From a virus, in the IMG/VR virus record IMGVR_UViG_3300022592_000011, positions 1-38,672 of that record: 38,672 nucleotides of DNA. One strand, 5' to 3'. The notes under the pieces were generated by a model that worked only from the letters and a program-made list of their open reading frames with translations, was not told the DNA's origin and did not search any database. Positions 1-38,672 of the stretch are shown one piece after another (position 1 is the stretch's first letter; the number at the start of each line of letters is the position of its first letter). The position numbers and the translations under genes were made by a program.

Positions 1-461
1 CTACATTAATTCCTGTTATTACTACAAATGCGCAGGGTCAGGTTACCAGCGTTACTACGGCATCGAACCCACAGGGTACTGTAACGTCAATCACATCGTC
101 TACCTTAACGGTGGCAGGTACATCTGCTATACCAACAGTTAACTTAACTAGCGGTATCGTTACCGCAGGCACAACGGGCTCAAGCACACTAATCCCAGTT
201 GTAACGGTGGATACTTATGGCCGTATAACTACGATTACAACAGCATCAAACCCACAGGGCACGGTGACAAGCGTATCTGGTACTGGTACAGTTAGCGGCA
301 TTACTTTAACAGGCACCGTAACATCAAGTGGTAGCTTAACACTTGGCGGCACATTAGATTTATCTAGCCCACCAGCAATCGGTGGTACAACAGCAAATAC
401 CATAACAGGTACTACTATCACTGCAACAAAATACGTCGGTATATCCGGAGGAACATTTTAA
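1..461 (+). CDS. Tail fibre-like protein, C-terminal part (5' end outside window)
   Basis: The reading frame is open from base 3 to the TAA at 459-461, so this is the carboxy end of a longer protein and any internal ATG (for example at 111) is unlikely to be the true start. It is almost entirely Thr/Ser/Gly/Val. It contains two copies of a unit of the type 'TLIPV(I/V)T...(A/Y)GxxT..TTASNPQGTVTS', about 57 residues apart, a pattern typical of beta-rich phage fibre shafts. It ends at the base before the ATG of the next fibre gene, so the two are probably co-translated. Being a fibre is an inference from composition, repeats and the S74 fibre neighbour; no enzymatic motif is visible. Confidence 0.7.
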   Translation, partial: TLIPVITTNAQGQVTSVTTASNPQGTVTSITSSTLTVAGTSAIPTVNLTSGIVTAGTTGSSTLIPVVTVDTYGRITTITTASNPQGTVTSVSGTGTVSGITLTGTVTSSGSLTLGGTLDLSSPPAIGGTTANTITGTTITATKYVGISGGTF

Positions 462-2396
462 ATGGCACAAAGCGGCTACACACCAATTTCAATTTATTAT
501 AGCGCAACAGCTACTAATGTCCCGTTAGCAGCAAACCTTACCAGTGGTGAGCTTGGCATTAACATTGCTGACGGTAAGTTGTACTACAAAGACAACGCCG
601 GCACAGTTCAAGTTCTAGCCTCTAAAGCTGGTAATATCAACGTGTCCTCAATTAGTTTTGGTACAACAGGATTAACACCAAGTACAACAACTACGGGTGC
701 GGTAACTGTTGCGGGCACCTTGGTGGTATCAAACGGTGGTACTGGGCAAACAACTTTAGCTACGGGGTCAATAGGGTATGGTCAAGGAACAAGTGCACAT
801 GCTGCCTTAGCAATTGGCACGGCGGGACAAGTACTAACGGTTAACAGCGGGGCCACAGCTCCACAGTGGGTAAATGCCTCGAGTATTATTGGAGGTGCTG
901 GCGGTTCTAATACTCAAGTCCAATACAACAGTTCTGGCGCTTTAGCTGGTTCTGCTAACCTTACATTTAACGGCACAACACTTACTACAGCTAATGACGC
1001 TTCTATATCAGGTCTTACTGTTGGTAAGGGTGGTGGTACTTATGCAACTATATTGGGTGCTTCAGCTTTAGCAAATGGTTTTGGTGGAAATAACACAGCT
1101 ATTGGTGCTAATGCAGCAAACGCACTTACTTCAGGAAATTCAAATACTGTTGTAGGTTCTTATGCAATGGCTACTGGTGTAGTTACTGGTACAGACAATA
1201 TTGCTTTAGGTTCACAACATTCAGGCGTAACTGCTGGTCCATTAAATTCTTTAACAAGTGGCTCTTATAATGTGGCTGTTGGTAACGGCTCTTTGCAAGC
1301 AAACACCACCGCATCTAATAACACAGCAGTAGGTTTTCAATCTGGGTATGCAAATACGACTGGTAATTATTTAACAGCTTTTGGCTATACTGCATTAGCA
1401 GCTAATACTACAGGAACTCTTAATTCTGCTTTTGGTGCTGATGCTTTATTGTCAAATACAACTGGGGGGAGTAATTCAGCAAGTGGAACTTCAGCATTAC
1501 AAAATAATACAACTGGTTCATACAATACAGCTCAAGGATACGCTTCATTAGCATCAAACACCACCGCATCTAATAACACTGCAGTAGGATTTCAGGCTGG
1601 GTATAGTAATACAACTGGTACACGAAATGTATCTTTAGGAGTTGGTGCTGGGTATGCAACTACAACAGGTAGTTACAATATTTGTATTGGTTCTTATGCT
1701 GGTCAGCAAATAACGACAGGACTTGTAAATACGCTTATTGGTGATGGTGCTGGAAATTTAATTACTACAGGCGGTAAAAACTCAATTATTGGTGGATATT
1801 CAGGAAATCAAGGCAGTCTAGACATCCGTACAGCAAGTAACTACATTGTGTTATCTGATGGTGATGGTAATCCTAGACTGTGGTGTGATAACAATGGAGA
1901 TTGGAGCACTCGTTACACCTCAACTGTTTATATGCCCGGAAACGGAGATGCTGGTACAGGCGGTCTTATTTTACAAAATGGTTCTAACAATACTTCCTAT
2001 AAAATTATTAAATTTAGAGGATGGAATAATTCAGAAACAGGTTCTATTACAACTTATGTAAACGTAACTGCGTATACAACATCTTCAGACGCTCGTTTAA
2101 AAGAGGACTTAGGACTGGCTACTGAAACTTCTGTAATTGATAATTTAAAAATACGTAATTTTGAATGGAAATCAACTGGCAAAAAAGATATTGGTGTTTT
2201 TGCACAGGAAGCTGAACCAATTAAGCCTTCAGCAGTCGTTAAAGGAACTGATGAATTAACCGAATCTGGAGATTTGGCTGTTCCGTGGTCTGTAGATTAT
2301 TCCAAATATGTTCCTGACCTTATTGTTTATTGCCAACAACTCAACGCAAAACTAGAAGCACAAGCATTAGAAATCGCAACTTTAAAAGGAAAATAA
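462..2396 (+). CDS. Tail fibre/receptor-binding protein with YadA-like beta-roll repeats and S74 chaperone domain
   Basis: The protein has 644 residues. The N-terminal 200 residues are Gly/Thr-rich fibre shaft. Residues about 200-460 hold repeated 'NTxxG..AL..NTTG' units like the head repeats of trimeric adhesins such as YadA. The last 100 residues resemble the S74 intramolecular chaperone of phage fibres: it opens with SDARLK, where Ser542 and Lys547 keep the five-residue Ser-Lys spacing of the endosialidase autocleavage site, followed by NFEWKSTGK and IGVFAQEAEPI. By analogy the domain would drive trimerisation and then be cut off before Ser542. The ATG directly follows the stop of the preceding fibre gene. 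The distal half is visibly more AT-rich than the shaft (18 of 60 G+C at 2101-2160 against 29 of 60 at 121-180), which suggests exchange of the receptor-binding tip. Confidence 0.88.
   Translation: MAQSGYTPISIYYSATATNVPLAANLTSGELGINIADGKLYYKDNAGTVQVLASKAGNINVSSISFGTTGLTPSTTTTGAVTVAGTLVVSNGGTGQTTLATGSIGYGQGTSAHAALAIGTAGQVLTVNSGATAPQWVNASSIIGGAGGSNTQVQYNSSGALAGSANLTFNGTTLTTANDASISGLTVGKGGGTYATILGASALANGFGGNNTAIGANAANALTSGNSNTVVGSYAMATGVVTGTDNIALGSQHSGVTAGPLNSLTSGSYNVAVGNGSLQANTTASNNTAVGFQSGYANTTGNYLTAFGYTALAANTTGTLNSAFGADALLSNTTGGSNSASGTSALQNNTTGSYNTAQGYASLASNTTASNNTAVGFQAGYSNTTGTRNVSLGVGAGYATTTGSYNICIGSYAGQQITTGLVNTLIGDGAGNLITTGGKNSIIGGYSGNQGSLDIRTASNYIVLSDGDGNPRLWCDNNGDWSTRYTSTVYMPGNGDAGTGGLILQNGSNNTSYKIIKFRGWNNSETGSITTYVNVTAYTTSSDARLKEDLGLATETSVIDNLKIRNFEWKSTGKKDIGVFAQEAEPIKPSAVVKGTDELTESGDLAVPWSVDYSKYVPDLIVYCQQLNAKLEAQALEIATLKGK
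1301..1579 (+). repeat. Duplicated 24-base fibre repeat
   Basis: A 24-base sequence beginning aaacaccaccgcatctaata is identical at 1301-1324 and 1556-1579 inside the fibre gene. The flanking bases are nearly alike and encode the same 'NTTASNNTAVGFQ' peptide. It marks a recent duplication of a beta-roll segment and is a possible site for repeat-number change. Confidence 0.75.
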
Positions 2397-2397
2397 A

Positions 2398-2730
2398 ATG
2401 ACCGAATTTAACTGGAACATCACAGCAATGTCTACACTACCCCAAGTAGACGGAGAAACAGATGTAGTAGTATTGGCGCAATGGATTTGTGCTGGTGACC
2501 AATCAGGCACAACCGCTGAAATTGGCGGGAACAGCCAGTTCACTATTCAACAAGGCGGAACATTTACACCATACGCAGACCTTACAGAAGCACAAGTAAT
2601 GCAATGGGTATTTGATGCGCTAGGTGAAGATGGTATTGCCAACACACAGGCTTGCGTACAAGGGCAGATTGATTCAATCCTAAATCCTCCTGTATCACCT
2701 AGCAATCAAGCTTTGCCTTGGTCAGCTTAA
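2398..2730 (+). CDS. Small conserved fibre-adjacent protein, function unknown
   Basis: A 110-residue acidic protein starting at an ATG one base after the stop of the S74 fibre gene. It has a beta-rich centre (DVVVLAQWICAGDQSG, then GNSQFTIQQGG), a helical 'LTEAQVMQWVFDALG' segment, and a Pro-rich tail ending LPWSA. I recall similar short proteins next to fibre genes of other environmental phages, so a virion or fibre-assembly role is possible. No catalytic motif is seen. It is followed by a hairpin region before the next gene. Confidence 0.75.
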   Translation: MTEFNWNITAMSTLPQVDGETDVVVLAQWICAGDQSGTTAEIGGNSQFTIQQGGTFTPYADLTEAQVMQWVFDALGEDGIANTQACVQGQIDSILNPPVSPSNQALPWSA

Positions 2731-2737
2731 AAATTTA

Positions 2738-2765
2738 GGGCAAGCCACCAGCCCTTTTTGGTGGC
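2738..2765 (+). terminator. Two mutually exclusive hairpins, possible weak terminator/attenuator
   Basis: In the 52-base gap, GGGC (2738-2741) can pair with GCCC (2751-2754), directly followed by five T (2755-2759), which is a weak intrinsic terminator. GCCACC (2744-2749) can instead pair with GGTGGC (2760-2765), and forming that stem uses the loop of the first and sequesters the T-run in its own loop. The next gene's AGGAG ribosome site follows at 2772-2776. Whether this terminates or attenuates is inference. Confidence 0.4.
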
Positions 2766-2782
2766 ACATTTAGGAGAAAATT

Positions 2783-3016
2783 ATGGGCGAGAAAAAACCA
2801 AACCCCGTAACAATCAATGATAAAGAGTATGAGCATTCTGATTTAACACTAGAGCAACAAGCGCTTTTTAATCATTGTATCGACTTAGATCGCAAGATTG
2901 GCAGCGCACAGTTCAATCTGGATCAGCTCAATGTAGGCAAGAATGCCTTCATCAAGTTGCTAGAAGATTCACTAGCGGCCCCGGTTGAAAAAGCCGAAGT
3001 AGAAGTACTTCAATAA
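2783..3016 (+). CDS. Small DUF6447-like protein
   Basis: A 77-residue protein. It has the pattern 'VTINDKEYEHSDLTLEQQAL' followed by a helix with LDRKIGSAQFNLDQLNVGKNA, resembling the DUF6447 family of small phage proteins (a short beta-turn with 'V.I.G..Y', then a coiled helix with regularly spaced Leu/Gln). A good AGGAG Shine-Dalgarno lies seven bases before the ATG. The function is unknown. It sits between the fibre genes and the lysis cassette. Confidence 0.7.
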   Translation: MGEKKPNPVTINDKEYEHSDLTLEQQALFNHCIDLDRKIGSAQFNLDQLNVGKNAFIKLLEDSLAAPVEKAEVEVLQ

Positions 3017-3021
3017 AAACC

Positions 3022-3044
3022 TTGGCGGCCTAACCCGCCGCCAA
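3022..3044 (+). other. Perfect 8-bp hairpin between genes
   Basis: TTGGCGGC (3022-3029) and GCCGCCAA (3037-3044) form a perfect stem with a seven-base loop just after the stop of the preceding gene. No T-run follows, so it is not a canonical terminator. It could stabilise or process the mRNA upstream of the lysis genes. Confidence 0.6.
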
Positions 3045-3055
3045 CTTACATAAGA

Positions 3056-3295
3056 ATGATAATGGACTTCCAGTCAATGATGAACTTTATCCTACCTACC
3101 GCCTGCACTGTGCTGGGCTGGTTTTGTAGGGAGCTTTGGACCGCGGTTCAAGAACTCAAGAATGACGTGGCCAAGCTGCGCGAAGAGCTTCCAACCCATT
3201 ATGTCAGCAAAGATGACTTTAATGACAGATGGTATGAAGTTCTCAAATCGTTACACCGGATTGAGGACAAGCTAGACGGTAAGGCTGACAAATGA
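3056..3295 (+). CDS. Small membrane/coiled-coil protein, lysis cassette
   Basis: A 79-residue protein with one hydrophobic segment (about residues 8-27, ILPTACTVLGWFCREL) and a charged coiled coil (about 31-75, heptad-like Leu/Val with many Lys/Glu). It lies at the head of the lysis cassette and overlaps the next membrane gene by four bases (ATGA), implying translational coupling. It could be a holin accessory or antiholin-like protein; I cannot assign a family. The ATG at 3056 has only a weak ribosome site, and an in-frame ATG at 3062 is equally possible. Confidence 0.7.
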   Translation: MIMDFQSMMNFILPTACTVLGWFCRELWTAVQELKNDVAKLREELPTHYVSKDDFNDRWYEVLKSLHRIEDKLDGKADK

Positions 3296-3483
3296 GAAAG
3301 CAGATCCACAAGTCTAAGACTATGTGGTTCTCTTTCGCTTTGGTTGTCTTTGGCGCGCTGATGGATAACTTCTCCAGCCTACAAAACGTCATTGATGAGA
3401 AATACTATGGTATCATTCTTGTTGCCATCGGCATCATTGTAGCAGCGCTGCGCTTTGTAACTACAGAAGGCGTAGACCAATAA
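3292..3483 (+). CDS. Holin-like membrane protein
   Basis: A 63-residue protein with two predicted membrane helices (about 11-27, MWFSFALVVFGALMDNF, and about 38-56, YYGIILVAIGIIVAALRFV) joined by a short polar loop, with a basic N terminus and a charged end. Size and topology fit class II-type holins, and it lies directly before spanin and endolysin genes. Its expected role is to form the inner-membrane lesion or depolarise the membrane that activates the SAR endolysin. The holin call rests on context and topology, not on a recognised family motif. Confidence 0.72.
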   Translation: MRKQIHKSKTMWFSFALVVFGALMDNFSSLQNVIDEKYYGIILVAIGIIVAALRFVTTEGVDQ

Positions 3484-3893
3484 TGTTCCCACTATCGGCA
3501 CTCACTTATGTTAAGTTGGCAGCAGGAGCTCTTATTTTACTTGGCAGCATTTGGTTTGGCTGGCATCTACGGGATGTGGACTTCCAGTCGTACAAAGCCA
3601 AACAGGCTATTGAGACACAAAAGCTCCAAGAAGCGCACCAAGCGTCCGCCGACAGAATAGAAAGTGAAAAGAATGCTCAAATCCGTGATATTAATACTAA
3701 GCTCGTTGATGCTATTAGCGAGCTGCGTAGCCGTCCCAGTCGCGCCCAAGCCACCGGCACTGGATCGTGTGGAACTGGGGCAACCCTTTTTGCCGACGAT
3801 GCAGAGTTTCTTGTCAGGGAAGCTGCCAGAGCAGACATTATCCGTACCGGCCTTGCAGCCTGCTACGACCAGTACGACGCGCTAAATAAATAA
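3483..3893 (+). CDS. Rz: i-spanin (Rz-like)
   Basis: A 136-residue protein with an N-terminal membrane anchor (about residues 9-28, YVKLAAGALILLGSIWFGWH) followed by a periplasmic coiled coil rich in Lys/Glu/Gln (about 35-83). It ends with the SCGTGA segment and 'REAARADIIRTGLAACYDQYDAL' pattern typical of Rz-type inner-membrane spanin subunits. It starts in a TAATG overlap with the holin gene. A complete lipoprotein gene is nested in the +1 frame, as in lambda-type Rz/Rz1 pairs. Together they would bridge the periplasm and fuse the membranes at lysis. Confidence 0.9.
   Translation: MFPLSALTYVKLAAGALILLGSIWFGWHLRDVDFQSYKAKQAIETQKLQEAHQASADRIESEKNAQIRDINTKLVDAISELRSRPSRAQATGTGSCGTGATLFADDAEFLVREAARADIIRTGLAACYDQYDALNK
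3664..3885 (+). CDS. Rz1: o-spanin lipoprotein (Rz1-like) nested inside Rz
   Basis: This reading frame lies wholly inside the i-spanin gene, in a different frame. It encodes a short basic N terminus, a hydrophobic signal (VILILSSLMLLASC) and a clear lipobox LASC with Cys21 as the lipidation site, followed by a short Pro-rich mature chain (VAVPVAPKPPALDRVE). This is the classical o-spanin design: an outer-membrane lipoprotein that meets the Rz coiled coil. The start may be GTG at 3664 or ATG at 3673 (MLKSVI...); both give a functional signal peptide. The nested arrangement plus lipobox makes this strong despite the overlap. Confidence 0.88.
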   Translation: MKRMLKSVILILSSLMLLASCVAVPVAPKPPALDRVELGQPFLPTMQSFLSGKLPEQTLSVPALQPATTSTTR

Positions 3894-3903
3894 TAAACCC
3901 CAA

Positions 3904-3917
3904 TTTGCATTAATATA
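3904..3917 (+). promoter_or_regulatory. Phage promoter-like element, copy 1
   Basis: TTTGCATTAATATA lies 19 bases before the endolysin ATG and 10 bases after the Rz stop. It is one of eight copies in the window; this one has the shortest T-run. It is followed by TAAGGAG, a good ribosome site for the endolysin. Confidence 0.7.
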
Positions 3918-3936
3918 TGCAGAGTAAGGAGCATGA

Positions 3937-4455
3937 ATGAAAAAGCTATTAGTAGTACTGATGTGGGTAGTTGGCATATTTGCAGCGATCCACTTCACAG
4001 ACAGGTACACCCAGATTGAAGAGAACATCATGGCCATCGCTAAATCCACACTAGACTTTATCACCAAGGAGGAAGGTGCCCGTAACAAGGCCTATAAGGA
4101 CTCTAAGGGCTTATGGACCATCGGAGTTGGGCATCTCATCAAGTCCGACGAGCAGCACCTCATCACCGCGACCCTAACAGATGAACAGGTACAAGAGCTT
4201 CTGAGAAGCGATTTAAGGTGGTGTAGCGAGGCCGTAGAGAGATCGGTGAGGGTCAGCCTTACCCAGGGTCAATTCGACGCCCTGTACAGCCTATGCTTTA
4301 ATATCGGTGAGACAAATTTTAAGAAATCCACAGTGGTCAAGAAGATCAACGAAAATGACCTACAGGGTGCAGCTGACGCCATACTGATGTGGAACAAACC
4401 AGATGTGCTTATAAATCGTAGAAAGCGCGAAAGAGCGCTATTCTTAGGGGCGTAA
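3937..4455 (+). CDS. Endolysin, GH24 (T4-type) muramidase with signal-arrest-release N terminus
   Basis: A 172-residue protein. The catalytic triad has the exact E-8-D-5-T spacing of T4-type lysozymes: Glu46 (KEEGARNKAY), Asp55 and Thr61, followed by IGVGHLI. Later conserved patterns are 'LTQGQFDALYSLCFNIG' and 'NRRKRERALFL'. Residues 4-20 (LLVVLMWVVGIFAAIHF) form a weakly hydrophobic helix with a Lys-Lys start and no obvious cleavage site, as in SAR endolysins that are held in the membrane and released at lysis. The enzyme would hydrolyse the MurNAc-GlcNAc bond. A second in-frame ATG at Met32 (MAIAKSTLDF) with upstream GAAGAG could give a cytosolic form. It is preceded by promoter copy 1 and a TAAGGAG ribosome site. 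Confidence 0.93.
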   Translation: MKKLLVVLMWVVGIFAAIHFTDRYTQIEENIMAIAKSTLDFITKEEGARNKAYKDSKGLWTIGVGHLIKSDEQHLITATLTDEQVQELLRSDLRWCSEAVERSVRVSLTQGQFDALYSLCFNIGETNFKKSTVVKKINENDLQGAADAILMWNKPDVLINRRKRERALFLGA

Positions 4456-4469
4456 ATAGCCTGTTTTTT
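4448..4469 (+). terminator. Short terminator fused to promoter copy 2
   Basis: GGGC (4448-4451) pairs with GCCT (4459-4462, one G-T) and is followed one base later by six T (4464-4469). The stem spans the endolysin stop codon. It is weak by itself, but a near-identical 'AGGGCGTAAA..TAGC' string precedes promoter copy 3 at 11703, so it is a repeated device. Confidence 0.5.
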
Positions 4470-4480
4470 GCATTAATATA
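4464..4480 (+). promoter_or_regulatory. Phage promoter-like element, copy 2
   Basis: A full TTTTTTGCATTAATATA match, followed by AGTAGGACT, which resembles the downstream bases of copies 6 and 7. The next ATG is 36 bases on, after a CAAGGAAT ribosome site. It would drive the virion operon from 4517. Confidence 0.78.
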
Positions 4481-4516
4481 AGTAGGACTACTCAACCAAT
4501 CACTCAAGGAATTACC

Positions 4517-5149
4517 ATGGACGGCTTTAAAACATTACCAAGATACAAAGCTGGTGGACTAGTCAAGACACCAGTAACCGGCGACAAAAAGGCTGCGGCA
4601 CCATCTAAGGCCGTAGCAAAGCCAGCCTTTAAGGGCAGCGACGTAGCTAAAGAAAAAAGCAAGCCCGCAGGTCATAAAGACCCGTACATCAAGTCTAAAG
4701 AGTCAGGTAAAACCGCAGACTTTCCAAGCGCCGCTGTAAAGGGCCGTAAGGCAAAAGCTACTGGCACCGTGAGCAAATTCAAGTGTGGTGGTAAGATTGT
4801 TAAAAAAGCTGATGGTGGCATCATGGACGCTATTGGTGGTGTTGGTACACAGCTTAAGAACAACGTTATGGGAACACCAGAGCAGAATCGTATCGCTCAG
4901 GCCCGTATGGACATGATTGCACGTAAAAAAGCACAACAGGCAGCACTTCTCCAGGGTCAAGCACCCGCGGCAGCACTGCAGCAAGGCGCCCTTGCAGGTG
5001 CATTGGGCGGTCAAGGCGCAATTAGCGAAGCTGAAAGACAGGCTATGTCACCAGCACCAGCACCAGCAATGCAAGCTCCGGGCGGTGTAAGCCCAGCGGG
5101 CCCAGTACCTACCCAGAAAAAGGGCGGCAAAGTAAAAGGCAAGTGCTAA
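4517..5149 (+). CDS. Basic Lys/Ala-rich protein with Gly-Gly-Lys motifs, likely virion-associated
   Basis: A 210-residue low-complexity protein. The N-terminal half is rich in Lys, Ala and Pro; there is a central [13 protein letters not shown] motif, an Ala/Gln-rich helix ('[20 protein letters not shown]'), a Pro/Ala linker and a C-terminal [10 protein letters not shown]. The 'GGK(I/V)xK' motif recurs in the next genes and at the end of the ejection-type proteins. It is the first gene after promoter copy 2, ahead of the connector genes. I do not recognise the family. Possible roles are DNA condensation or an ejected/scaffold protein, and both are inference. Confidence 0.72.
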
Positions 5150-5150
5150 T

Positions 5151-5318
5151 ATGCCAGTTAAGTCGGAACAACAAATGAAGGCTATGTACGCCGCGGCCGC
5201 TGGCAAATCAACCCTTGGCATCCCTAAGAAGGTTGCCAAGGAGTTTATTAAGGCTGGACCCGCATCAAACAAATTACCAAACAAAGTAACTAAGCGCGCC
5301 GCTGGCCGCGGAAGATAA
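5151..5318 (+). CDS. Small basic protein of the 'MPVKSxxQxKAM' type
   Basis: A 55-residue very basic protein beginning [20 protein letters not shown] and continuing with [13 protein letters not shown]. The opening resembles widespread short phage proteins that start 'MPAKSKAQQR(F/L)M', of unknown function. The ATG lies two bases after the preceding stop (TAATATG), and the gene ends two bases before the next ATG, so it sits in a tight operon. There is no cysteine, membrane segment or catalytic motif. Confidence 0.75.
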
Positions 5319-5320
5319 AA

Positions 5321-5650
5321 ATGAAAGATTTTAAACAAACCACCAAAATGTCCGCAGAAGGTAGCCATTACTGCAAAGGCGGTAAGATTAAAAAAATGGC
5401 CGAAGGTGGCAGTACATCGTATTCACCGTATGACCCAAGTAAAGAAACTGAAGTTGGTGGCAATATAGGTACAAGAACTTTTGTTGAAGAAGCCAAAAAA
5501 GGTTGGTCCACAAAGCCAATGCAACAACGACTTGATGAGGCATACCAAAAATCTACAGAAGCTCGAGATGAAGCTAAACGCGAGGCATCGCGTGGTGTCA
5601 GTCCGGAGAATCGTAAAAAACGCGGTGGTTCTGTAAAAAGAAAGAAGTAA
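5321..5650 (+). CDS. Small charged protein with Gly-Gly-Lys motif
   Basis: A 109-residue protein. Residues about 16-31 (HYCKGGKIKKMAEGG) carry the same CxGGKIxK..(A)xGG motif as the gene at 4517. A Lys/Glu-rich helix ('AKKGWSTKPMQQRLDEAYQK') follows, and the C terminus is RGGSVKRKK. The function is unknown. Its position between promoter copy 2 and the connector genes, and the shared motif, suggest a virion or assembly role. Confidence 0.72.
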   Translation: MKDFKQTTKMSAEGSHYCKGGKIKKMAEGGSTSYSPYDPSKETEVGGNIGTRTFVEEAKKGWSTKPMQQRLDEAYQKSTEARDEAKREASRGVSPENRKKRGGSVKRKK

Positions 5651-5653
5651 CCC

Positions 5654-6721
5654 ATGGCCTATAGCAACACCACTGGAAATACAACAGTCAACGTTGATCA
5701 ACTGATCTCCTTTGCGTTTCGTGACGCCGGTAAGACCGCAGAAGAAATGACCCCGGAGCTTATTGGTGCCGCCAAGCAGGCATTGTTTTATAATCTTCAA
5801 AACCTATCTAACCTCGGTGTTAATCTTTGGTTGTTGGAGAACATGCTCGTTGGCGCCGTAACGGCCCAGCAACAGTTAGTCCTACCTAAGACAGTGATTG
5901 ATGTACGAGAATCAAACTGGGTCTACATTATCAACCAGGCAGCCTCTGAGTACTTGCCTATTAGTAATCCAGATTCACCTGCAGTATTTGATCAAAACCT
6001 GTCCTTGGTTTCTACCTCCACAGTTGGTGCTAACTATTTTGGTCTTCAGTACCAATCAGCACAGCCTGTCTACTACGTTGGGTTTAATGGCTACGCAGTA
6101 GGTACTGGCACAACAACATATAACTTTGCCTATGAGACCAGCGAAGATGGAATCACTTGGACAACAGTAAAGCAACTACCGACTACAACACTCTCAGATA
6201 AAGAGTGGGCCTACTTTAACATCACCACAACACCAACGCACCTTTACTACAGGCTGCGTGAAACGGTTGCACCTACGTTCTCTATACGTCAAATCGTATT
6301 CTCTACGAGCCAGCAAGTCATTCCACTCGCCCGTTTAAATCGCGATGACTACTGGAATCTCCCAAATAAACAGTTCCCTAGCCAGCGCTCATTGCAGTAT
6401 TGGTTTGATAGGACCATTGAGCCCTCGATGTACATCTGGCCAGTGCCCAATAACTCGTTTCAAATGTTTCAGTTAATTGTTGAGGTTCAAATGCAAGATG
6501 TAGGATCTTTGACAAATCAGATTTACGTACCAGATCGCTGGGTAAACTGTGTCCAAAAACAATTGTCACATTCTATGTCTTTACAACTCCCCGGAGTCGA
6601 CATGGTTCGCGTTCAATACTTAGAAGCACAAGCTGGAAAAGCATTCTTACAAGCTAGTGAGGAAGATAGGGACAAATCACCCATTTATTTTACTCCCGCG
6701 ATAAGGTACTATACTTCGTGA
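5654..6721 (+). CDS. Virion connector/adaptor-region structural protein with discoidin-like insert
   Basis: A 355-residue protein. The N-terminal 65 residues are helical (VDQLISFAFRDAGKTAEEM, then ALFYNLQNLSNLGVNLWLL), as in head-tail adaptor-type proteins. Residues about 120-220 form a beta-sandwich-like segment (YETSEDGITWTTV, YYRLRE, IRQIVF) like discoidin or galactose-binding folds. The C-terminal third (NRDDYWNLPNK, QYWFDRTIEPSMYIWPVP) matches a pattern I associate with tail tubular or adaptor-region proteins of short-tailed phages. It is followed by a four-base GTGA overlap with a homing endonuclease, then by a second adaptor-type gene. The exact position in the virion is inference. Confidence 0.72.
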   Translation: MAYSNTTGNTTVNVDQLISFAFRDAGKTAEEMTPELIGAAKQALFYNLQNLSNLGVNLWLLENMLVGAVTAQQQLVLPKTVIDVRESNWVYIINQAASEYLPISNPDSPAVFDQNLSLVSTSTVGANYFGLQYQSAQPVYYVGFNGYAVGTGTTTYNFAYETSEDGITWTTVKQLPTTTLSDKEWAYFNITTTPTHLYYRLRETVAPTFSIRQIVFSTSQQVIPLARLNRDDYWNLPNKQFPSQRSLQYWFDRTIEPSMYIWPVPNNSFQMFQLIVEVQMQDVGSLTNQIYVPDRWVNCVQKQLSHSMSLQLPGVDMVRVQYLEAQAGKAFLQASEEDRDKSPIYFTPAIRYYTS

Positions 6722-7377
6722 GTACTTCTTTATACTGGATACGTCATAAAGACCATACTGATATATTTAGTCAAGGATATGTTGGTGTATCTAAAAATAC
6801 CGAAGCTCGTTTTAAGCGACATAGTAAATATTCTGAAAACCAGCATCTTAATTCGGCTATTAAAAAATACGGTTGGGATAACCTAATAAAACAAATTATT
6901 TTAATATGTGAAGATAAATATTGTTACGATTTAGAATCTAAAATTAGGCCGACTAGACAAATTGGTTGGAATATTGCTGAGGGCGGAGCAAAACCACCAA
7001 CATCACAACCTCGCGGTGATAACTATATTAGTCCATTGAAAGGCATTTCAAAGTCAACACCTTGGATGATTGGGATAAAACCTTGGAACACTGGAAAATT
7101 AGGATGGCAATCTGAACAACACAAACAGCAATTTTTATTGCAAGTTTCCAAACCCCACAGCGAAAACCATATCGCCAAACGTCAAGCAACAAGAAAATTG
7201 ACTCGTATTGCCAAAGGTCAAATTAAACAAGTTCAAGTCAACGGCATTGTTTACGAACATACTAAAGCAGCGTCTATTGCGCTTAATATCCCAGAACCAA
7301 CAATTAAACATTGGTGTTATGGAAAAGGAAAGCCTAGTAAAAAATATGAGTATATTAAAGAATGTAGGTGGCTATAA
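6718..7377 (+). CDS. Free-standing GIY-YIG homing endonuclease
   Basis: A 219-residue protein. The N-terminal nuclease domain has LYW-I (residues 5-8, the 'GIY' strand), GYVGVS (20-25, the 'YIG' strand), catalytic Arg31 in EARFKRH, the LNSAIKKYG helix, Glu73 in DLESKI and the terminal GWNIAEGG. All key positions are therefore intact. The C terminus (QVQVNGIVYEHTKAASIAL, then PEPTIKHW) is a NUMOD/IENR1-type DNA-binding repeat. The start is GTG, overlapping the upstream stop as GTGA. It is markedly AT-rich (about 16 of 60 G+C at 6841-6900 against 33 of 60 at 5701-5760), which points to recent insertion between two connector genes. It would cut phage genomes lacking the element. Confidence 0.93.
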   Translation: MSTSLYWIRHKDHTDIFSQGYVGVSKNTEARFKRHSKYSENQHLNSAIKKYGWDNLIKQIILICEDKYCYDLESKIRPTRQIGWNIAEGGAKPPTSQPRGDNYISPLKGISKSTPWMIGIKPWNTGKLGWQSEQHKQQFLLQVSKPHSENHIAKRQATRKLTRIAKGQIKQVQVNGIVYEHTKAASIALNIPEPTIKHWCYGKGKPSKKYEYIKECRWL

Positions 7378-7992
7378 ATGTCAGTGATCATGTCGTACGA
7401 TAGCCTCGTACTTAATATCCAGCAGTACATGGAAAGAAATGACCCGGACTTCATTGCACAGATACCTAACCTGATTGCGCTGGCAGAGTCATCAATTGCT
7501 GCAGAGCTTAAGACCTACCCACAATTGATTGTGGTAGAGACCAATCTTGCGCAAAACCAAACTGTTCTGAACAAGCCAGCACGCTGGAGAAAAACTGTCT
7601 CTATGAAGGTCAACGGGCAACCAGTCTTACTACGCAGCCAGGACTATGTGGCCCAGTACTTATCTGAGTCATCGGCAGGCAAGCCAGTATACTACGCGGA
7701 CTATGACTACAGCAACTGGAACTTTGCCCCACAGCCAGATACAAGCTACCCCGTAGAAATTATTTACTACGCAGAGGTTCAACCATTAGATTCTTCTAAT
7801 CAACAAAACCTATGGACAGCTATCGCACCACAGGCGATGTTATACGGTGCCTTGTTGCAAGCACAGGGTTACTTAAAGGCTATTGACAAGCTACCTGTGT
7901 GGAAACAATTCTACACAGACGCCGTTGGTGCACTGAAAAAAGAAGACAATTCACGTCGCATAGACCGCAACACTATTGTATCAGAACCTTAA
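7378..7992 (+). CDS. Head-tail adaptor protein (SU10 adaptor-like)
   Basis: A 204-residue protein with an N-terminal helix pair (YDSLVLNIQQYMERNDPDF, then IPNLIALAESSIAAEL), a beta segment (RWRKTVSMKVNGQPVLL), a Tyr-rich strand region (YYADYDYSNWNFAP, YPVEIIYYAEVQPLD) and a C-terminal helix. This order fits the phage SU10 adaptor-type family of podoviral neck proteins, which join the portal to the tail nozzle. The ATG directly follows the stop of the homing endonuclease, so the connector operon was split but its frames are intact. Confidence 0.78.
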   Translation: MSVIMSYDSLVLNIQQYMERNDPDFIAQIPNLIALAESSIAAELKTYPQLIVVETNLAQNQTVLNKPARWRKTVSMKVNGQPVLLRSQDYVAQYLSESSAGKPVYYADYDYSNWNFAPQPDTSYPVEIIYYAEVQPLDSSNQQNLWTAIAPQAMLYGALLQAQGYLKAIDKLPVWKQFYTDAVGALKKEDNSRRIDRNTIVSEP

Positions 7993-8001
7993 AGAAAAAT
8001 T

Positions 8002-9270
8002 ATGACCACTCCAGTATACGTCTCGCCGTTCACAGGGACAGCTGTAACACCAACTGATGTCTCATACCTCGCGCTGCCTTTTAGCACAAACCAGACACTA
8101 AACTGGCCATCAACTGTCAATGGTGCCGAGGTTGTTGCTGCTCGTATTATTGACTGTACAGCATCAACATCTGGCCTATCCATTGCGTTGCCACAAGGCA
8201 ATCAGGGAACACTGGGCTCAGACATCCTATTCCGCAACTTAGGCGCTTTTTCTTTCTTAGTTACAGACTACACCAGTGGTGCGTCATTTACTGTTCCCGT
8301 CGGTATCTCTAAGTATGTGTACCTCGTAGATAACACAACAGCCGCCGGTGTCTGGAACAACGTTACCTTCGCGGCGGGCACCTCTGTCGCCGACGCGGCC
8401 TCATTGGCTGGTGCAGGGCTGACAACAGTCGGTGGGCAACTAGCCACCACTCAAAACCTAGTAGATGTTACATCTTCTCCAGTCATTAATGATCTTAGCC
8501 GCGCTGCTACGTTTGTATGGAATGGCGGCGCTGGAACATTTAATTTACCAATATTTTCCAGTCTATCTGCCGGCTGGTTCATTGGATTTAGAAATAATGG
8601 CTCTGGCTCACTCACAATTAGCCCAGTATCCCCATCATTAATCAATGGTCAGTCATCCATCATTGCAAACCCTGGCGACTCTGGGTTTATCATGTTTGAC
8701 TCCACAAGCAATGGTTTTGTTACTGTAGGCTTCCTTACTGCACCAAACGTAACCTTCACAGCGGCATCCTACGATGTGGATACCATTGTAGGTAACACAC
8801 TGAACCTGGTATCTTTTGCACCAGTTATTCAGACATACATTGCGCAGTCTGGCACACGGACACAGACACTAGCCGTTACACTACCAGCAATTACCCAGAT
8901 TTATATTTTGGTTAATAATACTAACCAGCTCGGGTATAACATTACGTTCCAGAATCAAGGCACAAGTCAGCCACCGTTCGTATTAACGGCGGGTAGTATT
9001 GTTACAATGTTAAGTGATGGTGTGAACTTATACCCACTGACAACGGGCTCCACTGGTTTGTTTTATGCAACAAATGGAACCGCGGGACTACCTTCATTTT
9101 CGTTTAATAACGACACTCACACGGGCATGTATCTAGTAGGTACCAGTATACTTGGCCTATCAGCAAATTCAACACAGTTAGTTAGTATTGATAATACCAA
9201 CCCATCACAGCCCCTAGTAACAGTAAACGCGAGGCTGACAGCACAACTCATTAGCGGCGGTGCGTTCTAA
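8002..9270 (+). CDS. Beta-rich virion structural protein
   Basis: A 422-residue Ser/Thr/Val/Asn-rich protein without charged clusters. Several repeated beta blocks follow a common plan ('...ILFRNLGAFSFLVTD...', '...IGFRNNGSGSLTIS...', '...QIYILVNNTNQLGYNITFQNQG...'), suggesting two to three tandem beta domains. The C terminus (LPSFSFNNDTHTGMY) resembles the 'P.(F/I)(S/T)F..D..TGMY' element common in phage fibre and decoration proteins. It lies between the adaptor and nozzle/stabilisation genes. Function is likely structural (collar, decoration or minor fibre); the exact role is unknown. Confidence 0.68.
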   Translation: MTTPVYVSPFTGTAVTPTDVSYLALPFSTNQTLNWPSTVNGAEVVAARIIDCTASTSGLSIALPQGNQGTLGSDILFRNLGAFSFLVTDYTSGASFTVPVGISKYVYLVDNTTAAGVWNNVTFAAGTSVADAASLAGAGLTTVGGQLATTQNLVDVTSSPVINDLSRAATFVWNGGAGTFNLPIFSSLSAGWFIGFRNNGSGSLTISPVSPSLINGQSSIIANPGDSGFIMFDSTSNGFVTVGFLTAPNVTFTAASYDVDTIVGNTLNLVSFAPVIQTYIAQSGTRTQTLAVTLPAITQIYILVNNTNQLGYNITFQNQGTSQPPFVLTAGSIVTMLSDGVNLYPLTTGSTGLFYATNGTAGLPSFSFNNDTHTGMYLVGTSILGLSANSTQLVSIDNTNPSQPLVTVNARLTAQLISGGAF

Positions 9271-11435
9271 TGGCCGCTGATAATCAGCAACAGGATACCT
9301 CACAGTATACTCAGATTTATTCCTTAGCTGTTCCGGCGGGTATTAAAAGAGATGGTACTGTGTTTCAAAATGACCAGTACACCGATGGTGTATGGTGCCG
9401 TTTTCAACGCGGAGACCCAAAGAAAATTGGTGGGTACCGCACGATATTTAATAGCCTAGTCGGTATCTACCGTGGCATGGTCGCGCAACCATATAACGGC
9501 GTTAACTACATATTTGCTGGTAACTACCAAGAGCTTGATGTATTTACCACTGGCCTCGCATTGCCAGAGGGCAGTGGCCCATTCATGGCCACAATTCTCC
9601 CAGGTACAAGCTACGTTACGTTATTGTCTAATACCTCTACATCGTTTGTGGTCGCCGGAAATCAGACAACAGTATTCCCAACGGGTACTAAGATCATCTT
9701 TTCCCAGACAGGTACACCAATTGTATACACAGTAAGCACCTCTGTATTCTCCACACCAAACACTACAGTAAATATATCCACTGGCACCATCATAGGTACC
9801 CCGACAACGGTATACATAGATAATGTGCCTGTGTTTACCGGGGACTTAGATTATCAACCAGATCCTTCCGTTGGTAACTACCGGGTCACTTGGCAGTTTG
9901 ACTCTCAGTTCAGTCCATCAGGTAACCAGCTATCCGTGTTTGCACACCCAGGTTTAAATTTAACAAACATTGATAATGGTGTGCCGACCCAGGTATTAGT
10001 TGGTGGTGTCACCCCCACATCGGGAAACACTTGGACCTTCTCTGGACTATCTGACAGCGCAGGATCAGCACCAACTTACAAACCGATTAGCGTTGATGGC
10101 GGCGTGTGTGTACTGTACCCATTTATCTTTGTGTACGGCTCCGCTGGCTACATCGCAAATAATAATGTCAGTACAACGTATGGCGCGCAAACATTTTACG
10201 ACTGGAACGGGCCTCTAGCCAACCAGGTCAATGTGGCATCATCCAAGATTGTTAAGGGTATGCCAATGCGCGGCGGTACTAACTCACCCGCGGGTTTATT
10301 CTGGGCAACAGACTCACTTATTCGTGTTACATTTACAGCAGCAACAGCTCCAATTTATTGGAACTATGATATTGTTTCCAGCCAGATTTCAATCATGTCC
10401 TCCAACTCCGTTGTGGAGATGGATGGTGTCTTTTATTGGTTAGGTACCGACCGGTTCTATGCTTACAATGGTCAGGTAACGGTAGTCCCAAATGATAAAA
10501 ACATAAACTACCTGTTTGACAACCTAAACTACGAGCAGCGTCAAAAGGTGTGGGCGACTAAAGTCCCACGCTACAATGAGATCTGGTTCTTTTATCCTAG
10601 AGGTACGGCGACGGAGTGCACAGACGCAATCATTTACAACGTAAAAGATAAGCTATGGTACGACGCTGGGCAAGCAACTGGTGCTCAACGCTCATGTGGT
10701 TACACCACTGAGTTGTTTCCTACACCCATCTGGGCCGACTGGAACTATAACACAATCTATGGTGCAGCCCAGACCGTTATTGCACACCCAGCTAGTCTAG
10801 CCGCACCAACTGCAAGTCAATTTTATTTAGCGGGTGATCAGACACCCCAGTTTAGCCCTGGAGATAATGTAACCTTTACGACAGGTAATAGCTTTAACGC
10901 AACCTATCAAATAGTTTCTAGTCAGAACATTTATAATACTACCATCGGAACCCCGGGCGTTACATTAGTAACATGCAGCACACCGTTCTCAATTACTGTA
11001 CTACCGGGTCAGTCTGTGTTCTACGTTACCGGCGGATTTAATATCTGGCAGCATGAGTTTGGTGTCAATGAGATTGCGCTAAATGGCGAGTTTGCGGTAT
11101 ACTCCAGCATTACTACTAGCGATATTAGCTGGTTAACAGGTAACCCAAGCCAAGACGCACTCCAAGGTGTTAATCTACGCATGCACCTTCGTCGTGTTGA
11201 GCCAAACTTCTTACAGACTGGCACGATGGCGATGACCATTCTGGGACGTAAATTTCCATCTGGTACATCCACAGAAGACTCCGGACCATACTATTTTAAC
11301 CAGGAGACCGGTAAGATTGACCTACGTGTTGAGCATCGCCTAGTAAGGTTAAAGTTTGAGTCTAATGAGATTGATGGCAACTACGAGATGGGGCGTAACC
11401 TCATCACGGCTGAGTTTGGGGATCAACGTCCTTGA
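9270..11435 (+). CDS. Tail nozzle / packaged-DNA stabilisation-like protein
   Basis: A 721-residue beta-rich protein. The N-terminal signature (VPAGIKRDGTVFQND, then GVWCRFQRGDPKKIGGYR) is characteristic of the large podoviral tail-hub proteins related to P22 gp10 and tail tubular B. Internal blade-like repeats with Trp/Tyr (VVEMDGVFYWLGTDRFYAYNG, split around 'NKNINYLFDNLNY') fit a beta-propeller. The C-terminal RLVRLKFESNEIDGNYEMG is also typical. It would form the nozzle that closes the portal channel. The ATG overlaps the preceding stop (TAATG). Confidence 0.78.
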   Translation: MAADNQQQDTSQYTQIYSLAVPAGIKRDGTVFQNDQYTDGVWCRFQRGDPKKIGGYRTIFNSLVGIYRGMVAQPYNGVNYIFAGNYQELDVFTTGLALPEGSGPFMATILPGTSYVTLLSNTSTSFVVAGNQTTVFPTGTKIIFSQTGTPIVYTVSTSVFSTPNTTVNISTGTIIGTPTTVYIDNVPVFTGDLDYQPDPSVGNYRVTWQFDSQFSPSGNQLSVFAHPGLNLTNIDNGVPTQVLVGGVTPTSGNTWTFSGLSDSAGSAPTYKPISVDGGVCVLYPFIFVYGSAGYIANNNVSTTYGAQTFYDWNGPLANQVNVASSKIVKGMPMRGGTNSPAGLFWATDSLIRVTFTAATAPIYWNYDIVSSQISIMSSNSVVEMDGVFYWLGTDRFYAYNGQVTVVPNDKNINYLFDNLNYEQRQKVWATKVPRYNEIWFFYPRGTATECTDAIIYNVKDKLWYDAGQATGAQRSCGYTTELFPTPIWADWNYNTIYGAAQTVIAHPASLAAPTASQFYLAGDQTPQFSPGDNVTFTTGNSFNATYQIVSSQNIYNTTIGTPGVTLVTCSTPFSITVLPGQSVFYVTGGFNIWQHEFGVNEIALNGEFAVYSSITTSDISWLTGNPSQDALQGVNLRMHLRRVEPNFLQTGTMAMTILGRKFPSGTSTEDSGPYYFNQETGKIDLRVEHRLVRLKFESNEIDGNYEMGRNLITAEFGDQRP

Positions 11436-11704
11436 CCACCCCACTTCTTAAAAACACCATACAGCAGTACTTCCCGTGTGTGCCAGATTATATGAGCTGG
11501 GATGACTTTAATGGTAACCTAGCAATTCACTACGGCCAAGAACCAATGATGTTTGCCCCCGAAGAAAATTGGCAGTCAGTAGCACAGAATATGTCACAGA
11601 TGCACGTATTTGCGGCGTACCCAGTGCCTAGCCCAAAAGAGTTTGCCACGTGGCAGGACTGGGCCAGAGAGTTTACTTTAATCGTCAATGGCCCATCAAT
11701 TTAG
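11432..11704 (+). CDS. Small conserved protein downstream of the nozzle gene
   Basis: A 90-residue acidic, aromatic-rich protein (IQQYFPCVPDYMSWDDFNGNL, split here at Asn; then NMSQMHVFAAYPVPSPKEF and WQDWAREF). The start is TTG, overlapping the previous stop as TTGA, with homologous-looking sequence beginning immediately. No family recognised. Tight coupling with the nozzle gene suggests a virion or assembly partner. The gene ends in a terminator-promoter composite. Confidence 0.72.
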   Translation: MTTPLLKNTIQQYFPCVPDYMSWDDFNGNLAIHYGQEPMMFAPEENWQSVAQNMSQMHVFAAYPVPSPKEFATWQDWAREFTLIVNGPSI

Positions 11705-11725
11705 GGCGTAAAGTAGCTCTTTTTT
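11703..11725 (+). terminator. Terminator fused to promoter copy 3
   Basis: AGGGC (11703-11707) pairs with GCTCT (11716-11720, one G-T) and is followed by five T (11721-11725). It starts at the stop codon of the preceding gene, and its sequence nearly repeats that at 4446-4469. Its T-run is the first part of the promoter element. Confidence 0.55.
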
Positions 11726-11736
11726 GCATTAATATA
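11720..11736 (+). promoter_or_regulatory. Phage promoter-like element, copy 3
   Basis: A full TTTTTTGCATTAATATA match 35 bases before the next ATG (11772). It would drive the operon of large virion proteins that runs from 11772 to 24672 without another copy of the element. Confidence 0.78.
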
Positions 11737-11753
11737 GATATAGATATAGATAT
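11732..11753 (+). repeat. Hexanucleotide microsatellite overlapping a promoter
   Basis: ATATAG is repeated three times (11732-11749), followed by ATAT. The first unit is the end of the promoter element, so the repeat lies exactly where transcription would begin. Confidence 0.8.
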
Positions 11754-11771
11754 CAACACAAAGGAAATATC

Positions 11772-11921
11772 ATGCACGGACAACAAACAATGAAATACCT
11801 GAACGACAAAGCGGTATCTGACGCTATGTTAGCTAAGCATCAAAAAGATCAAATTGATCCAGTGTTTGCAAAAGCTGCAGAGGAAGCAATTGCCGCCCGC
11901 GTAAAAAATATCACTGAGTAA
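11772..11921 (+). CDS. Small helical protein, first gene of virion operon
   Basis: A 49-residue charged helical protein (MHGQQTMKYLNDKAVSDAML, then HQKDQIDPVFAKAAEEAIAA). The support is an AAGGAA ribosome site eight bases before the ATG, promoter copy 3 just upstream, and a stop directly followed by the next ATG (TAAATG). No family recognised. Given its place before the ejection-type genes it may be an assembly factor, but that is only context. Confidence 0.65.
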   Translation: MHGQQTMKYLNDKAVSDAMLAKHQKDQIDPVFAKAAEEAIAARVKNITE

Positions 11922-12344
11922 ATGTCTCATCCTTTAACAGATGCTTCTGGCCGCATGTCGGAACAGGAAATCTTTAGGCACTCCCCAGAGATAAAGAAAT
12001 CCGGTGAAGACTGGAAAAAGATGTACGCCCAGGTTCACAAGCTGTTAGATACAAACCAAGTACGTGGCATTCGCCATGGAAACTCTTTGTTTTTCTATTT
12101 GATTGAAGAGCCAAAAAAGGCACGCATATTTTTTGTTAACGCGGATGTACCGAAGAATTTTTTACGTAATCTACAAGAGTTTGCTAAAGCGATGCACGCC
12201 GCAGGATTTACTTCTGTGTATGGATTTACAGATGATTTACCAACAGTAAGAGCTATTCAGCATTTAGGGTATAATGCGGTTATTGAAGATACCGGACTGC
12301 ATCCAGTTCACCATCAGACCTACAAGGTGTCTATAAGTGTCTGA
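11922..12344 (+). CDS. GNAT-like acyltransferase-fold protein (tentative)
   Basis: A 140-residue protein. The segment 'FLRNLQEFAKAMHAAGFTSVYGFTDDLPTVRAIQHLGYNA' has the shape of the end of a GNAT fold: a helix, then a strand, then a 'xxRaixxLGY' helix where the last acetyl-CoA-proximal helix normally lies. The beta hairpin 'SLFFYLIEEPKKARIFFVNA' could be the central strands. The classic (Q/R)xxGx(G/A) loop is not clear, so catalysis is uncertain and the protein may be a structural derivative. It overlaps the following giant gene by eight bases. Confidence 0.6.
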   Translation: MSHPLTDASGRMSEQEIFRHSPEIKKSGEDWKKMYAQVHKLLDTNQVRGIRHGNSLFFYLIEEPKKARIFFVNADVPKNFLRNLQEFAKAMHAAGFTSVYGFTDDLPTVRAIQHLGYNAVIEDTGLHPVHHQTYKVSISV

Positions 12345-15300
12345 TCCAGGGAAAGAACTATCAAACTTTGGTACTTCAATTATTAAATCTGCACAAGGAA
12401 TTGTGTCTGATGTTGGGTCATTTTCTGCGTCGGTAGGCTCATCATTTAAGCAGATTACCAATAAGCCTCTTCCACTTATTGAGGCCATAGCATTAACGTA
12501 TATGTTGGGGCCTTCGGGTTTGGCACTTGCTGATACAGCCGGAGCGGCAATTATTGCGTCCGCAGCGGTAAGCGCAGCCAATGGCGGCGATATCCAACAA
12601 ATTGCATTGTCTGCTGCATCAGCATACGCAGCAGCAAACGCAGGTAATATGGCAGGTAATTTAGCCGCCAGCACCGCAATGGATTATGGATTTAGTGGAA
12701 CCACAGCCTCGGTACTAAAAACAATTGTTACGAGTGCCTCAGCACCCGCCGCAGCTGCAGCGCTTAGTGGGAAGTCACTAGACCAAATATTAATAAGCGG
12801 CGCCGCAGGTGCTGTGTCTGGCGCGGTCCAGTCTCAATTAGCAACACTTAAGAACTCCGATGGTAGTGCCATGTTTGATAAGGGAAGCCTTAGCTCAACA
12901 TTAGTTGCTACAGCCTCCAACGCGGCGGCAAAGGCAATATTAGGTGGAAAAAGCATTGGTGATGCTATTGCCCAGTCTAGTGTATTATCAGCAACAAGCT
13001 GGGGCATCAACCAGGCCTCCGCGGCAATCAAGGACACCTTTAACCAGTTAACCACAAAGTCAACTGCCTTAACAGATGCCGTCGCCCAAGCTAATACTTT
13101 ACAGACAACAGCAACAAACTATTACAACCAGACACTTAGTCCACTTGAGGCAACGGCCCAGCAAGAGTTTGATAGTCTAAACACTATTGCTGGACAGTTT
13201 ACCACGGAGAAGGCACAGTACGATAGTCAGTTTGCTACCGGGTACACACCAGCGTTAAACGCCTATGATAGCGCAAAAGCAAACTGGACCTCAGGATTAA
13301 ACTGGCTGGCAAGTCAGCCTGGATATAACTATTCATCCGCGTCATGGTATTTTAATAATTCAACATCCGGGTATACATACGACCGTTGGATAGCCCCCTG
13401 GATTGCTGCAGGAAACAACTTAACCGCACAGTACAACGCATTACTACCAACCGTTGCAGCATTAAATAATAGCGCGGCCCAGTATAATAGCGGGGTTGAT
13501 GTATTTGGCAAAACAATGACGCAGTTGTCAGATGTAAAAACAACTTACCAAGGCTATGTGGATCAAGTAACCACTGCGGCAGATACGGCAAAATCCCTAT
13601 CTACCGATGTGAATAATTTAACAACCCAGCTTGGCCAACAAACAGCAGAACTTAATGCAAATGAAGCAACGGCTGTTAATGAGTTAGTTAAAAACGCGGC
13701 AGACTTAGCAGTAAACCAAATTATTGACCAGACCAATGTTAATAAACTGGTGTCCCCCGAGGCGATTGCTCAATACAATGAAGATACCGCCAATGGTGTG
13801 AGCCGTGTAGATGCCTTTGCTAACGCACAAAATACAGATATTACTGTGCGCGTTGGCGATATGCCAGAGTCAGTACAGCAGGCATTTAATTCACTTGTTC
13901 AGTCAGGTGATACACCATCTGCTGCGGTGGCAATTGCCGACCAAGTTAATAAAATGCCGACAGTGGCCCAAGACGCATTTAATAACGCACTACAAGATGG
14001 TATTAGTAGCACACAAGCACTATCAGATGCCCAGACAGTGGCGGCGTTAACACCAGCGCAGCAAGCACTATACAGTACCGCATACGGGCAAAATAACAGC
14101 GTCAGTACAGCAATTAGCAACGTACAGGAATACGCCACATTAGATTCTCAGCAGCAGCATATATTTAATGCTGCATTGAATCAAGGAACCGCCGTAAGTG
14201 GCTCTTTGGAAAATGCTCAAAATTTTGCAGCATTAGATAAAACACAGCAAGACATTGTTACGTCATCCATGGTGCAGGGTGGTACCGTTGCTAATGCCTT
14301 TACTGATGTGCAGAACTACAATAAGATGTCGCCAAACGAGCAGTCAGTATTTGATGCGGCAACTAAAGAGGGACTAACTGTAAATCAGTCCTTTACTAAT
14401 ACTTCTGATTTTACAGGATTAAACTCCACTCAGCAAGAGGTATTTAGTAAAGCATTGACGGCTGGTGTAAATACCACCGACGCATTATCTGCAGCACCTA
14501 CTATCGCTGGAGAGTCAAGTATCTCCCAAGAAACTTACTTTAAGTCTTTAGCCCAAGGTGTTAGTAACACTGAAGCATTGAGTACATCAGCCTCAGTAAA
14601 TGAAATGGCAGCTAAGGACCAGACCCTATTTAGTCAGGTTGTTAGCTCTGGTGTAGATATAAGAGATGCACTGACAACAACGCCTACGCTATCAAGTCAG
14701 TCTGATATTGCGCAGAAGGCGTACTTTAACTCGTTGTCCGAAGGGCAAAATAACTCATCGGCGTTAAACACATCATCATCAGTAAATGCGATGAGTGACA
14801 GCCAGCAGAGTATGTTTAGCAAGATTTCAGATACAGGCGTATCTACGGCAGATGCCTTGGTGGCGGCACCAACTATTAATGGCTCCTCGGATATTGCAAA
14901 GTCTGCGTACTTTGATGCGTTAAAACTTGGTACAGATAGTAACGCCGCAGTGGCCGCGTTGCACACCGATGAGACAATTAATAAATTTAGCACTACAGCA
15001 CAGACAGCATTTAGTAAGGCCTACCAAGAGAACCCAGACCTAAACGCTGCGGTGGCTACTGCGTCATCTGTTAATTCAATGACAACTACGCAGCAGGAGA
15101 TGTTTAGTAAGGTTCTAGATACTGGGCAAACAGTGTCTAACGCGTTAACTACCGCGCCTGTTTTAACGGCGGCATCTGATATTGCACAGAACTCCTTCTT
15201 TAATTCTTTAAGTGAAGGAAAGAATAGTGTGGCAGCATTAAACACCGCCTCTGGTGTAAATAGCTTAAGCACACTAAATCAGGACTACTACCAGTCCGGG

Positions 15301-17973
15301 ACAAACATGGGGTTAGATACCTCAAGCGCGTTGGCATACGCACCAAAGATTTCTGAGTTAAGTACTACCGCTCAGCAAACATTTTACAATGACGCTAGAA
15401 GTGGTGTTGGGTTAGATGCAGCATATACAAGCGCATCACAGATTAATAGCCTAACCCAGTCACAACAAGCATCATACGAGAACGCAATTAGTAAGGGATT
15501 AGACACCACACAGGCATTGACGGTTGCTAACAATGCCAGTATGTTGAATCTTGATTCACAAAATGGTTATATTGAGCAAGTTAGATCTGGAACACCAAGC
15601 AATACAAATGTATTAACTACTGCGTTAGGTCAAATATTTGGTACTAATACAGCACCAACAAATATTAATACACCAAGTAGCTTAACTGACCCCGCGGCCA
15701 TTGCGTACTACAACTCGCAGATGTCTAAGCCGGGTGCAGACCCAGTATCTGTTGCTGCAACTGCCGCAAATGTTCAGGCGTATAACGCACTAGATCCGTC
15801 AAGCAAAGCCGCGTATAACGAACTTGTTAAAATACCTGGGGCAACACCCGCTACAGCATTGGCTGAAACAAAGCAAATGGTTATAGCCTATAACCAACAA
15901 CAACAAGATAACGCAGTTATCGCTGGAAAAGATACTTTTGTAAATAATGCTGGTCAAGTCACTCCTGTAGGAAGTTATTCTTCTGTTACAGTTAACCAAG
16001 GGCAAACAACTTCTGAAACAATTAAACCTGTTAGTAGTCAGCCTAATGCAGACGGATCAACAACAACAAAATTTTCAGATGGTTCCGTTGAAACTATTAA
16101 AGACGGTGTTGTTACAAATTACACACCAGCAAAAACAACTTCTGTTGCTAGTTTTGGGGATGCTACAGGCCCCTTAGGAGCAAATGCGGCATTATGGGGG
16201 ACAGGAGCAGGTACTGCAGGTGGTGCAGCTTTAAATTCACAAAATAGCCTGTATACCCCATTATCTTTTGGTGGAGCAACTAAAACATATTATGGTGGTG
16301 ATGGCGAAGTATACAGCCTTGTAAACATAAATGGTAAAGATGTTTTACAACAAAATACAAATAAAGAAGTAATCATACCGATTGATTTAACAAAATTAGA
16401 CCCAACAACAGGAGCGTTAATTGTTCCTAAAACGGTTGACCCAACGGTGCCTAAGACAATTCCGACCACAGGAGCCCCGGGAGGTGGTGGTAGTAATGCA
16501 GGGTCTGGAGCAACAGGCACAGCAGGAGCTCCTGGAGCACCAAGCGCCGGTGGAACTGCAACGGCTCCTGAAAGTGGTTCAACAGGGGCGGTAGATGTTT
16601 TAGCTGTCTATCAAAACTTATTAAACAATTTGTACGCCCCAGGGTCAACTGGAAGTGGTGGAACGCCAACAACAGCTCCTGTATTATCAGCAACCGGTAC
16701 AGGTACTAGCTCTGTTACTACTGCAGTTCCTGTAGGCCAGACCACAGATAGCTCAGGTAACATAACAACCTCGTTTAGTGATGGCTCCTCCAAGACAGTT
16801 AGCAGCACAGGCTCTGTAATAAAATCTACAGCCGCTGGAACAGGCTCTAAGATTAGTAGCACTGCCACTGGAACAGGCGGCGGAACAACCGGCACAGGAA
16901 CAGGTACAGGGACAACAGGAACAGGCGCAGGAGCAACAGGCACTGGAACAGGTACCACAGGTACCGGAACCGGCACTGGAACCGGCACTGGAACCGGCAC
17001 TGGAACCGGCACAGGCTCCGGTAGCGGCTCAGGATCAGGCACCGGTAGCGGTACAGGAACAGGCTCATCGTCTTATGGCTTTACAGTGCCGCAGATACAG
17101 TCTGGTACCGGATCATTAACTAACCTAGTAGGAACACTGGGTGGGGGTAAACAGGCTACATTAGTAGGACTACCTTCCACGCAAGAGACAGTAGCACCAG
17201 AGACAAATATGGTATACACACCAAACACAGGAGCAGGATCAATGCCAGCAATTATGCCACAACAATTCGCATCAGGGGGAAGTACCTCAGCCTCAGATTT
17301 AACTGGTGGGACATACAACCCCATCGGACAAACCAGCACTGGGATAGATCATCTAACACCTGCCATTGCTGCGGCACATAAAGCACAGCTTTTAGGGATG
17401 CCAACAATTACTGAGACTGCGTCACCGTTGTTTGCCACTCAGTACAGCCAGTCCCCTATACAGTCCCTTTCTGAGACGGTAAACCCTGCCAAAATGGCTG
17501 AGGGCGGTGGGTTGCCATCACCAACATATAACTACAACCAGACAGGGTTTCCGCACATGAACCCATCCATTGTTAAGGCAAAGGGCCCCGTTGGTTTAAT
17601 GGGTCTACCAGGCCACGCATACGGAGATTTAAGTGGTCGATTAGTGGGCATGCCCCCAGGTCACTCCGAGGGTGGCGAGATTGAAGGCCACAACCCAGAA
17701 TTTTATTCAGAGGGCGGACTACAGCACTTTGTTCAAGGTGGCGGTACCGGCACATCTGATTCAGTACCAGCGATGTTGGCAAATGGTGAGTTTGTGATCC
17801 CTGCCGATGTGGTATCCGGTTTAGGCAACGGTAGTAACGATAGTGGTGCTCAAATTTTAGACCAATTCTTAAAAGCAATTCGCGCACATAAGCAAAGCAA
17901 TAAACCCGAAGATTTACCACCAGACTCAAAAGGCCCATTGGGCTATCTCTTAGAAGCAAAAAGGAAAGCATAA
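12337..17973 (+). CDS. Giant repeat-containing virion (ejection-type) protein, 1878 residues
   Basis: Layout: residues about 1-210 are Ala/Gly/Ser-rich and weakly hydrophobic ('IALTYMLGPSGLALADTAGA', 'SGKSLDQILISGAAGAVSGA'), compatible with membrane insertion. About 220-470 are helical and Gln-rich. 507-1067 hold eighteen 31-residue helical repeats. About 1175-1370 are AT-rich and beta/Gly-rich. About 1510-1580 are a Gly-Thr/Gly-Ser linker. The C terminus has repeated 'xEGG' elements and GTSDSVPAMLANGEFVIPA followed by DVVSGLGNGS, a motif I know from the ends of large phage virion proteins. The start is GTG, overlapping the previous gene by eight bases. It is the first of four large proteins in the place where podoviruses encode ejection proteins, so I infer it is carried in the virion. 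No lytic enzyme motif was seen. Confidence 0.75.
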   Translation: MSDPGKELSNFGTSIIKSAQGIVSDVGSFSASVGSSFKQITNKPLPLIEAIALTYMLGPSGLALADTAGAAIIASAAVSAANGGDIQQIALSAASAYAAANAGNMAGNLAASTAMDYGFSGTTASVLKTIVTSASAPAAAAALSGKSLDQILISGAAGAVSGAVQSQLATLKNSDGSAMFDKGSLSSTLVATASNAAAKAILGGKSIGDAIAQSSVLSATSWGINQASAAIKDTFNQLTTKSTALTDAVAQANTLQTTATNYYNQTLSPLEATAQQEFDSLNTIAGQFTTEKAQYDSQFATGYTPALNAYDSAKANWTSGLNWLASQPGYNYSSASWYFNNSTSGYTYDRWIAPWIAAGNNLTAQYNALLPTVAALNNSAAQYNSGVDVFGKTMTQLSDVKTTYQGYVDQVTTAADTAKSLSTDVNNLTTQLGQQTAELNANEATAVNELVKNAADLAVNQIIDQTNVNKLVSPEAIAQYNEDTANGVSRVDAFANAQNTDITVRVGDMPESVQQAFNSLVQSGDTPSAAVAIADQVNKMPTVAQDAFNNALQDGISSTQALSDAQTVAALTPAQQALYSTAYGQNNSVSTAISNVQEYATLDSQQQHIFNAALNQGTAVSGSLENAQNFAALDKTQQDIVTSSMVQGGTVANAFTDVQNYNKMSPNEQSVFDAATKEGLTVNQSFTNTSDFTGLNSTQQEVFSKALTAGVNTTDALSAAPTIAGESSISQETYFKSLAQGVSNTEALSTSASVNEMAAKDQTLFSQVVSSGVDIRDALTTTPTLSSQSDIAQKAYFNSLSEGQNNSSALNTSSSVNAMSDSQQSMFSKISDTGVSTADALVAAPTINGSSDIAKSAYFDALKLGTDSNAAVAALHTDETINKFSTTAQTAFSKAYQENPDLNAAVATASSVNSMTTTQQEMFSKVLDTGQTVSNALTTAPVLTAASDIAQNSFFNSLSEGKNSVAALNTASGVNSLSTLNQDYYQSGTNMGLDTSSALAYAPKISELSTTAQQTFYNDARSGVGLDAAYTSASQINSLTQSQQASYENAISKGLDTTQALTVANNASMLNLDSQNGYIEQVRSGTPSNTNVLTTALGQIFGTNTAPTNINTPSSLTDPAAIAYYNSQMSKPGADPVSVAATAANVQAYNALDPSSKAAYNELVKIPGATPATALAETKQMVIAYNQQQQDNAVIAGKDTFVNNAGQVTPVGSYSSVTVNQGQTTSETIKPVSSQPNADGSTTTKFSDGSVETIKDGVVTNYTPAKTTSVASFGDATGPLGANAALWGTGAGTAGGAALNSQNSLYTPLSFGGATKTYYGGDGEVYSLVNINGKDVLQQNTNKEVIIPIDLTKLDPTTGALIVPKTVDPTVPKTIPTTGAPGGGGSNAGSGATGTAGAPGAPSAGGTATAPESGSTGAVDVLAVYQNLLNNLYAPGSTGSGGTPTTAPVLSATGTGTSSVTTAVPVGQTTDSSGNITTSFSDGSSKTVSSTGSVIKSTAAGTGSKISSTATGTGGGTTGTGTGTGTTGTGAGATGTGTGTTGTGTGTGTGTGTGTGTGTGSGSGSGSGTGSGTGTGSSSYGFTVPQIQSGTGSLTNLVGTLGGGKQATLVGLPSTQETVAPETNMVYTPNTGAGSMPAIMPQQFASGGSTSASDLTGGTYNPIGQTSTGIDHLTPAIAAAHKAQLLGMPTITETASPLFATQYSQSPIQSLSETVNPAKMAEGGGLPSPTYNYNQTGFPHMNPSIVKAKGPVGLMGLPGHAYGDLSGRLVGMPPGHSEGGEIEGHNPEFYSEGGLQHFVQGGGTGTSDSVPAMLANGEFVIPADVVSGLGNGSNDSGAQILDQFLKAIRAHKQSNKPEDLPPDSKGPLGYLLEAKRKA
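13855..15537 (+). repeat. Eighteen tandem 31-residue (93-base) coding repeats
   Basis: Within the giant virion gene, units of 31 residues follow the pattern 'N.M(S/T)..QQ.xF..A...G.....AL..A..V'. Unit 2 starts at 13948 and each later unit starts 93 bases on, except unit 12, which has a three-residue insert. From unit 7 to 15 they alternate between an 'MFSKV.DTGVST.DAL' type and a 'SDIAQ.AYFNSLSEG' type, giving a 62-residue higher-order period. Each unit looks like two short helices, so a helical solenoid is likely. A decayed nineteenth unit follows. Confidence 0.88.
16966..17013 (+). repeat. Four tandem 12-base repeats in the Gly-Thr linker
   Basis: GGAACCGGCACT is repeated at 16966, 16978 and 16990, and with one change at 17002. 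It encodes Gly-Thr-Gly-Thr and sits in a longer Gly/Thr/Ser tract (about 16866-17069). Length change by slippage would stay in frame. Confidence 0.9.
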
Positions 17974-18875
17974 TGGCAAGCACAGGACTCAGTGGATTAA
18001 TCTCCAACACAGGTGTACAGACAACGGCAATGCCGTCTTGGTATGACACAGCACAACAGAACGTTGTTAGTCAAGCACAAGCAGCTAACGCTGGTGCACC
18101 GACGCCACAGCAGACCGTTGGGCAGAACGCTGTTAATGCACTATCTGGACCAACCAACGCCTTCACACAGGCCGGTGGCACACTGCAGAGCATTGCCAGT
18201 GGTGCGGCTAATCCATGGAACACAGATGCCTCCGGTAATGTAACACCAAATACAAACACTGCACTAGGTGGATTATTTCAGGCACAGAACCAACAACTGA
18301 ACCAACTAATGCCAACCACAACGGCACCGGTTGAGGCCGGTAACATTGGCTCTGGCAACTTTGGTGGCTTACGTGGTCAGACAGCGGTTGATACCTCTAA
18401 GGCAAACGCCTTGGCAACACTGAATACAGCACAGAACCAAGCCGCGTTACAGAACCAAGCAACCGGTGTAAATGCTGGTGCTGCAGCTGGTAACGTTGGT
18501 CAACAAAATATTAACAATCTATTGACAACCGGTCAGTACCAGCAGGCATCACCTTACGTTAACGCAACAAACCTAGGTAATGTCTTGTCCTCAGTAACCC
18601 CAGGTCAGACAGTCTCTAACTCAACTAACTTATCTCCTGTTAACCAAATTGGTGGTTTGATTACTGCCTTAGGTGGTGGTGCAAACACTGGAATACTTAA
18701 CCAATTGTTTGGTGCAGGATCTGCTGCTGTTGGAACTCAGGGCTCATCTGGATACCAGGCTGCTGTACAACCAGGTTTACTAAATCAATTGTGGTCTTGG
18801 GCTAATTCGCCAAGTACCCCCGCCGCTGTTGATCCAAATACAACATACGACGCTACAAACGGAACTATCCCTTAA
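17973..18875 (+). CDS. Gln/Asn/Ala/Gly-rich ejection-type virion protein
   Basis: A 300-residue protein of Ala, Gly, Asn, Gln and Thr, with almost no charge. Helical Gln-rich stretches ('WYDTAQQNVVSQAQAANAGA', 'ALATLNTAQNQAALQNQATG') alternate with Gly-rich turns (ALGGGANTGILNQLFGAGSA). This composition is usual for podoviral internal or ejected proteins. The ATG overlaps the previous stop (TAATG), and the next gene follows after a TAAGGA ribosome site. No motif gives a specific activity. Confidence 0.7.
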   Translation: MASTGLSGLISNTGVQTTAMPSWYDTAQQNVVSQAQAANAGAPTPQQTVGQNAVNALSGPTNAFTQAGGTLQSIASGAANPWNTDASGNVTPNTNTALGGLFQAQNQQLNQLMPTTTAPVEAGNIGSGNFGGLRGQTAVDTSKANALATLNTAQNQAALQNQATGVNAGAAAGNVGQQNINNLLTTGQYQQASPYVNATNLGNVLSSVTPGQTVSNSTNLSPVNQIGGLITALGGGANTGILNQLFGAGSAAVGTQGSSGYQAAVQPGLLNQLWSWANSPSTPAAVDPNTTYDATNGTIP

Positions 18876-18884
18876 GGAATCATT

Positions 18885-20711
18885 ATGGCACTACCAGATA
18901 GCGATACATCAGTACAGTCCGGATTAGACGCAGTTGCACCGGAAGCTGCAGCGGTACCCTATGGCAAGGCCCCTGCAGCCCGCGGACCCTATGCTCTACC
19001 AACAGCACAAGGTGCTATTGGTGTGGACCCAGAGCTCTTGGCCAACATGCAAAAACTTATTGATGAAAAGCAAGCCCAGAAGGGTAGCTTCATGGAGAAC
19101 ATGAAGGACGCGCAGGCCTGGTGGTCTGGTGGCGTCGCTGGGCCATCTGAAGGTTTACGTAATCGTGAAATAGATAAATCCCGTCAGGAGCAAGAGCTCT
19201 TTGGTATGCGTAGCCAGTTATCACAGGCTAAAATTGGAATGGCTCAAACCAAGGCACTTCAAGAAAGTTTATTTGGTAGCCCCACCAATGCAAGTACTAC
19301 AAACACATTACCTCCATCACACATTACCGCAGGCGCTCCCACCTCTGGATCATCCATGGTCCAACAGGGAGGTATGCTTGGATTAGTAGAAGATCCGGCC
19401 CTTCGTCAAAGTATTGGCAATCAGGCATTAAGAGATCCCGTTGGGGCCCAAAAAGCTATTCAAGAATATTTAGCTAAGAACGCCAATAAGACTGATATGA
19501 TCAAGGACGTACAATACATGGTACAGCACGGTCTAATTGATCCCAAGCTCGTACCTGCGGCTGTATTGACTAAGTTCGCTGGCGCCAGTGCCTTTGTACC
19601 ACATGATGTTAGAGGCACCGCGGGTACTGGACAGGCTACACCATTTGGTACAGCAACTGGTATTGCTGGTGGTGCACCTGCGGCGACCCCGGCTGCTCCT
19701 GTACCTCAGGCTGCTCCTGTACCTCAGGCTGCTCCTGTACCTCAGGCTATTCCCCCAATACGCCCACCAGCACCGCCTCAAATAACAAGACCCCCCGCTC
19801 CTGTAGCTCCTGTAGCTCCTATTGCCCCTGTACCTCAAGCTCCTGCTCCTGTAGCTCCTGCTCCAGCTGCACCACAACGGGTTGTTTCTCCGTTTGCTCC
19901 CGGCACTAAGGAAGACCTTGAGTTTAAATCTAAGAGCGCAGAAGTACCTATTGCTGGTGCTACGTCTCAGGCCACTGAGTCTGGTAAACTGTACTCCGCG
20001 GGTGAAAACACACTACGTACACAGGGTATGTCCGCTGGTACACGTCAGGTTACTCAAGACGCCACAATGCGGTTATTAGATGACCCTGAGGTTAAAAATA
20101 TGGTTGGCAAGTACCAAACAGGCTCTAAGGCAGATGCTTTTGTTCGCCAGATGCAGGCCGGTATTGAGGCAGGTAATTTTGGTTCTATTGGTCTTAAGGA
20201 ACTACAAGAAAACTTGGCTAAGTCTGGTGCAGGCCCAGAAGCAATTCGTAAGTTTGCGCAGTTAGAGAGCTTTATGAAACAAAATGAATTGGAGTGGTCC
20301 ACAAACTACCTCAAAGGCCAAGGCGCGGTATCAGATAACGAACGTGGCTTAGTGCAAAAGGCCGTTGGCTCTGTCAATGATCCAATCGGAAAACTAAAGA
20401 CATTAACAGCCACATTACGTGAACGTGCCTTGTTTGATGCTGAGGTTTATAATGCGTACAAGAAAAATAAAGGTATGAACTTTGGTGATTTCTTGGATAG
20501 CGATCAGTTTCAAGCATTAAATGATAAGCACAATAACCGCTTGGCAAATGTTTTAAGTATGAACCCCGCTGATTTAAAGAGCAACCCAGGTTTTAACATG
20601 AAGGCTAATGTCCCAGAGGCCCCGCCATCTGTCGCTACTAAGGCACAGTATGACGCATTACCAAAGGGTACAGTATATCTTGAAAACGGTAAACAATTTA
20701 GGAAACCATAA
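18885..20711 (+). CDS. Internal virion (ejection-type) protein with Pro/Ala linker
   Basis: A 608-residue protein. The N terminus is Ala/Pro-rich. Residues about 45-130 form a charged helix ('ELLANMQKLIDEKQAQKGSF', 'QEQELFGMRSQLSQAKIGMA'). About 245-340 are a Pro/Ala/Val linker with 'APVPQA' repeats. About 380-560 are a helical domain including 'LKGQGAVSDNERGLVQKAVG' and 'LRERALFDAEVYNAYKKNKG', a pattern I associate with internal virion proteins of podoviruses. The C terminus has 'KAQYDALPKGTVYLENGKQF', a short beta motif common at the end of such proteins. It overlaps the next gene by one base (TAATG). Confidence 0.72.
   Translation: MALPDSDTSVQSGLDAVAPEAAAVPYGKAPAARGPYALPTAQGAIGVDPELLANMQKLIDEKQAQKGSFMENMKDAQAWWSGGVAGPSEGLRNREIDKSRQEQELFGMRSQLSQAKIGMAQTKALQESLFGSPTNASTTNTLPPSHITAGAPTSGSSMVQQGGMLGLVEDPALRQSIGNQALRDPVGAQKAIQEYLAKNANKTDMIKDVQYMVQHGLIDPKLVPAAVLTKFAGASAFVPHDVRGTAGTGQATPFGTATGIAGGAPAATPAAPVPQAAPVPQAAPVPQAIPPIRPPAPPQITRPPAPVAPVAPIAPVPQAPAPVAPAPAAPQRVVSPFAPGTKEDLEFKSKSAEVPIAGATSQATESGKLYSAGENTLRTQGMSAGTRQVTQDATMRLLDDPEVKNMVGKYQTGSKADAFVRQMQAGIEAGNFGSIGLKELQENLAKSGAGPEAIRKFAQLESFMKQNELEWSTNYLKGQGAVSDNERGLVQKAVGSVNDPIGKLKTLTATLRERALFDAEVYNAYKKNKGMNFGDFLDSDQFQALNDKHNNRLANVLSMNPADLKSNPGFNMKANVPEAPPSVATKAQYDALPKGTVYLENGKQFRKP
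19692..19745 (+). repeat. Three perfect 18-base repeats in the Pro/Ala linker
   Basis: GCTGCTCCTGTACCTCAG is repeated three times without change (19692, 19710, 19728), encoding Ala-Ala-Pro-Val-Pro-Gln. Similar degenerate units continue to about 19870. Perfect identity suggests recent expansion. Confidence 0.92.
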
Positions 20712-22981
20712 TGGCTGAAAGTCAATTCGGCGGTGTTGCTGTAGAAGATGAAGCTCCGGCTGTTTCTCAGTTTGGTGGGGTATCCGTAGACAACGCCCCT
20801 ACAACAGAAGAGCCAAAAAACATCCCAGGTACAAATGTAGACTACTCAGCGCCGGGTTTTGTTGCAGGTACTGTTGGTGTGGTTGGTGGTGCTATGTTAG
20901 GCCCTGGATTAAAATCTGAGTTTGACAAGTATGGTATCCCTGGGCTAAAGCCACAGGCTGCTACAGCTCCTCAAGTCCCACCAACATTTAAGAGCCCAAC
21001 AGATGTGGCCGCACAGGCAATTAAGAATCGTCAAGGCTCTGTAACTGTTGAGGGATACCCATCTAACCCTAACGCAAACTATGGTCGTAGCCAGTTTGTA
21101 AACCCTGAGGGTAAGGGTTTATTTTATGGTACCGGTGAGACGGGTGACTACTCTGGTGTACGTAAGTCTGCAGAGGAGGCAATAGCCGCAGAGAAGCAAT
21201 TCCCCGGCATGAAATCTATTCAGGGTGGTGCAACACCATTCTCTGTTCCTGAACATGTCGCTAAGGAACTAGAGTCATTAAAAATTCAAGAAGACGCGGC
21301 AAGAAACGCACACAACCAAGCAGAGGTAAGCCGTATTGCACATCTTCGTGCGTCTCGCCTGCAGGCAGTAGAGAACGCATACAAAGAATTAAACGCTAAG
21401 CCAGGATTTATGGAGTCCTTGCGTGGTGCTCCAGTACAAGCAGCACGTCGTGGTGTTGAGAATGTTGGTGATTTTTTAAACAGAACAATTAGCCCGCATG
21501 GTATGGCAACGGCAGGTAGCCGCGCCCTTGGTGCGCTTGGTGGACTTGACGTTGGCCTACAAGGCACCAACGCCGTGGAGCACGCCATGAAGGGCCAGTA
21601 CGGCCGTGCCGCAGTGAGTGGTCTTGGCGCCCTCGGTGGTGCAGCGGCGCTTACACGCCATCCGTTGTTGATGCCAATTGGTATGGGCATCGCAGCTGGT
21701 GCTCCGTACCTCAATGAGTACTTAGACACACTGGCTGAGAAACACCCAGGTCTGCACCTAGCAGATGGTGGCTCTGTGGAAGATCAAGGCGCCTACGTTG
21801 GTTATCCACAAATTAATCGTAGCCGTCAAGTAGGTTCAGGTAGTGGCTTTTTAGATGCAGCGCTTGGTGCCCCTCAACAAAACCCTTCTGTGCTTGACCC
21901 AAAAAACGCAAGCTACTTAAAAGGGTACGAGGCTGGTGAGCCTTATGGTATTGCAGGAAACGTTCTCCCTTTTCTTGGTGGCCCAACTAAGTCCGTCGGT
22001 AAAGCGGCACTTAGAGAGCTTGGGCCTAAGGGCGCAGATATAATGGAGCAGTACCTCACCAAGATAGGTGGTATTGCACACATGATGCCAACCGATACAA
22101 AAATAATGCGTGCCAGTGAGGCTTTATCGCCGCATGAAGGTAAGTATTTGAATTTAACACAATCAGATAGAATGCGCTCAACAGGTGGTGACCTAGGTGG
22201 TCCTGGCTTTTCTAAATTTCAATTAGAGAATCCGGACTACGCTGGTGCAGCTTGGGGTGTTGCTGGAAAGCCAACTGCAAGTGGTATTGTGAATGTCAAC
22301 AAGCGCTATCCTGAAGGACAGGCATTGTGGACTCCAATGATTGGTAGTGAGACTCAACACCATTCTAACCAGCACGTCTATGATGCGTTGACACAAGAAT
22401 TTAATCGTCAAGCCAGTATGGGTAACTTACCTAAAGAGCTGCAAGCTCGTATCAATGCTAGAATGACTAACGCACCAACTACTAAGGGTATGTTTCCTGA
22501 GGGATTTGATATTGGAAACCCAGAGCACTTAGCTCAATACGGCGACACATTTAACCGCCGCGGTGAAGTCTCTAAAGTATTAAGTGGTGAGGGTGTTGGT
22601 GGGACTAAAGGTCGTGTAATTGATTATCCTGGTATCATGCAGGAGATGACAGACCCAATGACTATTGGTGCACCAACGCATTCCATAGGCACAAGACTAT
22701 TTAACCTTACTGGTGAAGTAGAGCATCGTCCTGATTTGCACTCTGCTTTTCCATACATTCTAAAAGGCGAGGACAAAGGTGTTGCATTTAGTCCTGTTCC
22801 TAAAGAGCTCGGTATTCCTGATTTTATAAATCAATTTAAAGAATTTAAAGGTCGTGAACCAGGATACTATGACTTGACACGTACTACACCAAGTCAACAA
22901 ATTACTGATAAATATCTTAAAGGTTTAGAGTCAGCCGGCCACAAAAAAGGTGGTAAGATTAAAAAGGCGAAAAAGAAATAA
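20711..22981 (+). CDS. Large ejection/polyvalent-type virion protein with conserved C-terminal domain
   Basis: A 756-residue protein. The N terminus has two SQFGGV(A/S)V(E/D) repeats (residues about 4-12 and 19-27) and a Gly-rich hydrophobic stretch (GFVAGTVGVVGGAMLGPGL). A second Ala/Gly-rich hydrophobic region follows around 260-335. Then comes HLADGGSVEDQG, a Gly-Gly motif like those of its neighbours. The C-terminal half (SIGTRLFNLTGEVEHRPDLH, ILKGEDKGVAFSPVPKELG, YYDLTRTTPSQQITDKYLKG) looks like a conserved domain I recall from other large phage virion proteins; its activity is unknown. The end is HKKGGKIKKAKKK. The N-terminal part is GC-rich and the C-terminal part AT-rich, which suggests a mosaic. 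One-base overlaps with both neighbours imply co-translation. Confidence 0.7.
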   Translation: MAESQFGGVAVEDEAPAVSQFGGVSVDNAPTTEEPKNIPGTNVDYSAPGFVAGTVGVVGGAMLGPGLKSEFDKYGIPGLKPQAATAPQVPPTFKSPTDVAAQAIKNRQGSVTVEGYPSNPNANYGRSQFVNPEGKGLFYGTGETGDYSGVRKSAEEAIAAEKQFPGMKSIQGGATPFSVPEHVAKELESLKIQEDAARNAHNQAEVSRIAHLRASRLQAVENAYKELNAKPGFMESLRGAPVQAARRGVENVGDFLNRTISPHGMATAGSRALGALGGLDVGLQGTNAVEHAMKGQYGRAAVSGLGALGGAAALTRHPLLMPIGMGIAAGAPYLNEYLDTLAEKHPGLHLADGGSVEDQGAYVGYPQINRSRQVGSGSGFLDAALGAPQQNPSVLDPKNASYLKGYEAGEPYGIAGNVLPFLGGPTKSVGKAALRELGPKGADIMEQYLTKIGGIAHMMPTDTKIMRASEALSPHEGKYLNLTQSDRMRSTGGDLGGPGFSKFQLENPDYAGAAWGVAGKPTASGIVNVNKRYPEGQALWTPMIGSETQHHSNQHVYDALTQEFNRQASMGNLPKELQARINARMTNAPTTKGMFPEGFDIGNPEHLAQYGDTFNRRGEVSKVLSGEGVGGTKGRVIDYPGIMQEMTDPMTIGAPTHSIGTRLFNLTGEVEHRPDLHSAFPYILKGEDKGVAFSPVPKELGIPDFINQFKEFKGREPGYYDLTRTTPSQQITDKYLKGLESAGHKKGGKIKKAKKK

Positions 22982-24672
22982 TGCCAAGTTTAGCACAGAT
23001 AAAGGCTCTGCTATCTTTAAACATTGGACGGGATGTTGGCAAGGCGACCAATGTACTATCCAACGCGGAGATTGAGGCTGCTATTAGGGCGCGTTTTCCG
23101 GGTGCTAAAATTACTGCACATGATGTTATACCAGCACAGCCTGGGACTAAGTTTGGTCCGTTTGAATCAACTAGCCGAGTCACCCTTCAAGGTGCCCCAG
23201 GGTCGTTGAATGACAGACTATTTGGATTATCACAAGACTTAAAACAACAAGCTATTCCAGGTATAAATCATAGCACCAATGAGGCCGTTTTAGCCGGACC
23301 CCAAGCTGCTGATTGGGGCAGCGAGTTTAGTAAAAGTCACTTTGTACACCCCGGTGATCAAACAGCTTTTGGTAATCGTCAAGAAGATTTTAAGAACCAG
23401 TTTACTGGGGGATTTTATCATGGCAGTCCAGCTAATGATATCAAGGCGTTTGATCCCACAAAGTCTGCTAAGGATCCAATGTACATTACACCAAAAGCAA
23501 CCTTTGTAACTAGGGACCCAGAGTTTGCGGAATCATTTTTGTCAATGAACAACAGTGGCAAAATGAAAACAGGCTCAACTATGTATCCTGTAAGTGTTAA
23601 CTTAGGTCAACACTGGCATCCCGATACACAGGAAGGTCAAAAAGTCATTTCTGATTTTGTTGAAAAGTATCCAAAGCGCGCAGGTCTTGAAAAAGGTTTA
23701 AACCGAGGTGACTGGACAGCAATTGAAAACTCAGACTTTTTAACGCACTTAAAAGATACAGGACATGATACTTTCCACGTAGTAGAGGGTGGTATTCCTA
23801 ACGTTGGCGTCTTAAAGCCAGAGAATATACGTGGCAAGTTCGCTGAGTTTAACCCAGATGAGGCGGCTAATCCAGACTTTATGAAGGCCGAGGGTGGTGC
23901 TGTTCAAGGATATCAAGTTGGTGGTATCATTAAGAAGGCATTAAAGTTCGCTGAGGATGTGCCATTTTTGCACTACAGCAACAAGGCTGCGCTTACTAGC
24001 TTAGAGCCGGGTATGTACGGTACAGGCATAAAAGGTGCAGAGGCAGCGCGTCTTAAAGATGCGCCGGAGCTGAGACCACGTAGTTACTTCTATGTAGACA
24101 AGGGTGGGGATACAATGCGCCCAGAGCAGGGACTTGGTAATCAAAAGTATCAGGGGACTGCATCGGGTGTGTACAACCTGGCCGAGGACCCTGAGAGCTT
24201 TAGGCAGATAGCTAAGACCAAGGCACTTGACCCGTACATGATGTCTATGGGTCGTGAGGTGGTTGATCCTGCGGTGCATGCCAATGAATTAGAACGCCTC
24301 ATTAAAGGTTCTGGATACAGCGGGTACCACACAGGCGACGTGGGATTGTTGTTCAACCCCACACCTGTTACTAAGGTTGAAGGTCACGCCGCTGGTGGTG
24401 CCATATTTAATCCTCAAGGTGAAGATTATGATTACCAGACAGCTTTAGCTTATGGTATGGGGCCAACAGGAACCGGTGACAATCAAGGACACTGGGGATC
24501 TGTAGCACCCACATCTGATGACGAACGAGCACTTCATGGATTGCCTGAAGATAGCTACGTCGTCCTTAAAGGAAAAAGTCACCCAACTTTTTACAAGGCA
24601 GAGGCCGCGGAAGAAGAACGCGGATCTAAGATTGTAAAAATGGGTGACAGGTATTACTCAGTACCTAAATAA
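22981..24672 (+). CDS. Virion-arm protein with two ADP-ribosyltransferase-like segments (polyvalent type)
   Basis: A 563-residue protein. Segment 1 (about 140-290) has FYHGSP (His147-Gly148), a strand and helix 'ATFVTRDPEFAESFL' (173-187) and an end 'FHVVEGG...VLKPENIRGKF' with Glu269. This follows the order HG / F-(S/T)-x-(D/N)-x-x-x-A / E / 'vl.P..I' of ART-PolyVal-type domains in phage ejected proteins. Segment 2 (about 325-470) has LHYSNKAAL (His331-Tyr332-Ser333), MYGTGIKGAEAARL, RSYFYVDKG, PEQGLGNQKYQG and GSGYSGYH...LLFNPTPV, a second ART-like layout. The C terminus (GHWGSVAPT, VVLKGKSHPTFYKAEAAE) resembles a motif common in virion proteins. If active, it would ADP-ribosylate host targets on injection. 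The assignments are from motif order only. Confidence 0.65.
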   Translation: MPSLAQIKALLSLNIGRDVGKATNVLSNAEIEAAIRARFPGAKITAHDVIPAQPGTKFGPFESTSRVTLQGAPGSLNDRLFGLSQDLKQQAIPGINHSTNEAVLAGPQAADWGSEFSKSHFVHPGDQTAFGNRQEDFKNQFTGGFYHGSPANDIKAFDPTKSAKDPMYITPKATFVTRDPEFAESFLSMNNSGKMKTGSTMYPVSVNLGQHWHPDTQEGQKVISDFVEKYPKRAGLEKGLNRGDWTAIENSDFLTHLKDTGHDTFHVVEGGIPNVGVLKPENIRGKFAEFNPDEAANPDFMKAEGGAVQGYQVGGIIKKALKFAEDVPFLHYSNKAALTSLEPGMYGTGIKGAEAARLKDAPELRPRSYFYVDKGGDTMRPEQGLGNQKYQGTASGVYNLAEDPESFRQIAKTKALDPYMMSMGREVVDPAVHANELERLIKGSGYSGYHTGDVGLLFNPTPVTKVEGHAAGGAIFNPQGEDYDYQTALAYGMGPTGTGDNQGHWGSVAPTSDDERALHGLPEDSYVVLKGKSHPTFYKAEAAEEERGSKIVKMGDRYYSVPK

Positions 24673-26613
24673 TTACTTGCGGTAGCGTTTGCCTACCCAG
24701 CCCTCCGCTGCGAGAGGAAAGTCGGGAGCCCACGTTGGTGGTACAGTCATAATGTTTGTGACGTCCACCAATGCGGACTCCGCGCTTTGTTCTTCAACTA
24801 GGAGCAGTACCTCATCATGGATGCTATTGATCACCTCGTAACCGGCTTTCTCAAGATTAACCATAGCCACGGCAAGACAGTCCCTAGCGGTACCCTGCAC
24901 AGCGCTTTGAAACAACGAACTACCAATAAGCTGGTTCCTGCTCCACTGCCGAGTGTAAGTGTTCTGGCTGTGCACCGTGACGCCGACCTTTTGCTGTCCC
25001 CAAGGAGTGGTGAGCAGCTCGAGCTGTGGCCTCTGCCAACAAATAAGGCGGCCGGATGGTAACTGCATCCACAGTGCGTTCTTGGCCATCTTCAATGTTA
25101 TCTTACTCCCAGCTCGAAATGGGTTACCGGGATTTTCTACTGCTTGAATCGCGGCAGATTCGCACAATGCCCATAGCTCCTTCACTTTCACATACGAACT
25201 GCGGTAGCCATCGACTGCGTTCTTGGCTTGAGCCTCACTCAGCTTAACCCCCATCCCCTCGGCGTACTTCACCAGGCCCTTAGCGCCCTGGCCAAACATC
25301 GCCCCTAAAACCGCTGACTTCGCGATTTGGCGCTGATCTTTAGTAACGTCGTCATAACTGACGTGATAAAGATTATCTGCTGCAAATGTTTTGTACTCAT
25401 CTAATCCCTTTCTAAATAATTCTACTTTGTCTTTTTGCCCCGCCAAGTAGACGCCAACTCGGTTTTCAATTGAGCTAAAATCCACGTCAACGAAGGTCTT
25501 CCCGTCCGGAGCTCTAATCGCAGATCGTACCAGCGAGGAGAGTTCTTGCATTGTTCCATTTCCTTCTCTAAATACTCTAGGTATTGCCATTTCAATATGT
25601 TCATCGCTGATTGTGGGCCTTGCAATATTCTGTAAATTAAGCCCACCACGGCTCGCCCAGCGGCCAGTACTAGCGCCATGATATACCAGTGTATTCCTAA
25701 TCCGTCCTTCACGTTGTATCTCCATCATCTTAGCGTACTTAGCCACGCTAGTTTGGCTTCCTTCTTGGCGCAGTTCTAAAGCTCTGCGAAGGGGTTTAAA
25801 TAGGTGCTCCAGTTTAAGTGTTTTCTCTACTGTCTCGGCTGTTAAATCTGGTAACGGATCAATCATCATCTTGTTAACCCAACCCAGCAATTTGGCCCTC
25901 TCAGACGGCTTAAAACCGGTCAAGGCGACGCATTCGTTGTCTAGTTGGTCCTGGGCCCTCACCACGGCCAAGACGGCGCTGTGGAGCTCGTTAGGATCAA
26001 CCGGTACGCCTTTTAAATTAATTTTCTGAGTCAGTAGCCAAACTTCCTGTTCAGAGGCTGTAAGGGGCCTTAAATTGGCTACAATCGCCATCTCTGTGCG
26101 TACGTCCTGTGCGCAGTAATCAAACAACTCACGCATTAACTCTGGATCTTCATTAAAGGTGCCTTTATGGGGCTTGCACAACTTCTGGATCAGGTATCTA
26201 CCACGGGTATCTTTTTGGTGCGCGCTGTCCATGAAGATGGCTGCATCACCCAATGATTGTGGCACGTTGTTGGCTGCTGCTATGGCCATGGAGTCAACGC
26301 ACTGCTCTAGCTTTAAGGGAGGCCAGCCGTATTTAGGCACACAGACACAGTTCCAGATGGCGTACTCGAACATGGCGTTCCATGCTTGGATCTTGCCACC
26401 ATCTTTGACGTGCTTTAAAAAACGAGAAAAAGCCATCACCGTGTTTGTGTCTGGTTTGGGTGCGTTGTAAACCGCTACATCGCTGGGGTTTGTGCCGTAC
26501 GCAATACACAACACTTCCGTTGTGGGGTCGTTGGCGTAGATATCCAGACCGCGGTCGGTTAGATCAATGTGGCTACGTGTCTCAAAGTCAATACTAAAAA
26601 TTTGCTCTTTCAT
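24673..26613 (-). CDS. polA: Family A DNA polymerase with 3'-5' exonuclease
   Basis: A 646-residue replicative polymerase. The N-terminal DnaQ-like proofreading domain is intact: Asp9-Phe-Glu11 (Exo I), AWNAMFEYAIW (Exo II) and YCAQDVRTEM (Exo III). The polymerase domain has motif A VDVDFSSIENR with catalytic Asp378, motif B RQIAKSAVLGAMFGQG with Lys432 (the residue aligned to E. coli Phe762 is Leu436), and motif C SIHDEVLL with His599-Asp600-Glu601. The 5'-3' exonuclease is absent, as usual for phage enzymes. The gene ends exactly against the stop of the plus-strand virion operon. Promoter copy 4, after a strong terminator, lies 45 bases upstream, so it has its own transcription unit. Confidence 0.96.
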   Translation of the reverse strand: MKEQIFSIDFETRSHIDLTDRGLDIYANDPTTEVLCIAYGTNPSDVAVYNAPKPDTNTVMAFSRFLKHVKDGGKIQAWNAMFEYAIWNCVCVPKYGWPPLKLEQCVDSMAIAAANNVPQSLGDAAIFMDSAHQKDTRGRYLIQKLCKPHKGTFNEDPELMRELFDYCAQDVRTEMAIVANLRPLTASEQEVWLLTQKINLKGVPVDPNELHSAVLAVVRAQDQLDNECVALTGFKPSERAKLLGWVNKMMIDPLPDLTAETVEKTLKLEHLFKPLRRALELRQEGSQTSVAKYAKMMEIQREGRIRNTLVYHGASTGRWASRGGLNLQNIARPTISDEHIEMAIPRVFREGNGTMQELSSLVRSAIRAPDGKTFVDVDFSSIENRVGVYLAGQKDKVELFRKGLDEYKTFAADNLYHVSYDDVTKDQRQIAKSAVLGAMFGQGAKGLVKYAEGMGVKLSEAQAKNAVDGYRSSYVKVKELWALCESAAIQAVENPGNPFRAGSKITLKMAKNALWMQLPSGRLICWQRPQLELLTTPWGQQKVGVTVHSQNTYTRQWSRNQLIGSSLFQSAVQGTARDCLAVAMVNLEKAGYEVINSIHDEVLLLVEEQSAESALVDVTNIMTVPPTWAPDFPLAAEGWVGKRYRK

Positions 26614-26658
26614 ACATGCTCCTGTGGCAAGCCAACGTATTGGCGGGTTTATCTTACC

Positions 26659-26675
26659 TATATTAATGCAAAAAA
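26659..26675 (-). promoter_or_regulatory. Phage promoter-like element, copy 4 (DNA polymerase)
   Basis: On the minus strand this reads TTTTTTGCATTAATATA followed by GGTAAGATAAACC. It begins in the T-run of the terminator that ends the reductase unit and lies 45 bases before the polymerase ATG, which has a CAGGAGCATGT ribosome site. Confidence 0.8.
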
Positions 26676-26693
26676 GCCCCTCCGAAGAGGGGC
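26670..26693 (-). terminator. Strong intrinsic terminator (UUCG loop) after ribonucleotide reductase
   Basis: The minus strand reads GCCCCTC-TTCG-GAGGGGC followed by TTTTTT: a perfect seven-pair stem with a UUCG tetraloop and a six-base U-tract. The U-tract is shared with promoter copy 4. Confidence 0.93.
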
Positions 26694-26722
26694 CAAAACT
26701 ACCACCATGTGAAATACTTATT

Positions 26723-26748
26723 GTCGGTACTTATTGATAACTACCGAC
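26723..26748. repeat. 26-base near-perfect inverted repeat
   Basis: GTCGGTA (26723-26729) and TACCGAC (26742-26748) are perfect inverted arms. Inside them TTAT and ATAA also pair, around a single C-C mismatch and a two-base centre. It lies between the reductase stop and the terminator. It may be an mRNA 3' hairpin or a protein-binding palindrome. Confidence 0.75.
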
Positions 26749-26759
26749 GTTTTGTTACT

Positions 26760-28634
26760 TTAAATCTCGCAGACACCGGCGGAACAAGCAAGCATTTGGG
26801 CTCCTTCCACATTGTCTGTATTTTCTTTTAACAGGCTCCAGTCAATTACTGGGATACTGGCTTTGAGGGCTTCGTACTCTTCTTCGGTGCACTCTTCGTA
26901 GGGAGCTTGTCGATAGGTTCCGCCGTCGTAGGGGAGGTAGCTAACTCCACTGATTTCGTCGAAGTGGTCCCATGTCCAGGCTCCGACACTTGGCCAGTCT
27001 TTTTCTGCAACTGAGACGGTGACTGAGGGCTTGTGCTCACACCAGTATCGCTGGTAGGTAAGCCAGAGTTCGAGGTGACTAATGGGAGTAACGTCGTCCC
27101 GTACGAGTCCGTCGGGGGCTCTTTGAGGAAAACTGAAGACGGTAGTTTGGGTTGGCTTGTAAACGCAGTCTTCAGCTGGTACTCCTTGTCCAATAAGGAA
27201 CTGGGTGAGAGGATCTTTTTTATCTCCACGCACTCTTCGGATATAGTATTTAGCATGGCGAGGGTGGATGCCGCTCGCCGAATTAGTGAGCTGGGATACT
27301 GTTCCACTTGGCTTGACGCATGTGATAGCAGCGCTGACAGGGACTCCGAGAATAGCTGCCCATTCTTTATTTGTATCTCTAGCGCATTCTCTAAGTTCTG
27401 TAAGTAGTTCATTTAATTCTGGTCCTTGGGTTGTGAGAAGGGGATTATCATAGATGCCGGTGAGGGAGACACCCAGTAACCGCTCCTCTTCAGTATTTCT
27501 CTGCCACACCTTGCGCAGATAGGGGAACTTGGTGAAGGTAGACTGGATGGTACCCAAGATAGCGGCGAGGCGCACTTTGCGCAGCAAGGTTTCACGGTTG
27601 TCGTCATGGCGTACTACACATTCACTAAGATTGCAAAATTGGTAGGGTCGTAAAATGATCTCACTGCACGGATTTGTACCGAACTCAAAATTTGGATCTC
27701 GATGCCCGTATTTTTCAACCGCCTTTTTAGCAGCCTCGCGATTAAAGATGCCTCGCTCACCGGAATGGGAGTTGTAAAGTGATAGCCATTCCTCCATGAA
27801 CTTTCCGACAGTAGGTGTTTCATTATACACCGCACTGTTGTTCGCAAGAGCCCTATGCGGAGCGGTGTCCCACCATGGTCCAGCTTTTGCATGTCGAATC
27901 CTTTCATCATCCAGGTCGGAAAGTGAAATCATAGCTGAGCGACGTACGCCACCCACTACAACCACCTCACCAATTTTACACATCAAGTCGTGGCACTCTA
28001 GGCTGTTTAGCTTACGACCCTTGGCGTGTTTAAATGTTGCTACAGTAAACTCAAATAGATCAATTAGTGGTTGTGGCCCGGAAGCTCTTCCACCAAATGT
28101 TTTGAGTCGTGCTCCGGCAGGTCTAACATTGCTGACGTCCCACTGCGGGATTTCTCCAGCCCAGAGGCTTGCGAGGAGTAAACGTAATGATTTTGCCCAG
28201 CCTTCTTTGGAGTCGTGGACTGTGATGCGATGCTCGGACTCAAAAAGTTTTTCCGGCACTTCAGGCAGTAAGGATATATATTTGGCCTCGACTGAGAATC
28301 CCACACCTGTTCCACAGAGCAGGATAAACATGGCCTCATCGAAAGACTTGGGGTCATCCACTGGAAGATACGAGCAATTATAGACGCAAGTATTGTCACG
28401 ATCGGCACTCTTTCCTGCAGTCATCATGGCTCGCATGGACGGCATCAATTCAAGGTTAACAATAGACTTGTACAAGTCTGCTTTTAGTTCTTCATTGCCA
28501 GTGATGGCTGGTGTACGGCTAAAAATATAATCTGTAAATCTGGTTACTGTCTCTGGCCAACTTTCACGACGACCCTTGTCATCTTGATAGCGGGCATAAC
28601 GGCTGGCGGCAATGTACTCTTGATACTGGTCCAT
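26760..28634 (-). CDS. rtpR: Class II (adenosylcobalamin) ribonucleoside-triphosphate reductase, monomeric
   Basis: A 624-residue enzyme that reduces NTPs to dNTPs for phage DNA synthesis. The active-site string NPCSEI carries Cys323 (thiyl radical) and Glu325, and Cys334 in YQFCNLSEC lies 11 residues on, the same spacing as Cys408, Glu410 and Cys419 of the Lactobacillus leichmannii enzyme. The partner of the redox pair is Cys83 or Cys87 (NTCVYNCSYLP). The C-terminal shuttle pair CSAGVC (Cys617 and Cys622) is intact, with spacing equal to Cys731/Cys736. It needs cobalamin from the host. It is flanked by terminators on both sides and has no copy of the phage promoter element just upstream, so its promoter is unclear. 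Shorter than the roughly 740-residue bacterial form. Confidence 0.95.
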   Translation of the reverse strand: MDQYQEYIAASRYARYQDDKGRRESWPETVTRFTDYIFSRTPAITGNEELKADLYKSIVNLELMPSMRAMMTAGKSADRDNTCVYNCSYLPVDDPKSFDEAMFILLCGTGVGFSVEAKYISLLPEVPEKLFESEHRITVHDSKEGWAKSLRLLLASLWAGEIPQWDVSNVRPAGARLKTFGGRASGPQPLIDLFEFTVATFKHAKGRKLNSLECHDLMCKIGEVVVVGGVRRSAMISLSDLDDERIRHAKAGPWWDTAPHRALANNSAVYNETPTVGKFMEEWLSLYNSHSGERGIFNREAAKKAVEKYGHRDPNFEFGTNPCSEIILRPYQFCNLSECVVRHDDNRETLLRKVRLAAILGTIQSTFTKFPYLRKVWQRNTEEERLLGVSLTGIYDNPLLTTQGPELNELLTELRECARDTNKEWAAILGVPVSAAITCVKPSGTVSQLTNSASGIHPRHAKYYIRRVRGDKKDPLTQFLIGQGVPAEDCVYKPTQTTVFSFPQRAPDGLVRDDVTPISHLELWLTYQRYWCEHKPSVTVSVAEKDWPSVGAWTWDHFDEISGVSYLPYDGGTYRQAPYEECTEEEYEALKASIPVIDWSLLKENTDNVEGAQMLACSAGVCEI

Positions 28635-28663
28635 TTATTGGTCTCTATAGTTATATGGTGGAT

Positions 28664-28698
28664 AAAAAGGGGAGGCCACAGTTTCTATGGCTCTCCCC
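28664..28698 (-). terminator. Intrinsic terminator upstream of the reductase gene
   Basis: On the minus strand GGGGAGAGCCA pairs with TGGCCTCCCC (10 pairs, one bulged A) across a nine-base loop and is followed by TTTTT. It ends the DUF2815 transcription unit. The next 29 bases before the reductase ATG contain ATATAACTATAGAG, a possible but non-matching promoter. Confidence 0.88.
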
Positions 28699-28716
28699 CG
28701 ATACTACAAAAGCAAT

Positions 28717-29052
28717 TTACTTCTTAGGTTTTGTTTCCGTGCTTTTTAGCACTCCCTTAGTCTTCTTGGAAACTGCTGGGATTACTGGATTGGTTACCAC
28801 CGCAATCTGGGCCATTGTCTCGTAGTATTCCAAGGTCTTTGTCAAGGCACTATGCAGCTCTTGTACAAACTTAAAGTTTGCCTTGTCATAGTCACCTAGA
28901 TAAATATTAACCATATCTTTTCCAGTGCTAATGGCTAGGCTGATATTGAAGTTATCTTTATCGGTGCCCTCACCTGATAAGTCAAGAAAGCTAGGAAGAC
29001 CATAGTCCGTGCTTGGGAAGAACTTACTAAACTTCAGCTTGATGTTCTTCAT
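28717..29052 (-). CDS. Unknown protein coupled to the DUF2815 gene
   Basis: A 111-residue protein. The N-terminal two thirds are mixed alpha/beta (FSKFFPSTDYGLPSFLDLSG, ISTGKDMVNIYLGDYDKANF), then a helix (FVQELHSALTKTLEYYETMA) and a Lys-rich, Pro/Val tail ending TETKPKK. It overlaps the DUF2815 gene by four bases (ATGA), so the two are translated together. It may be an accessory to single-strand-DNA handling, by context only. Confidence 0.75.
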   Translation of the reverse strand: MKNIKLKFSKFFPSTDYGLPSFLDLSGEGTDKDNFNISLAISTGKDMVNIYLGDYDKANFKFVQELHSALTKTLEYYETMAQIAVVTNPVIPAVSKKTKGVLKSTETKPKK

Positions 29053-29567
29053 ACAGCAAAGTCCGACGCTGCTGATGTAGACCCACCAAACTTCTCACCA
29101 TCCTCTAACTTCTGCACATTGTTCAAGCCGGCAGCAATACCCCTAGAGCCGCTTGTATCGTACGGATACAAAGTGATGGATGCGCGACCATAGCAACCGC
29201 TGTAAAACTCGCTGGTGTCAATGATTGGGTTTAAGTCTGCATCGACAATACCTGGGCGTTCGTTAGAGCTGGCGTTGATAAAGTAATGACCTGCATAAGC
29301 CGCGTCATCTTTCTCTGCATCACCATCACGTAGTCCGCCTTTAAGGAGCTTAGGTACTGAGCCACCCCACACGGCTGCGTTGATTGTCTTGGTCTCTTCA
29401 AACGCCTTCTTAAAGCGCGCCACTGTCTCTGTGTCTGACTTAGGGATAAGGATGGATACAGAGTACTTTAACACGCCGTTTGGTGTCTCAGATGGCTGGA
29501 ACACGTTAGCGTAAGAGAAGCGAACCTTGCCAGTTACAAACTTGGTCTTGATTGATTTTGTTGCCAT
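29049..29567 (-). CDS. DUF2815 single-stranded DNA-binding-like protein
   Basis: A 172-residue protein with the DUF2815 pattern: TGKVRFSYANVFQPSE, KYSVSILIPKSD, WGGSVPKLLKGGLRDGD, YFINASSNERPGIVD, EFYSGCYGRASITLYPYD and NNVQKLEDGEKFGG. The family is an OB-fold group related to T7 gp2.5-type ssDNA-binding proteins and is a steady partner of phage polA, DUF2800, VRR-NUC and SNF2 genes, all present here. It would coat single-stranded DNA at the fork. Promoter copy 5 lies 66 bases upstream. Confidence 0.92.
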   Translation of the reverse strand: MATKSIKTKFVTGKVRFSYANVFQPSETPNGVLKYSVSILIPKSDTETVARFKKAFEETKTINAAVWGGSVPKLLKGGLRDGDAEKDDAAYAGHYFINASSNERPGIVDADLNPIIDTSEFYSGCYGRASITLYPYDTSGSRGIAAGLNNVQKLEDGEKFGGSTSAASDFAV

Positions 29568-29633
29568 GATGATTATTACCTTTTTAACATAAAGACTGGA
29601 CTTCAGTTGGGGCCAGTCTGTCTACCCATACAC

Positions 29634-29648
29634 ATATTAATGCAAAAA
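29634..29648 (-). promoter_or_regulatory. Phage promoter-like element, copy 5 (DUF2815 unit)
   Basis: The minus strand reads TTTTTGCATTAATAT followed by GTGTATGGGT. It matches the consensus except for the last A and one fewer T, and has no terminator hairpin next to it. It lies in the 113-base gap between two minus-strand genes, which otherwise holds nothing I can identify. Confidence 0.68.
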
Positions 29649-29680
29649 CAACATACTTTTTATTTCATAATGTGAGATAG

Positions 29681-29938
29681 CTACGAGTCATATAAAATAC
29701 CTAGTTCTCCCAGTGCTTGCTTCATTGCTAGGGCCCTAATGAAGTCGGTCTGGTACTCAGGCTCGTACAGCAACTCCGGGTCATCTGCCACAATGTCTAA
29801 AATTTCTTCAATGGATCCCCTGATCTGCATGACACCCTCTCGGTGTTTACCCCCTGGGAGTCCATCGAAGTCCTTCATAAACTGGTCGATTAGCAGGTCC
29901 GGAACATCAAACTCCGTGTCATAACAAATAACCTGCAT
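29681..29938 (-). CDS. Small acidic protein, unknown
   Basis: An 85-residue, very acidic protein (FDVPDLLIDQFMKDFDGLPG, then EEILDIVADDPELLYEPEYQ). It is helical and lacks Cys pairs or a membrane segment. A T-A-A-GGAATCA ribosome site precedes the ATG. It lies at the end of the DUF2800 unit. The strong acidity could mean a DNA mimic or a partner for a basic protein, but nothing in the sequence tests that. Confidence 0.7.
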   Translation of the reverse strand: MQVICYDTEFDVPDLLIDQFMKDFDGLPGGKHREGVMQIRGSIEEILDIVADDPELLYEPEYQTDFIRALAMKQALGELGILYDS

Positions 29939-29947
29939 ATTGATTCC

Positions 29948-30091
29948 TTATTTAGCTACCATTACGAGCCCAATATTTCCAATTGCATACCCTAGGAACA
30001 TGATACCAGTGCCTATACTACCCTTCCAGAACTGTTCACAGGCTATGTAGAAGTATACCGCGCCCATTGCTGCTATTAGCCATGTACTCAT
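29948..30091 (-). CDS. Small two-helix membrane protein
   Basis: A 47-residue hydrophobic peptide (MSTWLIAAMGAVYFYIACEQ, then TGIMFLGYAIGNIGLVMVAK) with two likely membrane helices and a short polar link. It overlaps the DUF7338-like gene by four bases (ATGA), which supports real translation. The function is unknown. Confidence 0.68.
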   Translation of the reverse strand: MSTWLIAAMGAVYFYIACEQFWKGSIGTGIMFLGYAIGNIGLVMVAK

Positions 30092-30639
30092 CTAAAACCA
30101 CTCAATCTTGGCGAAAATGAGAACGTGGCCTGGTACGGATCAGGCTTTGGTTGGACGTTATCATCGACCAAAGCACGGATATTCCAACCCAAATTAATAT
30201 AAATACAACGAGCAAAGCCAACAGGGGTAATAAGAGTAAATTGAAATAGCCCATTAGCGTGTACCAGACACCATCCTGCTTTTGCATTGTCATTGTCCTT
30301 AATAGTCTTGTCACCTTGAACACTACATTCATAGGGGGTTTCTAAATACTTAAGACCAAAGCTATACGCTGGATTACGCCATAGCCAATGGACTTGTGAC
30401 CACCATTGGCCTGGGGGAAACATTGTTTGAAAAGTAGCGTCACCATTGAGTGAATTATCTGGCGTCATAAACCAGCCTAACCAACTAGGCAAACGTGGCT
30501 CCACTGCCTCATAGCTATGATTACCACACCAACCATATTGGGGGGTTGCAAACAATGGCAACACTGGCGCCAGTATAACGGCAAGCAATGTCACCAATAA
30601 ATTGATTGGAACCAATAAAGCGTAAAGTACATAAATCAT
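30088..30639 (-). CDS. Membrane-anchored DUF7338-like phage protein
   Basis: A 183-residue protein. It starts with a long hydrophobic segment (IYVLYALLVPINLLVTLLAV), then a Trp/Pro-rich domain with TPDNSLNGDATF and WLWRNPAYSFGLKYLE. The 'DNSLDGD ... WL.RNPAYGF' pattern is what I know from the DUF7338 family of phage proteins of unknown role. Beta strands with paired Cys (YECSVQG, GWCLVHANG) follow. It overlaps the DUF2800 gene by four bases. Confidence 0.75.
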   Translation of the reverse strand: MIYVLYALLVPINLLVTLLAVILAPVLPLFATPQYGWCGNHSYEAVEPRLPSWLGWFMTPDNSLNGDATFQTMFPPGQWWSQVHWLWRNPAYSFGLKYLETPYECSVQGDKTIKDNDNAKAGWCLVHANGLFQFTLITPVGFARCIYINLGWNIRALVDDNVQPKPDPYQATFSFSPRLSGFR

Positions 30640-31790
30640 ACAAAATCCTCCTTAGCATCTTCCTTAGCCCGTACCAGTTTTGGCTCACCTTCTGGTCGTA
30701 GGATCAACTCACCTAACCACGCGGCGACCTGCCCCTTAGGCCCCAACTTCTCCAGTGAGGCTATTGATTTGAGCTTCTGAGGCTCCCAAATAACTTGTGG
30801 GTCCATACCCCTCTCAACTAGCACAACGGCCGCTAGGGCGCTGTCAGAGATCTTACGGTGTGTCTTTGTGGTGGAGAGTGTGTACCCTGGTGGAACAATG
30901 TTCTGATTAATAGCACGACTTAGAGCAAACTCTTCTACATCGTTACACCATGTCTTTAGCCCTTGAGCTTTGGCGAGGACTTCGCTGACTTCTTCTTCGG
31001 TGAGGAGGGGCGGGGCTTTGAACTCTTGCTTGGCGAGCTCTGTGTTGTAGTCCGATCGGGCGCGGCACTGCGCTTTTGCGCGGCAGAAGCCACACCAGTC
31101 TCCCGGGAGGAACTCGCCGCTACCGCTCCACGCCTTTTTGGCTTTTGGCTTAACGTAGTAGTTGGCCCAGTCGACCAGTTTACTGACGCTGGTACCATCG
31201 GTACTGATACTGTCAAGTCGGGGCTGATGTATCGTATAACTGACTTCTTTAAGCTCGGGATAGTCTTCTTTGAACTTGGAGTACGCACCGAGGGCGTAGA
31301 GCCTGAGCTGCGGGTTGTCTTGCGCGTGGACGGGGATTCCTTTTCCAAACTTGAGGTCGATAACCCGAATGGAGTACTTAGAAAGTACAACCACATCGGC
31401 TGTACCAAAACCATCAGGTACCCAATCACTGAAGTCCACACGCTGTTCAAATAGGGGGGTATCTCCCTCACCAATTTGGCTACGTACGTAAAGAACGTAA
31501 TTGTCGACGTGGCCCTCGAAATCGTCTCGTTCAGCGGATGAGTAGTTTTTGTAGATGGGGTGCGTCTTGATGATTTCGTATTCGCGGTCATATTCGTCGT
31601 GTCCTATTTGATTAAATTGAAGTCGTAGGCGTATTTCGCCAAGTGAGTGTGCCAGTGTACCTTCCGCAGAGAAATCAATCCCCTTGGTATTTCGTTTCTG
31701 TTCTGGTAGTGTGGCCTCAAGTCTGGCCGAGGGGGTGCAGGATAGCCACCTTTTGGAGCCTGAAGCGGATAAAAGCGCATGTGCTGTCAA
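30636..31790 (-). CDS. DUF2800 Cas4/RecB-like PD-(D/E)XK nuclease
   Basis: A 384-residue protein. The opening ALLSASGSKRWLSCTPSARL is the family signature. The nuclease core is DGFGTADVVVL (Asp), IRVIDLKFGKG (the D-x-K half) and QDNPQLRLYALGAY (the QxxxY helix of the RecB family). Cys in WLSCTP and in WCGFCRAKAQC could hold an iron-sulfur cluster, as in Cas4. It probably acts as an exonuclease in recombination-type replication with DUF2815. The start is TTG at 31790, as no in-frame ATG precedes the signature. Promoter copy 6 lies 30 bases upstream. Confidence 0.92.
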   Translation of the reverse strand: MTAHALLSASGSKRWLSCTPSARLEATLPEQKRNTKGIDFSAEGTLAHSLGEIRLRLQFNQIGHDEYDREYEIIKTHPIYKNYSSAERDDFEGHVDNYVLYVRSQIGEGDTPLFEQRVDFSDWVPDGFGTADVVVLSKYSIRVIDLKFGKGIPVHAQDNPQLRLYALGAYSKFKEDYPELKEVSYTIHQPRLDSISTDGTSVSKLVDWANYYVKPKAKKAWSGSGEFLPGDWCGFCRAKAQCRARSDYNTELAKQEFKAPPLLTEEEVSEVLAKAQGLKTWCNDVEEFALSRAINQNIVPPGYTLSTTKTHRKISDSALAAVVLVERGMDPQVIWEPQKLKSIASLEKLGPKGQVAAWLGELILRPEGEPKLVRAKEDAKEDFV

Positions 31791-31820
31791 TTTAGTCTTT
31801 CGTGTCTGATTAGTCGTACA

Positions 31821-31837
31821 TATATTAATGCAAAAAA
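31821..31837 (-). promoter_or_regulatory. Phage promoter-like element, copy 6 (DUF2800 unit)
   Basis: The minus strand reads TTTTTTGCATTAATATA followed by TGTACGACTAATC. Its T-run is the U-tract of the terminator behind the small-terminase-like gene. Confidence 0.8.
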
Positions 31838-31862
31838 GGCACCCTTTTGAGGTGCCTTTTTA
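31832..31862. terminator. Bidirectional intrinsic terminator
   Basis: GGCACC (31838-31843) pairs with GGTGCC (31851-31856) over a seven-base loop. Six A precede and five T follow on the plus strand, so both strands have a U-tract. On the minus strand it ends the small-terminase-like gene and its T-run starts promoter copy 6. Confidence 0.92.
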
Positions 31863-31886
31863 TTTATTTTTTAGGTAGGGCGGAAT

Positions 31887-32282
31887 TTATTCTTTTAATG
31901 CCTTAATTAAAGCAGCTATCTCACCGTTAAAATCTACCACAACTTCTTTTTTAATATCCTGCTTGATATCCATACGTTGTGAGTAGTCGTCTGGGTATTG
32001 TCCTTTTAAGGCCACTTCTGCAACTCTAGAATTAAAGGCTTTATTGTCGATGTTAGCTAGTAGCATCATCTCCCAGAAAGCCTGACCATACGTTGTGGCT
32101 AAATCTAAAATCTCAGCAAACTCAGGGTCTTCTTTTTTCCACTTAGCTGCTGTGGCCTTGCTGATATTAATAGCTGCGTACATGGTTTTTTGGGATGCGC
32201 CTTGCTTACCGAGTTCCAAAACGGTCTTAGCCATTTCCTCAGTGAACATTTTTTTATTTGGTGATGGTTTTTTTGTGGTCAT
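31887..32282 (-). CDS. Small terminase-like DNA-binding protein
   Basis: A 131-residue protein. The N terminus is basic. Residues about 13-55 form a homeodomain-like helix-turn-helix (MAKTVLELGKQGASQKTMYA, then INISKATAAKWKKEDPEFAE), followed by long helices (ILDLATTYGQAFWEMMLLAN) and an acidic C-terminal 'VVVDFNGEIAALIKALKE'. This arrangement fits small terminase subunits that select packaging sites. A transcriptional regulator with the same HTH is the alternative. It sits alone between promoter copy 7 and a bidirectional terminator. Confidence 0.65.
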   Translation of the reverse strand: MTTKKPSPNKKMFTEEMAKTVLELGKQGASQKTMYAAINISKATAAKWKKEDPEFAEILDLATTYGQAFWEMMLLANIDNKAFNSRVAEVALKGQYPDDYSQRMDIKQDIKKEVVVDFNGEIAALIKALKE

Positions 32283-32380
32283 AATTTTTCTAATTATTGT
32301 GGGGTGCCTGGATTCTATGATGGCTCCAGGGGGCCATTAGCTTTCTTTACAGCTCGGAGAGCTTCACAGCTAGTCCTATC

Positions 32381-32397
32381 TATATTAATGCAAAAAA
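32381..32397 (-). promoter_or_regulatory. Phage promoter-like element, copy 7
   Basis: The minus strand reads TTTTTTGCATTAATATA followed by GATAGGACTAGC. It lies 98 bases before the small-terminase-like ATG. The leader between them holds a short AGCTC-GGA-GAGCT palindrome (32351-32363) and no supported gene. No hairpin adjoins this copy, but GGGCGGAATGG upstream partly echoes copies 2 and 3. Confidence 0.78.
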
Positions 32398-32412
32398 CCG
32401 CACCATTCCGCC

Positions 32413-32658
32413 CTAAAAATCACCGGGCAGAATGATAGTCTTTTTAGGTGCCGAGGGTGGCGTTTTATCGCCATGCTCCCTGCGGTACCTTAACGCGTCA
32501 TTTAGCATCATCTTGGTCATTGCCAGCGCTTTTTCCTGGTGCTCCTGCTCCTTTTGGGCATTGGTTCGCTCAGCTTTTCGCTCTACTTCCTTGATGATAT
32601 TGTTGCTAATTCCTGCGTGTTTAAGCAGCTGCTTGAGGTTCACTTGGGGCCTCCTCAT
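32413..32658 (-). CDS. Small basic coiled-coil protein
   Basis: An 81-residue protein. A helix (LKQLLKHAGISNNIIKEVER) leads into a charged coiled coil (KAERTNAQKEQEHQEKALAM) and a Pro-rich tail (TPPSAPKKTIILPGDF). It overlaps the upstream gene by 38 bases. No family recognised. It is the last gene of the small-gene unit before promoter copy 7. Confidence 0.68.
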   Translation of the reverse strand: MRRPQVNLKQLLKHAGISNNIIKEVERKAERTNAQKEQEHQEKALAMTKMMLNDALRYRREHGDKTPPSAPKKTIILPGDF

Positions 32659-32836
32659 TTACCTGTGGTGCGCACTGTGCCTGTATGGCATTGATCAAAC
32701 CAACAGATTGAACAAACGGCAAGGTGCCTAACAAATTCAAGATGGCGTTAATATCTTTAACACTAAACTTCAATGTTAAAATTTTGCTCTCTAATGGGTC
32801 TACTTCTGTTGCTGCTACGTCGACTGTATCAGTCAT
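32621..32836 (-). CDS. Small conserved phage protein, unknown
   Basis: A 71-residue protein with an acidic start and a core 'LKFSVKDINAILNLLGTLPF' followed by VQSVGLINAIQAQ. This resembles short phage proteins with the pattern 'F.(V/L).(D/E).N.(I/V)L..L..(L/Q)P(F/Y)....(L/V)I..I..Q'. Their function is unknown. It overlaps the upstream gene by four bases (ATGA). Confidence 0.72.
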   Translation of the reverse strand: MTDTVDVAATEVDPLESKILTLKFSVKDINAILNLLGTLPFVQSVGLINAIQAQCAPQVNEEAPSEPQAAA

Positions 32837-33123
32837 TTTTTACTTCCTTTCTTAGGTTGTTTAATTCCAAACATTTCATATCTTGCTTCTAACTGCTTCG
32901 GGTCTGTGCAGTACTGGTTAAGCTCCATCTTCTGACAATACATATCCATTAAGGACTCGCAGCGCATGTCGTGGAGGGTCTTAATGCCAAGTAATGCGTT
33001 TAGTACATCATCTTCGCTCATTGGTACAGGGTGATCGCCGTAATGTTTGAACAATAAATTGATATCCTCACTAGTTTGCCACGCCAGCATGATGGCAGAT
33101 TCTAGGTCAATTTTTGGGTTCAT
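32833..33123 (-). CDS. Small helical protein, unknown
   Basis: A 96-residue protein with several Cys and Met (MLAWQTSEDINLLFKHYGDH, then DMRCESLMDMYCQKMELNQY), predicted all-helical, with a Lys-rich C terminus. ATGA overlaps with both neighbours. No family recognised; replication-accessory context. Confidence 0.7.
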   Translation of the reverse strand: MNPKIDLESAIMLAWQTSEDINLLFKHYGDHPVPMSEDDVLNALLGIKTLHDMRCESLMDMYCQKMELNQYCTDPKQLEARYEMFGIKQPKKGSKK

Positions 33124-33344
33124 TTGTTCATCCTCTTCTTAGCTTTTTTAATATCTGCGTCAAAGTTAACGCTATACCAACCACCAACTATCTTAAGCGC
33201 TGGGAGTAGTACTTCCCATGATGTCACGTCATCCTCATGCCAAGCATCAGCATTTTTCATCATGCTTGAGACACTGACGTAGCTCTGTGCTAAGTTGTCT
33301 CTTGTAATCTCGTCTGCAAAATCATCATCTATTTCAATTTTCAT
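33120..33344 (-). CDS. Small acidic phage protein
   Basis: A 74-residue protein: MKIEIDDDFADEITRDNLAQ, a helix with Ser/Val, and WHEDDVTSWEVLLPALKIVG followed by a Lys-rich end. Similar short proteins are common in phage early regions. It is coupled by ATGA overlaps to genes on both sides. The function is unknown. Confidence 0.72.
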   Translation of the reverse strand: MKIEIDDDFADEITRDNLAQSYVSVSSMMKNADAWHEDDVTSWEVLLPALKIVGGWYSVNFDADIKKAKKRMNK

Positions 33345-33574
33345 TTACCGCACTCCTCTTCTTGTTTGTTTACTTTAATTCGTTTTGCAATCTCCCGGCC
33401 AATGTACCACTGCGCCTTGCGTAGGTCTTCTACCGCGTCCTTCTTTAGATCACATCGCCAGATATACTTTAGTGCATTACCAAGGTTAAACTCCATGTGC
33501 TCTGTGATTTGAATACACTCAACGCCACTTGGGTGCTCTGTATAGTGCTTAGGATGGTTGACTGGATCGTGCAT
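33341..33574 (-). CDS. DUF3310 (T7 gp1.7-like nucleotide kinase family)
   Basis: A 77-residue protein with the complete DUF3310 signature: VNHPKHYTEHPSGVECIQIT, FNLGNALKYIWRCDLK and AVEDLRKAQWYIGREI. T7 gp1.7 of this family phosphorylates dGMP and dTMP, so a role in dNTP supply next to the reductase and polymerase fits. It overlaps the upstream gene by 26 bases. Confidence 0.9.
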   Translation of the reverse strand: MHDPVNHPKHYTEHPSGVECIQITEHMEFNLGNALKYIWRCDLKKDAVEDLRKAQWYIGREIAKRIKVNKQEEECGK

Positions 33575-33743
33575 GTCTTAGCTCCTTAAGTTGTTTTTCC
33601 ATGATCTGTAGCTCTTCCTGGCTATCACATACCCAGACCCCCAATAAATCTTTATACATGCTAGTGTCAATATCTTCCACACCGCAAATTGTCTCCATAA
33701 CATAACTGCCTCTGTAATTGTGCTCCACAATGAAATGAGTCAT
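33549..33743 (-). CDS. Small protein of unknown function
   Basis: A 64-residue protein with a beta-rich start (MTHFIVEHNYRGSYVMETIC) and a helix with LQIMEKQLKELRHA. ATGA overlap with the upstream sigma-like gene, and a 26-base overlap with the DUF3310 gene. No family recognised. Confidence 0.65.
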   Translation of the reverse strand: MTHFIVEHNYRGSYVMETICGVEDIDTSMYKDLLGVWVCDSQEELQIMEKQLKELRHARSSQPS

Positions 33744-34051
33744 AGCTTTAATTCCTTTTTAATGAACTCAACACCCTTAAAGAAATGATACCTCCAATAC
33801 TTTTCTGTTACACCAACGTCAGCATAATTTAATCCATCTAAAAACGCTTCTAATACAAATTGTTGTTTTGTTGGTAAAACATCTGATATCATTCTTCGGA
33901 TATCACTTACATCTTCCGGGTTCCAAGGTAGCCACCCCTCAAGTATCGGTGGGTTGGGCTCAACGCTATCCTCTTTTTCAAGTGGGTCAATGTCCTCATC
34001 CGAAAGCCTGGGGGCAATAGCGTTGATCTTGTGCTTGGTTTTTGTTTTCAT
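33740..34051 (-). CDS. Sigma-70 region 4-like small protein (tentative)
   Basis: A 103-residue protein. The first 45 residues are acidic and Pro-rich (PLEKEDSVEPNPPILEGWLP). The C terminus, LPTKQQFVLEAFLDGLNYAD followed by VGVTEKYWRYHFFKGVEFIK, has the length and layout of a region-4 helix-turn-helix, with 'L..kq.fvleaf..G..y.dvgvtek..ryh..k...fi'. The turn is unusual, so the call is moderate. Promoter copy 8 ends only two bases before its ATG, leaving no room for a normal ribosome site on a transcript from that copy. It could help transcribe the phage promoter class, or just be a small regulator. Confidence 0.6.
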   Translation of the reverse strand: MKTKTKHKINAIAPRLSDEDIDPLEKEDSVEPNPPILEGWLPWNPEDVSDIRRMISDVLPTKQQFVLEAFLDGLNYADVGVTEKYWRYHFFKGVEFIKKELKL

Positions 34052-34052
34052 A

Positions 34053-35396
34053 CTATATTAATGCAAAATTCAGGGTGTCTAGAAGGGCCTGTTGCAAATT
34101 TATTTTTCCGTCCAGTACCTTGACCACCTGCTCGTCGATACTATTAGACATTGTTAGGTGGTGTATAATAACGGGCTTGGTCTGTCCTTGTCTGTATATC
34201 CTTGCATTTGCCTGTATATAGTTCTCTGAGCTCCATGGGAGATCAAACCAGACTGTCTGCGCTGTATCACCAACGTTGCACTGAAGATTGAGCCCGATGC
34301 CTCCAGATTGTGGGTGTGCAAATAGCATGCGGATCTCTCCTCGACGCCATGCCTCAATGTTGTCGTCATCCAATACCACACCCTGTGGAAACTGAAGCCG
34401 TAGTCTTTGGAGGGAATGTTTGAAGTGGTAGAACACCAGCGTAGGGGAGGAGCTCTCCTCCATGATCGACTCAAGATATTCCAGCTTAGAGCGGTGGACT
34501 TCATGCGTGACCCCCTGCTCGTCATAGACCGCGCCTGATGTAAATTGAAGGAGCTTGTTCGCGAGTGCCGCCGCGGTTGGAGCTGTGATCTTTTCTTTCT
34601 TGATGTCAATGACCATGTCTTTTCTAAGCTCATCGTATTGTTTCCTTACCTGTGGGTCAAAAGATATGCTGTGATATAAATAGGTACATTCCGGTAATTG
34701 CAGGTACTCATCGGCCTTAAGTGAGAAGCAAATATCTAAAATCTTATCCTGCACAATTTGGTCGCACCCGGGCTTAAACTTCCATGAGTACACGACGCGA
34801 GTATGCCTGTTCATTTGATCTGGCATCATGTACTTATCACGAAACTTGGTAAGGCTTGTCTCCAAACGTTGCCCTAGGTCCAGTATGCCCACCTGTGACC
34901 AGAGATCCTGCATACCCTGAGGGGTAGGTGTGCCAGTTAGGATAATACGCCGTGAGAAGCCCTTTAAATGCTTCTTGAGTGCCTTGAATCGTTTGGTGCT
35001 GGGGTCCTTAAATCGTGAGGACTCATCTATTACTAAGTTAGTGAACACTAACTTATCTGAAAGGCCACAGAGCCATGCCACATTTTCAAGGTTTATTAGG
35101 TATACGTCCGCCTCTGTCTGCAATCCAGATAACCTTTGCGTGGGGCTCCCCATGATTTTGGATATCGTAAGATGTGACAAATGTTCCCACTTCTTCACCT
35201 CCGCGTCCCATACTGTCTCCGCTACCCTCTTGGGCGCGATGATTAACGTCTTCCCAGTGAATTGTTCCGCAATGATGGTGAGTGTCGTCGCGGTCTTCCC
35301 TAAGCCTGGCGGCAAAAAGAGCCCGACGTTTGGCGTCTGCTTGGCCATTGATATCAGATCCTTCTGATACTGATGTAGTTGTGTTCTCTTTAGCAT
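34053..35396 (-). CDS. SNF2-family DNA helicase/translocase
   Basis: A 447-residue superfamily 2 ATPase. The motifs are QYQKDLI (Q-motif region), PPGLGKT (29-35, Walker A), VIDESSRFKD (DExx, motif II), LTGTPTPQG (motif III), LFAHPQSGGIGLNL (motif V) and ARIYRQGQT (motif VI with the arginine finger). Compact phage SNF2 proteins of this kind usually follow VRR-NUC and probably act in replication or recombination fork remodelling. I use the ATG at 35396, which has GGAG eight bases upstream and starts just before the Q-motif, although the frame stays open to 35504. The 3' end coincides with promoter copy 8. Confidence 0.93.
   Translation of the reverse strand: MLKRTQLHQYQKDLISMAKQTPNVGLFLPPGLGKTATTLTIIAEQFTGKTLIIAPKRVAETVWDAEVKKWEHLSHLTISKIMGSPTQRLSGLQTEADVYLINLENVAWLCGLSDKLVFTNLVIDESSRFKDPSTKRFKALKKHLKGFSRRIILTGTPTPQGMQDLWSQVGILDLGQRLETSLTKFRDKYMMPDQMNRHTRVVYSWKFKPGCDQIVQDKILDICFSLKADEYLQLPECTYLYHSISFDPQVRKQYDELRKDMVIDIKKEKITAPTAAALANKLLQFTSGAVYDEQGVTHEVHRSKLEYLESIMEESSSPTLVFYHFKHSLQRLRLQFPQGVVLDDDNIEAWRRGEIRMLFAHPQSGGIGLNLQCNVGDTAQTVWFDLPWSSENYIQANARIYRQGQTKPVIIHHLTMSNSIDEQVVKVLDGKINLQQALLDTLNFALI
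34054..34068 (-). promoter_or_regulatory. Phage promoter-like element, copy 8 (inside helicase gene end)
   Basis: The minus strand reads TTTTGCATTAATATA followed by GTATGAAAAC. It encodes the last residues and most of the stop codon of the SNF2 helicase (Phe-Ala-Leu-Ile-stop) and lies two bases before the next ATG. The T-run is shortened to four. Confidence 0.68.
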
Positions 35397-35736
35397 GTGT
35401 ATGGCTCCAAATCCAGTCTGCGATGTCGTAGTGTTCTTGCATGGTCCCATTGTCTTTGATCCTATTGGCCCTGTACGACAGGAAGGCCACGTTGCCCTTA
35501 ACATACCCTAGGTCTGGCAGTATGCGGTCTAGTGTGGGGCTGTCTGGCCTTGTGTTACCTTTTCCCAGTAAAGACGCGCCCCAAACGAATGGGGTGTGAA
35601 AAACAGGGCACTCGTCGGTGGCGATGTCAACGAGGTCCTGTACTGTGAGGCTAAACGGAACGTCCTCCCTCACAGCGCGGTTCTTGGCGTTGTGGTAGTA
35701 GTTCTTAAGGTGCTTTAACTTTGTTGATGAAGTCAT
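35086..35736 (-). CDS. HNH-like endonuclease, frame runs 311 bases into the helicase gene
   Basis: Residues about 1-110 resemble phage HNH/His-Me finger nucleases: LKNYYHNAKNRAVREDVPFS, ECPVFHTPFVWG, then DSPTLDRILPDLGYVKGNVA and FLSYRANRIKDNGTM. The 'SPTLDR..p..GYvkGNv...S.rAN..K' pattern is distinctive. The rest (from about residue 115) overlaps the helicase start in another frame and looks like an overprinted, low-complexity tail (EDRDDTHHHCGTIHW). Either the long tail is really translated or the true end was lost. The start overlaps the VRR-NUC end by 32 bases. It may be an inserted homing-type nuclease splitting the usual VRR-NUC/SNF2 pair. Confidence 0.75.
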   Translation of the reverse strand: MTSSTKLKHLKNYYHNAKNRAVREDVPFSLTVQDLVDIATDECPVFHTPFVWGASLLGKGNTRPDSPTLDRILPDLGYVKGNVAFLSYRANRIKDNGTMQEHYDIADWIWSHTHAKENTTTSVSEGSDINGQADAKRRALFAARLREDRDDTHHHCGTIHWEDVNHRAQEGSGDSMGRGGEEVGTFVTSYDIQNHGEPHAKVIWIADRGGRIPNKP

Positions 35737-35995
35737 CTATCTCCTCCTTGCTTCTTAGAATTTGTACCTCAAAACCCTGTTCATTTAGTTGGGAAAAAAC
35801 TATCGTCTGCCTTGGTGATATCTTGCCAGTCAAAGTCTTTAGTTCTACTAAGTGAATTTTGCCCGAGAGGAACACTACCCTGTCCGGTACCCCCGAGACT
35901 GAGCTGATCCACTTGAAGCTCAGGCCCTTTGACTCTTTTACTTTTTTGTTTAAGTAGCTTTCCACTTGCTTTTCTAGCATGTTTTTCTTTCTCAT
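35705..35995 (-). CDS. VRR-NUC domain nuclease
   Basis: A 96-residue stand-alone VRR-NUC protein. Its motifs are EKQVESYLNKKVKE, GVPDRVVFLSGKIHLVELKT (the GxPD...ExK catalytic core) and SPRQTIVFSQLNEQGFEV. This PD-(D/E)XK fold acts as a structure-selective or Holliday-junction-type nuclease in phage replication modules with SNF2, DUF2815 and polA. Start at 35995 (MRKKN) or at the ATG five codons later, which has a GAGAAAG ribosome-like site. It overlaps the zincin gene by 215 bases in another frame. Confidence 0.9.
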   Translation of the reverse strand: MRKKNMLEKQVESYLNKKVKESKGLSFKWISSVSGVPDRVVFLSGKIHLVELKTLTGKISPRQTIVFSQLNEQGFEVQILRSKEEIDDFINKVKAP

Positions 35996-36377
35996 GTAAA
36001 CAGATCTTAAAGATCTGGCCGGCTAAGTGACCGGATAGGTAGGCCCGGGTCTCATTGACAAAGTTATCCTCTTCACCTATGTGCTCGGCCAGATGATCCA
36101 CAGCGTGACTAACTTCGTGAGCAATCGTATCAACCAGCTCGCCAAGGTTATCGTTAACAAGAGACATATCAAAAACCAAAATAATGATAGCATCTTTTCC
36201 GTCGCCAATGAGGTGCGTCTCAGCAATTCCACAATCCAGCGCGTTAGCTTTAAGGGTAACATCGTGATCCTTTAGTATCTGTTGAAAGACAGTATTGTCA
36301 AAGCATAGCTTAACGATGTCTGGAAAGAATCCGACGTTGAGCTTGTAGTAGTTATACTTTTTATTTTTGATGGCCAT
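35781..36377 (-). CDS. HExxH metalloprotease-like (zincin) protein
   Basis: A 198-residue protein. The segment LVDTIAHEVSHAVDHLAEHI contains the HEVSH zinc-binding helix, and NETRAYLSGHLAGQIF offers a downstream acidic ligand or helix, the arrangement of small phage zincins. The N terminus is a beta-rich domain (YYKLNVGFFPDIVKL, DAIIILVFDMSLV). Residues from about 128 on are overprinted by the VRR-NUC gene and are polar and low in order (LSLGGTGQGSVPLGQNSLSR). TAATG overlap with the gene before it. The substrate is unknown. Confidence 0.82.
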   Translation of the reverse strand: MAIKNKKYNYYKLNVGFFPDIVKLCFDNTVFQQILKDHDVTLKANALDCGIAETHLIGDGKDAIIILVFDMSLVNDNLGELVDTIAHEVSHAVDHLAEHIGEEDNFVNETRAYLSGHLAGQIFKICLHEKEKHARKASGKLLKQKSKRVKGPELQVDQLSLGGTGQGSVPLGQNSLSRTKDFDWQDITKADDSFFPTK

Positions 36378-36589
36378 TAGTGTCTCGTGTTCTTTGGCTT
36401 GTTTAGTTGGGCCAGGATCTCTTCTCGCTCCTCGTCATCAAGGTCGTCGACTGGGATTGACTCCTCAAAGATCTCACCTGTCTCAACAAGCTGTGTGATG
36501 CCGCGTACTAGGTCCAAATACTCCTCCTCACCTAGGTCCAACTCATCGGCCCAACCCTCCACAAATACCACCGGAAGTTTTTTAGTCAT
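36377..36589 (-). CDS. Small acidic protein, unknown
   Basis: A 70-residue, strongly acidic protein (VEGWADELDLGEEEYLDLVR, then SIPVDDLDDEEREEILAQLN). ATGA overlap with the upstream basic gene and a TAATG junction to the zincin. A pairing of a very acidic with a very basic product in adjacent coupled genes is notable. No family recognised. Confidence 0.72.
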   Translation of the reverse strand: MTKKLPVVFVEGWADELDLGEEEYLDLVRGITQLVETGEIFEESIPVDDLDDEEREEILAQLNKPKNTRH

Positions 36590-36882
36590 TTTTTCAGTCC
36601 CTTACGTAGTTCATGTGAGTGCAGCTTCTTGCCGGGGTTCTTTACCTCACCGGCCGACTTGGCCACCTTAGCGGCCTTAGTGCGACCGACAACTTCACCT
36701 GTGGATAGTACAAAGTCATGCTTGGCTCCCTTGGCGCCCTTGCCGGCCTTTTTGATGATGTCGTCGTGGCTCTGTGATGGTGTGCCCTTGACTACCTTGC
36801 CGGACTTCTCTTTAATTGCTGGCTCAATTACTTTAACTTTTTTAGTCATCTCTTTTCCTTTTGTTGTACGTGCCACTGACAT
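36586..36882 (-). CDS. Small basic phage protein with 'STGEVVxRxxAxxxA' motif
   Basis: A 98-residue, Lys/Gly-rich protein. The core (HDFVLSTGEVVGRTKAAKVA, then KNPGKKLHSHELRKGLKK) resembles a widespread short phage protein pattern 'GF(V/L)TS.GRFV.R.EA..IA..AGQ....LHS(E/H)(D/E)L' of unknown function. The upstream AAGGAG six bases before the ATG supports the first Met; a second in-frame ATG (MTKKVKV) also has a good site. Confidence 0.72.
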   Translation of the reverse strand: MSVARTTKGKEMTKKVKVIEPAIKEKSGKVVKGTPSQSHDDIIKKAGKGAKGAKHDFVLSTGEVVGRTKAAKVAKSAGEVKNPGKKLHSHELRKGLKK

Positions 36883-36908
36883 AGCTCCTTGTAGTACCTA
36901 ATTTCTTT

Positions 36909-37028
36909 TTAATATTTTTCATAGTTTCGGTTGTATAAATCAATCTGCTGCTGTAGCTCAGGGTCTTTGGGTTTGGCCCAGTAGCCTGCCAGTGCGCCTG
37001 CTAGGAAGGCGATGAATAGTTCAGTCAT
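36909..37028 (-). CDS. Very small membrane-anchored protein
   Basis: A 39-residue peptide: an N-terminal hydrophobic helix (MTELFIAFLAGALAGYWAKP) and a polar tail (DPELQQQIDLYNRNYEKY). The ATG overlaps the stop of the upstream gene (ATGA), which supports translation. Possibly an inner-membrane peptide; no family recognised. Confidence 0.62.
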   Translation of the reverse strand: MTELFIAFLAGALAGYWAKPKDPELQQQIDLYNRNYEKY

Positions 37029-37216
37029 TTTTCCAATCCGTTTCTTAAGCACACAAACCGATATACTTTTGAGCTGCCTCTTGTTAGTCCTTCAGCTTGG
37101 TTGCCGGCTCTTTGACATTGTTCTTGCGACGTAAAACCATCAATGTGTTGCAGTGCCACGCTGTCACCATTGGCAAGTACTCCGGCATAAATATACATTA
37201 CTAAAATCCAAGTCAT
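37025..37216 (-). CDS. Small secreted or membrane-tethered Cys-containing protein
   Basis: A 63-residue protein: a hydrophobic start (MTWILVMYIYAGVLANGDSV), then ALQHIDGFTSQEQCQRAGNQ and KVYRFVCLRNGLEK. Two Cys could form a disulfide after export. I chose the ATG at 37216, with GGAG six bases upstream, over a TTG four codons earlier. The pattern '...GDSVAL..(I/V)..F.S...C..A......(R)FVCL' recurs in small phage proteins. ATGA overlaps on both sides. Confidence 0.72.
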   Translation of the reverse strand: MTWILVMYIYAGVLANGDSVALQHIDGFTSQEQCQRAGNQAEGLTRGSSKVYRFVCLRNGLEK

Positions 37217-37332
37217 ACATTTCTCCAATATGTGTCGTTAGGGTTGGCCAGCATGCTGGCAATAAGCTCGTCTGCGGTTTGGAACCACTGGATGCACTTG
37301 AGCCCGTCTGCTTGGTAGATGGTGAAGCTCAT
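37213..37332 (-). CDS. Very small protein, unknown
   Basis: A 39-residue peptide (MSFTIYQADGLKCIQWFQTA, then DELIASMLANPNDTYWRNV). ATGA overlaps with the genes on both sides show that it belongs to the same translationally coupled string. No family recognised. Confidence 0.62.
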   Translation of the reverse strand: MSFTIYQADGLKCIQWFQTADELIASMLANPNDTYWRNV

Positions 37333-37553
37333 TCTTTTCTCAACATTTTTGCAATTTGGAAACAAAGTTCAATGTGCTCTGTTGGTGAATCAGATAGCTG
37401 TACTCTTAACAATTTACCATCTTTGTTTTTAAGTTGGCCAATTGCTATAGCAATAGCTTCAGCAGTTGCTGATGCGGTGTTCATTGCCATAAGTTCATCA
37501 ATAGATTCTTGTGCTAATTTAGTAATTCTTTCCATTGCTTCATTGTGTGTCAT
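37329..37553 (-). CDS. Small helical protein, unknown
   Basis: A 74-residue protein, helical and Ala/Ile-rich (MTHNEAMERITKLAQESIDE, then ATAEAIAIAIGQLKNKDGKL), ending AKMLRKE. A GAATAGGCT stretch precedes its ATG. ATGA overlap with the downstream gene. No family recognised. Confidence 0.65.
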   Translation of the reverse strand: MTHNEAMERITKLAQESIDELMAMNTASATAEAIAIAIGQLKNKDGKLLRVQLSDSPTEHIELCFQIAKMLRKE

Positions 37554-37556
37554 AGC

Positions 37557-37742
37557 CTATTCTCCTATTCCGTGGGCTCGTTCGATGGCGCGGGCGATTT
37601 CAATTGGGAAGTATTTGTGTTTGGCTATCTCCCAGCATTGGTCTACATACTCTTGAGTTTGTTTGTAGATTTCCATACACTGCTCTTCAGTCAACGGGGT
37701 ACGTTGCGCATCTTGCCGGTCTTGTGTGGTGAAGGTGGTCAT
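37557..37742 (-). CDS. Small charged protein, unknown
   Basis: A 61-residue protein (QRTPLTEEQCMEIYKQTQEY, then HKYFPIEIARAIERAHGI). The C-terminal 'P.eiaRAIErAHGIg' is a short pattern I have seen in phage early proteins. The ATG overlaps the upstream stop (TAATG). Confidence 0.65.
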   Translation of the reverse strand: MTTFTTQDRQDAQRTPLTEEQCMEIYKQTQEYVDQCWEIAKHKYFPIEIARAIERAHGIGE

Positions 37743-38062
37743 TAATTTTTATCCTTTACTTGGTGCCATTTAACAAAATTTACTGCGTCCCAGAAGCCGT
37801 TCTCGTAATCTGTTGAGTTACTGCCTGTCATGGTAATGTCTTGATACCAGACAATCATCTTTTCTAGGTGTGCAAGTCGGTCCCGCATCTTCTTTAGCTC
37901 ATCCCATGGTACACCTACTACGTTGTTAGGTCTTTTAGATAAGTCTTGCAAGCCCCCTATCAAATCCGCTGCACGATTAAGTAAGGGAATTAAATCAGCA
38001 ATTGGGTAAGGCTTTACTCTAATAGTACTGACTGCCTGTCTAAGCTCTTCCTGTAGTGTCAT
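37742..38062 (-). CDS. Small helical protein, unknown
   Basis: A 106-residue protein: helices LQEELRQAVSTIRV, LIPLLNRAADLIGGLQDLSK and WDELKKMRDRLAHLEKMIVW, ending in DAVNFVKWHQVKDKN. Looks like a small coiled-coil phage early protein. The ribosome site for its ATG is part of the repeated AAAGG.ACAAGAGAAATG junction (38060-38079). Confidence 0.68.
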   Translation of the reverse strand: MTLQEELRQAVSTIRVKPYPIADLIPLLNRAADLIGGLQDLSKRPNNVVGVPWDELKKMRDRLAHLEKMIVWYQDITMTGSNSTDYENGFWDAVNFVKWHQVKDKN

Positions 38063-38262
38063 TTCTCTTGTACCTTTCCATGTTTAGTTAAAGCATCTGC
38101 CAAAACAATGCCTATTTCATTGTCCCAAACTGTATTTTGACCGTCACTCCAACCTTCTTGAACATAGATAACCTCTTGGTCATAGTTAATATCGTAAGTT
38201 ACTTTTGACCTACTAACACGCTTTTGAGTACATAAATCTTCACGCATTTCAGTTAGGCTCAT
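38059..38262 (-). CDS. Small beta-rich protein, unknown
   Basis: A 67-residue protein (MSLTEMREDLCTQKRVSRSK, YDINYDQEVIYVQEGWSDGQ, IGIVLADALTKHGKVQEK). A beta-rich middle with a Gln/Glu-Gly-Trp turn. Its last residues KVQEK match the KAQEK ends of two neighbours. AAGGAAGAG before the ATG. Confidence 0.65.
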   Translation of the reverse strand: MSLTEMREDLCTQKRVSRSKVTYDINYDQEVIYVQEGWSDGQNTVWDNEIGIVLADALTKHGKVQEK

Positions 38263-38271
38263 TTCTCTTCC

Positions 38272-38361
38272 TTAAATAAATCTAGCAATGATATAAACAA
38301 TAACCGCACCAAGTAACCACCATTTAAAACTGCCATCAAATACCCAGTTTATAAAGTTCAT
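38272..38361 (-). CDS. Tiny membrane peptide
   Basis: A 29-residue peptide with one membrane helix (FKWWLLGAVIVYIIARFI). Its ATG overlaps the stop of the upstream gene (ATGA) and it uses the repeated AAAGGCACAAGAGAAATG junction as ribosome site. Function unknown. Confidence 0.55.
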   Translation of the reverse strand: MNFINWVFDGSFKWWLLGAVIVYIIARFI

Positions 38362-38459
38362 TTCTCTTGTGCCTTTCTCATTAAATAACTTACAAACACA
38401 TGACAAAAATAACCCAATGCAAAAGCAATGTCGTAGCTAATCATGTCTATTCCGTTCAT
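38358..38459 (-). CDS. Tiny hydrophobic protein
   Basis: A 33-residue peptide (MNGIDMISYDIAFALGYFCH, VFVSYLMRKAQEK) with one likely membrane helix. Its RKAQEK end and the following start are copied almost exactly in the next upstream gene. ATGA overlaps at both ends. Confidence 0.55.
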   Translation of the reverse strand: MNGIDMISYDIAFALGYFCHVFVSYLMRKAQEK

Positions 38460-38672
38460 TTCTCTTGTGCCTTTCTTAGTATGTCCTCAACAATAAATTT
38501 AAGCCCAAGAACATTGATGTCTGCCGAACTTGGGTGAACCTGACAACATAGAACCATGCGGTGTATAAAGTCACCTATTTCCTCATCTGTTAGTGTCTTT
38601 GCTGGTGGTTTTTGCCATAACACTTCAACAATCCTATGTTCGTCATCTGTATAAGTAACGGCTAATAGTTCA
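38456..38672 (-). CDS. Unknown protein, C-terminal part (5' end outside window)
   Basis: At least 72 residues, open to the window edge. Sequence features are VTYTDDEHRIVEVLWQKPPA, LTDEEIGDFIHRMVLCCQVH and NVLGLKFIVEDILRKAQEK. Helical, with a Cys-Cys pair. No family recognised from this part. Confidence 0.65.
   Translation of the reverse strand, partial: ELLAVTYTDDEHRIVEVLWQKPPAKTLTDEEIGDFIHRMVLCCQVHPSSADINVLGLKFIVEDILRKAQEK

Follow-up and report, generated by a model that had tools for sequence, protein, structure and literature searches.

A recurrent stop/restart repeat at the borders of tiny phage genes as a probable hub of homology for gene gain, loss and reshuffling

Results

The window (the whole stretch of DNA analysed here, a virus record of 38,672 bases) encodes on its minus strand a DNA polymerase A, a B12-type ribonucleotide reductase, an Enc34-type single-stranded DNA-binding protein, a DUF2800 exonuclease and a SNF2-type helicase, and carries at its 38-kb end a row of tiny minus-strand genes. 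One repeat, termed linker A, occupies four junctions of this row: twice as a perfect 23-mer, once with a C to T change in its core, and once in degenerate form. The 18-base core (AAGGCACAAGAGAAATGA, minus strand) ends one gene as K-A-Q-E-K-stop and provides the next gene with an overlapping ATG. The 23-mer AGAAAGGCACAAGAGAAATGAAC matches the window twice without mismatch (38356-38378 and 38454-38476, minus strand) and had no match in 100 dinucleotide shuffles, and the core pattern AARGYACAAGAGAAATGA occurs three times (38059-38076, 38358-38375 and 38456-38473, all on the minus strand) versus 0.17 times expected. The original prediction had described two perfect copies and a third close one, and these were all recovered, together with the fourth, degenerate copy.

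Each full copy encodes K(A/V)QEK-TGA at the end of an open reading frame (ORF), and the ATG overlapping this TGA (ATGA) opens the next ORF, so that the repeat is, as had been proposed, both the end of one gene and the start of another. All the genes concerned lie on the minus strand. Copy 1 (38454-38476; core 38456-38473) supplies KAQEK-TGA to the window-edge gene (38456-38671), which is truncated by the edge, ends ...LTDEEI...FIVEDILRKAQEK* and is complete (124 aa) in a related locus, L123; it also supplies the ATG of a 33-aa gene (MNGIDMISYD..., 38358-38459). The latter has a linker at each end, since copy 2 (38356-38378; core 38358-38375) provides its KAQEK-TGA as well as the ATG of a predicted 29-aa gene (MNFINWVFDG..., 38272-38361). 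The degenerate copy (TTTAAGGAAGAGAAATGA, 38259-38280) precedes a 67-aa gene (MSLTEM..., 38059-38262), and a full linker stands at the same junction in three other loci (L218-L220). Copy 3 (AAGGTACAAGAGAAATGA, 38059-38076) gives KVQEK-TGA to the 67-aa gene and the ATG to a 106-aa gene (37742-38062). The genes separated by the copies (33, 29, 67 and 106 aa) have no evident mutual relation, in agreement with the first reading of this DNA. A weak Pfam match of the window-edge gene to Phage_int_SAM_4 fell under the family cut-off and was discarded.

One element of the original prediction was wrong, namely that small genes are joined or swapped in frame. The linker ATG lies in a third frame, and the other frames meet a stop: TGA in all copies, and also TAA in those with a ...CTAAGA... 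extension. The linker thus isolates reading frames instead of fusing them.

Two further elements were noted in the same region. A second type of junction, linker B (GCCCACGGAATAGGAGAATAG, 37557-37577, minus strand; ...AHGIGE-TAG followed by ATG), lies in the tiny-gene run, and a 30-nt block encoding PAKTLTDEEI (38576-38605, minus strand) lies within the window-edge gene and recurs exactly in many otherwise different genes.

To describe the repeat beyond the window, 285 junctions with enough flanking sequence were taken from 155 loci, leaving 240 distinct gene pairs after removal of repeats; their upstream sequences form 177 clusters and their downstream sequences 199. Conservation is almost total up to the end of the ATGA, a portion biased by the exact search, drops sharply beyond it, and fades upstream of position -19. 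A long form, in which TTGCTAGAGCAATACTAAGA precedes the core (peptide FARAILRKAQEK*, the FARAIL tail), matches in no fewer than 19 of 22 positions at 85 of the 240 junctions, and in 57 the upstream similarity is below 10/22, leaving the core only. The TGA terminates an ORF of 25 codons or longer in 215 junctions, 4 of which have an ORF of this length in the TAA frame too; only the TAA of ...CTAAGA... closes such an ORF in 16, and neither stop does in 9. In those 16 junctions it is therefore the DNA, not the peptide, that is kept. Gaps between successive copies (n = 116, in 144 non-redundant loci) have a median of 226 nt; 82 of them are 2 mod 3, as required by a single ORF ending in TGA, and 26 are 1 mod 3, as expected for one ending in TAA. 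The predicted RNA fold of the linker was not better than that of shuffled sequences (z = 0.74, 0.21 and 1.57). As for nearby starts that lack the linker (n = 938), 295 share an ATGA overlap with the ORF before them and 498 have a GGAG, AGGA, GAGG or AAGG site.

A search for further copies outside the window, which the original prediction had called for, recovered them. In a pattern scan of viral contigs the 18-mer core was found in at least 120 stretches, versus 11 stretches, with one match each, for the reversed 18-mer in a complete scan. Within the 49 long records behind our loci, the 18-mer is present in 48 (103 copies, 1 to 9 per record, on a single strand within each record), and the reversed control had no match in the same 49. 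These records do not form one lineage, as their polymerases and virion genes differ: close relatives (75% or more) of the window's polymerase are present in 6 of the 49 and any relatives in 14, relatives of one structural protein in 23, and a Terminase_6N match in 17, bearing in mind that the records may be fragments and that a missing polymerase, structural or terminase match is not proof of absence. Outside viral contigs, the linker was seen in four MAG contigs of the reference genome collection and in the circular genome MW202753 (35,640 bp; source, Manatee Spring), which has two linkers and a protein, UOF81608, that starts at a linker ATG. This genome was the sole convincing record when the 38-base linker was compared with the INPHARED phages; a 2.2-kb blastn query from the window region had no match in the same phages, nor had a typical cassette protein in a tblastn search of phages. 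At 2346-3031 of MW202753, a linker-started ORF (MNANELAD...) and the next ORF (MNNEPVAW...) have no annotated gene in the deposit. A linker was also seen in a contig binned to Candidatus Nitrosotalea (JAHEYD010000010.1), probably a wrongly binned phage contig. We take these phages to be freshwater ones, an assumption drawn from Manatee Spring, the lake-type names of the MAGs and the metagenome numbers.

A set of 67 non-redundant loci was fetched by the helicase and not by the linker (two of them had also been fetched by the linker). Here, the core is the start-region k-mer common to most unrelated gene pairs (28 upstream and 27 downstream clusters), with linker B in second place (20 and 18). 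The 18-mer lies on the early strand in 15 of the 67 loci and on the other strand in none, many of these contigs being short and possibly ending before the linker region. The KAQEK-stop is spelled exactly AAGGCACAAGAGAAATGA in 30 of 36 sequences of the helicase loci, despite the many synonymous spellings available, a uniformity that could come from common descent, selection or both. Further start-region k-mers, for example AAGAAAGGAAGTAA and GAGTGTGGAAAATG, are common to unrelated genes in these loci, so that more linker types may exist.

We then compared gene order and content among relatives. The helicase of L123 is 98% identical to that of the window, and three blocks of the window's reverse complement (1-220, 191-315 and 301-406) match L123 at 6407-6626, 5854-5978 and 5518-5623, respectively, with 97-99% DNA identity. 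The order of the blocks is hence reversed relative to the window, while the orientation of each is kept, and the junctions of the blocks are linkers or linker variants; the 29-aa gene has a different position in L123. When the 67-aa gene was searched alone, it was found in 22 viral loci, with many different neighbours upstream and downstream. Altogether, 11 two-sided differences were recorded, several of them sharing a locus, in which homologous flanks enclose different content exactly between linkers. The slot between the gene ending IVEDILRKAQEK and MNFINW holds the single 33-aa gene in the window and six genes in L218; L221 has one additional 115-aa gene relative to L218, L025 two genes relative to L118, and L212 one relative to L214, with L052/L071 as a further linker-bounded pair. 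Identical junctions recur in separate metagenomes (L218/L219/L220, L210/L211/L212, L216/L217, L203/L205 and L204/L206). Content and order between copies thus both vary among close relatives, and the opposite outcome, no copies beyond the window together with an identical gene order in all relatives, was looked for and did not occur. Apart from these whole-gene differences, the 106-aa protein and its counterpart in L123 (6620-6973) have a common C-terminal part from RPNNVVGV and differing N-terminal parts, an intragenic chimera adjoining a linker.

Linker starts were weighed against other starts, with ascertainment as a concern, most loci having been fetched by the linker itself. A strict test counted only starts with an upstream gene for which 120 nt or more of homology exists elsewhere, in 222 non-redundant loci out of 276. 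For 87 of 90 linker starts there is at least one relative in which this upstream homology ends at the start; the same holds for 169 of 394 non-linker starts no more than 1.5 kb away and for 186 of 713 distant ones; downstream, the corresponding figures are 77/89, 224/394 and 216/768. It is the frequent breakage at the other nearby starts (43%) that marks the whole region as mosaic. In linker-containing loci, a 3' homology end coincides with 90 of 211 linker starts versus 57 of 938 others. Of all 3' homology ends, 174 of 691 fall at a linker edge, versus 16.4 ± 4.0 by random shifts, and 123 of 665 5' ends do so, versus 24.2 ± 4.7. Among helicase-only loci the raw rate at linker starts is not raised (3' ends, 4/28 versus 45/196; 5' ends, 2/28 versus 58/196), and homology stops at all of the linker starts with testable upstream homology, four only, versus 43 of 80 starts nearby. 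Where the 67-aa gene had served as the query (22 loci), homology stops at 32 of 34 linker starts versus 24 of 73 others.

For linker B (AIERAHGIGE-stop; 23 distinct junctions in our loci and 63 viral stretches) the strict test gave 18/29 upstream and 31/37 downstream with no two-sided event, a less clear outcome than for linker A. It occurs three times in a row in L123 (7149, 7355 and 7497), and in the window and L123 lies nearer to the core genes than linker A. The LTDEEI block inside genes is present as 72 exact copies in 59 linker loci, and its flanks fall into 55 clusters on the left and 56 on the right. A second accumulation of homology ends lies at this block, which is possibly an intragenic exchange point.

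The proteins that start at a linker (n = 238) fall into 128 clusters, of which 102 are singletons; the largest single-linkage cluster has 65 members, with a protein of the LTDEEI...FARAILRKAQEK type as its listed example. Scans of cluster representatives (124 of the 128, four of 24-25 aa being left out) with PADLOC, Pfam and PHROGs (for the last, the best 25 of 71 families) gave mostly single matches, to polymerase, YqaJ, sigma-70 region 4, ADDT, radical SAM and others. A role of the linker genes in defence or counter-defence was unsupported by these scans. With regard to recombination genes, the 49 long records include matches to ERF (n = 16), DUF2800 (n = 14) and YqaJ (n = 5), at least one of the three being present in 29 records and none in 20. 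Tyrosine integrase (PF00589) and serine resolvase (PF00239) were each found in 0 of the 49, which may be fragments.

Discussion

Taken together, these data suggest, with a probability of roughly two in three, that the repeat is a translational stop/restart linker which acts as a hub of homology for the gain, loss and reshuffling of genes. Each linker would combine the tail codons of one gene with the region where translation of the next begins, including the overlapping ATGA. As its ATG would open one frame and copies with the ...CTAAGA... extension would stop the other two, nearly any small gene on either side of it should stay separate and be translated by restart, so that neighbouring genes may be translationally coupled. 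Because the same 18 to 38 bases recur at many junctions in many phages, short stretches of identity lie at gene borders, and recombination at linkers would add, remove or reorder whole small genes with reading frames unbroken, the stop/start design rendering each product translatable. The whole-gene differences between relatives are in line with the predicted use of these junctions as sites of gain and swap of small genes.

The crossover itself would take place inside the linker, most likely through phage-encoded strand annealing during co-infection or replication of concatemers. Rad52-like phage recombinases and lambda Red recombine diverged homologies and drive mosaicism, according to PMC3945230 and PMC2327257; this, along with the presence of ERF, DUF2800 and YqaJ and the absence of integrase and resolvase from the records, favours annealing between linkers.

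The strongest competing explanation, though an improbable one, is that the linker is just a favoured translation start signal spread by copying, and that shuffling reflects illegitimate recombination anywhere, with selection keeping the products joined at gene borders. The position of the linker at gene starts would fit, as would the 295 nearby linker-free starts with the same ATGA overlap and the frequent breaks at other starts of the region. Yet 18 to 38 identical bases between unrelated genes exceed the needs of a ribosome site, more than half of the nearby starts (498/938) have a GGAG-like site without any linker, and within the same loci breaks are far more frequent at linker starts than at others. 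Somewhat less probable still is that a single gene family (LTDEEI...FARAILRKAQEK) is expanding and that the linker is its 3' end, inserted or duplicated copies having left their tail at other genes. The FARAIL tail in 85/240 junctions and the largest cluster (65/238), exemplified by a member of this type, speak for it; the 57 core-only junctions, the 102 singletons among 128 clusters and the 16 junctions with the tail out of frame of the long upstream ORF speak against it. The linker nonetheless probably originated as the 3' end of this large family, and some of its spread may therefore be proliferation of the family.

A site-specific cassette system of the integron kind, with the linker as the recognition site at which a recombinase inserts genes, is very unlikely. 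The clean whole-gene differences and the single orientation of all copies would be expected of it, but neither class of recombinase was found (0/49 each, although fragments or another enzyme class could lead to its being missed) and the RNA fold is no better than in shuffles. Least plausible of all is that the differing gene orders are assembly errors, even though, except for MW202753 and the four MAG contigs, the loci are metagenome virus contigs, in which repeats of 18-38 bases can be misjoined, since identical junctions recur in separate metagenomes (five sets), a circular genome from another site has two linkers, and several segments are reordered between the window and L123 at 97-99% identity.

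The preferred reading, a translatable joint used for recombination, can be set beside several known systems. Integron gene cassettes are single genes with a common short sequence at each end, and are inserted and reordered. Linker-bounded genes resemble them in all these respects, but differ from them in that no site-specific integrase or resolvase was found in the 49 records (possibly fragments; PF00589 and PF00239) and no attC-like structure was recognised. PeSL, the promoter early stem-loop reportedly described by Arbiol in 2010 and Comeau in 2014, is said to be a promoter with a stem-loop, as its name indicates. Such elements of T4-type phages are cited in a passage of PMC4503421; the linker, in contrast, has no predicted fold (the z values above), is largely coding, and joins overlapping genes. 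The start-associated sequence (SAS) of cluster K mycobacteriophages, in the passages of PMC3203893 devoted to it, is an asymmetric 13-base repeat just upstream of starts that has been linked to translation initiation; like the linker, it has mostly one orientation and is found at genes of different families. Those same passages place it upstream of gene starts without mention of gene exchange, and give its extended form, ESAS, inverted repeats, none of which was seen in the linker. By reading, the linker core AAGGCACAAGAGAAATGA also differs from the GGGATAGGAGCCC-type 13-mer of SAS.

The closest likeness is to the conserved boundary sequences discussed in part of PMC3233612, short border sequences proposed, as we propose for the linker, to be targets of homologous recombination that swaps modules. 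As with these, the linker lies at borders of unrelated genes (240 distinct pairs) and homology between relatives stops at it (87/90 versus 169/394). Compared with their description there, the linker differs in being itself the stop and start of genes, in occurring up to nine times per record, in recurring across phages with unrelated core genes, and in delimiting single tiny genes. Our literature searches found no earlier description of this linker. Judged from sequence, its novelty would lie in a translational stop/restart joint that delimits single tiny genes and is common to phages with unrelated core genes.

The part of PMC3233612 in question sets out two origins for phage mosaicism, either homologous recombination where short boundary sequences are conserved or illegitimate joining sorted by selection, and notes that whether recombination is aimed at such boundaries or selection acts on random joins has long been disputed. 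With the linker there is a defined short sequence, together with many junctions and natural pairs of loci whose before and after states are one gene apart, which makes the targeted model directly testable. The linker is also an easy query with which to find accessory genes of these phages, a large and unannotated pool. More speculatively, and with the odds somewhat against it, unrelated freshwater phages might share a "plug standard", a stop/start linker of 18-38 bases kept across lineages for the exchange of single small genes, drawn from one pool, by short-homology recombination; if so, each of these genomes could take up any linker-bearing gene and translate it immediately.
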